From Amyelois transitella (taxonomy: Eukaryota > Arthropoda > Insecta > Lepidoptera > Pyralidae), in contig NC_083525.1 of the NCBI RefSeq assembly GCF_032362555.1, forward strand, positions 1,969,501-2,033,500: 64,000 nucleotides of DNA, written 5' to 3'. The first letter of the stretch is position 1; every line of letters begins with the position of its first letter. The position numbers and the translations under genes were made by a program. The notes beneath the pieces are model-generated. The model was not told the DNA's origin. It ran no database searches and was given only the letters and a program-made list of their open reading frames with translations. Positions 1 to 64,000 of the stretch are shown here, in pieces.

Positions 1-23
1 TGGAGGTTGCAACGAGCAAAATT
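1..23 (+). other. Possible 3' end of an upstream proline dehydrogenase exon
   Basis: The first 23 bases run directly into a strong donor, GTAAGTA, at position 24. The frame that leaves the donor in phase 0 reads EVATSKI. The first firm proline dehydrogenase exon at 10210 also begins in phase 0, so these bases could be the end of the preceding exon. Seven residues are too few to establish homology. Confidence 0.22.
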
Positions 24-608
24 GTAAGTAATTATCTATCTTTTAGTGTTTATTGACACGATCGATATTTCATATTGGGGTAGGTACTAGGATATCATGA
101 CACTCCTTGAAACGTTTGCTAGTACCTGCAAATAATGCAGGTAGGTACTCTAATCGATCTTGCAATGTAGTTATGAATGGGAATGGATTTTTGATCGGGT
201 GTCACTACGCATGCGTGTTTCTGGAGCCCCAGACGTCGTGCAGACGGCAGCGTGTAGCCGGCCGGCGGTTAACTTGAATTTAGCTAGCACACGCGAAATT
301 ATTATAAGTTTTAAATAGTTGCAAATCATCGTCTCTGTCTTTATAGTTTTTACTTTCTGTTTTGTTCTATCTTATATGACTGTATCTTATTGATATTGGT
401 TCTAAAGTCCGCATTGGTGTATAATTTTTTTCGAACTTTCTTGAATATTGACCCATTGATACATGTTTTTACAATGAGTTATAGTAAAAAAAAAATACTG
501 TCACTTAAACACTTCTTCACTTACAAATTGTGTAATATTAGGGTTTAATGGTTAAATCATTAAAATCTTACATATTTGCATAGGTCGGTATTAAAAAAAA
601 CTTAAAAC

Positions 609-665
609 TTCAAAATCACTAAATTTGTTAACATTGCAAATGTTAACAAATTTAGTGATTTTGAA
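609..665. repeat. Perfect 27-bp inverted repeat with 3-base loop
   Basis: Positions 609-635 and 639-665 are exact reverse complements, separated only by GCA. The arms are AT-rich (core AATTTGTTAACATT). No mismatch is present and pairing stops at 608/666. It could be a recent palindromic rearrangement or the remnant of a very small foldback element; no transposon ends were recognised around it. Confidence 0.9.
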
Positions 666-864
666 TATAATATTAATTATTTTAAAATTGTATTCACGTA
701 GATATACTACTTTTAAAGGTAAATCTAAAAACCAGATTTATGCCTCAGAACTACCTACTAGACATGCAACTTATTCTTGTGACCTTTGGTCGTGTCTGTT
801 AGGTAGAATCTACAATTATTACTTTTTGCTACGAAAAGATAAATATGATATGTAAGATCTATAG

Positions 865-1120
865 TGCCGTGTGGTTCCCGGCACCAATACAAAAAAGAAT
901 AGGACCACTCCATCTCTTTCCCATGGATGTCGTAAAAGACGACTAAGGGATAGGCTTATAAATATGGGATTCTTTTTTAGACGATGGGCTAGCAACCGGT
1001 CACTATTTGAATCTCAATTCTATCATTAAGCCAAATAGCTGAACGTGGACTGGATAGTCTTTTCAAGACTGTTGGCTCTGTCTACCCCGCCAGGGACATA
1101 GATGTGACCATATGTATGTA
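865..1120 (+). mobile_element. Rep-A SINE-like element, full length, with target-site duplication
   Basis: This is the reference copy of the most abundant repeat in the window. It starts GCCGTGTGGTTCCCGGCACC, passes through a CCATGGATGTCGTAAAAG segment and a GCTAGCAACC segment, and ends in a CTACCCCGC...GACGTGA block followed by (TATG)n. The 14-base sequence TGTAAGATCTATAG flanks it at 851-864 and 1121-1134, which marks a retroposition event. No ORF is present. I could not assign a tRNA, 5S or 7SL head, so SINE is inferred from size, copy number, tail and target-site duplication. Confidence 0.75.
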
Positions 1121-1489
1121 TGTAAGATCTATAGATAGAATCTTAATTGCACCATAAAAATAAAACATATAAAACAATTTAAAGAGACAGAGATGGTACA
1201 GAGGCTGATTTAACGCTATTGCAATTGCTTTCAGTCAACGTTTGGGTGGAAGGAAACCAAACAGGAGATTGGCGTTGGCGTATTTTTTATAAGTATCGTC
1301 ATTTGATTCTATATCACTGAGTTCTTATGAACCTTAACATCAATATTAATAATTAAACTTTGAGAATCATGTTTCCGCGCCCAAGGTCCTCTTTCCGACA
1401 TTTCTCTCGATTTGTCTGATCATGGACATATCCAGTGTGCAAATAAATGGCAACTTCAATTATTATTTGAAAGAATTTCAAAACATCGT

Positions 1490-1625
1490 CGTTGGTCGAA
1501 TCGGGTTCAGGTTCCCCTGCAAAGGTTGCGGAGGTCAGATGGGAGTGGCTTCGTGTAAAAACTTAACTTGCCCAATCCAGGGTCCATGGTCCTATAATCG
1601 TAACCGTAACGGAACCGGGACTATG
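1490..1625 (+). repeat. Rep-C interspersed repeat
   Basis: The stretch contains TTGCGGAGGTCAGATGGGAG followed by CTTCGTGTAAAAAC and CCCAATCCAGG. The same block recurs near 3080, 8515, 16165, 22905, 24130, 33895 and 38090 in both orientations. It is responsible for the 70-codon ORF here, which I do not regard as a gene. Confidence 0.65.
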
Positions 1626-2624
1626 GTTAAATAGAAAAGAACAAGGATTTCCAACTACAATTGTCAAACTTCTCAAAAGGATCTTACTTAATTTTTTTTT
1701 TCATTTTTGTAACTGCGGTGTGGTTTTTGGTGGCAAGTATATAATCACGTCTTATTATATATATATATCCATCTCAGTTTGGTCCAAAGGTTCGACTGGC
1801 AGAGGATGCGTTATGGCATTAAGTACACCTGTTGTACATTTAACGTTCAAAAAAGTTTAAAAAAAATTATCCGTTATATGTAGAAATCTTGAGGTCAACG
1901 TTCTCGCAACTACTACTGCTGATAAGTCTGAAAACCAAGGTGTGTAGGATAGGTTGATATCGCAGGCTGTCTATAGGCAAGCGAGCATTGACCTTGGATT
2001 CGACAATGCTAGTTGTTACAGTACATACGAGTATGTTCAGGTGCAGAATTAGGGATGTCACTTGTTCGTGAAAGTAACAATTGCAGATTTCTGAAACATT
2101 TTTTTGAATCAATCATAGAGTCTTCCGTGCTGGTTTGGTAGGTAGAAGAATAAGCTAGTGTGCCAGTTGCTTCACTTGTCGGGGAGATTGTAAAGTCAAT
2201 CAAGGGAAAATCTAATTAATTTGGGATATACTTAATTCATTGAGCTGAACGTGGCCTTTTAGTGATTTTGAAACGCGCCCGCGTCCTCGCCGCATGGAAG
2301 TATTATCTAAGCGGCAGCCCTACGCACAAAAGAAACACATTGAAAATTCGCAAACGAAACGTCATAGTCCACGTAAAAATCTCGCGACGCCTCTTGGTCG
2401 GCAATGTCTGGCATATTAGCAACATTCGCCGCAAACTAGATTACACCGGTTGTGACCGGTTCGAGAAATTTGTGAACACTATTTACACCTACGCGGCGGC
2501 GTACATCACGACAGGTTTTCAATTGGGATTTTTCCAAATAATTCCAACGTGCACTAGCTTTTGTTGTCGGTTTCGTTCGCTGGATGCTCCGCTGGAAGTT
2601 TCGTAATTGTTTTTGTGCAGTTGT

Positions 2625-2835
2625 CTCTGTTGTAGACGAACGTATCTTGATCAAATTAAGGACGTCCTGGTAAAGGGTCAGGTCAAAAGTACCCGAAACC
2701 GCCGAGCTTGCATGAAGAGAGTTATGAATGAAGGATGAAGCGAAGGAAGTGTGCAGAGATCGTGGCAAGTGGAAAGAGGTAATCTCTGCCTACCTCTCCG
2801 GGAAAGAGGCGTGATTTTATGTATGTATGTATGTC
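2625..2835 (+). mobile_element. RTE tail (5'-truncated non-LTR element)
   Basis: The last part of the RTE-like ORF is recognisable ([12 protein letters not shown]...[11 protein letters not shown]), with a one-base indel near 2730, followed by GCGTGATTTTATG and (TATG)n. It matches the 3' part of the longer copy at 56629-57240. Confidence 0.75.
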
Positions 2836-3074
2836 TCTGTTGTGTCCTTGGGAGGAGGTCTGTCTATGATCACTCACGCTCCACACGAGATGTAGCTATA
2901 CCTAGCGGGATCCTTGTCCCTATTAAATTTGATAAGAAATTCTATAGATTGTTATCAGGTACCCTTCCCAATCCCATCTCGGCCATGTACCAATGACAAT
3001 TGTTGAAGTTATGTAAGTACTTTAGTTTGATCGTGGGGAAACCTGCACATTCAGCCATCTGGATGTGTAACCAT

Positions 3075-3250
3075 GATCGATCCAATGCGGGTTACGTTTA
3101 CCTGCGAAGGTTGTGAGGTTCAGATGGGAGTCGCTTCGTGTAAACCCTGGCTCACCCAATCCAGGATAAATGATCAAAGGAATACCCCGGGCTCCACTCC
3201 TGAATGGTGAGGATGCAACCGGGACTTAAGCCAGCAGGAAGAAGGAGAGT
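3075..3250 (+). repeat. Rep-C interspersed repeat
   Basis: A long Rep-C copy. It includes GGTTGTGAGGTTCAGATGGG, the CTTCGTGTAAA segment and a downstream GGATGCAACCGGGACTTAA segment that recurs near 18390 and, reversed, near 24150. Confidence 0.6.
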
Positions 3251-3768
3251 TTCTTCATTCATCGAAGACAAAAATGACGCAGGCGTAGTCGCAGCTCAAA
3301 GTATTTCACTTTCTCAGAATATTCCCTCTTGGCAAGCGGTGCATAGAAATAACGAATCTATTTTTGTACCAAAACCACAAAATTGACAAAAGTGTACGAG
3401 GTACATACGAAAAATTTGGCAAGACCGCGGTTTTAGTTTTCTGTTCAGTCATTATAGTTACGTTTGGAGCCATGTTTATTTTTAACAAGATATTTATAAA
3501 AACAAAAGAGTGCTATGTTCAACCCACCAGCCTCGCTATGTTTGTTGAAGGGGTGTGGCTGGGGGTAAAGAGTCAAATGTTTGGCTAGTCAGGGTCACCT
3601 TATTTGATGGTAATGTAGGGTAGGTATTAGTCGTTTTGAATTTCTTGTTAAAAGCTATTTCTATTTCTTGAAATCTGGACCTATACCTACGTTATATCAC
3701 CGGATTTCTGATCCACATAATTGACAACATTTTTTTAAACCAATCCTCTTTGTTCAAATATATGACAT

Positions 3769-3985
3769 AAATATATAGTCACGGCTATATCCTTTGAGGG
3801 GTAGACAGAGCCAATCGTTTTAAAAAGACTGATAGGCCACGTACAGCTATAAGGTTTAATGATGGAATTGAGATTGAAATAGTGACAGCCCATCGTCAAC
3901 AAGAAGAACCTCAACCTTATTAGCCTTTCCCTTAGTCTCATTTTAAGACATTCGTGGGAAGATATGGAGTGGTGGTATGAGACTT
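3769..3985 (-). mobile_element. Rep-A copy, diverged
   Basis: A reverse-orientation Rep-A with many substitutions and a shortened GCTAGCAACC region. The 5' head (towards 3985) is incomplete. Confidence 0.6.
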
Positions 3986-4707
3986 AACACTGTACCTTAA
4001 AACCCGACTTCATACAATTATCATACATCTGGAAACTTAATTGGTGTCTTAGTAAAAGTATATGACAGACTTTCATTAAGATCGGGACCTACCACGATTC
4101 CTTCGATCAGACTTTCGATTGCCCGTTAATTTATTACCGCTCCATCAAAAATCACGTGCAATGTTAGTGCCATTGAACCTGCTCACGCGCACCTGATGAC
4201 GAAACTGGTTTCGCACGTCCGAAGAATGCTAACTACCCCTATGGGGTGGGTACATGCAACAATATTTCTTATTGTGATAACGTTAGGGCCCAAATTGATG
4301 TAGAAATGGACGTTGTAAGGTTTTATGTGATGTAGAATTGGGTATTGGAAATTGCAATCATCTTGTTTGAAAATTCCCAAGTTGTATCGGGGAAGAGAGA
4401 TGCGGGGAGGGATGACATGTCGATTTGACAAATTTTGGTGCACAAGTATTTTTAGCTTCTATAACATTTTCAGTAAGATATTAAAGGTTATTCTTTGTTT
4501 ACGGGGTGCTATTTAGCAGGGGGTGGTGTGGTGAGGCATTTAAATCTGCCGGGAATTTGGGTAATCCGTATTTTAGCACGATCTACCTACGATTTATAAA
4601 TATCGTACGGAAAAAGAAGAAAGAATTACACGATGTTGGCAAGTCGATAACGAGCGGTAACAATATGAATCAACAGTAAAACGCGCGTTTCATAGTGTCT
4701 CTTACGT

Positions 4708-5126
4708 AGGGTTGCCACCTTTTTTTTCCAATAAAAGTAAAAAGTAAATTTGTTATTAACAGTAAGAAAAAGGACGGAGGTTATGAAGTTATTATGATAC
4801 TTTTACTTAAATTATAACACGTAAATCTGTTAATTAATTTATTGCACACAAGAAATAACTAAATAATACATTACAAAAGGAATAGAAGTCGTTACAATTA
4901 CCGTAAAATATCTTCCAGCAGACCTACGATTGGCCTTGGATTAACTTACGATTCGTTTCACAAAAATAACTTCTTTAAAATAACAAAAAAGAAATGTAAT
5001 CATTCAAAATATTTTCGTGTTCTTAATTATTTTTCAAATTAAGTCTTCGATTATAAAGTACAGAATTAAAATTACCTCTGGTAGGGAAATAATTTATTAT
5101 AAAGCACAACACGTGTGACAACCCTA
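4708..5126. mobile_element. MITE-like element with AGGGTTG terminal repeats
   Basis: The stretch begins TAGGGTTGCCACC and ends GTGACAACCCTA, giving imperfect inverted ends of about 10-12 bases with TA at both edges. The interior is AT-rich with no coding potential. A second element of almost the same length and with similar ends lies at 10359-10774. The interiors differ, so the two are at most distant relatives. Confidence 0.4.
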
Positions 5127-5589
5127 TTCGTACGGTACACTGGACAATAGTATAGTAAACTTTGAGCTCCATTTTGGCAGTGGTCACCGCGCGCGGTTCC
5201 TCCGGTAATTTCCGCGGTGACCTTCACACACTCAATAGCCAAGACCACAGAACAGAATACACCAGTAATCTCAGTATTCTGTGTTGCAGACCTTTTGCTT
5301 GTGACGGTAGAAATTAATACTTATATCCGTAATCTGGTGCATTGAAATCTTGAATGGTCTAAGTCTGACATGAGCTTACATGAGCACAAACATGGTGCAT
5401 TGAAATTTTATCGCTAAATCTCACTATCGTTTGCTGTCGAAGAAAAAACATGCTGCTTTTTTTCTGCGCAAAATGTTGTGTGAAATAACGGTCAATAAGT
5501 CTGTCGTGGTAATAACTAAAATACTGTTTAACAGTAAACTTTAATACTAATGCTACATAAGACATTTATTGAAAATAAATAAAAATAGG

Positions 5590-6060
5590 TAAGTATCATA
5601 AGACATTTATTGAAAATGAATAAAAAATAAGTAGGTATCACGCGTGGCTTCTATTTTAATGCTCCATATGCTAGGCGGACCTTGACCGTGGTGAATAAAA
5701 CTTATACCATGTGCGTTACATAATTGGATACGACCAAAATACGTTGGAAAATTGAGGAGTTCTTTTTTCAATATTGGATTAGGCATTTGTCTTCCATCTC
5801 TCCTGATGGTAAGCGAAATGATGAAGACGAAGATGTTATACGCCAAGAGATACCCATTTATTCTACTTTTGTATGTTGGCGGGCGGTACTTCTCAACGAA
5901 TATAGACGTAGGCAGCTCATTCCACACCTTAGCTGCTTGAACCACTTTGTCTTTCTACTTTATGTCAAATTCACATTATCTTTGCTAGGCATGGGTTATT
6001 TTTGGGTTTGCTGTGACAAACGTACATTTTGGAGTTGGCAATAGACTATTTTAGTAAAAT
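5590..6060. repeat. Unclassified repeat with a WNELP-like frame on the minus strand
   Basis: A minus-strand frame of about 110 codons contains AKVWNELPTSIF followed by YKSRINGYLL. This resembles the C-terminal tail of some non-LTR retrotransposon proteins, but the remainder is not recognisable. I treat it as a degenerate retroelement fragment rather than a host gene. Confidence 0.35.
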
Positions 6061-6497
6061 TTAAAATTGGGGTTGACATCGAACTTTCGTAAACCACTAG
6101 GGAGTTGGTCATTTTTTGTAAGGTTGCACTGACCCTTCTGCCTTCTTTTTTATCTCTGAGGTCAAACGAAGAGCAGAGTAGAAGCCAATAGATTAGAAGT
6201 CATGTGATTTATAAACCTTCTTGATAAGATGTCCTAACCGGTCGAACTAGAAATCTTAAGATTGGCTATACCCAGCAGTTGACTTCTTAACCATGATGAT
6301 TATAATAGAGATTTCGTTAAGTGACTAAGGAATTTAGCAAGTGTCTATGAATTTTTTTTGTGCCCTTGGCATTGGTCTTCGTCGATATGCTGCATTGGTT
6401 ATGTAACCCTACGTCACTAGCCCGTTGCCACGCCATTTTGTCTAGTATTTTTACGTTTATTGTCGTATGTACAGTTGGACGGATGTTACACACATAT

Positions 6498-6582
6498 ATA
6501 CATATATATAGTCACGTCTATATCCCTTGCGGTGTAGACTGAGCCAACAGTCTTGAAAAGACTGAATGGCCACGTTCAGCTT
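6498..6582 (-). mobile_element. Rep-A 3' fragment
   Basis: Only the 3' portion is present (GTCACGTCTATATCCCTTGC and the AGTCTTGAAAAGACT hairpin). Confidence 0.65.
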
Positions 6583-6719
6583 ACTTATGACAGATGTTTA
6601 TGGATGGATATGGACTGAAAGGATCATTACGGACCAAATGATGTTAAAAAAGTTGTATTTAAAAAGGTTGATAAGTTGAGCAGTGGCTTTGGAAATATAG
6701 GTATGACTTCAACATAGTT

Positions 6720-7017
6720 CTGTGCCGTGTGGTTCCCGGCACTAATTAAAAAAAAGAATAGGACCGCTCCATCTCGTTCCCGTCGCTTCCTATCAGTTGT
6801 TGAAGATACATACGTAGACTGAAAAGCCACCTTCAGCTGTTAAGCTTTATAATAGAATGGAGATTCAAATAGTGACAGGTTGCTAGCCCTTCGCCTAAAA
6901 TTAGAATCCCAAGTTTATAAGCCTATCCCTTAGTCGCCTTTTACGACATCCATGGGAAAAAGTGGAGTGGTTTTATTCTTATTTTATTGGTGCCGGGAAC
7001 TACACGGCACTGAATGT
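6720..7017. mobile_element. Two Rep-A fragments in opposite orientation
   Basis: A forward Rep-A head (6720-6786) is followed by a reverse copy (6815-7017) that ends with the GGTGCCGGGAACTACACGGC head. Together they form an imperfect inverted pair, and the 3' half of the first copy is missing. Confidence 0.6.
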
Positions 7018-7079
7018 ATTAAGGTACCTCTTACCACAAATGAGGATTGAAGAATCAATGTATTAACTACAGATGAGGC

Positions 7080-7227
7080 TGTGTGTGTGGAGGAAAAGGT
7101 CGGAGTGGGAAGACCTATACGAACGTATCTAGATCAAATTAAGGACGTCCTGGTAAAGGGTCGGGTCAAGAGTACCCCTGCCTACCCCTCCGGGAAAGAG
7201 GCGTGATTTTATGTTTGTATGTATGTA
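7080..7227 (+). mobile_element. RTE tail with internal deletion
   Basis: The element runs from GGAGTGGGAAGACCTA to GGGTCGGGTCAAGAGTACC and then skips about 100 bases straight to CCTGCCTACCCCTCCGGG. It ends in GCGTGATTTTATG and (TATG)n. Confidence 0.7.
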
Positions 7228-7759
7228 TGATTCTGTGTAACTACTCGTATAGAGAGAGATATCTACACTCTTCCTAACGTGTTGTATTATAAAGACCGTG
7301 TGCCAGGTTTATTTGCACCACAGTGTACACGTTTATGAGTGGTAGGTATACTCTATTTAGCACACTTTGTTAGTAAATTAGAATAAGAATTGGCAGATAA
7401 TTAAATGTCCACGCCTTAGTTTTTTTGTCAGTTTGGTGTTCAAAAATTGAAGTTTTGTGATAATTAGGTTTTGCCTGCGACTTCGTTTGGTTATATTGGG
7501 TTCCTTGGGGATTTCGACAATCCTGTCTGCTTTCCCACAACTTTAAAAGGAACCTTTGCATTGTTTTTCGTCACATAAGCTAATTTTATTGCAAATTTTT
7601 AGTGCAATAAGTTATGTAAAGTCTTGCCGGCGGGTTCGCGCGTGCATAGAATTTTTTTCTGTAATTTCCTTCTAATCGTAACTATGGGTATCCGTTATTA
7701 TTATTATTGTATACTTAACTGTTGCCCGCAACTTCGTATGCGTGGGAATGTACATCATG

Positions 7760-7990
7760 GTACGGTCTATAACATAATGTAAATCCTACTAATATTACTT
7801 ATAAATGCGAAAGTTTGTGACTATGTATGTATGGATGTTTGTTACTCATTCACACAAATACTACTGAACCGATTACGATGAAATTTGGCATGTAGGTACG
7901 TAGGCACACATAGGCTTATTTTTATCCCAAAGGATTGATTGTTGTTATGATAGTGTTTCTACGCGAACAAAGTCGCGGGCGGCCTCTAGT
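7760..7990 (+). repeat. Repeat with ACCGATTACGATGAAATTTG core
   Basis: This is one of several AT-rich repeats sharing a core of the type AACCGATTTTGATGAAA and an end of the type CGCGGGC. Relatives lie near 10935, 25900, 27105, 36825, 45380, 46825 and 58880. No coding frame is present. Confidence 0.5.
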
Positions 7991-8194
7991 CAGAACATAA
8001 ATAGAGAATTTAAGAATTTTGAATGATTAAATAGAAGCGAAGAAAATGTAACAAACAAATAGATATACCTATACTCCATATAAAATGCACAAAACAACGT
8101 TGAAAACAGTTAAATTGAAAATAAATACCAAGTCTCATACGTTCTGTAACAAATCGTTTGCGAGAAGTCATACATTTTTCAGTCGGCCTTGTGA

Positions 8195-8345
8195 CGAGCG
8201 TGCACCGTGTGACCGTGACGCACTCCGACTGAATGAGATTCCGAAGGCCCCGGGTTCTATACCCGAGATAATTTCTATTCATACGTAGGTAGGTACTAAC
8301 GCACCACGCCTCTTTCCCGGAGGGGTAGGCAGAGACCACGTTTTC
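8195..8345. repeat. tRNA-like SINE fragment followed by a short RTE tail
   Basis: GGGTTCTATACCCGAG near 8250 resembles a Pol III B box. It is followed at about 8300-8340 by the reverse complement of the RTE 3' end (CACGCCTCTTTCCCGGAGGG). Confidence 0.4.
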
Positions 8346-8383
8346 TTTCTCTTGCTTCGAACCCGGCTTCTTATTTAAATCTA

Positions 8384-8570
8384 TTAGACATCAGTCTTGA
8401 AAATACTGATAGGCGATGTTCAACTTTTTGGCTTGATGATAGAATTGACATTCAAATAGTGAAAGGTTGCCACCCCATCGCCTAAAAGAAGAATCCCGAG
8501 TTTATAAGCCTCCATCTGATCTCCGCAACCTTTGCAGGGAAGCCATATTGGATCATGGCAAAAGTTGATA
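8384..8570 (-). mobile_element. Rep-A fragment fused to Rep-C
   Basis: A reverse Rep-A copy stops at AAGTTTATAAGCCT and passes without a gap into reverse Rep-C (CTGATCTCCGCAACCTTTGC). This may be a recombination junction. Confidence 0.5.
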
Positions 8571-8701
8571 AACTAGTTGCATGTGCTTGTTCCTTTAAAG
8601 ACCCTTTACTACCTCAATGGAGCCTAGAGGTGGAGTGGTATTATTATACAGTGCTTGGAATCACACGACACTTCGGCGGTCTTTCTTACTCAGTTCAAAA
8701 T

Positions 8702-8958
8702 AGTGTGGTTTTCGGCACCAATAAAAAAAAGAATAGGACCACTCCATCTCGTTCCCATGGATGTCGTAAAAGGCGACTGAGGGATAGGCTTACAAACTTG
8801 AGATTCTTCTTTAGGCGACGGGCTAGCATCCTGTCACTATTTGAATCTTAATTCTATCATTGAGCCAAATAGTTCAATGTGGCCTATCAGTCTTTTCAAG
8901 ACTGTTGGCTCTGTCTTCCCCGCAAGGGATATAGACGTGATTATATGTATGTATGTAT
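8702..8958 (+). mobile_element. Rep-A copy, full length
   Basis: A complete forward copy, with GTTCAAAAT at 8693-8701 and again near 8959 as a probable target-site duplication. Confidence 0.7.
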
Positions 8959-8984
8959 GTTCAAAATTGTACCTATATATTAAT

Positions 8985-9238
8985 TTAATTTTATTTATTT
9001 ATTTATGTACACAAAATTATATACAGGAGCATTTATTACAATAATTCTAGTACAAAGGTGCTACTTATTTCAAAAGAAATCTCTTCCAGTAGACCCATGA
9101 GAGGAAAGATGAATTTTAGAGCGGTATGGCGTGTACATAAAAACGTTTAACATATTTAACTAAACATACATGCTAATACTTACATAATTAAACATGGAAT
9201 AATTAAATAAATGACAGTAATAAACTACTATTGAATCT
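8985..9238. repeat. Segmental duplication, copy 1 (contains Rep-H)
   Basis: The block includes TACAAAGGTGCTACTTATTT, CTCTTCCAGTAGACCCATGA and GACAGTAATAAACTA. It is repeated in the same orientation at 9930-10170 with scattered differences. The two copies enclose a Rep-A fragment and the minisatellite, and the second copy abuts the real proline dehydrogenase splice acceptor. Confidence 0.8.
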
Positions 9239-9345
9239 CAATTTTATCATTAAGCCAAATAGCTGAACGTGGCCTTACAGTCTTTTCAAGACTGTTGGCT
9301 CTGTCTACCCCGCAAGGTATATAGACGTGATTATATGTATGTTCA
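9236..9345 (+). mobile_element. Rep-A 3' fragment
   Basis: A forward Rep-A from the TTGAATCTCAATTT segment to the GACGTGATTATATG end. Its (TATG)n tail leads directly into the minisatellite and may have seeded it. Confidence 0.65.
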
Positions 9346-9349
9346 AAAT

Positions 9350-9925
9350 AGTATACATTAATGTTGCGTTCTGTCCAACAGTTGATGAAGATTATATGTA
9401 GGTATGTATGTATGTTCAAAATAGTATACATTAATGTTGCGTTCTGTCCAACAGTTGATGAAGATTATATGTATGTATGTATGTTCAAAATAGTATACAT
9501 TAATGTTGCGTTCTGTCCAACAGTTGATGAAGATTATATGTATGTATGTATGGTCAAAATAGTATACATTAATGTTGCGTTCTGTCCAACAGTTGATGAA
9601 GATTATATGTATGTATGTATGTATGTATGTTCAAAATAGTATACATTAATGTTGCGTTCTGTCCAACAGTTGATGAAGATTATATGTATGTATGTATGTT
9701 CAAAATAGTATATATTAATGTTGCGTTCTGTCCAACAGTTGATGAAGATTATATGTATGTATGTATGTTCAAAATAGTATACATTAATGTTGCGTTCTGT
9801 CCAACAGTTGATGAAGATTATATGTATGTATGTATGTTCAAAATAGTATATATTAATGTTGCGTTCTGTCCAACTGTTGATGAAGATTATATTTATGTAT
9901 GTATGTTCAAAATAGTATACATTAG
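9350..9925 (+). repeat. Minisatellite of about 69-bp units, each a copy of a proline dehydrogenase 3' splice site
   Basis: Eight tandem units each carry ATTAATGTTGCGTTCTGTCC then AACAG then TTGATGAAGA, followed by (TATG)n and TTCAAAATAGTA. The AG positions end near 9381, 9454, 9523, 9592, 9669, 9738 and 9807; the eighth unit (near 9876) has CTG instead of CAG. A truncated ninth unit ends the array. The same intron end plus exon start occurs once more at 10182-10219, as the authentic acceptor. Most units are 69 bp, a multiple of three, so long repetitive ORFs appear across the array; I regard these as a by-product. Confidence 0.93.
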
Positions 9926-9929
9926 TTCA

Positions 9930-10170
9930 TTTATTTATTGATGTACACAAAATGATATACAGGAGCATTCAATACAGTTATTATAGTACAAAGGTGCTAC
10001 TTATTTCAAAAGAAATCTCTTCCAGTAGACCCATGAGAGGAGATATGAATTTTGGAGCGGTATGGCGTGTGCATAAATAACATTTAACTAAAGATACATG
10101 CTAATACTTATATAATTAAACATGGAACAATTAAATAGTTGACAGTAATAAACTATATAAACATACTAAT
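9930..10170. repeat. Segmental duplication, copy 2
   Basis: Second copy of the 8985-9238 block. It lies between the minisatellite and the authentic acceptor of the first firm proline dehydrogenase exon. Confidence 0.8.
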
Positions 10171-10209
10171 ATATATATATATACATTAATGTTGCGTTCT
10201 GTCCAACAG

Positions 10210-13200
10210 TTGATGAAGAGACTCCGTCAAGTGGTGGGCAAGAAGATCTTCGAAGCCATCATGAAGGCCACGTTTTATGGGCAGTTCGTCGCCGGCGAGG
10301 ACCCGGTCAAGATCAGGCCGACCGTCGAGAGGTAGGTAAACCTTTTGTTCTTCACTTAGGGTTGACATCCGTCCGGGTTTCCCCGGATTTGTCCTAGTTT
10401 AGAGGGCATCCGGGGAGCGTCCGGGGAAGGTTTCATTGTAGACCGGGTTTTAAAAAATTTATAAATAAAAAAAATTTGGGCCGCCCGCGAGACACGCACT
10501 ATACTCGCACACCATGATCAACCGACGAACCAAGTATATTCACCGTTAAAAAAGCTGATTTATATAAACAATTTGTAACAAATTGTAATAATATGATTCT
10601 GTGTTGTTAAAATAATGAATAAATAAAAAAAGTGATTTATGACATTTTCAAATTTCTTTTATTGCATTGTATATGTTTAAAAGATCTTGTTGACATGTCC
10701 GGCTTTCGGACTCTAAAATCCGGGGTTTTCGCGCGTCTTGTCCGGTTTTCCAAATTTTAGAGATGGCAACCCTATCTTCACTACATATTAAAAAAAAAAA
10801 TTGAAAAAATTGAAAAAATCTTTATTTCCAAGCTTAAGTTTCTAAAACTACACAAAACTGGGACCCACCTAGTAAGCTTAGAAAAGCCTGTGGCAGGGGG
10901 ACCCGCTCTTCCACATATGTATGTGTGTATGCTTATGTGTGTGTGTGTATCTTTAAAACTACACCGGATTTTGATGAGGTTTATTTCGATAGTTAGAGAA
11001 GAGACATATAAGAGAAAGGTTTGTAATGTATAAATTCTACCCGTGCGAAGCTGCGGTGGGTCTCTAATTACATACACACATATAATCACGTCTATAATCC
11101 CTCACGGGTTAGACAGAGCCAACAGTCTTGAAAAGACTGATAGTCCATTTTCAGCTGTTCGGCTTAATGATTGAGTTGAGATTCAAATAGCGACAGGTTG
11201 TTAGCCCATCGCCAAAACAAAGACTTCAAAGTTTATAAGCCTATCCCTTAGTCGCCTACTACGACATCCATGGGGAAGAGATGGAGTCATCCTGTTCTTT
11301 TTTCTATTAGTTCCGGGAACCACACGGCACCTTATCTACTTAATAATTTATCTAATAAAAATCGTGATCATTGGTCGACGGTCCGAGCGACGCGGCGGCG
11401 GTGCTAACGAATGCAATCACTTATAAAATAAATCTTTCCAGGTTGCGGTCTTTCGGCGTGAAATCCATCCTCGATTACTCCGTGGAAGAGGACCTTTCCC
11501 AGGAGGAGGCCGAGAAGAGAGAAGTCAGGTAAGTTATTACTCAGTTAATATCAATCTCCTAATGATGAAACAATCGTTCAGTCGACATTGGACATATTCT
11601 ATTTTGGGTTGTCTATTGGACATTCTTGTATACAAAGGATTTGATTTAATACTAGATCACTTATCGCCATAAAGAAACTTTGAAGTTTCCTTTCATACTA
11701 TTCGTCATCAGAGGGATTATTGCGAGATTTACTCATACTGATTTAATCAGCAATTAAAACTAGTGGCAATGATACTAATGCAATTTTATTCAAATTCGCG
11801 TTTACTTGTCTGACTCTTGCTTTTGTCAATTCTCGTTCTGTATTTGCTAAGTAAAATATGAAAATAGAATTCAAATAAACCAATCATAGCCCTGCAAGAA
11901 CAGACATACAAAATGGGGGCCAGTTATCACGCCATCAAAAAAGTAACTTCCTTAAAAATTGTTAAATATATTTTCTTTTCGATAGTAGGTATGTGTGTTA
12001 AGAAGTATAACAATTACTGATTGCAGTATTAACTGTATCTAATTATAATTTTAATTAATTTGCAATGACGTTTTTTACGCGATAACGTATGTAAGTGTTT
12101 AATTAGAAGTTGATCGCGATGTAACTAGGGATCAAAGCGTATATTACGTTGTAGGTACGTCTTAGATCTGTCTACCCCGCAAGGGATATAGACGTGACCA
12201 AATGTATGTATGTATGTAGGTACGTCTTAGATCTTAAAGTTGTACGTAGGAATAATTTTTATCGTCATAAATTTTAACTTTACCATAAAGTATTGATTTC
12301 CGCGAAGAAGTACTCAGTGTCAAGTCAGTCTCGGTTTCAAATCCCGGTTAGGGCGTGATTAGAAACGAACTTTTTTTGAGTAGCCTGGGTCTTATGGATT
12401 ATCTATATAAGTATTTATTATAAAATATAGTATCGTTGAGTTAGTATCTCGCAGCACAAGTTTCTTAACTTCAAGGCTAACTCGATCTGTGTAATTTGTC
12501 CCGTATATATTTTATTTATTTTATTTAAAATATTTATTGCACAAAAATTTAAGCAGTTACAAAACATAGGATTCTACTCCTTTACATGCCTTCTTAATTT
12601 AGTTAAATATTCTGTAGTCGTATATAAAATTTATAGTCGTAAAATATGTCGCTAAAAAATCATAAAGTCGGTTGTTCAGTCCTCGTCATTTTTCAGACAA
12701 TAATTAATTAAACTAATAACAATTGATCGTTTTGGCTAGGTTATTATTCTAGACCTATTCTAAAACTGTCCGAATTTCTTTTCGTACACTGTTGTTTTTG
12801 CTTTGCATGCAAAGCACACTGTGTATTAAACCAACATGATGATCCAATTCTGAGGAAAATGTGTAACTACTAAATAACAATTCTTGATTGACAATGTTCT
12901 CTCAACGCATTACATACAATTGTTTATTGTAATGAAGCCAGTAGCCTTCTACTTACAAAAGATATATAGGTACATAAACATATACAATGATGATTAAACG
13001 GTTTATGACGTCGGCGAAGTAATCGTGACTACGAAGAAAAGCATTTCCTTGTTAGCAACATCTGCCGTAAATCTTTAATGTACTTACGTTTTCTATGTAT
13101 TACATCTGAAAGTGTGAAAATACTAGAAAATTAATACAGTACCTACTCGTTTGTTTGTTTGTATGTTTCTAGACTATGAAATGTAAATGAACATGTGCAT

Positions 13201-16200
13201 TCCTCCTTAAGGTATCTAATCTAACTTAACATGTACAAAGTAACAAAGTTCAGTGTTACTTTTTGCAAATATGTCAATGTACTGTTTGATTGATGATAGA
13301 AATGATAAATACAGCCTTAATAGCCATTCTTAGTTGCTGCTGCTGCATTATAAGTGCTGCCAGAGATTCTTTTTTTTAAAATCGAAATACGTAAAAAATC
13401 TGCGTAGTGGGATAAGGTTGACAATATTTAAACACAACCTTAACGATATAAACATTTTCGCGACTCCGACATCCCCAATATAGAATAAAACCTTTGAAGG
13501 GTCATCAAACTGTAGGCAGATATAATTTTTTAAGCATTTTGTAAATGAGAATATAGGAAATTCGAGCGGGTATTTTTAGCTGCTCACCAGAAATATACTT
13601 ACGATCCAAGCTGTTCACAGATTACATTTGGTTTTTCAGTAAAAGCACGGTGAGGTGAGGATCGAAGAGTGGCTCGCGATCACAAAGTTCCGGGTTTAAT
13701 TTTGGATTACTTGAAATTTACAGGGGTGGAAAATGTATAAATTCCATTTATAGACACTGTCATCTTCCTGGCTTTGACTGGGATCTCTCACGAAATTGCA
13801 TTTTAAGCTTATATTATACTATTTGCAAAGTGGACTTTGGCCGACACAGTCCTTTTACTGAATAGATATTTTACCGATAGCTACTTTTTAATCGTAATTT
13901 TTTTCTTATTATTAAAAATACTAACTGAACGGTATTAAAAGATGTTTCAGAATGTTCATTGAAAATTATACAGGTTACGTGCACATTGTCATCGTGATAG
14001 TTCAATAACTTATTCCCGGAATTGATCGTTGATAATGCGGTCCGCGGCAGATAAGATTAACCACCTATCTCTATATTATATGTATATTATATCCCCGACC
14101 GTACTTAATTTGTAGTTTTGCTAAATCTTTGTTGTCAGTTAATATAGGGAATGGAATAAATGATAACGATAGGCTCACCTACTTTTTTTTTCGGATAGAA
14201 ATAGTTCAAATCATTGAGTTTCGATAGGATTATTGCTGGTAAAAGACGATTTAAGACTTTTACTAATCTTTATCTTCAGGGTTATAAACGTGATTATATG
14301 TATGTCTATCTCTATTAGAAACTTTACGTTGGATACGATTAGCTTATCGTAGGCTTGTATATTGTAAGAGTACGAGTATGGAAGACATACGAGGTCAGAA
14401 TAATGTTGTGGTCAGAAAACGTAGTTTCCACCCCTGTGTTAATATTTGTGGTAGTCAGACCAGATTTTGATAGTCTCCATTGATAGCCTATTTATTGAAT
14501 TCTGAAGAAACTGTAGATTAGTTTGAGATAGTGTAAATTTAGACTTTGAAGGTACCTATGTACCTACCCACCGAAATTTATCATGTATTGTAGAAAATTA
14601 CCTATGGTTCATTTCATTAGCTATATAAATTTCTTATATTTTCCCCCTAGATTACAGGCTAGGTGTTTCTCGTAGAACAGATTTTATTTGTTTGTCGATC
14701 CTTTTAACTCGCGACTGTGTCGGCAAAAAAATATCAAATTTCATATAAATAAATTAACCTAACGGTTAAGACTTGAAAGCCTAACAGACAAACATTCGTT
14801 TAATAGGATTTTTATATGTTGTACTTTACTAATATTTATGATTAGTATAAACTTTAACTTTTAGTTAAGTTTTTCTGTTTGGTCAGCTGGTAGGCAGAGA
14901 ATGCCAAACGTCATTAAGTCCACCATTTGTACATATATTTTTGAGGGATAAATCATAATTATAATAATCAAGATCAATGTCGTGCATTGTAAAGGCTTCA
15001 GCCGGCCTTTATGTTGGCTGAAGCGAGCGTCATTATGTTAGAGTCGCTCCATATGTATGTTTGTTCATCTTCACATTGTAGCGTCCGTGGTACGTCAGTC
15101 GTCTGAAATAACAGTACATACACAAGCTGTGCCCGCAACTTCGTCCGCGTGGAATAGTTATTTTGGGCATCATTGAAGCCCTCAAGGATGAATAATTTTC
15201 CCCGTTTTTTTTTCACTTTTTCCATTACTTCTTTGCTCCTTATATTTGCAGCGTGATACATACATACATACATAAAATCACGCCTCTTTCCCGGAGGGGT
15301 AGGCAGAGACTACCTCTTTCCACTTGCCACGATCTCTGCATACTTCTTTCGCTTCGTCCACATTCATAACTCTCTTCATACAAGCTCGGCGGTTTCGGGT
15401 ACTTTTGACCTGACCCTTTACCAGGACGTCCTTAATTTGATCAAGATACGTTCGTCAGCGTACGTGCAGCGTGATCTTAAACATATATCCTAAAGCCTTC
15501 CTCTATAAATGGTCTATACAACGCAAAAAGAATTTTTCAATTCGAACCAGTAGTTTCTTATATTAGCGCGTTCAAACAAACAAACTCTTCAGCTTTATAA
15601 TATTAGTATACCTAGATAAGAAAAAGTTCTTTTCATACATACATACGCATATTTGATCACGTCTATATCCCTTGCGGGGTAGACAGAGCCAACAGTCTCA
15701 CTAAGACTGTCTAGCTAGTCTAGTCTGTCTAGCTGTTTGATAATTAGATAAAGAGTTTTTATGACCCCGCCTTTACAATCATGTTGTTTATTAAATACCT
15801 ACACCATCTTATTTTTCGTCCTGGGAAAGGGTCAGGTCAAGAATACCCGAAACCGCCGAGCTTGCATGAAGAGAGTTATGAATGTGGATGAAGCGAAGGA
15901 AGTGTGCAAAGATCGTGGCAAGTGGAATGAGGTAGTCTCTGCCTATCCCTCCGGGAAACAGGCGTGATTTTATGTATGTATGTATCTTATTTTTACGTCA
16001 GAAGCTCGTGAATAAGTAGTCATGATTAAAAACGGCATGTCGCAGCCGAATTGTTGTTTTCATGTTTAACAAGGCTTGTTATCATTTAATAAAGATTTAT
16101 AGCCAACGTTTCTAGTTGAAACAAATCGGATCGTTTAACCTTTTTGTGCGAATATCGTAAAAGGCGACTCAGTCAATCCAGGATCCATGGTCAAAGGCTT

Positions 16201-19200
16201 ACCCCGGGCTCCTCATCAAAAAGGAAAATTGAGAAAACAGAAACCAAACCGTTCAAAATCTAAACTCCTCTCCAGAGAGTATAGAGATGCCAAGACTATA
16301 GCCAGGACGAAGATCGTAAAAGGTGACTAATTGAATGACACGTATGAATAAATCAATTGGATTCAGGCAGCTGTAAAGATTATGCCAAATCATTTTATGA
16401 CATGATAATTCTATATAAGTGAAGAGGTTTGACAATACATATGTTGTGATGGTAAATTTTTATTGTGTACATTAAATTTTCATGAAAAATTTGATTTATA
16501 GAAATCGTGTCATTTATGTTACTATTAGCTATGTTCACTTTTCTCGCTTACTTTTTTGTTATTCTTTGAATCAGAAATTGTATTTCACTATATGGTAAGA
16601 CCTTTATTTTTAAATTTTCCACGAATGAAAACTAGCTTCGTTTTAAGCTGTGCTTTTTATTCAAAAGAATTAAATAACTAACCCTAAACTTGAAGGTTGA
16701 TATATGTATGTGTGAATAATAAAGTACATGACTACCTATTTAAAACTGATAGCTGATGGCACAAAATTAAGAATTACAAACGAAGCACAATATTTTTTTT
16801 CCCGCCTAGTGATACGTATTCGCAAGCGTAGTCACGGGTCACGGTTAACGCAGTGAACTATTTTTATTGGGCCCGATTGAGTGCCGAAAATAATGCTGAT
16901 TGAATCGTGATTGTGTTGACGCACTGTGCCTGGGTACCTACGTCTACATATGGCATTGACTTGGCTGTTGCTCGCGAATTAGTTCGCCGTAAAAAATCGC
17001 TTGACAATTTCTTCATCGACTCTATGAACTTTTTTTTTGTTTTTTTTTGCAATAAAAAATTGTCTATATTCTTTGTCAAGGTCTCTCTCTCTCTCTCTGT
17101 ACCAAATATCGCCAAAATCGGTTCAGTAGTTTAGGCGTGAAAGCCTAATAGACAGTTACTTTCGCATTTATAACATTAGAAGTCAATTGACGTTTTATCT
17201 CTGAATTAGTTATTAAACAAAGTGCTTTATTAACCTTATGTACAGTGGGCCACAGAGAAAAGTTTATCACATACGACACAAAAGTGGTATAAGTACCTTT
17301 TTCATGTCATCCATTGTAACTTAAATACAAATGAAGTCAGCTGTATTTGAAATTATTGCTTCTGAACGACTAGATATAATTTTGTTTTTAAGGTTTTTAT
17401 ACTAGTTTTAATACCTTCAACTGTTATACATATACACATGATCAAATCTATAAAGTGTTTGCAATAAGAAGTTGTTTAAAAATATTGGCCTACATAAAAA
17501 TAATAATAAATCGTACCAACCTACCAGGTTATCTATATATCTTTAAAAAAAGCGTCATTCATTAATAGAATAATTTTAAATAGTTCTTCTGACTATCGTA
17601 GTGAGATTTTTTCTTTCAGACGAAGAGAAAGTTCCGTACACTGCCAAAATATATTTCAGACAGATGTGACCCAAATCTGTCAGCTAGCGTTACACGATTC
17701 ATAAGCGAAGTATCACAATCCAAATTGATTTCTATATCTGGACATGTAAAGTTCATATTGCTAGTATCGTTGGATATGCCAACGAACCTAATATTGGATC
17801 AGTGAAAGTAATTATATTATTATCGGAGTTAGATTTAGAACAACGTTATGTTTCAATTGGATAAGTCAACTTTTTTAAAACAAGGTATGTCCTTTTTAGT
17901 ATTCTCTGAAAATATCTGAAAACGAGTTAGTGATTTATGAGTTATTAAAGAATAATTAATTATGAAAAACAAAACCATAAATGAGATAATATTTCGGAGT
18001 CGCTTTTTATTTCACAAAATAAAATATAAACAAAGATTTTAAAAATTCAGCTTAACCAATTATGACGCCACGGTTAGGCAAATTACTATTTATATTTAAA
18101 CACAAGGCGAGATTAAATGTTAAGCAAATTTCGCTTTTCAATACTCATACAACATTGTTGTAAAATATTTACCTACAAATTATACAACTTACATAGTAGG
18201 TACAACCGCGATTTACTATTTCATCCACTAAGTATTTAGCTGTTTGCCAAACGTATCAGAATTCGCATCCATTAATAATATGACTCATCTGGTCAATGAC
18301 ATGGGTGGCAACAAACATTTTATAGGTGTCTTTACTCTTACGCAAAGGCTGGGTTAGGCTTCAAATTGGCGCACCGGGCTCTTCTCCAGAGAGGTGAGGA
18401 TGTAACCAAATTAACGCCAGGAGGAGAAGACGTAAAGCTGGATTAGACTCCTCCCCCTTCTTGGTAAATTCTGGACAATAGTTCATGGTTCAGAATTTAC
18501 CAAGATTTTATTGCGTTTTTTATGGAGTGTTTATATTGTTTTTTCTTTATTGTAACAATTACAATTTGTAAAGTACAATAGGCGGACTAAATGCTAAAAG
18601 CATCATCTAACAGTCTACCATTGTGTTCAGCGGAGAACATATAGTGGAGAGGATTTAGAAAGGTGACCGAAAATAGTTCGTGAAAAGAGTGATCAAGGGA
18701 CGAATTGCAACGAATGTTTTTTTTCTGACTAATTTAGCATGATAGTTTCAGGTAGAAATATAAATAAATAAATATAATATATACGGGACAAATTACACTC
18801 ATTAAATAAATAAATATATATGAACTCAAACGACTTAAGTATGATCGAACTTATTTTTGGAAGGTTTGTGGTACGTAAACCTTTTTCGATTGCGTGAGAA
18901 TTTCGCCCCAGCTGTTTTGAGTGCAATATGCTATCATGTGACGAACGATGCACTCTCTTGATGTTTACCAAACGATATGTCGTAAAACAAACGTTTTTCA
19001 CACCGAAGGGACCTGTCATACGCTGTTACCAAACACGACGATGGATTGGACACACCCACTGTTTACAAAATTAAGTAGTCATCACACTAAGTAGTTGTGG
19101 TACACGTACTTGGAAAGGTAGTTTTTAGGGAAGGACGAGTGGCTCGGGAGAAATTAATGCCATTTTTTTTAGTCGCAAGACGACTACTGCCTAACGATTT

Positions 19201-22200
19201 TTTTTCTCGAAGACCCGATTTTGACCTATCGGAAGGCCTGCAACCTTATTAGGTCGTCTGACCACCTATTGCTTTATACAAACTAGTGACTGTCGAATCC
19301 TTATCGACTCTATCCATTAGCCAAATTTTAAAGTGTACCAATGTATCGGACGCTGGTACACCATAAAATTTGACCTAATTATTACTATCACTTTGTTTGT
19401 TTAATATTATTTTCACCTAATCATTAAGCTACCTAGATGAAATAATTAAAAGTACACCTGTCTTCACCCCCCCAGTGCTTCCACCTCCTCGTGCGGAGAC
19501 AAAAAGGAGGAGGGCTCCCTGAAACAGTTCACCGTTGAGAAGAAGTTCGCCGACCGACGGTACAAGGTCAACAGCGCCAGGACATACTTCTACATTAACG
19601 AGGCATCCTGCGAAAAGAATCTGGAAGCGTTCTTGGTCAGCATCGACGCAGTGGCGAGTAAGAAACCTCTTTATATTTATGAGAGCCTGGTACTTGGAGT
19701 TGGTTGCAAGCACCTACAGTGCCAGGACATACATACTTTTGCATTAATTAGGCATCCTGCAGGAAGAATCTTGAGGTGTTCTTGGTCGGAATTAAAGCAG
19801 TGGCGAGTAAGAGATCATCTTTATATTCTTTATATTTATAAGAGCCTGGTACTTGGAGTTGGTTGAAATCTGAAAGCGTTCGTGGCCAGCGTCAACTCGG
19901 TGGCAAGTAAGAAACCTCTTCATTATTTATGAGGGCCTGGTACTTGGAGTTGGTTACAAGCATCAACAGCGCCAGGACATACTTCTACATAAATGAGGCA
20001 TCCTGCGGGAAGAATCTTGTGGCGCTCTTGGTCAGCATTGACGCAGTGGCGAGTAAGCGACCTCTATGTATTTATGAGAGTCTGGTACATGCAGTTGGTT
20101 GAAATCTGAAAGCGTTCGTCGTCAGCATCGACTCAGTGGTAAGTAAGAAACCTCTTCATATTTATGAGAGCCTGGTACTTATCGATAGTTCTTGCAGAAG
20201 AGATTGGTTGCGAACTGGCAGTACGAAATCACACTAGACTTTTTAGACCTTCTATGCATTGTAAAAGGTAATAGAATTTTTTGTCCTGAAACATTTTGGA
20301 GCATTATTGGCGACCATGGACGCATTGGCAAAAATATTACAATACTTGACGGAATTGATTCTTTATTTGTTAAAAAAATAGTGCAATCCATTTTGGTGTT
20401 TCGGCTGTGCATTGATTTGTTAATCGTCAAACCTTTACCTGTGTAATTGAACTGTTCTAAATTCAAATGACTAAACTTCTTTTCAATTACTTTTAATTAA
20501 TCTCTGTCGAACTTAAGCACTAAGCATCTCTTGACAACAATACAAATGCATCATCGAAATTTATAAGTTACAGAAGCACTTTCTCAAATTTTTAATACCA
20601 CCGTTAATCTTTTCAGACGTAACCAAGAGTACGGGTCTGATGGCCGTGAAACTCACAGCTCTTGGCAGACCACAATTGTTGGTGAGTAATTATTGTTAAT
20701 TGTCAAGCGAGTGCCAGGTCTATTGATGCTGTACACTATGGTGGCAATTTCTATTTGTTGTAGTAAAAAGGGTTAATTATGCTAAGCACTTTTACATACA
20801 TACATTCATAACATGTCTTTGAGCGTCGATGGTCGAATCGGTAACAGGGTAATGGTATATTTATTTCTGTTTTTAACCCCCGACGAAAGAAGATCCTCCA
20901 AGGAGACGTATTTAAAAAAAATGTTTCTTTATACATACTAAGGTATCTTAAGATATCTTTTTAAAGGGAACTTAAAGTCGGGCTTTTTTATTTTTAATTT
21001 AATTTTTCCACCCATTATTATGATCAGGGCTGGGCGGCTCATCAGGGGTATCGTTTTCCAACCAACTGTGCCAGAAGAAGGATTATGTTACTGATGGGTA
21101 GATATTTTTGGCACGCCCTGTAGCTATTACGAGAAGATAATAGTGTATAAACATAGTCATGACTAATTGACTCATTTATTAACGTAGACGACGTACCTTG
21201 ATTAAATCGGGAACGATTTGATGAAAGGTCAAAATGTCAAGAAGGGCGCATAGGAGGGGTTTTGGTTGTAGGCTGGCACGCTAGATGCCAGGAGTGTCAC
21301 ACTCTCTCGGGTGAAGACCCGCGAGTCAGTCTATAAAAAGGAAGAAAAAAGTCAAGAGTACCCTAAACAAACCATGGAGATGAGATTGAGATGATTGCTG
21401 ACCATTCAAAAGGGTCAGTCACAAGTAGAAGAAGAAGGAGTCGTGTAGTCTCTCACCTCTGGGAAAGAAACGTGATCATATTAGTCTAAATTAGTAAATA
21501 AATACGGGACAAATTGAGTTAGCCTCGAAGTAAGTTCGAGATTTGTGTTAAGAGATACCAACTCAACAATACTTTTATTTATTATAAAATATAGTATTGT
21601 ACTGTAACAATCACAGAAAGTTCATTTCTCATCATGCTCTGGCCGGGATTTGAGCCCGGGGTTCGGAGGTTGCCACAAGCTTTTCCATTAGCCACCTTTT
21701 ACGACATCCATGGGAAAGAGATGTAGCGGTCCTATTCTTTTTTCTATTGGCGCCTGGAACACACACGGCACAAATCCATTAATCTCTTAAATTATTTTCC
21801 AGTTGCAACTGTCCGAGGTGATCATGCGAGCTCGCAACTACATGCAGCAGATGGGCGGCGGTACCGGCAACGTGCTCACGCATCACAAAACCATCGAGGA
21901 CTTCCAGCGGTACTTCGGCGATAACAAGAACAAGCCAGAGGTGCAGGAGTTCTTGAACAAGATCACATCTGATAAAGAGGGGTGAGTAATGATTCTTATT
22001 TGCATCAGGATTAGGTAGAAATTGGAATGGTATAACGAGATTTTTAACTTTCGCGTTGCTTTATACTATTTATAAATAGTAAAGGTGTTAAACGCGCACG
22101 TATCGTACCCTTTTTTTATCTCAAGAGTTTAGGTTAGTGCTCTGTGCTTATCCAAAGGGACATGACGGATTATTGCTATCAAAACCTATCTATTCTAGGG

Positions 22201-25200
22201 GAAACTACTTTGTATTGGTGAACTTATACAATATTTTTTATCTATGCGAATTGTGTCACAAACGTCTACACGAGAGCACAGATAGTCCAGGAGACAAACA
22301 GAATTTGACAAACAAAGTAAAGTACGAGCGTAATTTTTTTAAATTTTCAGGAGTTTTATTTGAAAAAAGATAAGCCACGAAGCAGAGAGACGCTTGTTAC
22401 TAAGATGTTTAATGCAATTAAATAATGAATGAATTAATAAAGATCTAGTGAACTATGTGATCCGGTTAAAAGGGGACCTAAAGAATAGTTACCTACATAC
22501 ATACATATGGTCACGTCTATATCCCTTGCGGGGTAGACAGAGCAAGCAGTCTTGAAAAGACTTAATGGCCACGTTCAGCTATTTGGCTTAATGATAAAAT
22601 TCAAATAGTGACAGGTTGCTAGCCCATCGCCTAAAAAATAATCCCAAGTTTGTAAGCCTATCCCTTAGTAGCCTTTTACGACATCCATGGGAAAGAGATG
22701 GAGTGGTCCTATTCTTGTTTGTATTGGTGCCGGGAACCACACGGCAAATAGTTACCTATTGTGATTTAATATCATAACTGGTGGATTTCTATTACCGTCA
22801 TTGGTATTTTCACTCTCTTGTGGGTTTTTTTAATGTCTTTCTTTGCCTTTTGACGTTAGTCACGCTTACTTCTCACCTCTGTCGAGAGGAGCTCGGAGTG
22901 CACATTTTATCCATGATCCTTGATTGGTTGAGTCTGTTTTTTGCACGAAGCGACTCCATCTGACCTCCGCAACCTTTGCAGGGAAACTCTACCCGAATTG
23001 GATCATTGATTAACTAGTTGCCCTGAATCTGCAGGTTTCCTCACGATGTTTTCCCTTGCCGTAAGAGCATCGGCCATTTTACGGCATTATCTCATTCGGT
23101 ACTTAATTTGCTTTAATTTAAGTGAAAGTTAATGACTTCTTATTGGTTAAAATTTGAAATTTTTGAAATATGATTTTTGTACAGCTCTTGGACTAAGCAA
23201 AAGTACTCCCGGTCTTAGAATAGTTTCAGCATTGTTCAGTATTGGCATAGGTCCAACCGTTAATTATGACGTCACAGTCTTTAGTCTCTGCTTGATTTGT
23301 ACTGTCGGATTTTACGCCAAATTCTGTACATTCATACATACATACATATAAATACGTCTACATCCATTGCGGGGTAGACAAAGCCAACAGTCTCGAAAAG
23401 ACTGAAAAGCCACGTTCAGCTGTTTGACTTAATGATAGAATTGAAATTCCAATAGTGACAGGTTGCTAGCCCTCCATCTCTGACTCTCAATTCCATCACT
23501 AAGCTATACAGATAATCGTGGCCTTTCAGTCTTTTCAAGACTGTTGGCTCTGGCTACCCCGTAAGGGATTTAGATGTTTATATGCATTTTATTCCTGATT
23601 GCATTCTTTCTTATCCATTGGATTCAGTTCAGGATCCTCTAAAGATAGTATGTATTGAAGAAATAGTAAGCTGTGGTAATAGTTGGCTTTTAGTTACAAC
23701 ATTTTTGGTTAAGTGGGTACTTTGTTTTTAAGAGTTTGATTCCAAGGATAGACTTACTCAGTAACTTTGCAGGAGATCATACTGCGTTTATGAAACATCG
23801 TTGCCATTATAACTGGATAAGAATTAAAAATAATTAAAATAATGTCGTTCTGTCCGTCTGTCTGACGTGGCAAAATTGTTAAACCGATTTTGTACAATTT
23901 TTAAAACAGTCATTACTGCGAGTATACGAAGTATAGGTTTAATTGCGCGAGTTTTCTTAATCTTCTAAGATGATGATGATGATGGTGATGAACTGAACAA
24001 ATACATTTCAGCATGGTGAACAAAGATCCGAGGGACTGGTCAGTGCTGCCACCTATTACAGTTGTAAGCCTCGTCTCATGTAAAATGTGGCTAGTCATCA
24101 TGGTGTTTGTGATTGTATTTGTCTAAATTTTCTCATGGCTTTTAGTCCTGGTTGCATCCTCACCTCTCTGGAGAAGAGCCCGGGGTTTGCCTTTGACCGT
24201 GGATCCTGGGTTGGGCGAGTCAGGTTTTTACACGAAGCGACTCCCATCTGACCTTCGCAACCTTGGCAGGTAAACCTAACCCTTATTGGATCCATGGTTA
24301 CAAATCCAGTTGCCTGAGTGGTAGGCATCCTTTAAGTAAAATCTAATCGGAGACGTTCTAGCAAAAGTTTAGGTCAAGAGTACCCGAAACCGCCGAGCTT
24401 GCATGAAGAGAGTTATGAATGTGGACGAAGCGAAAGAAGTATGCAGGAATTATGGCAAGTGGAGAAATATGGTGTCTGCCTACCCCTCCGGGAAAGAGGC
24501 GTTATTTATATATGTATGTATTCATGTGCCGTGTGGTTCCCGGCACCAATACAAAAAAGAATAGGACCACTCCATCTCTTTCCCATGGATGACGTAAAAG
24601 GCGACTAAGGGATAGGCTTACAAACTTGAGATTCTTTTTTTAGGCGATAGGCTAGCAACTTGTCACTATTCGAATCTCAATTCTATGTTAAAGCCAAATA
24701 GCTGAACGTGGCCTATCAGTCCGCTCAGGACTGTTGGCTCTGTCTACCCCGCAAGGGATATAGACGTGATTATATGTATGTATGTATGTATGTATTCATT
24801 AGTAAAATGCAGATTATCCTAGTTTCCCGCCATTCTCTCGCCGCCATTTTTCATTGGAGTCATCTACTAGTCAGATAACCTATTTCCTAACCTATATAAC
24901 CTATATTCCCACTTAGTCTACCTAGTCTCTTTTATGGTCGTTCCCTATTTCTTTTACTATCCACAGCTAAACTGAGAGTTTTGACTTCTCTTCCCAAGCT
25001 AAAATAGTTTTCCTCTTTTTTTCACTAGTTGTCGTTTCCATATTAAGATAATATAATTTATTCAGTGTGAAGTCGGTGTGGTTTGCTAGTCAATGGACCG
25101 TTTTGCTAGTCATTTGTCGTTTATTAGAAGAGCCAGCATTTTTTTGTCATTTTTTTATTGGAATAAGTTAACTGTGGATAGAGAATTCAAACTTAGGTGA

Positions 25201-28200
25201 CAATTTATTCACAAATCGTTTTATTGTTCTGGGATTTTGGATATGGTTGGAACTATTTATTTCTAATCAAGTCGTAGGTCTATAATATATTTATAAACGT
25301 GGAATAAATTGATTTTTTCTTTACTTATCACCGAGTCGAGCAAAAGAAAAATATATTTTCTCTTTTTCTATAGGTATATAAGAATATAGGTACTGATTAC
25401 AAACAATTTTGCAAAGCTTTATTGATCAGCTCTCTTATTTAACGATGACTCTTCTTCGAAATTTTCATGCAATATTGGTTCTTGAAACCTAAAATAAGTA
25501 GATTATTAATTAAAAGTAGTCCTAAATACTGCAGAGAACAGTAGTGGCATGATTGTGGAATGTACCTACATACATAAATAATTATCACAATTCATGAATG
25601 TCAAAATGTCAAAAAGTCATGCCTAGTATATATTTCCATTTATTGGGTTGGAATTTCCAATATTACAACTAAGATTCGTTGTTTCGCTACCATTTGATTT
25701 TGTGATAGGTACACCTGTATTTCCTTCAAACGAATTTCCTCCGCTCGTTAGAATAAAAGAAAATTGAGTGAAACAGATTTTTAGGTCGTATTGTATGAAT
25801 TGATGTACAAACATTGTTATTATATTGTTCGTCGTCACAGGGCCTGGGGTCCGTCCGTTCATCTTTATATGTATATATATATATATATAATAATATAATA
25901 GCTGATGCCCGCGACTTCGCGTAAATTTCGAATTTTTCCGCGTAAACTTATTTGCAGGCAAACTAATGCCTTGAGTTCATTCAAATGACGATAACTTTTA
26001 TTTTAGGTGAACCGATTTTGATGAAACAAACTTTAAATCTGATTTAAAACAAAGCAATTGGTGAAAGTTTGAAGTAAATCGGTTCAGTACTATCGGAGAT
26101 AAACGTGATCATACATACAGACAGACAGACAAAAAATTCAAAATCAAAATGTTTGCTTTCTATTACCTATAGAATAGATTTATTTTCAAAATAGGATACA
26201 AGGTATCACTTATTGACGTCACATATAATAATTCATTCTAAGTGTCCCTCTATCTATTTCAATCAAAAATACCAAATGTACAGACAAAATATTTTTACTG
26301 TTTTATTATATGTAGGTACTATAGATATTTGAATTAATCTTCCAGTATCGTCCACCTGTTCCCCTGGTCCAACATCCTGGACAAGGACATGAACCTGTCG
26401 GACTCGTTCCGCGTGCCCGACCCCAAGACCGGCCAGATGCGCAGGCTCATCTCGCAGATATCGCCCAAGGAGGAGGAGATGTTCAGGAACATGCTCCGGA
26501 GGCTGAACCACATCATTCAGGTGTGTATTCTTCATTATTCATTCATCATATACTAAGTCACGTCTATATCCCTTGCGGGGTAGACAAAGTCAACAGTCTT
26601 GAAGAGACTGATAGACCCCTAGTCTTTTTAATTTCCTCCCACCCTAAGGTTGACTGGAAGCGATAAGAAGCGATAAGTCCGCCTTTGTACCTCATTAACT
26701 ACCTGTGTTTTTTTCTGTTTTTCTTTTTCTTATGGTGCAATAAAGAGTCTATCTATCTATCTAGTCACGTCTATATCCCTTGCGGGGTAGACAGAGCTAA
26801 CAGTCTTGAAGAGACTGATACACCACGCTGTTCAGTTTTGATAGAATTGAGATTCAAATAGTGACAGGTCGCTAGGCCATCGCCTAAAATATGAATCCTA
26901 AATTTATAAGCCTATTCCTTAGTCGCCTCTTACGACATCCATAGGAAACGAGATGGAGTGGTCCCATTCTTTTTTTATATTGGTGCCGGGAAACACACGG
27001 AAATTCTTATTAAATACTTACTTATTTTATTGACGTAGCGGGAAAAACTTGTTTTACCATACTAAGTCATAGTATGGTAAGCTTACATTTTATTATATGT
27101 ATACTAGAGGCCGCCCGCGATTTCGTTCGCGTGGAATCATTCTAGCGGGATTCTCCGGGATAAAAATATGTATTCTGTTATGTTATATGTTATTCTGGGT
27201 CTTCAGCTACCTACATACCAAATTTCATCGTAATCGGTTCAGTAGTTTTTGCGTGAAAGATAAGGATATACTTATTACGTTTCAAAAATAAAATTTGTAT
27301 ATATTTTTTTTATTTAATACTACCTAGTTGTCCCGGCAAACGTTGTTTTGCAATTTGTGTGTATGAAAAAACATTGTGACACGAGAATTTTTATATTATT
27401 TTATATATTTCATGCATTGACGTACTATAATTATAATTGATCGAAGATTTCATGTTAAAAAAGGGCCAAGTTCGTCGACCACATTGTATTAACAAAGTCG
27501 GTATTCGATTTTTAACGTACAATTCATTTCATGTTCTTAAAAAATGTTATTTAAGTTTCGCAGCTCATTAAAATTCGTTTTTGTCAGTTGCTGTGCTATA
27601 CCTACGGGTAACGTGTTCGTGCCATTAACTTGATATAATGCTTTAATTTTAGGTGGCAAATGAAAAGGACGTGAGGATAATGATTGACGCCGAACAGACA
27701 TACTTCCAGCCGGCCATATCCAGGATCTGTCTTGAAATGATGAGGAGATACAACAAAGTGAGTGCCGCCAATGTTCGACACACTTTTTGATTTCCTTTGT
27801 TTTGTAATATATATATATAGTCACATCTATATCCCTTACGGGCTAGCTAGACAGAGCCGACTGCTTTAAATAGACTGGTTGACCTCGCTCAGCTTTTTGG
27901 CATAATGATAGAATTGAGATTCAAATAGTGACAGGTTGCAAGCCCATCGCCTAAAAAAGAGTCCCAAGTTTAAAAGCATATCCCTTAGTCATCTTTTACG
28001 ACATCAATGGGAAAGAGAGAGAGTGGTCCTATTCTTTTTTTTTAAATATACATACATACATACATACATATCATCACGTCTATATCCCTTACGGGGTAGA
28101 CAGAGCCAACAGTCTTGAAAAGACTGAAAGGCCACGTTCAGCTATTTGGCTTAATGATAGAATTGAGATTCAAATAGTGACAGGTTGCTAGCCTGTCGCC

Positions 28201-30945
28201 TAGAAAAGAATCCCAAGTTTGTAAGCCTATCCCTTAGTCGCCTTTTACGACATCCATGGGAAAGAGATGGAGTGGTCCTATTCTTTTTTGTATTGGTGCC
28301 GGGAACCACACGGCAATATACATAACCAGTTTTAAATAGTATTAAATATACATAACCAGTATACATAACTCAGAAATCAAGCGTGGGTAAATATTTGGCG
28401 CTTTCCTACACTGAGAAACTTAATCTCCTTATGGTTTTGTTTTGTATGAGCAGGTGCAATTTTAAACATGCAGTCGACTGTACACACGTTATGTCTCCCG
28501 CAGGATAAGTTCCTAGTGTTCAACACGTACCAGACCTACCTCAAGAACACGTACAACGAGATCGTCACGGATTTGGAGCAGGCGCAGCGGCAGAACTTCT
28601 ACTGGGGGGCCAAGTGCGTGCGCGGCGCTTATATTGAGCAGGTGTGTTTATGTTTAGGAACTTATCTCTTTACAGGTTATGACTATGTAATATTTTTACT
28701 TTAGGTCTAAAGAGGCGTACGCTTATGATTAAAACCCAGTGTGTGTCAGGTAATTTCACGGATATATTTCAGTTTGCCGATTGAGCAGGTGAGTTTAAAT
28801 TTATGAACTTATCTCTTTACAGGTCATGACTATGTAATATTTTTCACCTAAGGTCTAAAGAGGCCAGCCGTACGCTTATTATTAAGATCCAGTGTGTGTC
28901 AGGTAATTTCACGGATTTACTTCTGTTTGCCTTGGTAAACGTGGACTTTTAGGCAACTGGTTGCGCAGATTGACTTGTTTTGTCGGTTAGCATTCAAAAC
29001 AATGTATGTAGAGTAGATATCTCAGGAAAATTTGTGGTGGCAGCGGTGGGATAACTCGTGTTTTTCTTCACGAGAATATCTTTGAGTCAAACGCAACCAC
29101 ATGACCAGTTAGGCTCTCTTACTAGGTAATATATAGCTACTAAAGTTTATTTAACTTTAAATGTTGTCTTCCAGGAGCGCGCCCGAGCCGCCGCCATGGG
29201 CTACGAAGACCCCACGTGTGAGAACGTGGACGCCACAACCGCCTCTTACCACAAATGTCTCAAAGAGATTCTCAGCAGGGCCAAGGTGATTCTTTATCTC
29301 TTTCTTTCTTTCTCGCTCTTTCTCATCTTTGCGTGTTTTCAGTGACATCCTCCGCAATAATACTTTGGGGCCTATTCTAGAAGGAGGCTGCAGTCAGCCA
29401 TTATTTTTTAGTATTTTTTATTTTACTCTGCTGGATTGTGTGAATTATTTGAAACTAAATGTGATTTTCATTCGAAAATTAGTTTTATTAGTTAACGTTT
29501 ATATCGCGCAAGGGATATACACAGACGTGATTATATGTATGTATATATTGATAAACAATATCCCTTTCATTAATATTGATGTATTATTACAGACCGGCCC
29601 GAATCAAGGCCGTGTCGGCATAATGGTGGCGTCTCACAACGAGAACACTGTCCGCTACGCCATACAGCTGATGAAGGAGCACGGCATCAAACCCGACGAC
29701 AAGGTGGTCTGCTTCGGACAACTGCTGGGAATGTGCGACCACATCACCTTCCCGCTGGGTAACAATTTATTTTATTTTTAGAAAAAAAAAATAAACAAAA
29801 AAATACTTAATCTTGAAATCGCTTAGTCACGGGCGTTGCTTTGTCCAGTTGAGACTCACGAGACTTAACTGTGACACGCTAATCGCATCTCCATTACACT
29901 TCTATCAGTGTTAATTAAAAGTTAAATTCGGTTGTTGAGGGAGTGAGAGGAGAAGGAGAGGAGCTGGTCTTATAAACTTTTACTCGGTACTTTATATTGT
30001 ATGTCTGTCACGTACCATTTGTACTGTACGCTACGTCGCTATTAGCTGATGATCGATAGATTGTCTGCTTCGGACAACTGCTGGGCATGGCCGACCACAT
30101 CATCTTCATTGTACTGGGTAACATTTTAGTTAAATTTTCTTGTAGCGACATCTCTACGTCACACACTATTAACCAATCACAGCAAAGTGTACTAGGCCAT
30201 CAGCTAATAACGATACATTCCTCTAGAAAAGTTTTTACGGATTGAAGCATAAATACAACTTCTGACTCAATAATGTCAGAACCGTTACTCCCCAGGCATA
30301 ACGTCATCCAGGTAAAAAAAACATCTTCCCTTTGTGGCGGTCGATCTCGAGTCATCGCTCCCGCTACGTCCATAAAATTAGAATATTCTCTCTTTATTAG
30401 AATAGTCTCGTCGGATACTCGTACCGAGCGAACGGTGTTCAAACATTCTGACGCTTTGTGCACTATATTGATTATTTTTTTTTTACACTTGTATTTGTTG
30501 GTTTTCTATTTTGTTGAGTTAAGCGTGTTCATGGTTTACTTTATCATTAAATATAAAATGCGTTTTACCTGACACCTTGTATAAATGTAATCTCCCTTTA
30601 TATCAATAGCATATGGCATATTTTCAATTTTTCTTTTGAGAAATGGTGAGAAAATAGAGAATCTTCTATCAATTGGCCGTAATAAACTAAAAAAGGTCTG
30701 TTAAGCCTTCTACATTTAAATGGGTTTATTCTATTTCAGGGCAAGCCGGCTACTCGGCCTACAAATACGTGCCATACGGCCCCGTGGTGGAGGTCCTGCC
30801 CTACCTGTCGCGGAGGGCGAACGAGAACCGAGGCTTCCTCGTCAAAATCAAGAAGGAGAAGGGCCTCCTTCTCAAGGAAATATTCCGCCGCATATTCTCC
30901 GGCCAAATGTTCTACAAACCCGATGGCAAGTACACTCCCGTGTAA
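10210..30945 (+). CDS. slgA: Proline dehydrogenase, mitochondrial (5' end outside window)
   Basis: This FAD enzyme of the mitochondrial inner membrane/matrix side oxidises proline to pyrroline-5-carboxylate and feeds electrons to the respiratory chain, an important fuel route in insect flight muscle. Coding exons are 10210-10331, 11442-11528, 19476-19657, 20617-20681, 21803-21981, 26346-26520, 27653-27757, 28504-28641, 29175-29285, 29593-29758 and 30740-30945. They total 1536 bases, all with GT-AG borders and compatible phases, giving 511 residues plus stop. Recognisable blocks are [101 protein letters not shown] and YLSRRANEN. The paired arginines of the last block (codons 30811-30816) correspond to the proline-carboxylate-binding pair of the family. 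The insect enzyme is longer, so about 150 or more N-terminal residues and the targeting peptide must lie upstream. Several introns contain copies of the gene's own splice borders. Confidence 0.95.
10359..10774. mobile_element. MITE-like element in proline dehydrogenase intron
   Basis: It starts TTAGGGTTGACATC and ends GATGGCAACCCTA, so the ends are imperfect inverted repeats next to TA. Both sub-terminal regions carry TCCGG-rich runs (TCCGGGTTTCCCCGG near the left end, GTCCGGTTTTCC near the right end). The interior is AT-rich. It sits less than 30 bases after the exon donor at 10332. Confidence 0.45.
10935..11065 (-). repeat. Repeat with ACACCGGATTTTGATGAGG core
   Basis: A member of the AACCGATTTTGATGAAA-type repeat group. 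It is followed by TTCTACCCGTGCGAAGCTGC, typical of the end of this group. Confidence 0.45.
11080..11330 (-). mobile_element. Rep-A copy, near full length
   Basis: Reverse orientation, from the ATAATCACGTCTATAATCCC end to the GGTTCCGGGAACCACACGGC-type head. It lies about 110 bases before the exon at 11442. Confidence 0.7.
12151..12234 (+). mobile_element. 46-bp 5'-truncated Rep-A insertion with 19-bp target-site duplication
   Basis: GTAGGTACGTCTTAGATCT occurs at 12151-12169 and 12216-12234. Between them lies only the last 46 bases of Rep-A (GTCTACCCCGC...ATGTATG). It is a complete, very short target-primed insertion. Confidence 0.9.
12300..12600 (+). mobile_element. tRNA-derived SINE candidate plus Rep-H-like end
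   Basis: GTTTCAAATCCCGGTTAGGG near 12330 resembles a Pol III B box. The element then runs through TTATAAAATATAGTATCGTT to AATTTGTCCCGTATATATTT. A reverse copy with a better B box is at 21500-21665, and a 3' fragment is at 50745-50825. After 12525 there is a TTTATTGCACAAAAATTTAA segment of the Rep-H type. Confidence 0.55.
12600..15260. other. Intronic AT-rich stretch
   Basis: Part of the roughly 8-kb second intron of proline dehydrogenase. Apart from a short Rep-A-like tail near 14275-14310 (ACGTGATTATATGTATG), I see no gene, structured RNA or clear repeat here. Confidence 0.5.
15262..15465 (-). mobile_element. RTE tail
   Basis: Begins with (CATA)n, then AAATCACGCCTCTTTCCCGG, and continues to TTGATCAAGATACGTTCGTC. 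It is a 5'-truncated non-LTR copy on the minus strand. Confidence 0.75.
15636..15740 (-). mobile_element. Rep-A 3' fragment
   Basis: Contains TGATCACGTCTATATCCCTT and AGAGCCAACAGTCT, then degenerates into a short CTAGCTAGTCTAGTCTGTCT run. Confidence 0.6.
15818..15990 (+). mobile_element. RTE tail
   Basis: The frame [18 protein letters not shown] is preserved and ends at the usual GCGTGATTTTATG and (TATG)n. It is in opposite orientation to the RTE tail at 15262-15465. Confidence 0.75.
16000..19475. other. Intronic stretch with minor repeats
   Basis: The rest of the second proline dehydrogenase intron. It holds Rep-C pieces near 16165-16215 and 18330-18450, a CT-repeat near 17083-17098 and AT-rich sequence. 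No exon was recognised. Confidence 0.5.
19707..20185 (+). pseudogene. Four tandem partial copies of proline dehydrogenase exon 3 and its donor
   Basis: The 3' half of exon 3 plus about 50 bases of intron recurs as 19707-19866, 19867-19963, 19964-20103 and 20104-20180. The copies alternate long and short, as if a two-copy unit had itself been duplicated. Each keeps a donor-like end: GTGGCGAGTAAG, GTGGCAAGTAAG, GTGGCGAGTAAG and GTGGTAAGTAAG. The third copy is open in the exon frame and reads [13 protein letters not shown] and LVSIDAVA, almost the host peptide. The first has lost its frame. Confidence 0.88.
21185..21480. repeat. Degenerate repeat related to the RTE tail
   Basis: Contains GACGACGTACCTTGATTAAA and AAGTCAAGAGTACCCTAAAC, which resemble an older subfamily of the RTE tail (compare 24340 and 36215), interrupted by unrelated sequence. 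There is no coding frame. Confidence 0.4.
21495..21665 (-). mobile_element. tRNA-derived SINE candidate
   Basis: On the minus strand it begins near CCGGGCTCAAATCCCGGCC, a good B-box context, and ends at AATTTGTCCCGTATTTA. It matches the element at 12300-12515 in reverse. Confidence 0.55.
21671..21773 (-). mobile_element. Rep-A 5' fragment
   Basis: Only the head half is present (CCTTTTACGACATCCATGGG to the ACACACACGGCAC end). It stops about 30 bases before the exon at 21803. Confidence 0.6.
22492..22747 (-). mobile_element. Rep-A copy, full length
   Basis: A nearly complete reverse copy with a (CATA)n start and a GGTGCCGGGAACCACACGGC end. Confidence 0.72.
22905..23070 (-). repeat. Rep-C copy
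   Basis: Reverse Rep-C with GCGACTCCATCTGACCTCCG. It extends into a TGCAGGTTTCCTCACGATGT segment not seen in the other copies. Confidence 0.55.
23333..23600. mobile_element. Two Rep-A fragments in inverted orientation
   Basis: A reverse copy (23333-23480) meets a forward copy (23482-23600) at the CTAGCCCTCCATCTCTGA junction. This gives an imperfect foldback of Rep-A 3' halves. Confidence 0.6.
24130..24330 (-). repeat. Rep-C copy, long
   Basis: The most complete reverse Rep-C. It runs from the TTTTAGTCCTGGTTGCATCC segment through GAGAAGAGCCCGGGGTTTGC to GGATCCATGGTTACAAATCC. Confidence 0.6.
24340..24518 (+). mobile_element. RTE tail, diverged subfamily
   Basis: It begins AATCGGAGACGTTCTAGCAA rather than the usual AAGGACGTCCTGG and keeps CATGAAGAGAGTTATGAATG and CCCTCCGGGAAAGAGGCGT. 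The copy at 36215 is of the same subfamily. Confidence 0.65.
24523..24798 (+). mobile_element. Rep-A copy, full length
   Basis: Complete forward element. It directly follows the (TATG)n tail of the RTE copy, so the two tails and heads are contiguous. Confidence 0.72.
24800..25880. other. Intronic AT-rich stretch
   Basis: Nothing beyond AT-rich sequence and a short (TA)n run near 25866-25890 was recognised. Confidence 0.45.
25900..26240 (+). repeat. Two adjoining AT-rich repeats
   Basis: The first part has GATGCCCGCGACTTCGCGT and AACCGATTTTGATGAAAC and ends in (CAGA)n. From 26165 there is a GGTATCACTTATTGACGTCA block that recurs at 40220 and, reversed, at 49400-49520. Confidence 0.5.
26552..27003 (-). 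mobile_element. Rep-A fragment, Rep-H piece and Rep-A copy in series
   Basis: A Rep-A 3' fragment (26552-26612) is followed by a Rep-H-like piece (AGGTTGACTGGAAGCGATAA to GGTGCAATAAAGAG, ending in (TCTA)n) and then by a nearly full reverse Rep-A (26757-27003). All lie in one intron of proline dehydrogenase. Confidence 0.6.
27105..27300 (+). repeat. Repeat of the GATTTCGTTCGCGTGG type
   Basis: Contains GGCCGCCCGCGATTTCGTTC and ATCGTAATCGGTTCAGTAGT, belonging to the same broad group as 7760-7990. Confidence 0.5.
27818..28315 (-). mobile_element. Two full Rep-A copies in tandem
   Basis: Reverse copies at 27818-28048 and 28050-28315. The second has a (CATA)n tail that abuts the truncated head of the first, suggesting one inserted at the end of the other. 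Confidence 0.7.
28633..28930 (+). repeat. Tandem duplication spanning the exon-8 donor
   Basis: A unit of about 145 bases occurs twice, at about 28633-28779 and 28780-28930. It starts with the last bases of the exon, ATTGAGCAG, then the donor, and continues through GAACTTATCTCTTTACAG, GACTATGTAATATTTTT and CCAGTGTGTGTCAGGTAATT. The real donor is GTGTGTTTA at 28642; the copy is GTGAGTTTA near 28791, closer to consensus. Confidence 0.9.
30036..30213 (+). pseudogene. Displaced copy of the end of proline dehydrogenase exon 10
   Basis: Positions 30060-30130 repeat the exon end with its donor: TCTGCTTCGGACAACTGCTG then a GGTAACA donor. The frame is open and reads [18 protein letters not shown], with Cys to Ala, Thr to Ile and one inserted codon relative to the host exon. 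The piece is bracketed by short inverted repeats, TATTAGCTGATG near 30040 and CATCAGCTAATA near 30197, so it may lie inside a small captured or foldback element. I see no good acceptor in front of it. Confidence 0.85.
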
Positions 30946-32850
30946 ATAAAACACTGTTTGTTATATTAGTCTAATTTAATAGTGAGCTATGAGAATGTGT
31001 AAGTCAATTTTCGTTCGTACAACAAGTCCAGTTGGCAACCGCCGCTTGGTACGCGGCGGCTGTAATCGATTGCCACTATGTTGCCGGCCGACAAACAACT
31101 CGATTGATATCGATTATTAGACTTGCGTTTTGTTATCTCGAATGCCATGAATGAAATTGCGGTATAGGATTGAATTATTAAATCTATACAGTATTTAGCG
31201 CTTTTACAGTATTCTGTTTTTAAATTAACGCTTATTTCCGTAGTTCGATATGTTGAGGAAGTTGTAACGCGTTGTGTAATTAGAGGGTAAATTTTGAAAA
31301 GTCATGCATTTGTACGTGCATCTTCTGTGTAATATAATCGGTTACTTAATTGCAGGGTATTAATTAAACAATTTGTGCAGTTTGTTTTACTTTATATCTT
31401 TGTACTTACGATTTGTAAGCGCGATTATGATGGGCTAAAACTGTACATATTGTTTAATTCAATGTATCTACCAATGAAATGTAACAGCGTTTTACACGAA
31501 CTTGGCTTTATTACTGCCGTGCACTCCTTTGATGTAAATAGTAACAATATTATTATTTATTTTAAGACAATAATATATCTATATATAATTGCGTTAGAGT
31601 TTTCTTAAATAAAATGATAACGGAATTTGGAATTAATGGATACTCTTTCAAAAATGGTCCGGGTGTATGAATTATTTACATGTGGATAGAATACCTATTG
31701 TTATATTATAGGTGCAAGAATTACGGCAACTTAAAATGCATTTCTGTCAGTTTTTAAAAAGTGTTTACTATGTTTTGTTATATTAAACTTGTTTATATGT
31801 TTTCAAAATAGGGTTATTTCAGTGTAAGTTGAAACTTTTCTTATTCTAATACTAGTCAAGTCTTTTATAAATAAAACTGATAAATCTGTTAATAAATACG
31901 AATTTTAGTGGTGATAAACAGACATAAAATCTTTACTAAGTTATTTGCTCATAATATTCGAATCTCATGTATAGGTTTTTCATGGGTTTAAGACGTACGA
32001 GAATAAAACCCAGTGACTCAGTTCCTTTGCCGCAAAATTTATATTTATCTATTATAGTTTAATAATTATGATCAAAATATGGATTAAATAATTTCATGTG
32101 ACCCTGTATTTATTTTTATATTAGAAAATTAGCTGATATGACCCTATTAAATATTATTTATTAATTTTATGTGAACCTCCTATTAGCTTTCACTGGATAT
32201 TCAGTTCCTAAACTATTTAAGTGTTGGCTCTTACAAATGTTCATTGTAATGTCTGTAAAAATAAGGTACAAACGGTTATTGAAAGTTTAAAAAGGAGATG
32301 ATCATTGCCTAAATGTGCGAAACATTACATGTTTCTGTATAAGGTATTGCCAATTACAGACGCATTATAGATAAACCAACATTAAGGAATGACATGCCTT
32401 ATAAACCTTTTTTGAGCAGCGTAGCAGCTCCTCCGTGATTATGAACTTATTGAAAACATCACGAGCTTTTACCGAATGATTAAAAGAAAATTCTTATAAA
32501 TTTATAAATGTCATTGGTAGTTAAATGTAATTATTTTAATATCTAAAATAATAGTGTTTATTAGTTAAGCTTTTTAACAATATGCCGCTGACTGTTGTAA
32601 GATAAATGCTGGACATTTTACTAGTGTTGTGTATAATTCGAAAGATATGTCATCTTACATTTAACTATCAATGGTAAAAATCCCAACTGGCATTAATTAT
32701 ACTTATTCGAATATTATTTCCTCATTACAATTTTAATTTCTAAGTGATTTATAATTTTATCCATATCTCGGCTAATTGTGATGCTATTTTTAGATTATTT
32801 TACGAATAGACTTTTAATAAAGACAAATTTCGTTTTGATCATTTTATTTT
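30946..32850 (+). other. Likely 3' UTR of proline dehydrogenase
   Basis: AATAAA occurs at 30945-30950, overlapping the stop codon, at 31608-31613 and at 32816-32821. The region is AT-rich, lacks the interspersed repeats common elsewhere in the window, and has no coding frame, which suits a long 3' UTR. The actual cleavage site cannot be told from sequence alone. Confidence 0.45.
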
Positions 32851-33767
32851 ATTTTTATCCCTTTGTTTTTATTCTTGTGTTGCGCTTAAAATAATTTTGG
32901 ATAGAAAAACAGGTGATAAATAATATTTTGCCACCTTTTTAACCTGTACTGGTCATTAGACTTCTCATTATCCTCTTATCTTATAAAATTAATTTTACAA
33001 ATTCGTAACAACTTTGACCATTCCATTTTTTTTCAGTAGTTCGTCAATTTCTTTTCAAAAAGACGATATTTAACATTAAGCAGATATGTTAAAAATATGG
33101 ACAAAAGTCCTGTGTATTAAGTCACTAAATGTTTGATGTGTGTAAGTAACTGACAAAAAATAATAATTGGAGTTTAATTTTAGTGTGTTTGAGTTTTGAG
33201 CTTCACTTGCATAGTGCTTGGAGTCAAAGCACATTGTTATCAATCATTAGAAAAAATTATATAATTATATCAGACAATAATATTTGTATATCATATGTGT
33301 GAATCTCGATTATATATATGTTTGTGCCCTTTCAATGTCGTTGGATATTTGTTTCTGAAATAATAAAATTATTTAATTAACAACATTGAAATTCTTAAAT
33401 AATAAAATTATTTAAGCACAACATTGAAAGATTTCTGTGACTTGGCGCATGTACTCTACCGTGCACGTTTTCAGTTTCGATCGATTAAGAAGAACGATAG
33501 AGTCGAAGCATTAATTCTAAGGTAAGATTTTTTGAAAGAAATATTGCTATGTAGGTCTTTCTAATATAAATTGAGGACGCGACGACGAATAGGGTTTTAG
33601 TATTAGTTTAAATAAACGTGTTAATGTTGATTCGTGTGTTATTTCATACCTAAACAATAAAAAATAGATTTTTTATAAATAAATATAATATTTAACATTT
33701 TTTTCGGTGCTTTATACTTACTGAATGCATTGTTGTCGAAACTTTAGCGTTCAGACGACAGATCGTT

Positions 33768-34135
33768 ACGTCTTTATCCCTTGCGGGGTAGACAGAGCCA
33801 ACAGTCTCGAAAACACCAATAGGCCACGTTCAGTTGTTTGGCTTAATGATCGTATTGTGATTCACCCCACCCCCCCTTCCCCCAAACCATTAAGTAAAAC
33901 ATTCTCAGTCCTGCTTACATCCTCTTTAGACAAGAGCCTGGGGCGCGCCTTTCGACCATGATCCTAGATTGGGTGAGTCAGGTTTTTACACGAAGTGACT
34001 CCCGTCTGACCTCCGCAACCTTCCCAGGAAATCTTACTCCTACTGGATCATAATGTATGCAGAGATCGCGGCAAGTGGAAAGAGGTAGTCTCTGCCTACC
34101 CCTTCGGGAAAGAGCTATGATTTTATGTTATGTTA
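33768..34135. mobile_element. Rep-A fragment, Rep-C copy and RTE tail in series
   Basis: A reverse Rep-A 3' half (33768-33868) is joined to reverse Rep-C (33895-34055). A short forward RTE tail follows (34055-34135, GTCTCTGCCTACCCCTTCGG) with a TATGT repeat end. Confidence 0.6.
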
Positions 34136-34679
34136 TGGATCATAATGAAAGCTGCACAAAATGAATTCCTTTAATCGCCTTTTCCGACAGCATGGCAAAG
34201 TAATGGAGTGGTCTTTTTTTCTAAAATAAACCACACGGTATTAATCAAGACATAGGCTAAATAAAACACATAATCAATCAACAATCAGTTTATTTCGTCA
34301 TACATCGTGGATACAAATATTCTAACATTCAACTTCAACAACACTGCTTGTAGAAAAATATGTCCAGAACATGATATTGGAAACGACTGATTTTTCTAAT
34401 AAGTATTTATTTATTCAGATAATTCAGAGTAAGAGATAGTTGCACTTTTAGGAAATCTTCAATTAAGACGTCATAATCAGAACATTTATGAAAGACTTCT
34501 TCCTCCTAGTATTAATTCCGGTTACACTTTTTTGACCATAACTCTGGATTGGGAAAGTCAGGTATAAGAAACCACGTTTGTTTGTTTGTTAAAAAGTATC
34601 TATTCACTAAATATATTTATGTATAAACTTATTAATAAATAAACATACATAAACTAAGATAAATTGCCTGAAGTTCGAT

Positions 34680-34835
34680 CTAGGTGCTCAACTGGACAGG
34701 AACTTAAATACATTATTCTTAAATATGTTGAGGGTCTGTGCTTTTTTAGTGTCCAAAGGGAGAGAATTCCAAAGCTTTGCAGCCTTTACATTGCACGTTT
34801 TGCCCGTGGACCAACTGATATGCACAACTAGTTGT
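34680..34835 (-). pseudogene. C-terminal fragment of a non-LTR retrotransposon protein
   Basis: On the minus strand the frame reads KAAKLWNSLPLDTKKA followed by LNIFKNNVFKFL and a stop. The LWNSLP...FK...KFL arrangement is characteristic of the C-termini of jockey/CR1-type reverse transcriptase proteins. Only about 40 codons remain. Confidence 0.6.
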
Positions 34836-35139
34836 GACATTGGGATTTTTTTATTAATAAAATATTTCTCGTATACTCAATCTTATATATCTTATAACCT
34901 TTGTAGGGGAATAATTAAAAATAATAAATGACTAAAGAAGTTATAAAAACTGGTGGATCTGATATCGCAATTCGTAATTCCTTTACAGCTTTACATCTGC
35001 ACAGAAAATTACATGAGATACAAGGACGAGGACAACATTTCTATAATTTCAAGAACTTTCATATTATTCTGCATTCTATAATCACAAGCTATCGAAATAT
35101 TCCACAATCCACACACTCCTATATCGTTACTTCTACTCT

Positions 35140-35275
35140 TAACGTGGGGTCGGCACAGTATTTTAGTTTCTTATTTGATAAATTTTCACAAAGTACATAT
35201 ATTTTTGCCTTTGTAATCTCAATGGGCAGCCTCTTTATAGGTACTCATGCTTTCCTCCGCGCTATCTAAAAGAGC
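35140..35275 (+). repeat. Repeat with ACGTGGGGTCGGCACAGTAT
   Basis: The same conserved start recurs at 40488-40615, and in both places it is followed by CT-rich sequence ending near ACTCATGCTTTCCTCCGCG or its equivalent. Class unknown. Confidence 0.45.
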
Positions 35276-36214
35276 AGCTATCTCATAAAATCTTAATCCT
35301 TCAATTTGTATATTATTATAGTAGCTATAACTCGAACAATCTATGCAATTCTAGCAACTTCCATTACCTCTTACACTAATAAAGGGTGGTGTTTGCATGA
35401 ACGTCACAGTTATTTGAACATTGTTTTGCTCTTCAACTCTTCATCTTCGTATTATTCCTTTTATATGTTACACCGATGTGTTTTTTCTTTTGGCGCGAAA
35501 ATATTTGAGCAGTTGAGCCAATCAGAGCGCCCCATTTAAATGCGCGAACTGAACTGTCCGCTATTGTACTACCATTATGAGCAAGATAGCTGGAGACATT
35601 TTGTTTTTGGATTTTAAGTTTAACGTTCTTGTATTAAAGTTGTTATTTTATTGACTTTTCATTTGGTTGGTTTCGACAGTTTATACTTAAGCATTTATCT
35701 AGACTTTTCAAGCTAAACTCATTGGTAAATATAAATTGTTCTTGACCTGTTAATGTGCGATATTGTGTTATAGTGACAATACAAACTCTTTTAAGTGTTA
35801 ACTTTTAAAAGGAATTAAATTTAGAATAGTAACATTATCATATGTATATCCATTACAAAACTGCACTAATTATAAACAGTGAACATTGTGAAAACAACTT
35901 AATTCATAAATACCTTAGTAACACCAAATAGTTTGGATAGATTCTCAAAGCGGAATAGTCACAGAAATATTAGATAGGTAAGAAAGTACTTATATTTAAC
36001 GCTATAAAAGTGACAAGTTTTTAATTGCAAAGTGATAGGTACTTAGTACATAAGAATTCCGGCCAAGCCCGAGTCGGGCCAGCGCATCAAGGGTTCCGTA
36101 AAAACGCGCATTCTCTCTACTAAAATACGAACCTATATTTACATTAAACATATACTCGTATATACAAATACACATTATATATTGTATTTGTTCATGTTTG
36201 TTTGCAAAGGCAAG

Positions 36215-36435
36215 GAAGGCCTAGACAGATGTACCTTGATTAAATCGGAGACGGTCTAGCAAAAGGTCAAGTCAAGAGTACCCGAAAGCTTGCATGAAGA
36301 GAGTTTCATGACTACCCACACTTCATAAGTGGAAGAAGCGAAACAAGTATGCAGGCATCGTGGAAAGTGGAAAGGTGTGGTATTCGCCTACCCCTCCGGG
36401 AAAGAGGCGTGACTTATGTATGTATGTATGTGTAA
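36215..36435 (+). mobile_element. RTE tail, diverged subfamily
   Basis: Related to the copy at 24340. It contains GTACCTTGATTAAATCGGAG and ends CCCTCCGGGAAAGAGGCGTG and (TATG)n. A roughly 30-base insertion interrupts the CATGAAGAGAGTT region. Confidence 0.65.
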
Positions 36436-37166
36436 ATTATGTTTCTATTTTATTTTGTTGATAGTATAAACATTTTATCTTTCATTCAAAACTAAAATTC
36501 AACATGTAGTTTGATAGACACTGACACTGAAAACAATGTGATTCGAATCCGGTTTCTTTTCGTACGGAACCCTGATTGAATGAGGTAAATAGTGTCGTTA
36601 TAGTTATGAACTATTATTATATATTGTAACATATTATCTTGAAACTTATAGCTATGTAGATAATTGATATGGTGTTTTAGAGAAAACGTGGCACTTTTCA
36701 ACTGATTTCACATAATAAAAATTGTAACTGACTGATGTTTGTACCTGAAAGATATTGACGAAAAGTTGATATGGAGGATATAAGTATATAAGGGGAATAG
36801 AAGCCAAAAATTTGATTTTTAGACTATCCGTCTGTATGTCTGTACTCGCATCATGCGAAAACTACTGCTCCGATTTGTATACGGTTTTCTCAGATGTGTT
36901 AGGTTCGATTCAACTTAAAAACTGTTATAGGTATAAAAACTACTCCCGCCACCCCCGTAAGGGTAAAACAGGGAGTCAGATATTTCAGTGAACTTTTACC
37001 GCGAGCCAAGTCGTGGACAACAGCTAGTATATAATAAATAATAGTGTTTAAGTAGTAAGTGTAGAAATGCGTGGTATTAGCTGATGACATGGCAAGCGAT
37101 TCCCTCGTCTGCTCCGTCGTCAGGCGGCGGCGCAAGCGCAGTCAGCTGCGTCGCCGTAGCCCTTCG

Positions 37167-40100
37167 CTAGGATCTGTGGCGGGCCGCTTCTCCTAGGAAT
37201 ATATTAGAAGAAAAATTATACACCTTTAGGTTTTTAACTAGTGTTGCCGAATTATCGATAGTTTTACAATCGATAGAGAAAATTATTTCGATATTTTGAT
37301 AGTATCAAATTCATACATTATACAGGCGATCTACCCCACCAGGCGATATAGACGTGATTATATGTATGTATGTATATGTATACAGGCGATAGTCAAAAAT
37401 AATTGTGACGCCGCTTATAATTGGATTTCATTCCTTCACTCCTTTACACTTCTAAAAGGTTTAACTCAGGATTCGTCGTAGTTAGGAATTTAATATAAAA
37501 AATAAATACCTCGCCGTAAGCGCAGCTCCAAAGCAGTCTGCGATGCAAGCGCTGCGCACAACGCGGTTGCCAGTCCCGCCAGCTGCGCACGCACACAAAA
37601 TAATTGTCTCGCCGCGCAGGCTAGGGCCAGCCCCGCGTGGCGAGCTGCTAAAGTCACCGACCAAGGGCCGCGCCAGCCTGGACCGCCTATGCAGAGTCCT
37701 GCCTGAAAATTAAAAAAAAAAACTTGTCATTTCATTTCATATTGCGAGTTATGTTCTAGTCTTCGAAATAAACGTGCTACGTAGGTATTTTGTTTAAAAA
37801 ATGTATTGTTTATTTTACACACTGGTTGGCCGCTTATGAAAAAGAAATAATTTTAAGAGACGAAAAAGTACGATCGTCTTTTGTTAATTTTCACAATAAT
37901 GATTTAATTCGCAATAAATTAAGATTATTTTTATGTTTTAAGATTTTATTATAGTTTTTTTTTACCCACACAGTATTTTATTTTACATCGCGGCTTAATT
38001 ATATAAACATACTTAATATATGTAATTAACATCGATCTATCTATATAGTGCCCTTACAATTATCGTCAATTGGCGCCGGTTGCATTCTCAATTGGTTCTA
38101 TCCGTGGTCCATCTAAGTATAATCCCAATCTAGGAGTAAGCGTCTGTATTCTATGATGTCAGTAATTACACGAAGCGACTACCATTGACTGACGGTTATA
38201 TTCTTTGTCAATAGAATGGATTGGACGTGGAATAAATCCAGCGTGGCTTTCATGTACTTATTATAATAAAAAAGTGCTTCGTTGCTTTGAGGTTATGTAC
38301 CTATTTTAAATCTATCCTATCTTAAAGCCAAATAGCTGAACGTGGCCTATCAGTCTTTACAAGACTGTAGGCTCTGTCCACCCCGCAAGGGATATAGACG
38401 TGATTACATGTATGTATGTATTTACATCTATTGTGTACCTGTAAGACATCCCACAATGCAGCGCAGGCGCCCCAAGCCGCCGCAGCGACAGCCGGCAAAG
38501 CCAAGTCCGTCCTAGCTGCGCGCCATCTTAACAACGCTAGCATCAAAGACGCGTGCGCAGCGGCGCCGCCAGCTGTTAACGCGCCTCTGCGACCTCTCGC
38601 GGCCGCCATGCTGAGAGTAGCCGCGGCCAGGGCTTGGAGGCAGCCGGCGCCGAATAAAGCGCGCCATGCGCAACTCCAGCCGCCGACGCAGACTCCGTAC
38701 CACTGGGAAGTACAATACATACATAAAAACACGCCTCTTTCCCGGAGGGGTCGGCAGAGACTAACGCTTTCCACTTGCCACGATCTCTGTAGAAGTACAA
38801 TTTTAGTGTAAATAGGGTATGTTAATATGGTTCGGTCATGTGGAGGGGATGAATGAAAGCAGGTTGACTTAGCAGATATACAAGGAGAGTGTGGAGGGAA
38901 AGGTCGGAGTGGGAAGACGTAGACGAACGTATCTTGATCAAATTAAGGATGGTGATGATGGTAAAGGGTCAGGTCAAAAGTACCCGAGACCGCCGAGCTT
39001 GCATGAAGAGAGTTATGAATGTGGATGAAGCGAAGGAAGTATGCAGAGATCGTGGCAAGTGGAAAGAGGTAGTCTCTGCCTGTCCCTCCGGGAAAGAGGA
39101 GTGATTTTATATATGCATGATAGCGTTGGTAATTCGGTAGGTCAATTTGTCCTAAACTTTGGCAAAAATGGCAAATCATAGTAAGAAAGTAAGTAGGTAT
39201 ATTGTTCACTACAGGAGTACATTACAAATATAAAACGGTAAAAGGTGGGCTTATCCTTAAGTGGGATCTCTTCCAGCCAACCTGACAATAAGAGGATCGC
39301 ATACAAAATTGAGGCAAGGGTGAACAACAGTTACATATGTAAATATTCCTAAACTAAGTATTAAAAGAAGGCTTTCCAAAGAAGGTGTGATGATGTGTAG
39401 GTAGGTACTTTGCACGTCGTGAAAAGGTTTCGCATAGTATTTTAAGTTAGTCGTCATTCGTGACTGGGAATCTTACTTGTGATGGCGTCAAAACCATATT
39501 GTAATAAAGTAATTCTTAATTAAGTAATTGAGATAGTTGGCTCTGTCTACCCCGTAAGGAATAAAGACGTGTTTATATGTATATGAAATTCTTAATATTA
39601 ATTTCATTGATATATTACCAATTGATTGCCAGTGTGGAGGGAAAGGTCGGAGTGGGAAGACCTAGACGAACGTATCTTGATCAAATTAAGGATGTCCTGG
39701 TAAAGGGTCAGGTCAAAAGTACCCGAAACCGCCGAGCTTGCATGAAGAGAGTTATGAATGTGGATGAAGCGAAGGAAATATGCAGAGATCGTGGCAAGTG
39801 GAAAGAGGTAGTCTCTGCCTACCCCTCCGGGAAAGAGGCGTGATTTTATGTATGTATGTTCATTGCCATGATAACACAATAAACACTCACCTTAATATAA
39901 GAAGTATAAATAAATCCCTGTTGTAGCCCTATGAAGAGCCCCATGGGGGCCCCCAGCAGCGCCCTGGGGTCCCTCACCACCGACCGCGCGTCGGGGGGCG
40001 GCGCGGGGGTCGACGTCGCTCCGTACACCCCTAGGCCTGAAATAGCACAAAATTACTGAAGTATTATTAACACTATCAATCTTAACTACGTTAAAATGTT

Positions 40101-42625
40101 TTGCTTAAGTTCGTAAAGATATAATTTTTATTAAAGTAATACTAAATGTATTAAATTAAGTAAACATTAATAAAAAAAACAATGAGTTTGTGTTATGTTA
40201 TCTAATCGCCCATTAAATTGCATATAGAATAGACTAGATTTCTTTTCAATATTGGACACAAGGTATCACTTATTGACGTCATATTACTTAAATCTTATTA
40301 TATCTACTTACGACCACTGTCAAAGCGCATGTGTAGAAGAAGCGGTGGAACAAACTACTCTGCAGAGTTTCATTATTTTTTAATTTACCGAATAAGTAAA
40401 TCCTTAATTGGGTTTAAAGTTTTGGCCCCTTCGTAATTACTTGCAGCTATTACAATTCTTCTTTGTCGTTACCTTTTCCCACTTTTTACGTGGGGTCGGC
40501 ACAGTATGTTAGTTTTTTCCAATTACTTCTGTCACTTGCCATCTCACTGGTTTCCCCATCCTTTCTACTCATACACTCCTTTACGCTATCCATCCATTTC
40601 TTTTTATTCACAATTATTTAAAAAATCCTACAAAATGAATTAATTCACCTATTAAATCAACCATAACCTTTATTAAATTCAGATGGCTGTCTTTTCCTCT
40701 GCATTACATGTAAGCAGAATAGTTCAATTACAAAATATTTTATTACGAAAATGTCTAAATGCAAACATTGTATTCATAAGCTTACAGACAGGGTATGCTT
40801 TATATGAATACCTCTTAAATTACAAACTCTTTCTTAAACTCTCGATATTATGTTGCTATCTAAAAATTAAGAGACCAAAAGATGAAAGAGAGAGAGAGAA
40901 GATAACAAACCTATAGACATAAGAGCCACTGATGCCCACACAGCCACCAGGATTCGTCTCCCGGCCGCGCTCAGCACTGTTCCGGAGAGTAAGGGCATAC
41001 TGGGGCAGCCTGCTGCGCCGCATGTTTGCTCCTGAATGAAGAAACAGTAATGATTTTGCTGAAATTAAGAAGGAAGGACTTGGAAAACTAAAGTAGCTAT
41101 CCCACCAATTATACGAGCTGGAAAAGGAGGAGAAGTCTGCTGCTCTCGCGTTTGATTTCAAATTGCTACTTTCTTGACAAAATCTTTTTAGTGTCTCTCT
41201 AGTTTTGTATTACTCACATTCAATAAGTGACTGATAAAAAGGTACAGTTCAAAAGAAGTTTGAAGCCAATGATTTTGTATGTTAACTATACATTGAACCT
41301 TGTTGACCACAGAATTGTACATATTTAAGACGACGTAACGATACAAAAACGTATTAAATCCTCTCACCTCATACTCATCTTCTAAAAAGTAATCTTCTTG
41401 CGGGGGCCACCTCGACAGCGTCGCGTTCGTAGGAGCTACCACTTCTGGTGATGACATCATATCTTCAGGCCATATCATCAACGCTCCTCCGAGCAGCAAC
41501 GATCCAAACACCAGCCCCAAATCTTGAGCCGCGCGGAGAGCTCTCAACGCTCTTCTTAAAGCTATCTTCCTTCTCGCTTCATCACCAGCAGATTGAGCTA
41601 ACGACGTCGCCGAAGCAGACAGAGCCAACGACATCGGAGATAAAGTTATTCCACATAGTGCATACAAAGGAAGTAGAACCGACAAAGGCGTGGCTACCGT
41701 GTGAGCTGTTAAGAGAATAAAAACTAATATATGAGCTACGCTTATCACAATTCTTGCACCGGTCTTTTGAAGTATTAAGGGCGAGAATGGAGCAACTATT
41801 GCTGCGACAGCGTGCATTATTGCGAGGGGTATAGCGGCTGCTTCGGCTCCAGCGAAGGCTGTGAAAGGGAGTAATGCGGTAGCGCAGAGACCGCTGGAGA
41901 GGCAAAGAAGAGTGAATCTCGTGACGATAGGCTTTGGAACTTTTGGAGGCTGCCTCGCGATGAGTTTGCGGACAGATGCGGCTCCGACTGACGACGCTGC
42001 AGAGTCTCTTCGTCGGGGCACCACCACAGGGGCAGCTACCCTGAGCGGCGTTTTGGGCTTCGGCTTCTTCCACAGCCATTCTTTCTTGTATATTGTACTT
42101 ACGGGTATCTGTACAAGAAAAGACTTTGCTGCTTTATTACAGGTCAATTTCAGGTCTGTTTGAAGACTGTATTTGTTGAGTGTAATCTGTGGACGCAGAC
42201 ATTTAGTTATCAATTCAGTTTATCTTCTCTCTTGGATACGTTGAGAAAGATCACATTTCAAATCAGCAAACTAAGGAAGCTGCTTCCGCCAGCTTGCTAG
42301 CGAATACCGTATTGATACTGAGTGTATTTGCTCGAATTCCTTACCCGCGTCTCTCTTGATCGAACAATATAGGAATTGTAAGGTAAGAGTGAATGAAATA
42401 TTATTTGAAACTGAGATCAGGCAGATTCGGGTGAAATTACCAATTCAAAAGAAACTTGTAAACCGGTACAAGGTTGGTACGGAGCGTGCCGTCTGCTCTA
42501 GTAGACTGTCTGACTGTTACCTGAGGTATAAGGGTTCTGTGCCGATGCGGATCCGACACGGTCCGAGCCGCGGTCCGACTCGCGGTCGGGCGCGAGCGTT
42601 CCGTCAGATCTGGTAGGCTGCCCAT
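37167..42625 (-). CDS. UNC93-like multi-pass membrane protein (last exon uncertain)
   Basis: Coding exons on the minus strand are 42625-42521, 42108-41368, 41031-40911, 40036-39891, 38702-38439 and 37702-37510. All have GT-AG borders and agreeing phases, giving 523 codons before the last exon. That exon must start in phase 1 and probably lies within 37192-37117; I could not fix its acceptor, since two choices give short tails. The start at 42625 is chosen because that exon ends in phase 0 and fits the next; upstream exons cannot be excluded. Roughly eleven hydrophobic segments are visible, two in the first long block (FTLLCLSSGLCATALLPFTA, AIMHAVAAIVAPFSPLI). The GLFIGLQQGFIYTSYIK block followed by WYGVCVGGWSCAW is typical of the UNC93 branch of the major facilitator superfamily. 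Members include ion-channel regulators and trafficking chaperones; this one is strongly diverged and unusually alanine-rich in its second half. Substrate and partner are unknown. Confidence 0.75.
37319..37392 (+). mobile_element. Short 5'-truncated Rep-A insertion with target-site duplication
   Basis: TATACAGGCGAT lies at about 37319-37330 and again near 37379-37390, enclosing only the last roughly 48 bases of Rep-A (CTACCCCACC to the TATG run). It is located in the presumed last intron of the UNC93-like gene. Confidence 0.8.
38090..38190 (-). repeat. Rep-C fragment
   Basis: A diverged reverse copy (GGTTGCATTCTCAATTGG, TTACACGAAGCGACTACC) within the UNC93-like gene. Confidence 0.4.
38322..38435 (+). 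mobile_element. Rep-A 3' fragment next to UNC93-like exon 5
   Basis: Its (TATG)n end lies only a few bases from the exon donor at 38438/38437 on the opposite strand, so the start of that intron is Rep-A sequence. Confidence 0.65.
38708..38800 (-). mobile_element. RTE tail inserted beside the UNC93-like exon-5 acceptor
   Basis: AAGTACAAT occurs at 38708-38716 and 38792-38800, bracketing a 75-base RTE 3' end. On the gene's strand this puts the insertion about 6-15 bases before the exon that starts at 38702, so the intron end was split and duplicated. Confidence 0.8.
38825..39115 (+). mobile_element. RTE tail, longer copy
   Basis: It starts further upstream than most copies (ATGGTTCGGTCATGTGGAGG, encoding WFGHVEGMNESR) and ends GGAGTGATTTTATATATG. 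A short GGTGATGATGG replacement interrupts the KDVLV region. It lies inside a UNC93-like intron. Confidence 0.7.
39535..39860 (+). mobile_element. Rep-A end followed by RTE tail
   Basis: 39535-39590 is a Rep-A 3' end. 39633-39860 is a well-preserved RTE tail from SVEGKVGVGRPRRTYL to YPSGKEA, with (TATG)n. Both are within a UNC93-like intron about 30 bases from the exon at 40036-39891. Confidence 0.75.
40215..40350 (+). repeat. Repeat with TATCACTTATTGACGTCA
   Basis: Forward copy of the repeat also seen at 26165, extended here through GTAGAAGAAGCGGTGGAAC. The same two blocks occur reversed at 49395-49520. Confidence 0.5.
40485..40615 (-). repeat. Repeat with ACGTGGGGTCGGCACAGTAT
   Basis: Second copy of the repeat at 35140. 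It lies in a UNC93-like intron. Confidence 0.45.
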
Positions 42626-45600
42626 GCGACCGTGTGGTCCGCCAAGAGGTGCGTCACTCTCGCGTCGATTGATCCTTCATGCCTGTGAATTATATTAATC
42701 TCGACTTTATCCCTTAAAGGGTAGACAGTCTTAATAAACACTACAGGGCCGAGTGAACACTGAACCTCACTTCACTTTCCAACATCCAGAAAAAAATGGT
42801 CTTTGAAACTTTTGGCTACTGGCTCTGACTATCCCAGATCGAATTATGTGGCATGTGTGTGTATGTCTGTTCATCGTATCATATATAAATCAACAAATTG
42901 TCATGCAAAACTTTAAAAATCTATTACATGAACAATGTAGCAATTTATTTATTCATTCATATAATCACGTCTTTACCCCTTGGGAGGAAGACAGAGCCAA
43001 AGTCTTGAAAGACTGGTATTTATAAAGCGGTATATCATCGATTTCGTCGCAGCCTGTTGAATGTTCAAGTTGTTTTGTTACCCAGAAAAAAGCGATAAAG
43101 AGTTCATATTCTTGAATTCCCTAAAGTCATCTAATGTTTTTTCTCTCGAGAGCATGAAATCCTACTTACGTAAAACAAAATGGTTATGATATTTTACGAT
43201 TATCCTTAATCTGACTCAGCTCGAATCATAGAAAAAATTATATCAAGGCCAAATTCTTGTTTGTTCTTATAATATCCTGCAACTCGATATAATATAAAAG
43301 CGAAAGTTTTTTTAAATTATTTTATTTGGATACAAGTACAATTTAAGTAACATCGGATAACGATGAACCTGTAGAAGTTATGAAACTGATGTAAGGATGT
43401 GTGGATGTATTTTCTTTATTTTTTTCTTTGACATTCCAATATGTCTCAATAATAATTAAAATTAAATTAAATTAAAAATTTGTTTATTTTCTCTCCACAT
43501 AGGTGAATATAGGTAAGTACAGACTTCTGTTGTAAAACTAATAGTGGAGAGAACTGGTGCTTGACTAGGTAGGATTAAACCTCCTGTATTACAAGTCACC
43601 TAGCTCTCTCACACCTAACGATACGATAATAAGGGTTTGATTTCAAATGAAACCTTTTCCGATTAAGCAATTTATATTTTAATGAAAATCGGTTAAGTCA
43701 TTAAGTTCGAAATCCTGAGCTTTTTTACATTTTTAATGCTTTACTGTTAAAGTGAGGAGTTAAAAAAAGGAGAAAAGATTATTATATAAAAATTGTAGAA
43801 ATTAAAAAGAATATGTGAATATTTTATGCTAAAATCATTTAATGATTTTTATTTTCTATTAGATTTTATACAGATAAAATTTAGAAAATACTTATACTTA
43901 TTTCATTCCTACTTTAACCTAAAAAAGAAACATAAAATTTGTTTCACATTCATCACGAAAACACATAAAATTCCCTGCTCTAACGTGTTAAAACATTCAC
44001 TTCACAACTCCTTTTGAAGTCGGTGAAAATAGACGATCGAACTACTATTATACACACTCTACTTACCTCACAATGCAACTAGATCGCCACAGAATATATC
44101 ACAGTTATACAAATATATTTAACACTACCTTATCATTGTTATTTTTGTGAATATTGTTTTACACTGTTACGTTTTGGGATATGTTTTTTTTTAAAGATAT
44201 GTTATTGTCTGGGCTTGCGTATTGTTTTTGCGTAGTACGGGAGGTCACGACGTTTAGAGATAGACTGAATATTTTGTAGGTGTGTTGCTGGGGTGACAAC
44301 ATTACACGTTATCCCGATTTTTTAAAATTTTTAATACACACAGATACATATATAACGTATTTACTCTTTATCCATGACATTGTCGTTTGTTTGTTTGTGT
44401 TTGTATGTAAAAACTTTATTGCACAAAAATTTACACAGTTACAGTACATTATTATTATTATTTATTATTATTAAACTTAGATATTTTTAAAATTACATAC
44501 ATTTAACTGCTACAGTGCAACAAAAACCATAATATGTAGGTTTGAACGTACACTGGCACTCATCGTTGAACATCCATAAGATGTAGGTAGTTTTACAAAT
44601 GCAATGCTACGCATCGCACCCAGCAAAATACAAGTGAAGAATGTCTCGGTACCACACGAGGTGAATTATGCTTGCTGAATTATAAAAGAAATAAACATAG
44701 TTATAAAAGAAATAAATCACTTGCAATGGCTTGTGTTTTTAATGTTATTTAGAAAATCTATAATTATCAAATGTGTATGAAGAAGAGGTGTGCAAAATGG
44801 TATATATTATTTTTCTTCAAATTATATAAATTTACGCACCATATACCTACCTACTGACTAAAATATTGTGAGTCCCATGGGGAAGATTGTCGATGCAGTT
44901 AAAGTTGAAAAGTTCACAATCAAATAAACAAAATTATCAGATCGTGACAAGTAAAAAGATATAGTCTTCGCCTATCCCTGCATACTTTTTTCGCTTCATC
45001 CACATTTGTAGCTCTTTTCATGCAAACTCGTCGGTTCCGGTTAATCTTGACCTGACCTTTTGCCAGAACGTCTCGGATTTGATCAAGGTACGTTCTCTTT
45101 ATACTATAGTATAAAAGTATGTTTAAGTTGGTAATACAACTATTGGAACACAGCGATTCGTTCTAAAACAAATTTCATGTTCAAAATTTTACAATCTTGG
45201 TCACCCCACTAGGGAGGCATAGAAACGCGAGGGTCAGGCCAATCGGCGCATGCGCGTTCCCCCGGTCCAGACATTCAGAGGCTGCCATGGCCGCATTGAG
45301 TACAGCCACCCTCACATCATGTTACTCAACCTTATTACATCTTTTTAAGACCAACGCAAACAAAATTTTTAAAATATGACTTTTTAAGTTTCTGTCTGTC
45401 TGTCTGTATGTTTTTACTCGTATCACGCAAAAACTATTGCTCTAATTTGAATGCCATCTCTTATGACTTGGTTCAAATTAAAAGATGATATGCAAACGTT
45501 TCTCTCTCCACCCTTCTGAGAGGGCAATAAAGAGGATTAGATGTTTTTGCATTGAGATTGTCAGTAACTTTTTCTGCTAACGGAGTTGCGGGCATCAGCT

Positions 45601-45664
45601 AGTACATACATAAAGTCAAGCCTATTTCCTGGAGGAGTAGGCAGAGACTACATCTTACCAAAGG

Positions 45665-46330
45665 CGAGGTAGAGAGAGCCAACGCTTTTGAAAAGTTGAA
45701 AGGCCACGTTCAGCTGTATGACACAATGGCATTGAAAATCAAATAGTTACAGGTTGCTAGCTCATTGCCAAAGAAGAATCACAAGTTTCTTAGTTTGTTT
45801 GTTTGTAAACTCTTTATCGCACATAAAAAGATATATACATACATACATAAAATCACGCCTCTTTCCCGGAGGGGTAGGCAGAGACTACCTCTTTCCACTT
45901 GCCACGATCTCTGCATACTTCCTTCGCTTCATCCACATTCATAACTCTCTTCATACAAGCTCGGCGGTTTCGGGTACTTTTGACCTGACCCTTAAAGATG
46001 TATAACAAATTACAAAACAGTCATACGATTTAGGAGATTATGTACCATGACGGACTTATCCCAATTGGAATTTCTTCCAGTCAACATGCATAATCACGTC
46101 TATATCCCTTGCGAGGTAGACAGAGCCGACAGTCTTGAAAAGCCTGATCGGCCACGCTCAGCTAGTTTGACTTAATGATAGAATTGAGATTCAAATAGCG
46201 ACAGGTTGATAGCCCGTCGCCTAAAAAAATAGTATCCCAAGTGTACAAGCCTATCCCTTAGTCCATGGAAAAGAGATGGAGTGGTCCTATTCTTTTTTTT
46301 TCTATTTGTGCCGTTATCCACACGACACAG
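45665..46330 (-). mobile_element. Nested cluster: Rep-A, Rep-H split by RTE tail, Rep-A
   Basis: A diverged Rep-A (45665-45795) is followed by Rep-H (CTCTTTATCGCACATAAAAA), interrupted at about 45836-45996 by an RTE tail. Rep-H resumes (ATTACAAAACAGTC to GGAATTTCTTCCAGTCAAC). A nearly full Rep-A follows at 46085-46330. Confidence 0.65.
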
Positions 46331-47235
46331 TCAATCAAAATATAAATGAAAATCCAAAATCAGAAAGGCAGCGCACATAAAAAGCATTGAGGATACTTTA
46401 TAATAATTAATTAATTTAGTCTTTCCCTTCATTGACTTGTACAATCTGCGCAAGAGCAGCCGGCACACGCTATATTTTTCCTTCATCACTAGCCCAGCGG
46501 GGAAAGCCAACCTTATTGTAATATAGGCGAGTTTGTACTGAATTCGGGTAACATGATAAGTAGTCGACTGTACAGTCTGCTTCACATCAAGGCCCGCAAA
46601 TTTACTGTAACATAGCTTCTATTACAATGACGTTACGTATCACAGAGTTAGTTTGAAAGGTGTTGCTTAGCGAATTGAAGATATCAATAAATGAGACATG
46701 TGTCTGGTATAGACACAATTTTATTGTCTATACTAGGTTTAGCGCGCGGATTCGACTGCGAATTATTACCGAAGTACTTTGTATGAGGCAAAGTCTCTTC
46801 CCGCGTCTCTCCCTATGTCTTTACGTAGGCTTAGATCTTTAAAACTACGCGGCGAATTTTGATGCAGTTTTTTGAATAGAGCGATTATGGAGGAAGTTTG
46901 TATAAATGCTACTCGTGTGAAACCGGGGCGGAAGGCTAGTTTTTAAATAAATAAATTGTTATAAAAAAAATAAAAAATAAACGATAAAAAAGAAAATCAT
47001 GTATCAATTGAACGTGAGATACTAAAAATTGTCAAAAAAAAAATTAAATATCTTTTTAATTGTACTTACGTACGCTGTCCCGTTTCAAGTCCTAATAAAA
47101 AGCGAAACAGCAATGGTTTTTCGCGCGATAAAAATGGCGTCGCGCGTGACATGCTAAGGCGGCAAGTCAGTCTTATGACTTTTAGGTCTGTCTATCGCAT
47201 AATGTTCGTGCAAATTTAAAAGTTACAAATAGAAA

Positions 47236-47400
47236 TACATACATAAAATCACGCCTCTTTCCCGGAGGCGTAGGCAGAGACTACCTCTTTCCACATGCCA
47301 CGATCTCTGCACACTTCCTTCGCTTCATTCACATTCATAACTCTCTTCATGCAAGCTCGGCGGTTTCGGGTACTCTTGACCTGACCCTTTACCAGGAGCT
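47236..47400 (-). mobile_element. RTE tail
   Basis: Starts at (CATA)n and AAATCACGCCTCTTTCCCGG and stops at TTTACCAGGA. TACAAATAGAAATA-like sequence lies on the left side and TTTCTATTTGTAAC lies near 47488, in inverted orientation. Confidence 0.7.
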
Positions 47401-49015
47401 CGTCGGGACAGGAATAGAAATAAGTTTAAGAAAGTATAAGAAATAAGTAAAGTAAAGTAATAAATAATTGGAATAAGTGTAGGTATTTCTATTTGTAACT
47501 AATAAAACTAATGACATTTAGCACACGGATAGAATAGACATTCAGAAGTAACATTTGTTACGTTTCCTTGGAAATTAACACGGAGCAAAAAAAGCTAGTA
47601 AGCGAGTGATAAGGACGTAATATGTTTGTGGTAGGTATACCTACCTCCGGCATTTTCCGACACTTGACATTAATGTTTGCAAGTCATTTTTGATAAATAC
47701 ACGCCATTTTGTAAATAACAAGATATTAGTGATAATATATTTTGAAAGTCATTACATTTAAATGTAAACCATCAAAAACATCCTGTAAAAAACTGTTGCT
47801 AGCCCATTATGCTGTGATACATACTAATAATCAAATAGATGTCCAAGTCGATTTATTTGTTTAAAACGTAAAATATTTTTAATGTTGGCATAATAATAAC
47901 TTATGTAATAACTTAAGACAGAAGGTCCTTTAAGTTGAGACTAAATAGAAGTTGTAAGATCCACCTCCCGTTATGCCTCATATAGTTACCTATCTACACC
48001 TATTATTTTCTATTATACAGCAATAATGATTTATTAATTGCAAATGTAACCTTGTAATCCTATACATTTATATAGGATTACAAAGCTATTCATGCAGTTG
48101 GTGTATTGAGAAAACTGGAACGAAATTATAAAATATTTAGGTTGATTGATTTTGATTAAGACACTCAACTCTATTCGTATTCTTAATTTGAAGCTTCTAT
48201 GTGTGCTAGAAGTGCCTTGGACTTTTGATGATGGGTGGGTCAGTCAATCAGTGAGTGACAAAAATCAGAAACTTTAACAAGTTGTCATTCTTAAACTGCT
48301 GGTTTAAATAGACTGAAATTTTAAATATACCGTGTTTATATAATGATTAGTTACTGAAAATTCAGGCTTCTTGTTTTATCCACAACGAAATTATAGGGGG
48401 GTCTAAAATAGGCTGAATTTCTTCGAGAAAAGGATGGTACGGCCGTGCCGCTTTTTTGCTCGACTTCGCGGGGGCACTACCGTGCCCCCAGATAAATGCA
48501 AAATGTATTTGTTCGTGTGGCCGTCTCAGTTGTGGACGGCTAAATCGTTGAATCGATTTTGATGAAATGATATGTTAAGACCACAATAAAAAAAATATTT
48601 TGCAGGTCTAACAGTACCTACCTACTGGTCCACGATGAAATGAATGAATTCTGGCGGCAAAGCATAGTTTGCACCAGTTGCTTCTCTTCCCGACTCGATT
48701 GTAAAAATCCCTTGAATGGTTTTTAACAAAACTGCTATACTATAATAACATAACTCTCTCTATTAATGCTCGTCGGTTTTGTGTTCTCTTGTAAATAACT
48801 GCATTATGTTAGTGCCCGAGTGTCAAACTTGTCTCGTGCAAATTTAAAAGTCGTTTGGACCATATTTTATGAAGGTCACCTCTCCGGTACACGGCACCCC
48901 TGGGAACACCCTAAAACTTTGCACTCCCAATCTCGAAACATGTGAATAATTTATTTACACATTAAGCTCGAGCACATCAAAAGCAAGACAGAAGTAGCGA
49001 AGAGTGAAAGCGGGT

Positions 49016-49264
49016 ACATACATACATATGGTCACGTCTATACCCCTTGCGGGGTAGACAGAGCCAACAGTCTTGAAAAGACTGAATGGCCACGTTCAGC
49101 TATTTGGCTTAATGATAGAATTGAGATTCAAATAGTGACAGGTTTATCGCCTAAAAAAGAATCCCAAGTTTGTAAGCCTATCCCTTAGTCGCCTTTTACG
49201 ACATCCATGGGAAAGAGATGGAGTGGTCCTATTCTTTTTTGTATTGGTGCCGGGAACTACACAG
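49016..49264 (-). mobile_element. Rep-A copy, near full length, with target-site duplication
   Basis: GAAAGCGGGT at 49006-49015 and 49265-49274 flanks a reverse copy. The GCTAGCCC segment is partly deleted. Confidence 0.8.
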
Positions 49265-49734
49265 GAAAGCGGGTCTGTGTATTCATTCATGTTTTTTAAT
49301 GTAGTCAATGTGCATTCGTCCAAGATTTAGATTTAAGGGATCTATGTATATTTGTAAATTAACGTCCGGTGAAAATGCTGCAGTGTAGTTTGTTCCGCGG
49401 CTTCTTCTACACATGCACTTTGGAAGCGGTAGTTGTTATAATTATGTGCATGTGCATGTAAGTGATGTGACGTCAATAAGTGATAACTTGTATCTAATTT
49501 TGAAAATAAATCTATTCTATTCTGTAGAGTTGTTTTACGAGTATCAATATCAATAAAAATAACAACATTTTAATAAAATAACGAATTGACAAGGTGACTA
49601 GTTATTTGTCTTTTTCTTTATGGCAATTAATTCTAATAATTTATAGGTATGGATAATTGCATAGCTGGGAGCTACAGCTAGTATATAAATAAATATCGCC
49701 TTATCATTAAAATTCATCATCAATTACCTACCGT

Positions 49735-50640
49735 TTACCGTGTGGTTCCCGGCACCAATGAAACAAAGAATAGGTAATATAATACCACCCAATCTCGTTC
49801 CCATGGATGTCATAAAAGGCGATTAAGGGATTGGCTTATAAACTTGGAATTCTTCTTTTAGATGATGGGCTAGCAACCTGTCACTATTTGAATCTCAATT
49901 CTAACATTAAGCCAAACAGGTGAACGTGGCCTATCAGTCTTTTTAAGACTGTTAGCTTTGTCTATCCCACAAGGGATATAGACGTGACGTATGTATGTAT
50001 GTATGTTCATCAACAGTTTGTAATCTTATGGAAAACAGCTTTATGTTGCTTTGCCTAGTTTAAATAAGTAGTTAAAAATAAATTACTAACTAGAGAAACA
50101 TAGTTACGAGTGTCACATCATTTAATGGCGTGTTTTCTAAACTGAAGGACAGACCTATCTATGCAAAAGACTCTGATCAGCAAATGTTCTTGTTTGTCAC
50201 CTAATTGTATGGTGAATGATGAGCTAGCTAGTGTGACCTTAGTTTAAGATTTTCACGAATCAATTTCAATCAATTTCGTGTGCTCTTAGATTTTTTTTTA
50301 TTTTTATTTATTTTATTGGTTATTGTTACTTTAAGTTTTTTGACACTTGTGTAAAAAGAATTTACTTTAGCTTCCTGGTTTGTGTGCTATTTGATGCATC
50401 TTTTGTTATGTGATGACGCAAGTGCCCTTAGAATAGGACCTCTCTGATATCTTTTCTATAGATATCGCAAAAGGCGACTAAGGTTATACACTTGGGATTC
50501 CTCTTGTAGGCGATGGGCTAGGAACCTTTGAATCTCAATCCTATCATAAAGCCATACAGCTGAACGTGGTCTTTCAGTCTTTTGAGGACTGTTGGCTCTG
50601 TCTACCCCACAAGGTGAATATAGAGTTGACTATATGCTAA
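49735..50640 (+). mobile_element. Two forward Rep-A copies
   Basis: 49735-50005 is nearly complete. 50425-50640 is diverged and lacks the head. A further partial piece follows at about 50640-50730. A 3' fragment of the tRNA-like SINE (AATTTGTCCCGTATATATTT) is at 50745-50825. Confidence 0.6.
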
Positions 50641-51019
50641 TAAACTTGGGATTCTTCGTGTTGACGATGGGCTAGCAACCTGTCGTTTTTGAATCTCAAC
50701 TTCATCTAACTAAATGTGGTATTTTTAAGACTTGGAGTATGATGTTGTGTTAATATCTCACAAAACAAATCTCGAACTTACTTTAACTTAACCTGTGTAA
50801 TTTGTCCCGTATATATTTATTTATTATTTAATTCCATGTCATACTAGGAGGGCCGAGCCTACTTCAAAGTTTTCTTGTTGAACGACATGCAATTGATGCA
50901 GTATTTTCGAATATTAATCACACAAATTTTCTTTCGTTCGAATCCAAACAAATAAACAACGCCTCAATATGTATGTACAAAGTACAGGTATGAAATTAAG
51001 ATAAATTTAGTACCTAAGG

Positions 51020-51117
51020 GTCTATTTATATCGGAGCACACGTATTTAAAAACGTTTGGTCACCATAGCTCGACTACATTTAAAGACTCGAAAGAAACTG
51101 CCAATCTTACGAGAAAC
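51020..51117 (+). promoter_or_regulatory. Candidate promoter of P450 first exon 1
   Basis: TATTTAAAA at about 51043-51051 lies 65-75 bases before the start codon at 51118, a workable TATA distance for a short 5' UTR. TATTTATAT at 51022 is an alternative. Confidence 0.4.
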
Positions 51118-52489
51118 ATGATCGGAGCTGCACTTACTTTACTAATATTAATTTTTATCGTTTTATACAATGTGGCAAAATGGAAATTTGGGTATTGGAA
51201 GAAACGCGGTATACCGTATTTGGAACCCGTTCCCGTCTTAGGGAACTACGGGTCTTACATAATCCAGAGGGAGTACCTAGGACAATTAACACAACGGCTA
51301 TGTGACCAGTTCTCAAAATCACCGTATTTTGGAGTATTTTACGGTACTGAGCCAACTCTTATTGCGCATGAGCCAGAAATAATCAAAATTATAATGACTA
51401 AGGACTTTTATTACTTCAGTAGCCGAGAAATCTCCGATTACACCTACAAGGAAGTGATGACCCAAAACTTATTCTTCACTTACGGCGACAGATGGAAAGT
51501 GCTTCGGCAAAACTTAACACCTCTCTTTTCGTCATCCAAAATGAAGAACATGTTTTATTTAGTGGACAAATGTGCTCACGTTTTTGAAGATATGCTAAGT
51601 AACGAATTAAAAACGGATAATGTTCAGGAAGTGAGACCCCTAATGGCTAGATTTACTATGGATGTCATAGGGTCATGTGCATTTGGCATCGATACAAATA
51701 CTATGGCACGAAATTCAGAAACAAATCCTTTCACAAAAATTGGTTGTTTGATATTCTCAGAAACATTTTATAGAGGCTTCAAGATTGCAGCAAGAGCAAT
51801 TTGGCCCGCGCTATTTTACGGTCTTAAAATGAAAAGTTTCCCTACCGAAGCTGATGAATTCTTCAACAAACTGATGATGGGTGTGTTCGCAGGACGAAAA
51901 TATAAACCAACGAACAGAAACGATTTCGTCGATCTTATTCTGAATTGGAAGGAGAAGAACTACATAACTGGTGATAGTTTGCAGAATATGAAAGGAGATG
52001 ATAAGAAAGTAAATCTCGAAGTTGATGATGAGATCTTAGTGGGGCAATGTTTATTGTTTTTCGCTGCTGGATTTGAAACGTCATCTACAACGTTGCAGTA
52101 CACTTTGTATGAGCTTGCTAAGAATCCAGAGGCTCAGGAAAAGGTTATAAACGAAATAGACGAATATCTTCAACGTCGTAACAACAAACTTGTTTACGAG
52201 TGCATTACAGAGTTGCCGTATACTGAAGCCTGTTTTGATGAAGCCCTTCGTTTGTACCCGGTCCTTGGTGTGCTGACCCGGGAAGTGGTTGAAGACTACA
52301 CTATGCCATGTGGGGCGGTCATAGGGAAAGGGATTCGTGTACATATACCAGTGTATCATCTACATCATAATCCAGAGTTCTTTCCAAATCCAGAAGTGTT
52401 CAGACCTGAAAGATTTTATGGCGAAGAAAAACGGAACGTCAAACCTTTTACTTACATGCCATTTGGAGAAGGACCTCGCTTGTGTATTG
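51118..52489 (+). CDS. Cytochrome P450 (CYP3 clan), first exon 1 of cluster
   Basis: Heme-thiolate monooxygenase, expected in the ER membrane, of the CYP6-like insect clan that oxidises plant toxins, insecticides and other hydrophobic compounds. The exon encodes 457 codons plus one base. There is an N-terminal anchor (LTLLILIFIVLYNV), the hinge FGYWKKRGIPYLEPVPVLGN, WKVLRQ in helix C, AAGFET in helix I (Gly318, Glu320, Thr321), EALR in helix K, FRPERF, and the heme loop FGEGPRLCIG with Cys456. It ends in a consensus donor, G|GTAAGTTT, in phase 1. No terminal exon lies before the next P450 begins 305 bases later; the only compatible one is at 56144. If spliced there, the protein would have 521 residues, normal for the family. 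Without splicing the frame adds KFKLQKVITF and stops, removing about 60 C-terminal residues. The CYP subfamily is not assigned. Confidence 0.9.
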
Positions 52490-52747
52490 GTAAGTTTAAA
52501 TTACAAAAAGTAATTACTTTTTAAGGCGGGTTTTCTATTACATTACATGTTTACGGATTGACTTTAGAGTCAATATCAAGACATCGGCTTTACACAATTG
52601 CAGTTAATGTTGCATTAATATCTAACATACATATACGAGTATATAAGCCAGAGGCAAACGAACTTTAATCTTAAAGGGTCAAATAAATGATATAATAATT
52701 TATTGTTTTGATATTGAGGTCGTCAAAATAGGTAATCTTAAATGTAC

Positions 52748-52793
52748 TTATATAAAGCTTGTTTTCCGTCTTATCGTAATAAGTCTCACAAAT
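52748..52793 (+). promoter_or_regulatory. Candidate promoter of P450 first exon 2
   Basis: TATATAAAG at about 52750-52758 lies about 40 bases before the start codon at 52794. The interval 52490-52793 holds no terminal-exon remnant. An AATAAA at 52682-52687 could serve read-through transcripts of the preceding exon. Confidence 0.4.
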
Positions 52794-54165
52794 ATGATTG
52801 TTGAAGTGTTATTAATAGTAGTGGTCACTTTATTTTTCATTTTATACCATATTTCCAAAAGGAAATTTGGGTATTGGAAGGAACGCAATATACCGTACCT
52901 GGAACCCGTCCCGATTCTAGGCAACTACGGGCCTTTTATAATGCAGAGGAAGTATAATGGTAAAATGGCACAAGAATTATGTCAAAAGTTTCCAGACGAA
53001 CCGTATTTTGGAGTATTTTATGGTACGGAGCCGACCCTCATGGTACAGGATCCAGAAATGATCAAAACGGTCATGACTAAAGACTTCTATTACTTCAGTT
53101 GCCGGGAAATCTCCAACTACACCCACAGGGAAGTGTTCACTCAAAATTTGTTTTTCATTTGTGGACACAAGTGGAGAGTACTACGCCAAAACTTGACCCC
53201 TCTCTTCTCGTCCTCCAAAATGAAGAACATGTTTTACTTGATAGAAGAATGTGTTCAAGTGTTTGAAGGCATGTTAGATCGTGATATAAAAGTAAATAAT
53301 GTGCAAGGAGTGAGACATCTTATGGCAAGATTTACGATGGATTGCATTGGTTTGTGTGCATTTGGCATAGAAACTAAGACTATGGAACAAGACTCACGTA
53401 AAAATCCATTTACAAGCATTGCAGCTATAATGTTTATGGAGTCATACATAAGAGGCACTATGATTGTCGTCCGGGCTATTTGGCCAGCCTTATTTTACGG
53501 GTTAGGTATAAAACTTTTCCCCAAAATAGCTCTTAACTTTTTCAAGAAATTAATGAGGGGAGTATTTGAAGACCGCCAATACAAACCTACAAATAGAAAT
53601 GATTTTGTAGATTTGATCTTAAATTGGAAGAAAAATAACTTTATATCTGGAGATAGTTTGCAAAATATGAAAGGAGGTGAAAACAAAGTGAGATTGGAAA
53701 TTGATGATGAAATGCTAGTGTCGCAATGTATGTTGTTCTTCGCTGCTGGGTTTGAAACTTCATCTACGACTTTGCAGTACCTTTTGTATGAGCTTGCTAA
53801 AGACCGAAAGGCACAGCAAAAAGTCATAGGAGAAGTAGACGAATATCTTCAACTTCATAAAAATAAACTTGAATATGAGTGCACTACAGAGTTGCCGTTT
53901 ACTGAAGCCTGTATCGATGAAGCTCTTCGTTTATATCCGGCTGTTGGAATATTGACCAGGGAATTGGTTGAAGACTATACTCTGCCGTGTGGAGCTGTTA
54001 TAGGGAATGGAATCCGCGTGCATATACCAGTGTACCATTTACACCACAATCCGAAATTCTTCACTGATCCAGAGATGTTCAGACCTGAAAGATTTTATAA
54101 ACAAAAACGTGATGTAATACCCTATACCCATATTCCGTTTGGTGAGGGACCTCGGGCGTGTATAG
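52794..54165 (+). CDS. Cytochrome P450 (CYP3 clan), first exon 2 of cluster
   Basis: A close tandem relative of the exon at 51118, with the same length (457 codons plus one base) and intact landmarks: anchor VVTLFFILYHI, FGYWKERNIPYLEPVPILGN, WRVLRQ, AAGFET (Thr322), EALR, FRPERF and FGEGPRACIG with Cys456. It ends in donor G|GTGAGTAA in phase 1; unspliced, it would stop two codons later. The next P450 starts 264 bases downstream and no terminal exon lies between, so like its neighbour it depends on the exon at 56144 (521 residues if joined) or is truncated. No internal stop or frameshift is present, which argues against an old pseudogene. Confidence 0.9.
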
Positions 54166-54342
54166 GTGAGTAAAAAATTATTGAGAAGTTTGTGTACTTT
54201 GTCACTACTGTCACACACACACGAGTAGGTATGTATTATTTAACGACTAAGGAACATAGGATTTCTACAACCTAGAATCACGTAATATAGTGTATCCATG
54301 TTGAAATTCAATAAAAACGTAATCAGATTATTAAAGAGTCGA

Positions 54343-54429
54343 GGTCAACTTAATCTTATCTAAATTTTACATATAAATAGGGCAATTAAGTACGAGTACC
54401 TATATATCGCAATAAACATTTCCAAAACA
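54343..54429 (+). promoter_or_regulatory. Candidate promoter of P450 first exon 3
   Basis: TATAAATAG at 54372-54380 lies about 50 bases before the start codon at 54430. Just upstream, GAGGTCAACTTAATCTTAT resembles GAGGTCGTC...AATCTTA ahead of first exon 2, suggesting a conserved promoter block. Confidence 0.42.
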
Positions 54430-56337
54430 ATGATTGTCGAAATAACATTGTCTCTACTGATCATATTTTTAATTATTGTATATAACATATCCAAATGGAG
54501 ATTTGGGTATTGGAAGAAACGAAATGTACCCTTTTTGGAACCTGTCCCGGTTTTGGGGAACTATGGACCTTTTATCCTTTTTAAGAAGTTTATTGGGCTT
54601 GTTGCACAAGATTTGTGTCAGAAAATGCCAAACAAGCCTTATTTTGGCGTATTTTATGGCACGGAGCCAACCTTGATGGTACAGGATCCAGAGATGGTCA
54701 AAACAGTCCTGACGAAAGATTTCTACTACTTCAGCAGTCGTGAAATTTCCAAATACACACACAGAGAAGTGTTTAGTCAAAACTTATTCTTCACATATGG
54801 AGACAAATGGAAAGTGTACCGGCAAAATTTAACTCCTCTTTTTTCTTCATCTAAAATGAAAAAGATGTTCTACTTAATTGAAAAATGTGCTCATGTGTTC
54901 GAAAACATGTTAGATCATGAATTTAAGACAAATAATGTGCATGGAGTAAGGCATTTAATGGCAAGATATACCATGGATTGCATAGGATCATGTGCTTTTG
55001 GCATTAATACTAATACTATGGATCAAAACTCAACAAAAAATCCTTTTACAAACATCGGAGAGTTACTCTTTGAAGAGTCTTATATAAGAGGCATTCTCGT
55101 TAATCTAAGAGCTATATGGCCTGCAATATTTTACGGTATAGGACTGAGAAGTTTTCCCAAGCAAGTTGATGATTTCTTTAACCAATTAATGATGGGAGTG
55201 TTCAAAGAACGTAATTATAAACCCATAAATAGAAACGATTTCGTAGATCTAATTTTAAACTGGAATGTAGGTAATTATATTATTGGGGATAGTATAGAAA
55301 ACATGAAAGGCGGTGATAAAAAAGTGAAGCTGGAAGTAAATGATGAGATGTTAGTGTCACAATGTATGTTGTTTTTCGCTGCTGGGTTTGAAACGTCATC
55401 CACGACATTACAGTATACATTATATGAGCTCGCTAAGCATCCTGAAGCTCAGAAAAGAGTGATACAAGAAGTGGATGAATACCTCAAACGTCATGATAAC
55501 AAACTTGATTATGACTGTAATGCTGAGTTGCCTTTTACTGAAGCTTGTTTCGATGAAGCTCTTCGTTTGTACCCAGTTGTTAGTATATTGACTCGAGAAA
55601 CGGCTGATGAATATACTTTGCCGTGTGGAGCTGTCATAGAGAAAGGAATACGTGTTCATATACCCGTGTACCATATACATCATAACCCGGATTTCTTCCC
55701 TGACGTAGAGATGTTCCGTCCTGAGAGATTTTATGGTGAAGAAAATATAAAACCATATAGTTATATGCCATTTGGCGAGGGACCTAGGTTATGTATTGGT
55801 AAGTTGAAAGGGAATTAACCGACGCATGCGCTGGTTTATTATTGAGTTGATGTACAGTGTTTTTTCTGTTGATGACATTTATTAATTTAGTGTAAGCTTT
55901 TGTTTTCTCTCTCACAGAATTTGCTACACCAGCACTAAAACTATAATCTATCTACTTTCAAAAATAATGACTTGCATTCTTTCTCATCAATTACAGGCAA
56001 AAAGTGAACCAATAATAAATTAGGTGTCCTTTGCGATCGGGGCACACAACAATAACAAAATTGAAATAGAAGAGACAAATTTAATGGACTGGCAGATATT
56101 ACAATTTTAAACGTTAAAAATTAAATATTAAACACTATTTCAGGCATGCGCTTCGCAAAGATGCAGATGTTCTCCGGCATCATAACCCTGCTGAAGAAGT
56201 ACCAAGTGGAGCTAGCCGCAGACACTCCTCGCAAGCTGAACTTCAAATCCACCACCTTGGTCACCCAGCCGAAGGAGCTAATCAAACTGAAGTTTGTGGA
56301 GAGGGAAGGATGGGAAAAGAGAATGTTCAATAAATAA
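54430..56337 (+). CDS. Cytochrome P450 (CYP3 clan), first exon 3 plus terminal exon
   Basis: Exons 54430-55798 and 56144-56337 join in phase 1 across a 345-base GT-AG intron to give 520 residues, a full-length microsomal P450. Landmarks are the anchor LSLLIIFLIIVYNI, FGYWKKRNVPFLEPVPVLGN, WKVYRQ, AAGFET (Thr322), EALR, FRPERF, FGEGPRLCIG with Cys455, and then the terminal-exon part GMRFAKMQMFSG to WEKRMFNK. It is the only member of the forward cluster whose terminal exon lies directly downstream. AATAAA overlaps the stop (56329-56334). The general role is oxidation of small hydrophobic compounds; the specific substrate is unknown. Confidence 0.93.
56144..56337 (+). CDS. Single P450 terminal exon, candidate shared exon
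   Basis: The exon begins GCATGCGCTTCGC after TTTCAG and encodes GMRFAKMQM, then KYQVELA, then a C-terminal strand region ending MFNK. It completes the structural core behind the heme loop. It accepts phase 1, which all three upstream first exons donate. The homologous exon of the reverse P450 (59614-59418) starts GIRFAKMQM, showing that a separate terminal exon is the ancestral layout of this group. Confidence 0.9.
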
Positions 56338-56374
56338 TAATAATAGAAATTGCATTTAAGTTTATTTTATACTA

Positions 56375-56465
56375 GCTTCCCCCCGCGACTCCGTCCGCGC
56401 GGATATCGGTCTTCGCGTGGATGGTTTATTTCTCCATTTTGAGTAACTCTGACATAGGTGTAATA
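56375..56465 (+). repeat. Repeat of the CCCCGCGACTCCGTCCGCGC type
   Basis: A common-type AT/GC repeat beginning immediately after the P450 cluster. It merges with the left arm of the inverted repeat that follows. Confidence 0.45.
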
Positions 56466-56628
56466 CAATACCCAAGGTTAAAGGTAAAAAAATGGGTTTT
56501 TCACGATTTTCTTCAAAACGGTAAGTTTTATCGGAAAATTACCTCAGACATAGATTGTAGATCATAAAGTTATCTATAAAAAGGAATCAATATTTTTTTT
56601 TCAATAAAGCTACCGTATCTGAGATATA

Positions 56629-57240
56629 CATACATACATACATAAAATCACGCCTCTTTCCCGGAGGGGTAGGCAGAGACTACCTCTTTCCACTTGCCAC
56701 GATCTCTGCATACTTCTTTCGCTTCGTCCACATTCATAACTCTCTTCATACAAGCTCGGCGGTTTCGGGTACTTTTGACCTGACCCTTTACCACGACGTC
56801 CTTAATTTGATCAAGATACGTTCGTCTAGGTCTTCCCACTCCGACCTTTCCCTCCACACTCTCCTTGTATATCTGCTTAGTCAACCTGCTTTCATTCATC
56901 CTCTCCACATGACCGAACCATCTTAACATACCCTTTTCTATTCCTGTAACTACATCTTCTTTCACATCACAACATTCCCTTATCACGCTGTTCCTTATCC
57001 TGTCACTCAATTTCACACCCATCATACTCCTTAACGCTCTCATTTCCACTGCATTTATTCTGCTTTCATGCTTCTTTTGCCATACCCAACTTTCACTCCC
57101 ATACATTAATGTCGGGACCAAAACGCCCCTGTGCACAGCCAGTCGAGCCTTTTTGGATAGTTTCTGACTGCTCATAAAGGCATGCAAAGCTCCATTCACC
57201 ATGTTCCCCGCGTTCACTCTCCTTTCAATATCACGAGATA
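56629..57240 (-). mobile_element. RTE-like non-LTR retrotransposon, 5'-truncated, with 15-bp target-site duplication
   Basis: CGTATCTGAGATATA flanks it at 56614-56628 and 57241-57255. On the minus strand there are 200 open codons that begin ERRVNAGNMVNGALH and include VLVPTLMYGSESWVW, MRALRSMMGVKLSDRIRN, GMLRWFGHVERM and [14 protein letters not shown], and end YPSGKEA. This is the region C-terminal to the reverse transcriptase domain in RTE-type elements. It ends in GCGTGATTTTATG plus (TATG)n. It is the longest copy in the window and serves as reference for the shorter tails. Confidence 0.9.
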
Positions 57241-57537
57241 CGTATCTGAGATATAACGATGCAAAAAGTTGCAAGCGTCATAATATGCATAAGCACGTCT
57301 CGTATATACTCTGTGTAGCAGTAATATAAATAAAAATATTGTTCTCTCGGTAATTTTAAGTTGAATTCAAAATATAAAATATACATAAGTATAATGAAAC
57401 CCAGTCCCTTCATTTATACTGTAGTGAAACCTTGAGACAACATCTGTCTCTCTGTACGTGGCTAGGGTCATATACCTGCTTTATCTCAGAATGCTCAACA
57501 TTATGAAATACCGTTAGCCTTTAATAATAGTAGTCCT

Positions 57538-58110
57538 TGCGGGGATACCGTTGACGGCTATGGACACCACGGCCTCTCATGCCCTAGGAGTGCCGGCCGT
57601 TTAGGGCGCCATGCCGCCCTAAATAATATAATCCTCCGTGCTCTTGCCACCATCCATGTTCCAGCCGTTCTAGAACCAAACGGTCTGGCTCGGGATGATG
57701 CCAAGAGACCGGATGGTATGACTTTGGTACCCTGGACATTGGGGCGGCCTTTGGTGTGGGATGCTTCTTGTGTCGACACACTTGCGCCGTCTCATCTTCA
57801 GGTTACTAAATCTAAGGTTGGTTCTGCTTCGAATGAGGCAAAAAACCTCAAAAGGCGCAAATATGTGGGTATCGGTAATACCTATACTTTTGAACCTTTT
57901 GGGGTAGAAACTCTAGGACCGGGGCCTATCTTACCATCAGCTCTTCCGACAATTGTCGAAAAAGCTGATTGAGGAATCTCTTGACCGGAGGGCTGGAAAT
58001 TATCTGGTTCAGAGAATCAGCATTTCCATTCAAGTTGGCAATGCTGCCATGCCTTCTGGGCACACTCCCGCATGTTGTTACTATGCAGGGACTGTACAAT
58101 TTATAAATTA
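57538..58110 (+). pseudogene. Degenerate C-terminal domain of a retroelement-type ORF
   Basis: The frame reads GRHAALNNIILRAL, then AVLEPNGLARDDAKRPDGMT, then LVPWTLGRPLVWDASCVDTL, then APSHLQ, KRRKYVGIG, FEPFGVETLGP and, after a frame change near 57970, FHSSWQCCHAF-type sequence or ISIQVGNAAMP in the matching frame. RPDG...PW..GR.LVWD...APSHL recurs in many multicopy metazoan ORFs, and the spaced acidic residues suggest a PD-(D/E)XK-like nuclease fold. I infer a retroelement origin; the N-terminal part is missing. Confidence 0.6.
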
Positions 58111-58879
58111 AATTTTAGTTTGTAGTCATCTTTTTTCTTACTTTTTATAAGTAGTTTTAGTTTTAATTTGATTTATTTGTAATGTATATTATTGTCCTAA
58201 GATGATTTTCTTCACTTAGGGTTATTCTAATTTTTTTAAATAATAAATGCGAAAGTTAGTCTTGAGTGTCACTGCGTAGTGAAAACACGTGTTCATTCTA
58301 ACCTATTTCAGACTTTTTCAAGTTTATTAATAAAAATATTAAAAAAATGCGCTAATAGTACACTACCTCAGAGGTGGCGTGGAAACGTGTGCATATTTTG
58401 ACGCTTGCAACTTTTTGCATCGTTATATCTCAGAAACGGTAGCTTTATTGAAAAAAATTATTGATACCTTTTTTATAGATAACTTTATGATCTACAATTT
58501 ATGTCTGAGGCAATTTTCCGATTTGATAAACTTACCGTTTTGAAGAAAATCACGAAACACCCATTTTTTACCTTTGACCTTGGGTAATTTTTTTCCTTAA
58601 ACCGGAATTATGGGGAATTTTAAAATAATGCTTTTGATTGTGTTTTAAACACTTATACTCATTTTCAGCTTGATGGGAATTAATGTAGCTTCGAATGTCT
58701 AGATTGACCGGACTAAAGTATTTTTTTCATAGTAATTAGTAGCGGCCCGTGTGTGCCGCAAACGGTTCAAGCTAAATCCGACTTTCGGCGCTACAGGTTA
58801 CGGCGCTGAATCCACTGCGGATAACGCAACGTGTGTTCGCGGTTCTACAGAACAACGTCTATGGATAAACTGAAAAATT

Positions 58880-59035
58880 TAGATTTTTTTCTTCGTATTT
58901 TTCCAGGATAAAAAGTATCCTATTTTATGCCCAGGATAATAAGGTATAATTATACCAAGTTGCATCAAAATCGAACCGTTAGTTTTCACGTGATGCCTGA
59001 ACATACAGACAGACAGACAAAAATTTTTTTAATCA
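58880..59035 (+). repeat. AT-rich repeat ending in (CAGA)n
   Basis: Contains AAGTTGCATCAAAATCGAAC and CATACAGACAGACAGACA, belonging to the same broad group as 25900-26135. A (TA)n run lies near 59130-59155. Confidence 0.45.
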
Positions 59036-59417
59036 CATATTTGTGTTTGGTATCGATCCAGTAACACCCCCTGCTATTTATTTTTTCAATATTTTCAATG
59101 TACAGAATTGACCCTTCTACAGATTTATTATATGTATATATATATATATATATGTATAGATAGATACAGAAGCCTACAATTTTCATCAGAGCAATATTGT
59201 AACTATATGTTTTAGGACAAAACTATAACTCGGTACCTAATTATTAATAAAAATTTATAAATTTTCAATTTTTCCTTAGTCTGAACCGTTGCTTCCTTGC
59301 TTGCGTTTCATGATTAATAAATTGTCTAAATTTCATTAATTTTTTCTCCTTCTATATTCTATTGTATTTTAGTTCTTTCCTTTTCTAAAATATGTTTACT
59401 ATTATTACCAACAATTA

Positions 59418-61448
59418 TTATGAGACTGCGAATACGCGTTGTTGCCACCCTTCCCTCTGGACAAATTTCAGGGTTATCTTTTTGCTGGGCTGCGTGACCA
59501 CGGATGCTGCTGTGAACTCCAACTTCTTAGGCATGTCATCGGGCAACTCCATGCGATATCGCTTCAAGATCGTCATCAATGCCAGAATCATCTGCATCTT
59601 CGCGAAACGAATTCCTGTTGAAGGTATAGTTGACATATAAAAATCTTTATTTTTCTTTTTTTTCTGTTGTCTTTACCTAATTATCATCGTTAATACCCCG
59701 TGAAGACACAGGCTCCATGATCAAATCCAGGAGTGGGAAGCATAACGCCAAAAAGAAATAATTTATATGTATATGGGTTAGGGTTACTACATACAAAATT
59801 TAAATATACATGCATAATATCACGTCTATATCCCTTGTGGAGTAGACAGAACCAACAGTCTTAAAAATATCAAAAGGCCACGTTCAGATTCAGCTCTATG
59901 GCTTAGTTATGGAATTAAAATTCAAATAGTGACAGCTTGCTAGCCCACCGCTCACAAGAAGAACCCCAAGTTTAGTAGCCATTCTCTTAGTCGCCTTTTA
60001 CCACATCTACGGGCAGAAGATGGATTTGTCCTATAAGAGCCGGGAACCACACGGCAAAGCTAAAATTCATTAAATAAATAAGTATACACACCTATACAGT
60101 TCCGGGGACCTTCTCCAAATGCGAAATAAGTGTATGGAACGATCCTTTTTCTGTTCTCAGCCAGAAATCGTTCCGGTTTGAATTCTTCTGGACCAGGAAA
60201 ATAGCGAGGACTGTGATGTATATGATATGCAGGGATATGTATGCGTACTCCTTTGTCTAGAACAGCACCACACGGGAGACTGTAAGGATGGGTCACCTCA
60301 CGTTTTAAGATACCAACAATAGGGTACAATCTCATAGTTTCTTCAATACAAGCTTTCAAATAAGGCAGTTCTGTAAGACATTCTATATTTAGTTTATTGT
60401 CATGATTATTTAAAAACTCATTTATTTCTTGTACAACTTTATCTTGTACATCTGAGTGCTTTGCAATTTCGTATAAAACAAAAGAAAGTGTTGCTGATAC
60501 ACTTTCTAAACCGGTGCTTGATAATACCATACATTGTGCAAGTATCAATTGATCGCTCACTTTTATAATCGCTTTGTTATTACCTCCTTTTAAGTTATCA
60601 AATGAATCTCCAACTAATATTCTGTCCTTATTCATTTTTCTAAGCAAATCTGTAAAACTACACTTCTTCACTGAACTATTGGCATCAAACATATTCTGCA
60701 GGTAGTTTTGATAGAATTTTGGCACAACGTCTGGTAGATTTCTTAGGCCCATTGGATAGAAATATTTGGGATATACAGACCGGCCAATGTTTCTCATGCC
60801 TCTTCCATTTGTAGTTTCAAACATAATATCAAACAAACGAACAAACGGATTATTCCGCCAGTCTTTGTCTAAAGAGTTGATGTCTATGCCAAGCATACAG
60901 TTGCCTGTGCCATTTAATAAAAAGCGTAATAAACAACTTCTTACTTCAACACTGTCACTATTTATTTCTTCATGTAGCATTTTCTCAAATGAAACAGCGC
61001 TCTGTTTGAAGGTTTCAAACATAGTATTGATGTTAGAAGAAAATATGGGGCCGAAATGTTGTCTCAACACTTTCCACGTGTCTCCGGTAGCGAAAAATAA
61101 GCTTCCGAGGAAGGGATCCATGTTAGAGTATTCACTATTTTCTCGGCCGCTAAAGTAATAGAAGTCTTTACTTAAAACCAACTTGATCATAGCTGGATCT
61201 TGGATAATAAGTGTCGGGTTTGTCCCAAAGAAAACACCAATGTATGGAGCGAATGGATAGTGATTGCATAGCTGTTGAACTAATTCTCCTGAACACTGTT
61301 TTAACAAAATGTACGGGGCATAATTTCCGACCAAAGGCGAGGGTTTTATGTTAGGAACATTTCTCTTTTCCCAATAATCTAAATTTTTTATCGACAAATG
61401 ATATAGATAATAAACAAGAAGAACTATTGTTAGGAATATTGCAATCAT
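59418..61448 (-). CDS. Cytochrome P450 (CYP3 clan), reverse strand, complete
   Basis: Exons 61448-60092 and 59614-59418 join in phase 1 across a 477-base intron to give 517 residues. It has an anchor (FLTIVLLVYYLYHL), DYWEKRNVPNIKPSPLVGN, WKVLRQ in helix C, ETMR in helix K, FKPERF, FGEGPRNCIG with Cys451, and terminal part GIRFAKMQMI to WQQRVFAVS. It is clearly related to the forward cluster but more distant. The helix-I signature is altered: STGLESVSAT replaces AAGFETSST, so the usual threonine is Ser316 after Glu315 and the preceding alanine is a threonine. It is tail-to-tail with the forward cluster and keeps its own terminal exon. Confidence 0.93.
59808..60058 (-). mobile_element. Rep-A copy in the P450 intron
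   Basis: A reverse-orientation, diverged full copy (AATATCACGTCTATATCCCT to GAGCCGGGAACCACACGGC). It occupies half of the intron and stops about 30 bases from the donor at 60091. Confidence 0.65.
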
Positions 61449-61499
61449 CTTTAGATAAAATGCACAGATATGTATATGAGTGTAATTTACGTTAGTGTG

Positions 61500-61507
61500 T
61501 ATTTATA
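61500..61507 (-). promoter_or_regulatory. TATA box of the reverse P450
   Basis: Reads TATAAATA on the minus strand, about 52 bases before the start codon at 61448, matching the spacing seen for the forward first exons. Confidence 0.45.
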
Positions 61508-61919
61508 TTGTTGGTTTAAGTGATAAAATAGAACGATTAATAATTAAGGTCAAGCTCTTTATATAGGAAACTTATCCATTTTTCCATACTGATTATAGAA
61601 AAATGATGAATATTCCCTTGATTGACTTACAATTAAATTACTTAATACAATTTGCAAATTATTAACTTATAGTGTTTAATTTTAAAGATGATTGAAGCAA
61701 GCATCCAAAAAATTGCTAATTTTAACAAAACATGTTTGTAAATGTTGTATATTATTTGCGGCCAAAAACTTACCATCCACATAAAAACTGTTGTAAATTC
61801 CTTATGCGGTCTACGGGTGCAGAAAGAATCCTCTTCTTCTTCTCTTCCCGAAATTTCGAAATACATATACCTACCGGTTTTTTTATAATTATCGGATATT
61901 GATCGAAGTATGGAAATTG

Positions 61920-62053
61920 TTTTACATACATATAGTCACGTCTTTATCCCTCGCGGGGTAGACAAAGCCAACAGTCTTGAAAAGACTGACAGGCCACGCT
62001 CAGCTGTTTGGCTTAATGATAGAATTGAGATTCAAACAGTGACAGGTTGCTAT
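61920..62053 (-). mobile_element. Rep-A copy cut by the DDE transposon
   Basis: A reverse Rep-A that runs normally through GTGACAGGTTGCTA and then stops exactly where transposon sequence begins. The remaining half is expected beyond the window. Confidence 0.7.
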
Positions 62054-62249
62054 AGTAGAACCGCCTAAATGAGTCCTCGCCCGCGGAGTACAGGGGCGCG
62101 GGGGTATGACGACGAAGGGGACCGAGAGAGGTGCGGGCGGCGGGCGCATTCTTGTAAAAACTCAGTTCGCTCGCTACGCGGTTAGCGATCACACGTGTTG
62201 ACAGTTGCGGACGCCTTGTGAAAATTATACATGAGATTACATTCTCAAG

Positions 62250-63623
62250 ATGAGTCGAAATATTTTCGGACATAGAATTAATAGTCAGTGCAAACAAATG
62301 GCGTTTAACGTATATGAATATTTTAGAAAAAAGAAACTCGACCCAAATTCTGATGAATATAAACAAGATATACCTTTAAATAAAACTGTAGCAGAAGTTA
62401 CTGGACTATCAGAAAAGACTGTATCTAGAATTGTACAACAAGGGAAAGCATTAAATGACAACGAGAGATTTAAATCACCGAGAAAACCAAAACAGGTTCG
62501 TAGAAAAAGAGTGGAAATAGACGATTTCACAAAAGGAGTGGTAAGAAGAAAAGTCACTCAGTTTTACACAATTTTCAAAAAAATACCTACTCTGAAAACT
62601 TTGAACGCTGTACTTAGAGAAGAGAATATATTACACTGCGGCAGGGAATATTTAAGGCTATTATTACATGATCTAGGTTTTAAATTTAAGAAATGCGGAT
62701 CTAAAAGGAAACTCCTTATCGAACAGCCAAATATCACATCGTGGAGGTGGAAATACCTAAATACTATTAAAAAATATCGTAGAGAAGGAAGACATATTTT
62801 ATACCTTGACGAAACTTATGTAAACGCGTCTCATAACGTTTCAAAATGTTGGCAATCAAAGGATGAACTTGGCGTTCTATCTCATATTGGTAAAGGGGAC
62901 CGTTTGATCATCGTACATTGTGGAGGTCAAATTGGATTTGTAGACGGAGCCCTTGTGATATTCAAATCCAAATGTAAAACAGGTGATTATCACGATTCTA
63001 TGAATTTCGCAAATTTCAGTAAATGGATAAATGAAAAGCTCATGCCTAATATACCGCAAAATTCTGTCATAGTAATGGACAACGCAGCTTATCATTCGGT
63101 TCGAGAAGAGAAAAAGCCAACTATGGCTTCTACCAAGCCAACTATGCAAGAATGGCTACGACGACATAACGTGCCTTTTGATGAAAAACTTAGAAAGGAT
63201 GACTTATATAAATTAATTAAAAGTAATTTCACAGAAGATATTTACAAAATTGACGAGGTATTGAAAAGAAACGGACACGAAGTATTGCGTTTGCCTCCAT
63301 ATCACCCAGACCTGAACCCAATTGAGTTGGTCTGGGGTGATATCAAAGGACAATTAGCACAAAAAAGTATCGACTCTAATTTGGACCAGAAAAAAGAAAT
63401 ATTAGAGAGATTATTTGCTGAATATCCCAAAGAGAAATGGGAGAATTGTGTTAAACACGTGATTAAAATCGAAGACGAATATTGCAAACATGATGGAGTC
63501 CTAGATGAAGTTGTTGATTTTATTATTAATGTGCAAGACGATTCTGATGATTCTGATGATGGCTGTTGTGAAAGTGAAGAATCAAGTTCCAGTGATAGTG
63601 ATATTATGGACATAAGTGATTGA
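62250..63623 (+). CDS. DDE transposase, intact
   Basis: 457 residues, uninterrupted. The N-terminal part has a helix-turn-helix (KTVAEVTGLSEKTVSRIVQQ, about 44-63) and a second basic DNA-binding region (SPRKPKQVRRKRVEID). The catalytic triad is visible: Asp187 in LYLDETYVN, Asp277 in VIVMDNAAYHS and Glu359 in PYHPDLNPIELVWGDIK. There are 81 residues between the second Asp and the Glu, far more than the 34-41 of ordinary Tc1/mariner families, because of an inserted segment with KKPTMASTKPTMQEWL and a helical stretch. This long spacing recalls the DD82E (Sailor-type) group described for this superfamily; that link is from memory. The C-terminal tail is acidic and serine-rich. An intact frame suggests a young or still mobile copy. 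Confidence 0.92.
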   Translation: MSRNIFGHRINSQCKQMAFNVYEYFRKKKLDPNSDEYKQDIPLNKTVAEVTGLSEKTVSRIVQQGKALNDNERFKSPRKPKQVRRKRVEIDDFTKGVVRRKVTQFYTIFKKIPTLKTLNAVLREENILHCGREYLRLLLHDLGFKFKKCGSKRKLLIEQPNITSWRWKYLNTIKKYRREGRHILYLDETYVNASHNVSKCWQSKDELGVLSHIGKGDRLIIVHCGGQIGFVDGALVIFKSKCKTGDYHDSMNFANFSKWINEKLMPNIPQNSVIVMDNAAYHSVREEKKPTMASTKPTMQEWLRRHNVPFDEKLRKDDLYKLIKSNFTEDIYKIDEVLKRNGHEVLRLPPYHPDLNPIELVWGDIKGQLAQKSIDSNLDQKKEILERLFAEYPKEKWENCVKHVIKIEDEYCKHDGVLDEVVDFIINVQDDSDDSDDGCCESEESSSSDSDIMDISD

Positions 63624-64000
63624 TTTATAATTTTGATAAATTTTGCATAAATAAATATTACATACATAACTTTATTACCTTTTTTTTACCTACATATCAT
63701 ACCTATATATCATAAAATCACATTTTTATCGAATTGTTTTGTATGAAAAATAAAAATTTGAAAATAACAATAATCGAAAAATGCTTATGCTATTTAATTC
63801 ATGTACGTGGTCTCGTTGATACCATGGAGTTATGGGATAACAAAAGGAACACGTTGTATAGTTTACAGTTGTTTCATTCAAATTTTGTATAGCCATTATT
63901 ATTTTTTTAATAAAAATCTTCACCTGTTTGCCGCTAACCACTATGACGTCACATATCTCAAGAAATGTCCAGTAACATTTCGCCCCTTGTATTACACGCT
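63624..64000. other. Transposon 3' region, AT-rich
   Basis: AATAAATA at about 63650-63657 may be the transposase polyadenylation signal. Nothing else was recognised up to the window end. Confidence 0.45.

What the first reader, a model, noticed from the sequence alone, without database searches (positions are those of the whole stretch)
51118..56337. Three P450 first exons in tandem share a single terminal exon
Each of three exons (51118-52489, 52794-54165, 54430-55798) encodes a P450 from the start codon to the heme cysteine and ends in an intact phase-1 donor. Only one terminal exon exists (56144-56337). The 305- and 264-base gaps between the copies hold no terminal exon or remnant. None of the exons has a stop or frameshift. 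This is the layout of a variable-first-exon locus such as vertebrate UGT1A, which I do not know to be described for lepidopteran P450s. The alternative is that two copies arose by duplication without the last exon and make truncated proteins. Either case is unusual.
Basis: partly seen in the sequence, partly recalled or inferred. Interest (0 to 1): 0.88.

Follow-up and report, generated by a model that had tools for sequence, protein, structure and literature searches.

The report
Three moth P450s share one ending
In a moth genome, three detoxification-enzyme starts in a row appear to share one common end piece, so one locus could make three different enzymes; database gene models suggest relatives do the same, a layout familiar from a human drug-clearing gene but apparently little noticed for insect P450s.

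Summary
Three intact P450 first exons (51118-52489, 52794-54165, 54430-55798) precede one terminal exon (56144-56337); each joined to it gives an unbroken 520-521 aa P450. Searches found no terminal exon or remnant in the 304- and 264-base gaps. The window is Amyelois transitella (navel orangeworm): NCBI's 'cytochrome P450 6B2' (P0003) equals copy 2 spliced over copy 3 to the shared exon. In Plodia interpunctella three RefSeq proteins tagged isoform X1, X2, X3 have different first parts (69-84% identical) and an identical 64-residue ending; Spodoptera litura and S. frugiperda show the same signature. The copies are old (dS 1.15-1.74) and conserved (omega 0.10-0.17). Best reading: a UGT1A-like variable-first-exon locus in the CYP6AE group, one promoter per first exon, cis-splicing to the shared exon. 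Splicing of copies 1 and 3 in Amyelois is inferred: none of 149 held proteins shows it, and no RNA was available. Against: stronger-looking acceptors lie in the last intron, and an Ephestia protein seems to read through its donor. The layout is a known kind; within P450s it looks like a new variant. Ten limited paper searches showed no description.

The parts
51118..52489 (+). variable first exon, copy 1 (457 codons to Cys-Ile, ends phase 1, donor GTAAGT)
   Evidence: groups with Plodia isoform X3
52490..52793 (+). gap 1 (304 nt): no terminal exon found; TATA box TATATAAA at 52749, 45 nt before the copy 2 ATG; AATAAA at 52682 (not above chance)
52794..54165 (+). variable first exon, copy 2 (donor GTGAGT); joined to 56144-56337 it equals NCBI protein P0003
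54166..54429 (+). gap 2 (264 nt): no terminal exon found; TATA box TATAAATA at 54372, 58 nt before the copy 3 ATG; AATAAA at 54310 and 54411 (not above chance)
54430..55798 (+). variable first exon, copy 3 (456 codons to Cys-Ile, donor GTAAGT)
55799..56143 (+). last intron (345 nt), with two stronger-looking 3' splice sites (exon starts 55918, 55997) besides the coding one
   Evidence: crude untrained score
56144..56337 (+). shared terminal exon (64 residues incl. the split Gly codon, stop at 56335-56337)
59418..61448 (-). neighbouring complete two-exon P450 (517 aa; exon 1 61448-60092, exon 2 from 59614), showing the ordinary layout; not part of the array
   Evidence: end computed from the 517 aa

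Best explanation
This is one P450 locus of the CYP6AE group (insect xenobiotic-metabolising P450s) organised as a variable-first-exon array. Shown: three intact first exons, each encoding a P450 from its start to the heme cysteine, and a single terminal exon for the last 64 residues. Shown from database models only: copy 2 joined over copy 3 to that exon, and three Plodia proteins with one ending. Inferred: each first exon has its own promoter (TATA boxes 45 and 58 nt before the ATG of copies 2 and 3; only TATA-like motifs for copy 1). A transcript started at any of them has one consensus donor, at its heme end, and cis-splices to the shared exon, removing downstream first exons as intron. The array probably arose by duplication of promoter plus first exon without the second exon. 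The outcome would be three enzymes with different substrate pockets and one common C-terminus, each switched by its own promoter.
For: P0003 (Amyelois, NCBI) is identical to copy 2 + 56144-56337. Plodia proteins tagged isoform X1/X2/X3 (P0006, P0005, P0004) have identical 64-residue endings and first parts 69.4-83.6% identical. Of 5671 pairs among 107 held proteins with both parts, 5 have an identical ending with first parts under 85%, and all 5 are within one species: 3 Plodia, 1 S. litura (X4/X5), 1 S. frugiperda. Copy 1 groups with Plodia X3 (97/94; 87/95). omega is 0.10-0.17 over the first exons with dS 1.15-1.74; pN in the last 60 codons is 0.099, 0.091 and 0.152 against 0.155-0.169 overall. 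Donors are consensus in all three. The main P450 motifs are kept, with one Pro lost in copy 3. Branch lengths of copies 1-3 (0.15, 0.27, 0.20) lie in the range of the complete relatives P0007, P0009 and P0010 (0.09-0.29).
Against: No held protein joins copy 1 or copy 3 to the shared exon, whereas a fully used array predicts three models. NCBI models are automatic; whether RNA reads supported them, and that X1-X3 are one gene, was not seen. By a crude untrained score the acceptor at 56144 ranks 11 of 218 AG sites; above it are two in the same intron (55918, 55997), whose use would truncate the protein, and one just before copy 3 (54381, rank 7, inside its TATA box) that could catch upstream donors. 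Copy 1 has no TATAWAW match, and such matches are not rare by chance upstream of copies 2 and 3 (23-37% of shuffles). AATAAA in both gaps would allow early ends, though 46-51% of shuffles have it too. A deposited Ephestia protein (P0008, CYP6AE165) ends 23 residues after the heme, apparently by reading through its donor (inferred, no DNA seen), so truncated forms may exist in relatives. 31 unnamed Logan proteins also end shortly after the heme; if these contigs are RNA, they too would point that way.
Confidence: 0.8

Rival explanations
1. Only copy 3 (or copies 2 and 3) makes a full P450; copy 1 (or 1 and 2) are orphan duplicates that end in the gap and make proteins without the last 64 residues, perhaps with another role or none.
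For: Read-through gives short tails of 11, 2 and 6 residues; AATAAA in both gaps; no held protein of copy 1 or copy 3 with the shared exon; Ephestia P0008 apparently reads through its donor.
Against: Copy 2 is annotated as joined to the shared exon. Purifying selection with old divergence, heme-end codons included; consensus phase-1 donors kept in all copies. A P450 without the stretch after the heme cysteine is not expected to fold as an enzyme (recalled knowledge).
Confidence: 0.1
2. Assembly artefact: terminal exons of copies 1 and 2 exist but were lost when similar units were collapsed.
For: Tandem copies about 70% alike in protein; raw reads could not be seen.
Against: The copies are only 73-75% identical in DNA, too diverged for easy collapse; the identical-ending signature is present in Plodia, another species.
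Confidence: 0.04
3. The identical endings in relatives come from gene conversion between separate two-exon genes, so they do not support exon sharing; the Amyelois layout is then an isolated loss.
For: Plodia P0007, named without an isoform tag, has an ending 96.8% identical to the X1-X3 ending with first parts 69-71% identical. The two terminal exons of the window are GC3-rich (0.72 and 0.68 against 0.32-0.39 in the first exons), as conversion with GC bias might leave. Plodia X1 is named 6B5-like but X2 and X3 6B2-like.
Against: Consecutive isoform tags in Plodia (X1-X3) and S. litura (X4, X5) normally mean one gene; endings there are 100% identical; in the Amyelois window there is only one exon to share.
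Confidence: 0.08
4. Trans-splicing of separate pre-mRNAs rather than cis-splicing from three promoters.
For: Trans-splicing occurs in Lepidoptera, e.g. mod(mdg4)-like loci, with the opposite layout of common 5' exons (PMC4667647, passages).
Against: All parts lie on one strand within 5.2 kb in splicing order, so cis-splicing suffices.
Confidence: 0.03

Closest known systems
Vertebrate UGT1A locus
   Same: Tandem first exons with their own promoters join common 3' exons; detoxification enzymes (described in a passage of PMC9209448; that the first exon holds the substrate-binding part is recalled).
   Different: Different enzyme superfamily; [quoted passage not shown] here one common exon of 64 codons and three first exons holding about 88% of the protein.
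CYP6AE clusters of Lepidoptera (H. armigera, Bombyx)
   Same: Same P450 group; cluster of nine genes in H. armigera (PMC6240031, start of abstract, passages); 8 of the 9 Bombyx mandarina CYP6AE entries with an exon number have 2 exons (PMC7866900, passages).
   Different: No exon sharing is mentioned in what I saw; 'exon', 'splic' and 'intron' have no occurrence in the held main text of PMC6240031.
Plodia interpunctella RefSeq P450 isoforms X1-X3
   Same: Three first parts, one identical 64-residue ending; the direct counterpart.
   Different: Only protein models were seen, not the DNA or the gene record.
Drosophila Cyp4d1 alternative first exons; human CYP3A and CYP2C chimeric mRNAs (recalled, no call)
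   Same: P450 transcripts with alternative first exons or joined across neighbouring genes.
   Different: As recalled, short alternative first exons or rare chimeric by-products between complete genes, not an array with a single terminal exon.

Membership tests
Cytochrome P450, CYP6AE group | p450 domain and motifs (WxxxR, AGxxT, ExxR, PERF, heme FxxGxRxCxG) | tested here: met
   copy 3 fails the strict PxxFxPERF pattern (Val for the first Pro), PERF itself present
Cytochrome P450, CYP6AE group | closest named relatives are CYP6AE | tested here: inconclusive
   copy 3 is 66% identical to Ephestia CYP6AE165 and 56% to Bombyx CYP6AE7; copies group with CYP6AE165; no formal CYP name assigned, RefSeq names are 6B2/6B5
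Variable-first-exon locus (UGT1A-like) | several homologous first exons in tandem on one strand, each with start codon and donor of the same phase | tested here: met
Variable-first-exon locus (UGT1A-like) | a single set of common 3' exon(s), none between the first exons | tested here: met
Variable-first-exon locus (UGT1A-like) | a promoter before each first exon | tested here: inconclusive
   TATAWAW before copies 2 and 3, none before copy 1; chance rate 23-37% for copies 2 and 3
Variable-first-exon locus (UGT1A-like) | mature transcripts from each first exon joined to the common exon | tested here: inconclusive
   annotated for copy 2; nothing for copies 1 and 3; no RNA data
Variable-first-exon locus (UGT1A-like) | first exons kept by selection | tested here: met
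   omega 0.10-0.17, pairwise between copies, dS near saturation

The most novel reading that the evidence does not exclude
Exon sharing is a recurrent, selected architecture of lepidopteran CYP6AE-type loci: one GC-rich terminal exon acts as a constant region for arrays of variable first exons that gain and lose members, arisen at least twice (Pyralidae and Noctuidae), so that a considerable part of moth detoxification P450s are alternative products of few genes rather than separate genes.
Probability: 0.4. Interest if true: 0.8.

Novelty: new variant of a known kind. Interest (0 to 1): 0.66.

Why it matters
P450 counts, names and qPCR or RNAi designs usually treat each copy as a gene of its own. 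Here one deletion in a 194-base exon would remove three enzymes, and a probe in that exon would measure their sum. Pipelines that keep one protein per gene hide such loci: PMC7866900 kept only the longest CDS per gene (passage). A duplication that needs only promoter plus first exon is a cheaper route to new enzymes than copying a whole gene, which bears on how moths expand detoxification genes.

Tried and rejected
Remnant terminal exons in the gaps: none found. AATAAA as evidence for early ends: at chance level, 46% and 51% of shuffles in the two gaps. CncC/Maf-type sites: one match in 50601-56400, inside copy 1, none in the promoter stretches. Gap-to-gap or gap-to-intron homology to date the duplications: nothing with E under 0.08. 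Monophyly of the three Amyelois copies or of the three Plodia isoforms: disfavoured but not rejected (AU p 0.059 and 0.064); all six as one clade, and copies 2/3 with X1/X2, not rejected (p 0.446 and 0.345). So an array older than the Amyelois-Plodia split rests on copy 1 with X3 only. Pairwise dN/dS averages over both lineages. The acceptor score uses weights set by hand from recalled consensus and was not calibrated.

Papers: ten searches listed no description of shared terminal exons in insect P450s. They are limited: searches returned nothing; some searches listed 25 of 1,633, 30 of 59, 12 of 14 and 5 of 8,284 papers; one search was about UGTs and about human-type chimeras; most subscription journals are not held. 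Two more papers opened by passages gave nothing (PMC3272025; PMC7079503).

The protein searches were capped: the best 120 of 1447 hits, 42 of 42 and 35 of 35 were listed. One search missed the Plodia proteins, whose ending is 78% identical, so it is not sensitive to diverged endings; an identical ending should have been found.

Full report
What is there. Three exons of 1372, 1372 and 1369 nt begin with ATG, hold no stop and end one base after the Cys-Ile codons of the heme loop, before consensus donors GTAAGT, GTGAGT and GTAAGT; 56144-56337 follows a CAG acceptor and ends in TAA. Joined in silico the products are 521, 521 and 520 aa. Pfam p450 covers profile positions 3/4-412 in the first exons and 413-461 in the terminal exon. 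All three carry WxxxR, AGFETSS, EALR, PERF and FGEGPRxCIG; copy 3 has Val instead of the first Pro of PxxFxPERF.

Only one terminal exon serves them. In the window the terminal-exon protein matches itself and one minus-strand exon at 59615-59430 with E below 2; the latter belongs to a complete two-exon P450 of 517 aa. The gaps of 304 and 264 nt and the last intron show no remnant by permissive tblastn or blastn, while the same blastn detects the diverged minus-strand exon.

Where it comes from. NCBI protein P0003, 'cytochrome P450 6B2 [Amyelois transitella]', equals copy 2 plus the shared exon, residue for residue. P0003 skips copy 3, the nearer first exon, as a variable-first-exon locus predicts. 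A search with the terminal part of P0003 returned 42 proteins from 54 candidates; P0003 alone is identical to the query. Copies 1 and 3 joined to the shared exon are in none of the 149 held proteins: their best matches are 77.1% (P0004) and 71% (P0003, P0004, P0005), apart from the read-through ORF P0087.

Relatives. Plodia interpunctella (also Phycitinae) has three RefSeq proteins tagged isoform X1 (6B5-like), X2 and X3 (6B2-like), listed with one contig length. Their 64-residue endings are identical; the first parts are 69.4% (X1/X3), 72.4% (X2/X3) and 83.6% (X1/X2) identical. That they are one gene is inferred from the tags; the gene record was not seen, nor the evidence behind the models. 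Spodoptera litura (Noctuidae) X4 and X5 share 66 residues with first parts 77.5% identical; S. frugiperda P0127 (X3) and P0126 (a UniRef entry without isoform tag) share 66 with first parts 60% identical. These 5 pairs are all that have an identical ending and first parts under 85% among 5671 pairs of 107 proteins; 42 of 149 held proteins were left out of that count, 34 for a short tail and 8 for no motif match. The held proteins are the listed matches of three capped searches, so the count is no census.

History. In a 36-row tree (32 held proteins chosen by me, 4 window exons) copy 1 pairs with Plodia X3 (97/94), copies 2 and 3 pair (99/97), X1 and X2 pair (100/100), and the Spodoptera proteins lie in a separate 9-row noctuoid clade (100/100). 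In an 18-row tree the support of copy 1 + X3 falls to 87/95 and that of copies 2+3 to 91/96. Species-wise monophyly is disfavoured, not rejected (p 0.059, 0.064). I infer that an array with at least two types existed before the split, with later gains in each line; the noctuid arrays look independent. Plodia P0007 has a nearly identical ending (96.8%) without an isoform tag, a hint of conversion or recent copying of the terminal exon.

Selection. Pairwise dS is 1.15, 1.74 and 1.28 and omega 0.167, 0.104 and 0.135 (copies 1/2, 1/3, 2/3). In the last 60 codons pN is 0.099, 0.091 and 0.152 against 0.169, 0.161 and 0.155 overall, so the heme end is kept at least as well as the rest. These codons matter only if a terminal exon follows, which argues that all three are joined to it. 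Branch lengths of the copies are ordinary.

Working. TATA boxes lie 45 and 58 nt before the ATGs of copies 2 and 3; copy 1 has only weaker look-alikes; matches are frequent by chance. A transcript from any promoter meets its own donor and then, past any downstream copy, the coding acceptor. Against a simple picture, a crude hand-set score ranks 56144 only 11 of 218 AG sites: 55918 and 55997 in the same intron rank first and second, and 54381, inside the TATA box of copy 3, ranks seventh; the best site close before copy 2 ranks 35. Splicing of copy 3 to 55918 or 55997 would end the protein in EFATPALKL or GKK. If used, these would be a switch-off route.

Known or new. The layout matches UGT1A as described in PMC9209448 (passages), which also cites alternative exon use in Bombyx UGT46A. 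In PMC7866900 (passages) 8 of 9 Bombyx mandarina CYP6AE entries with an exon number have 2 exons, and only the longest CDS per gene was kept. In the passages seen, the papers on the H. armigera cluster (PMC6240031), navel orangeworm P450s (PMC7822513), S. frugiperda (PMC5613006) and S. exigua (PMC7379962) do not mention it. Ten searches, with the limits told under Tried and rejected, listed no report. I rate it a new variant of a known kind.

Noticed in passing
55918 and 55997: Two 3' splice-site-like sequences with pyrimidine-rich tracts in the last intron score above the coding acceptor 56144 (crude score); possible decoy or regulated non-productive splicing.
   Followed up: partly
56144-56337 and 59430-59614: Terminal exons have GC3 0.72 and 0.68, first exons 0.32-0.39; may reflect GC-biased gene conversion of terminal exons.
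   Followed up: partly
59418-61448 (minus): Neighbouring complete P450 (517 aa) lacks the I-helix AGxxT motif (reads STGLES) but keeps ExxR, PERF and the heme loop; possibly an unusual or decaying enzyme.
   Followed up: no
62253-63620 (plus): Open transposase-like ORF with a DDE_3 domain just beyond the P450s.
   Followed up: no
9334-9924: Tandem array, period 69 nt, 8.4 copies, 94% matches.
   Followed up: no
P0001, Leptidea sinapis protein: A 729 aa model fuses two P450 first parts and ends in the short tail GKFISI; may mark tandem first exons without terminal exons in a butterfly.
   Followed up: no
P0038 (Ostrinia nubilalis) and P0058 (O. furnacalis isoform X1): Endings 98.4% identical with first parts only 75.9% identical between congeners; may be a further shared-exon locus.
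   Followed up: no
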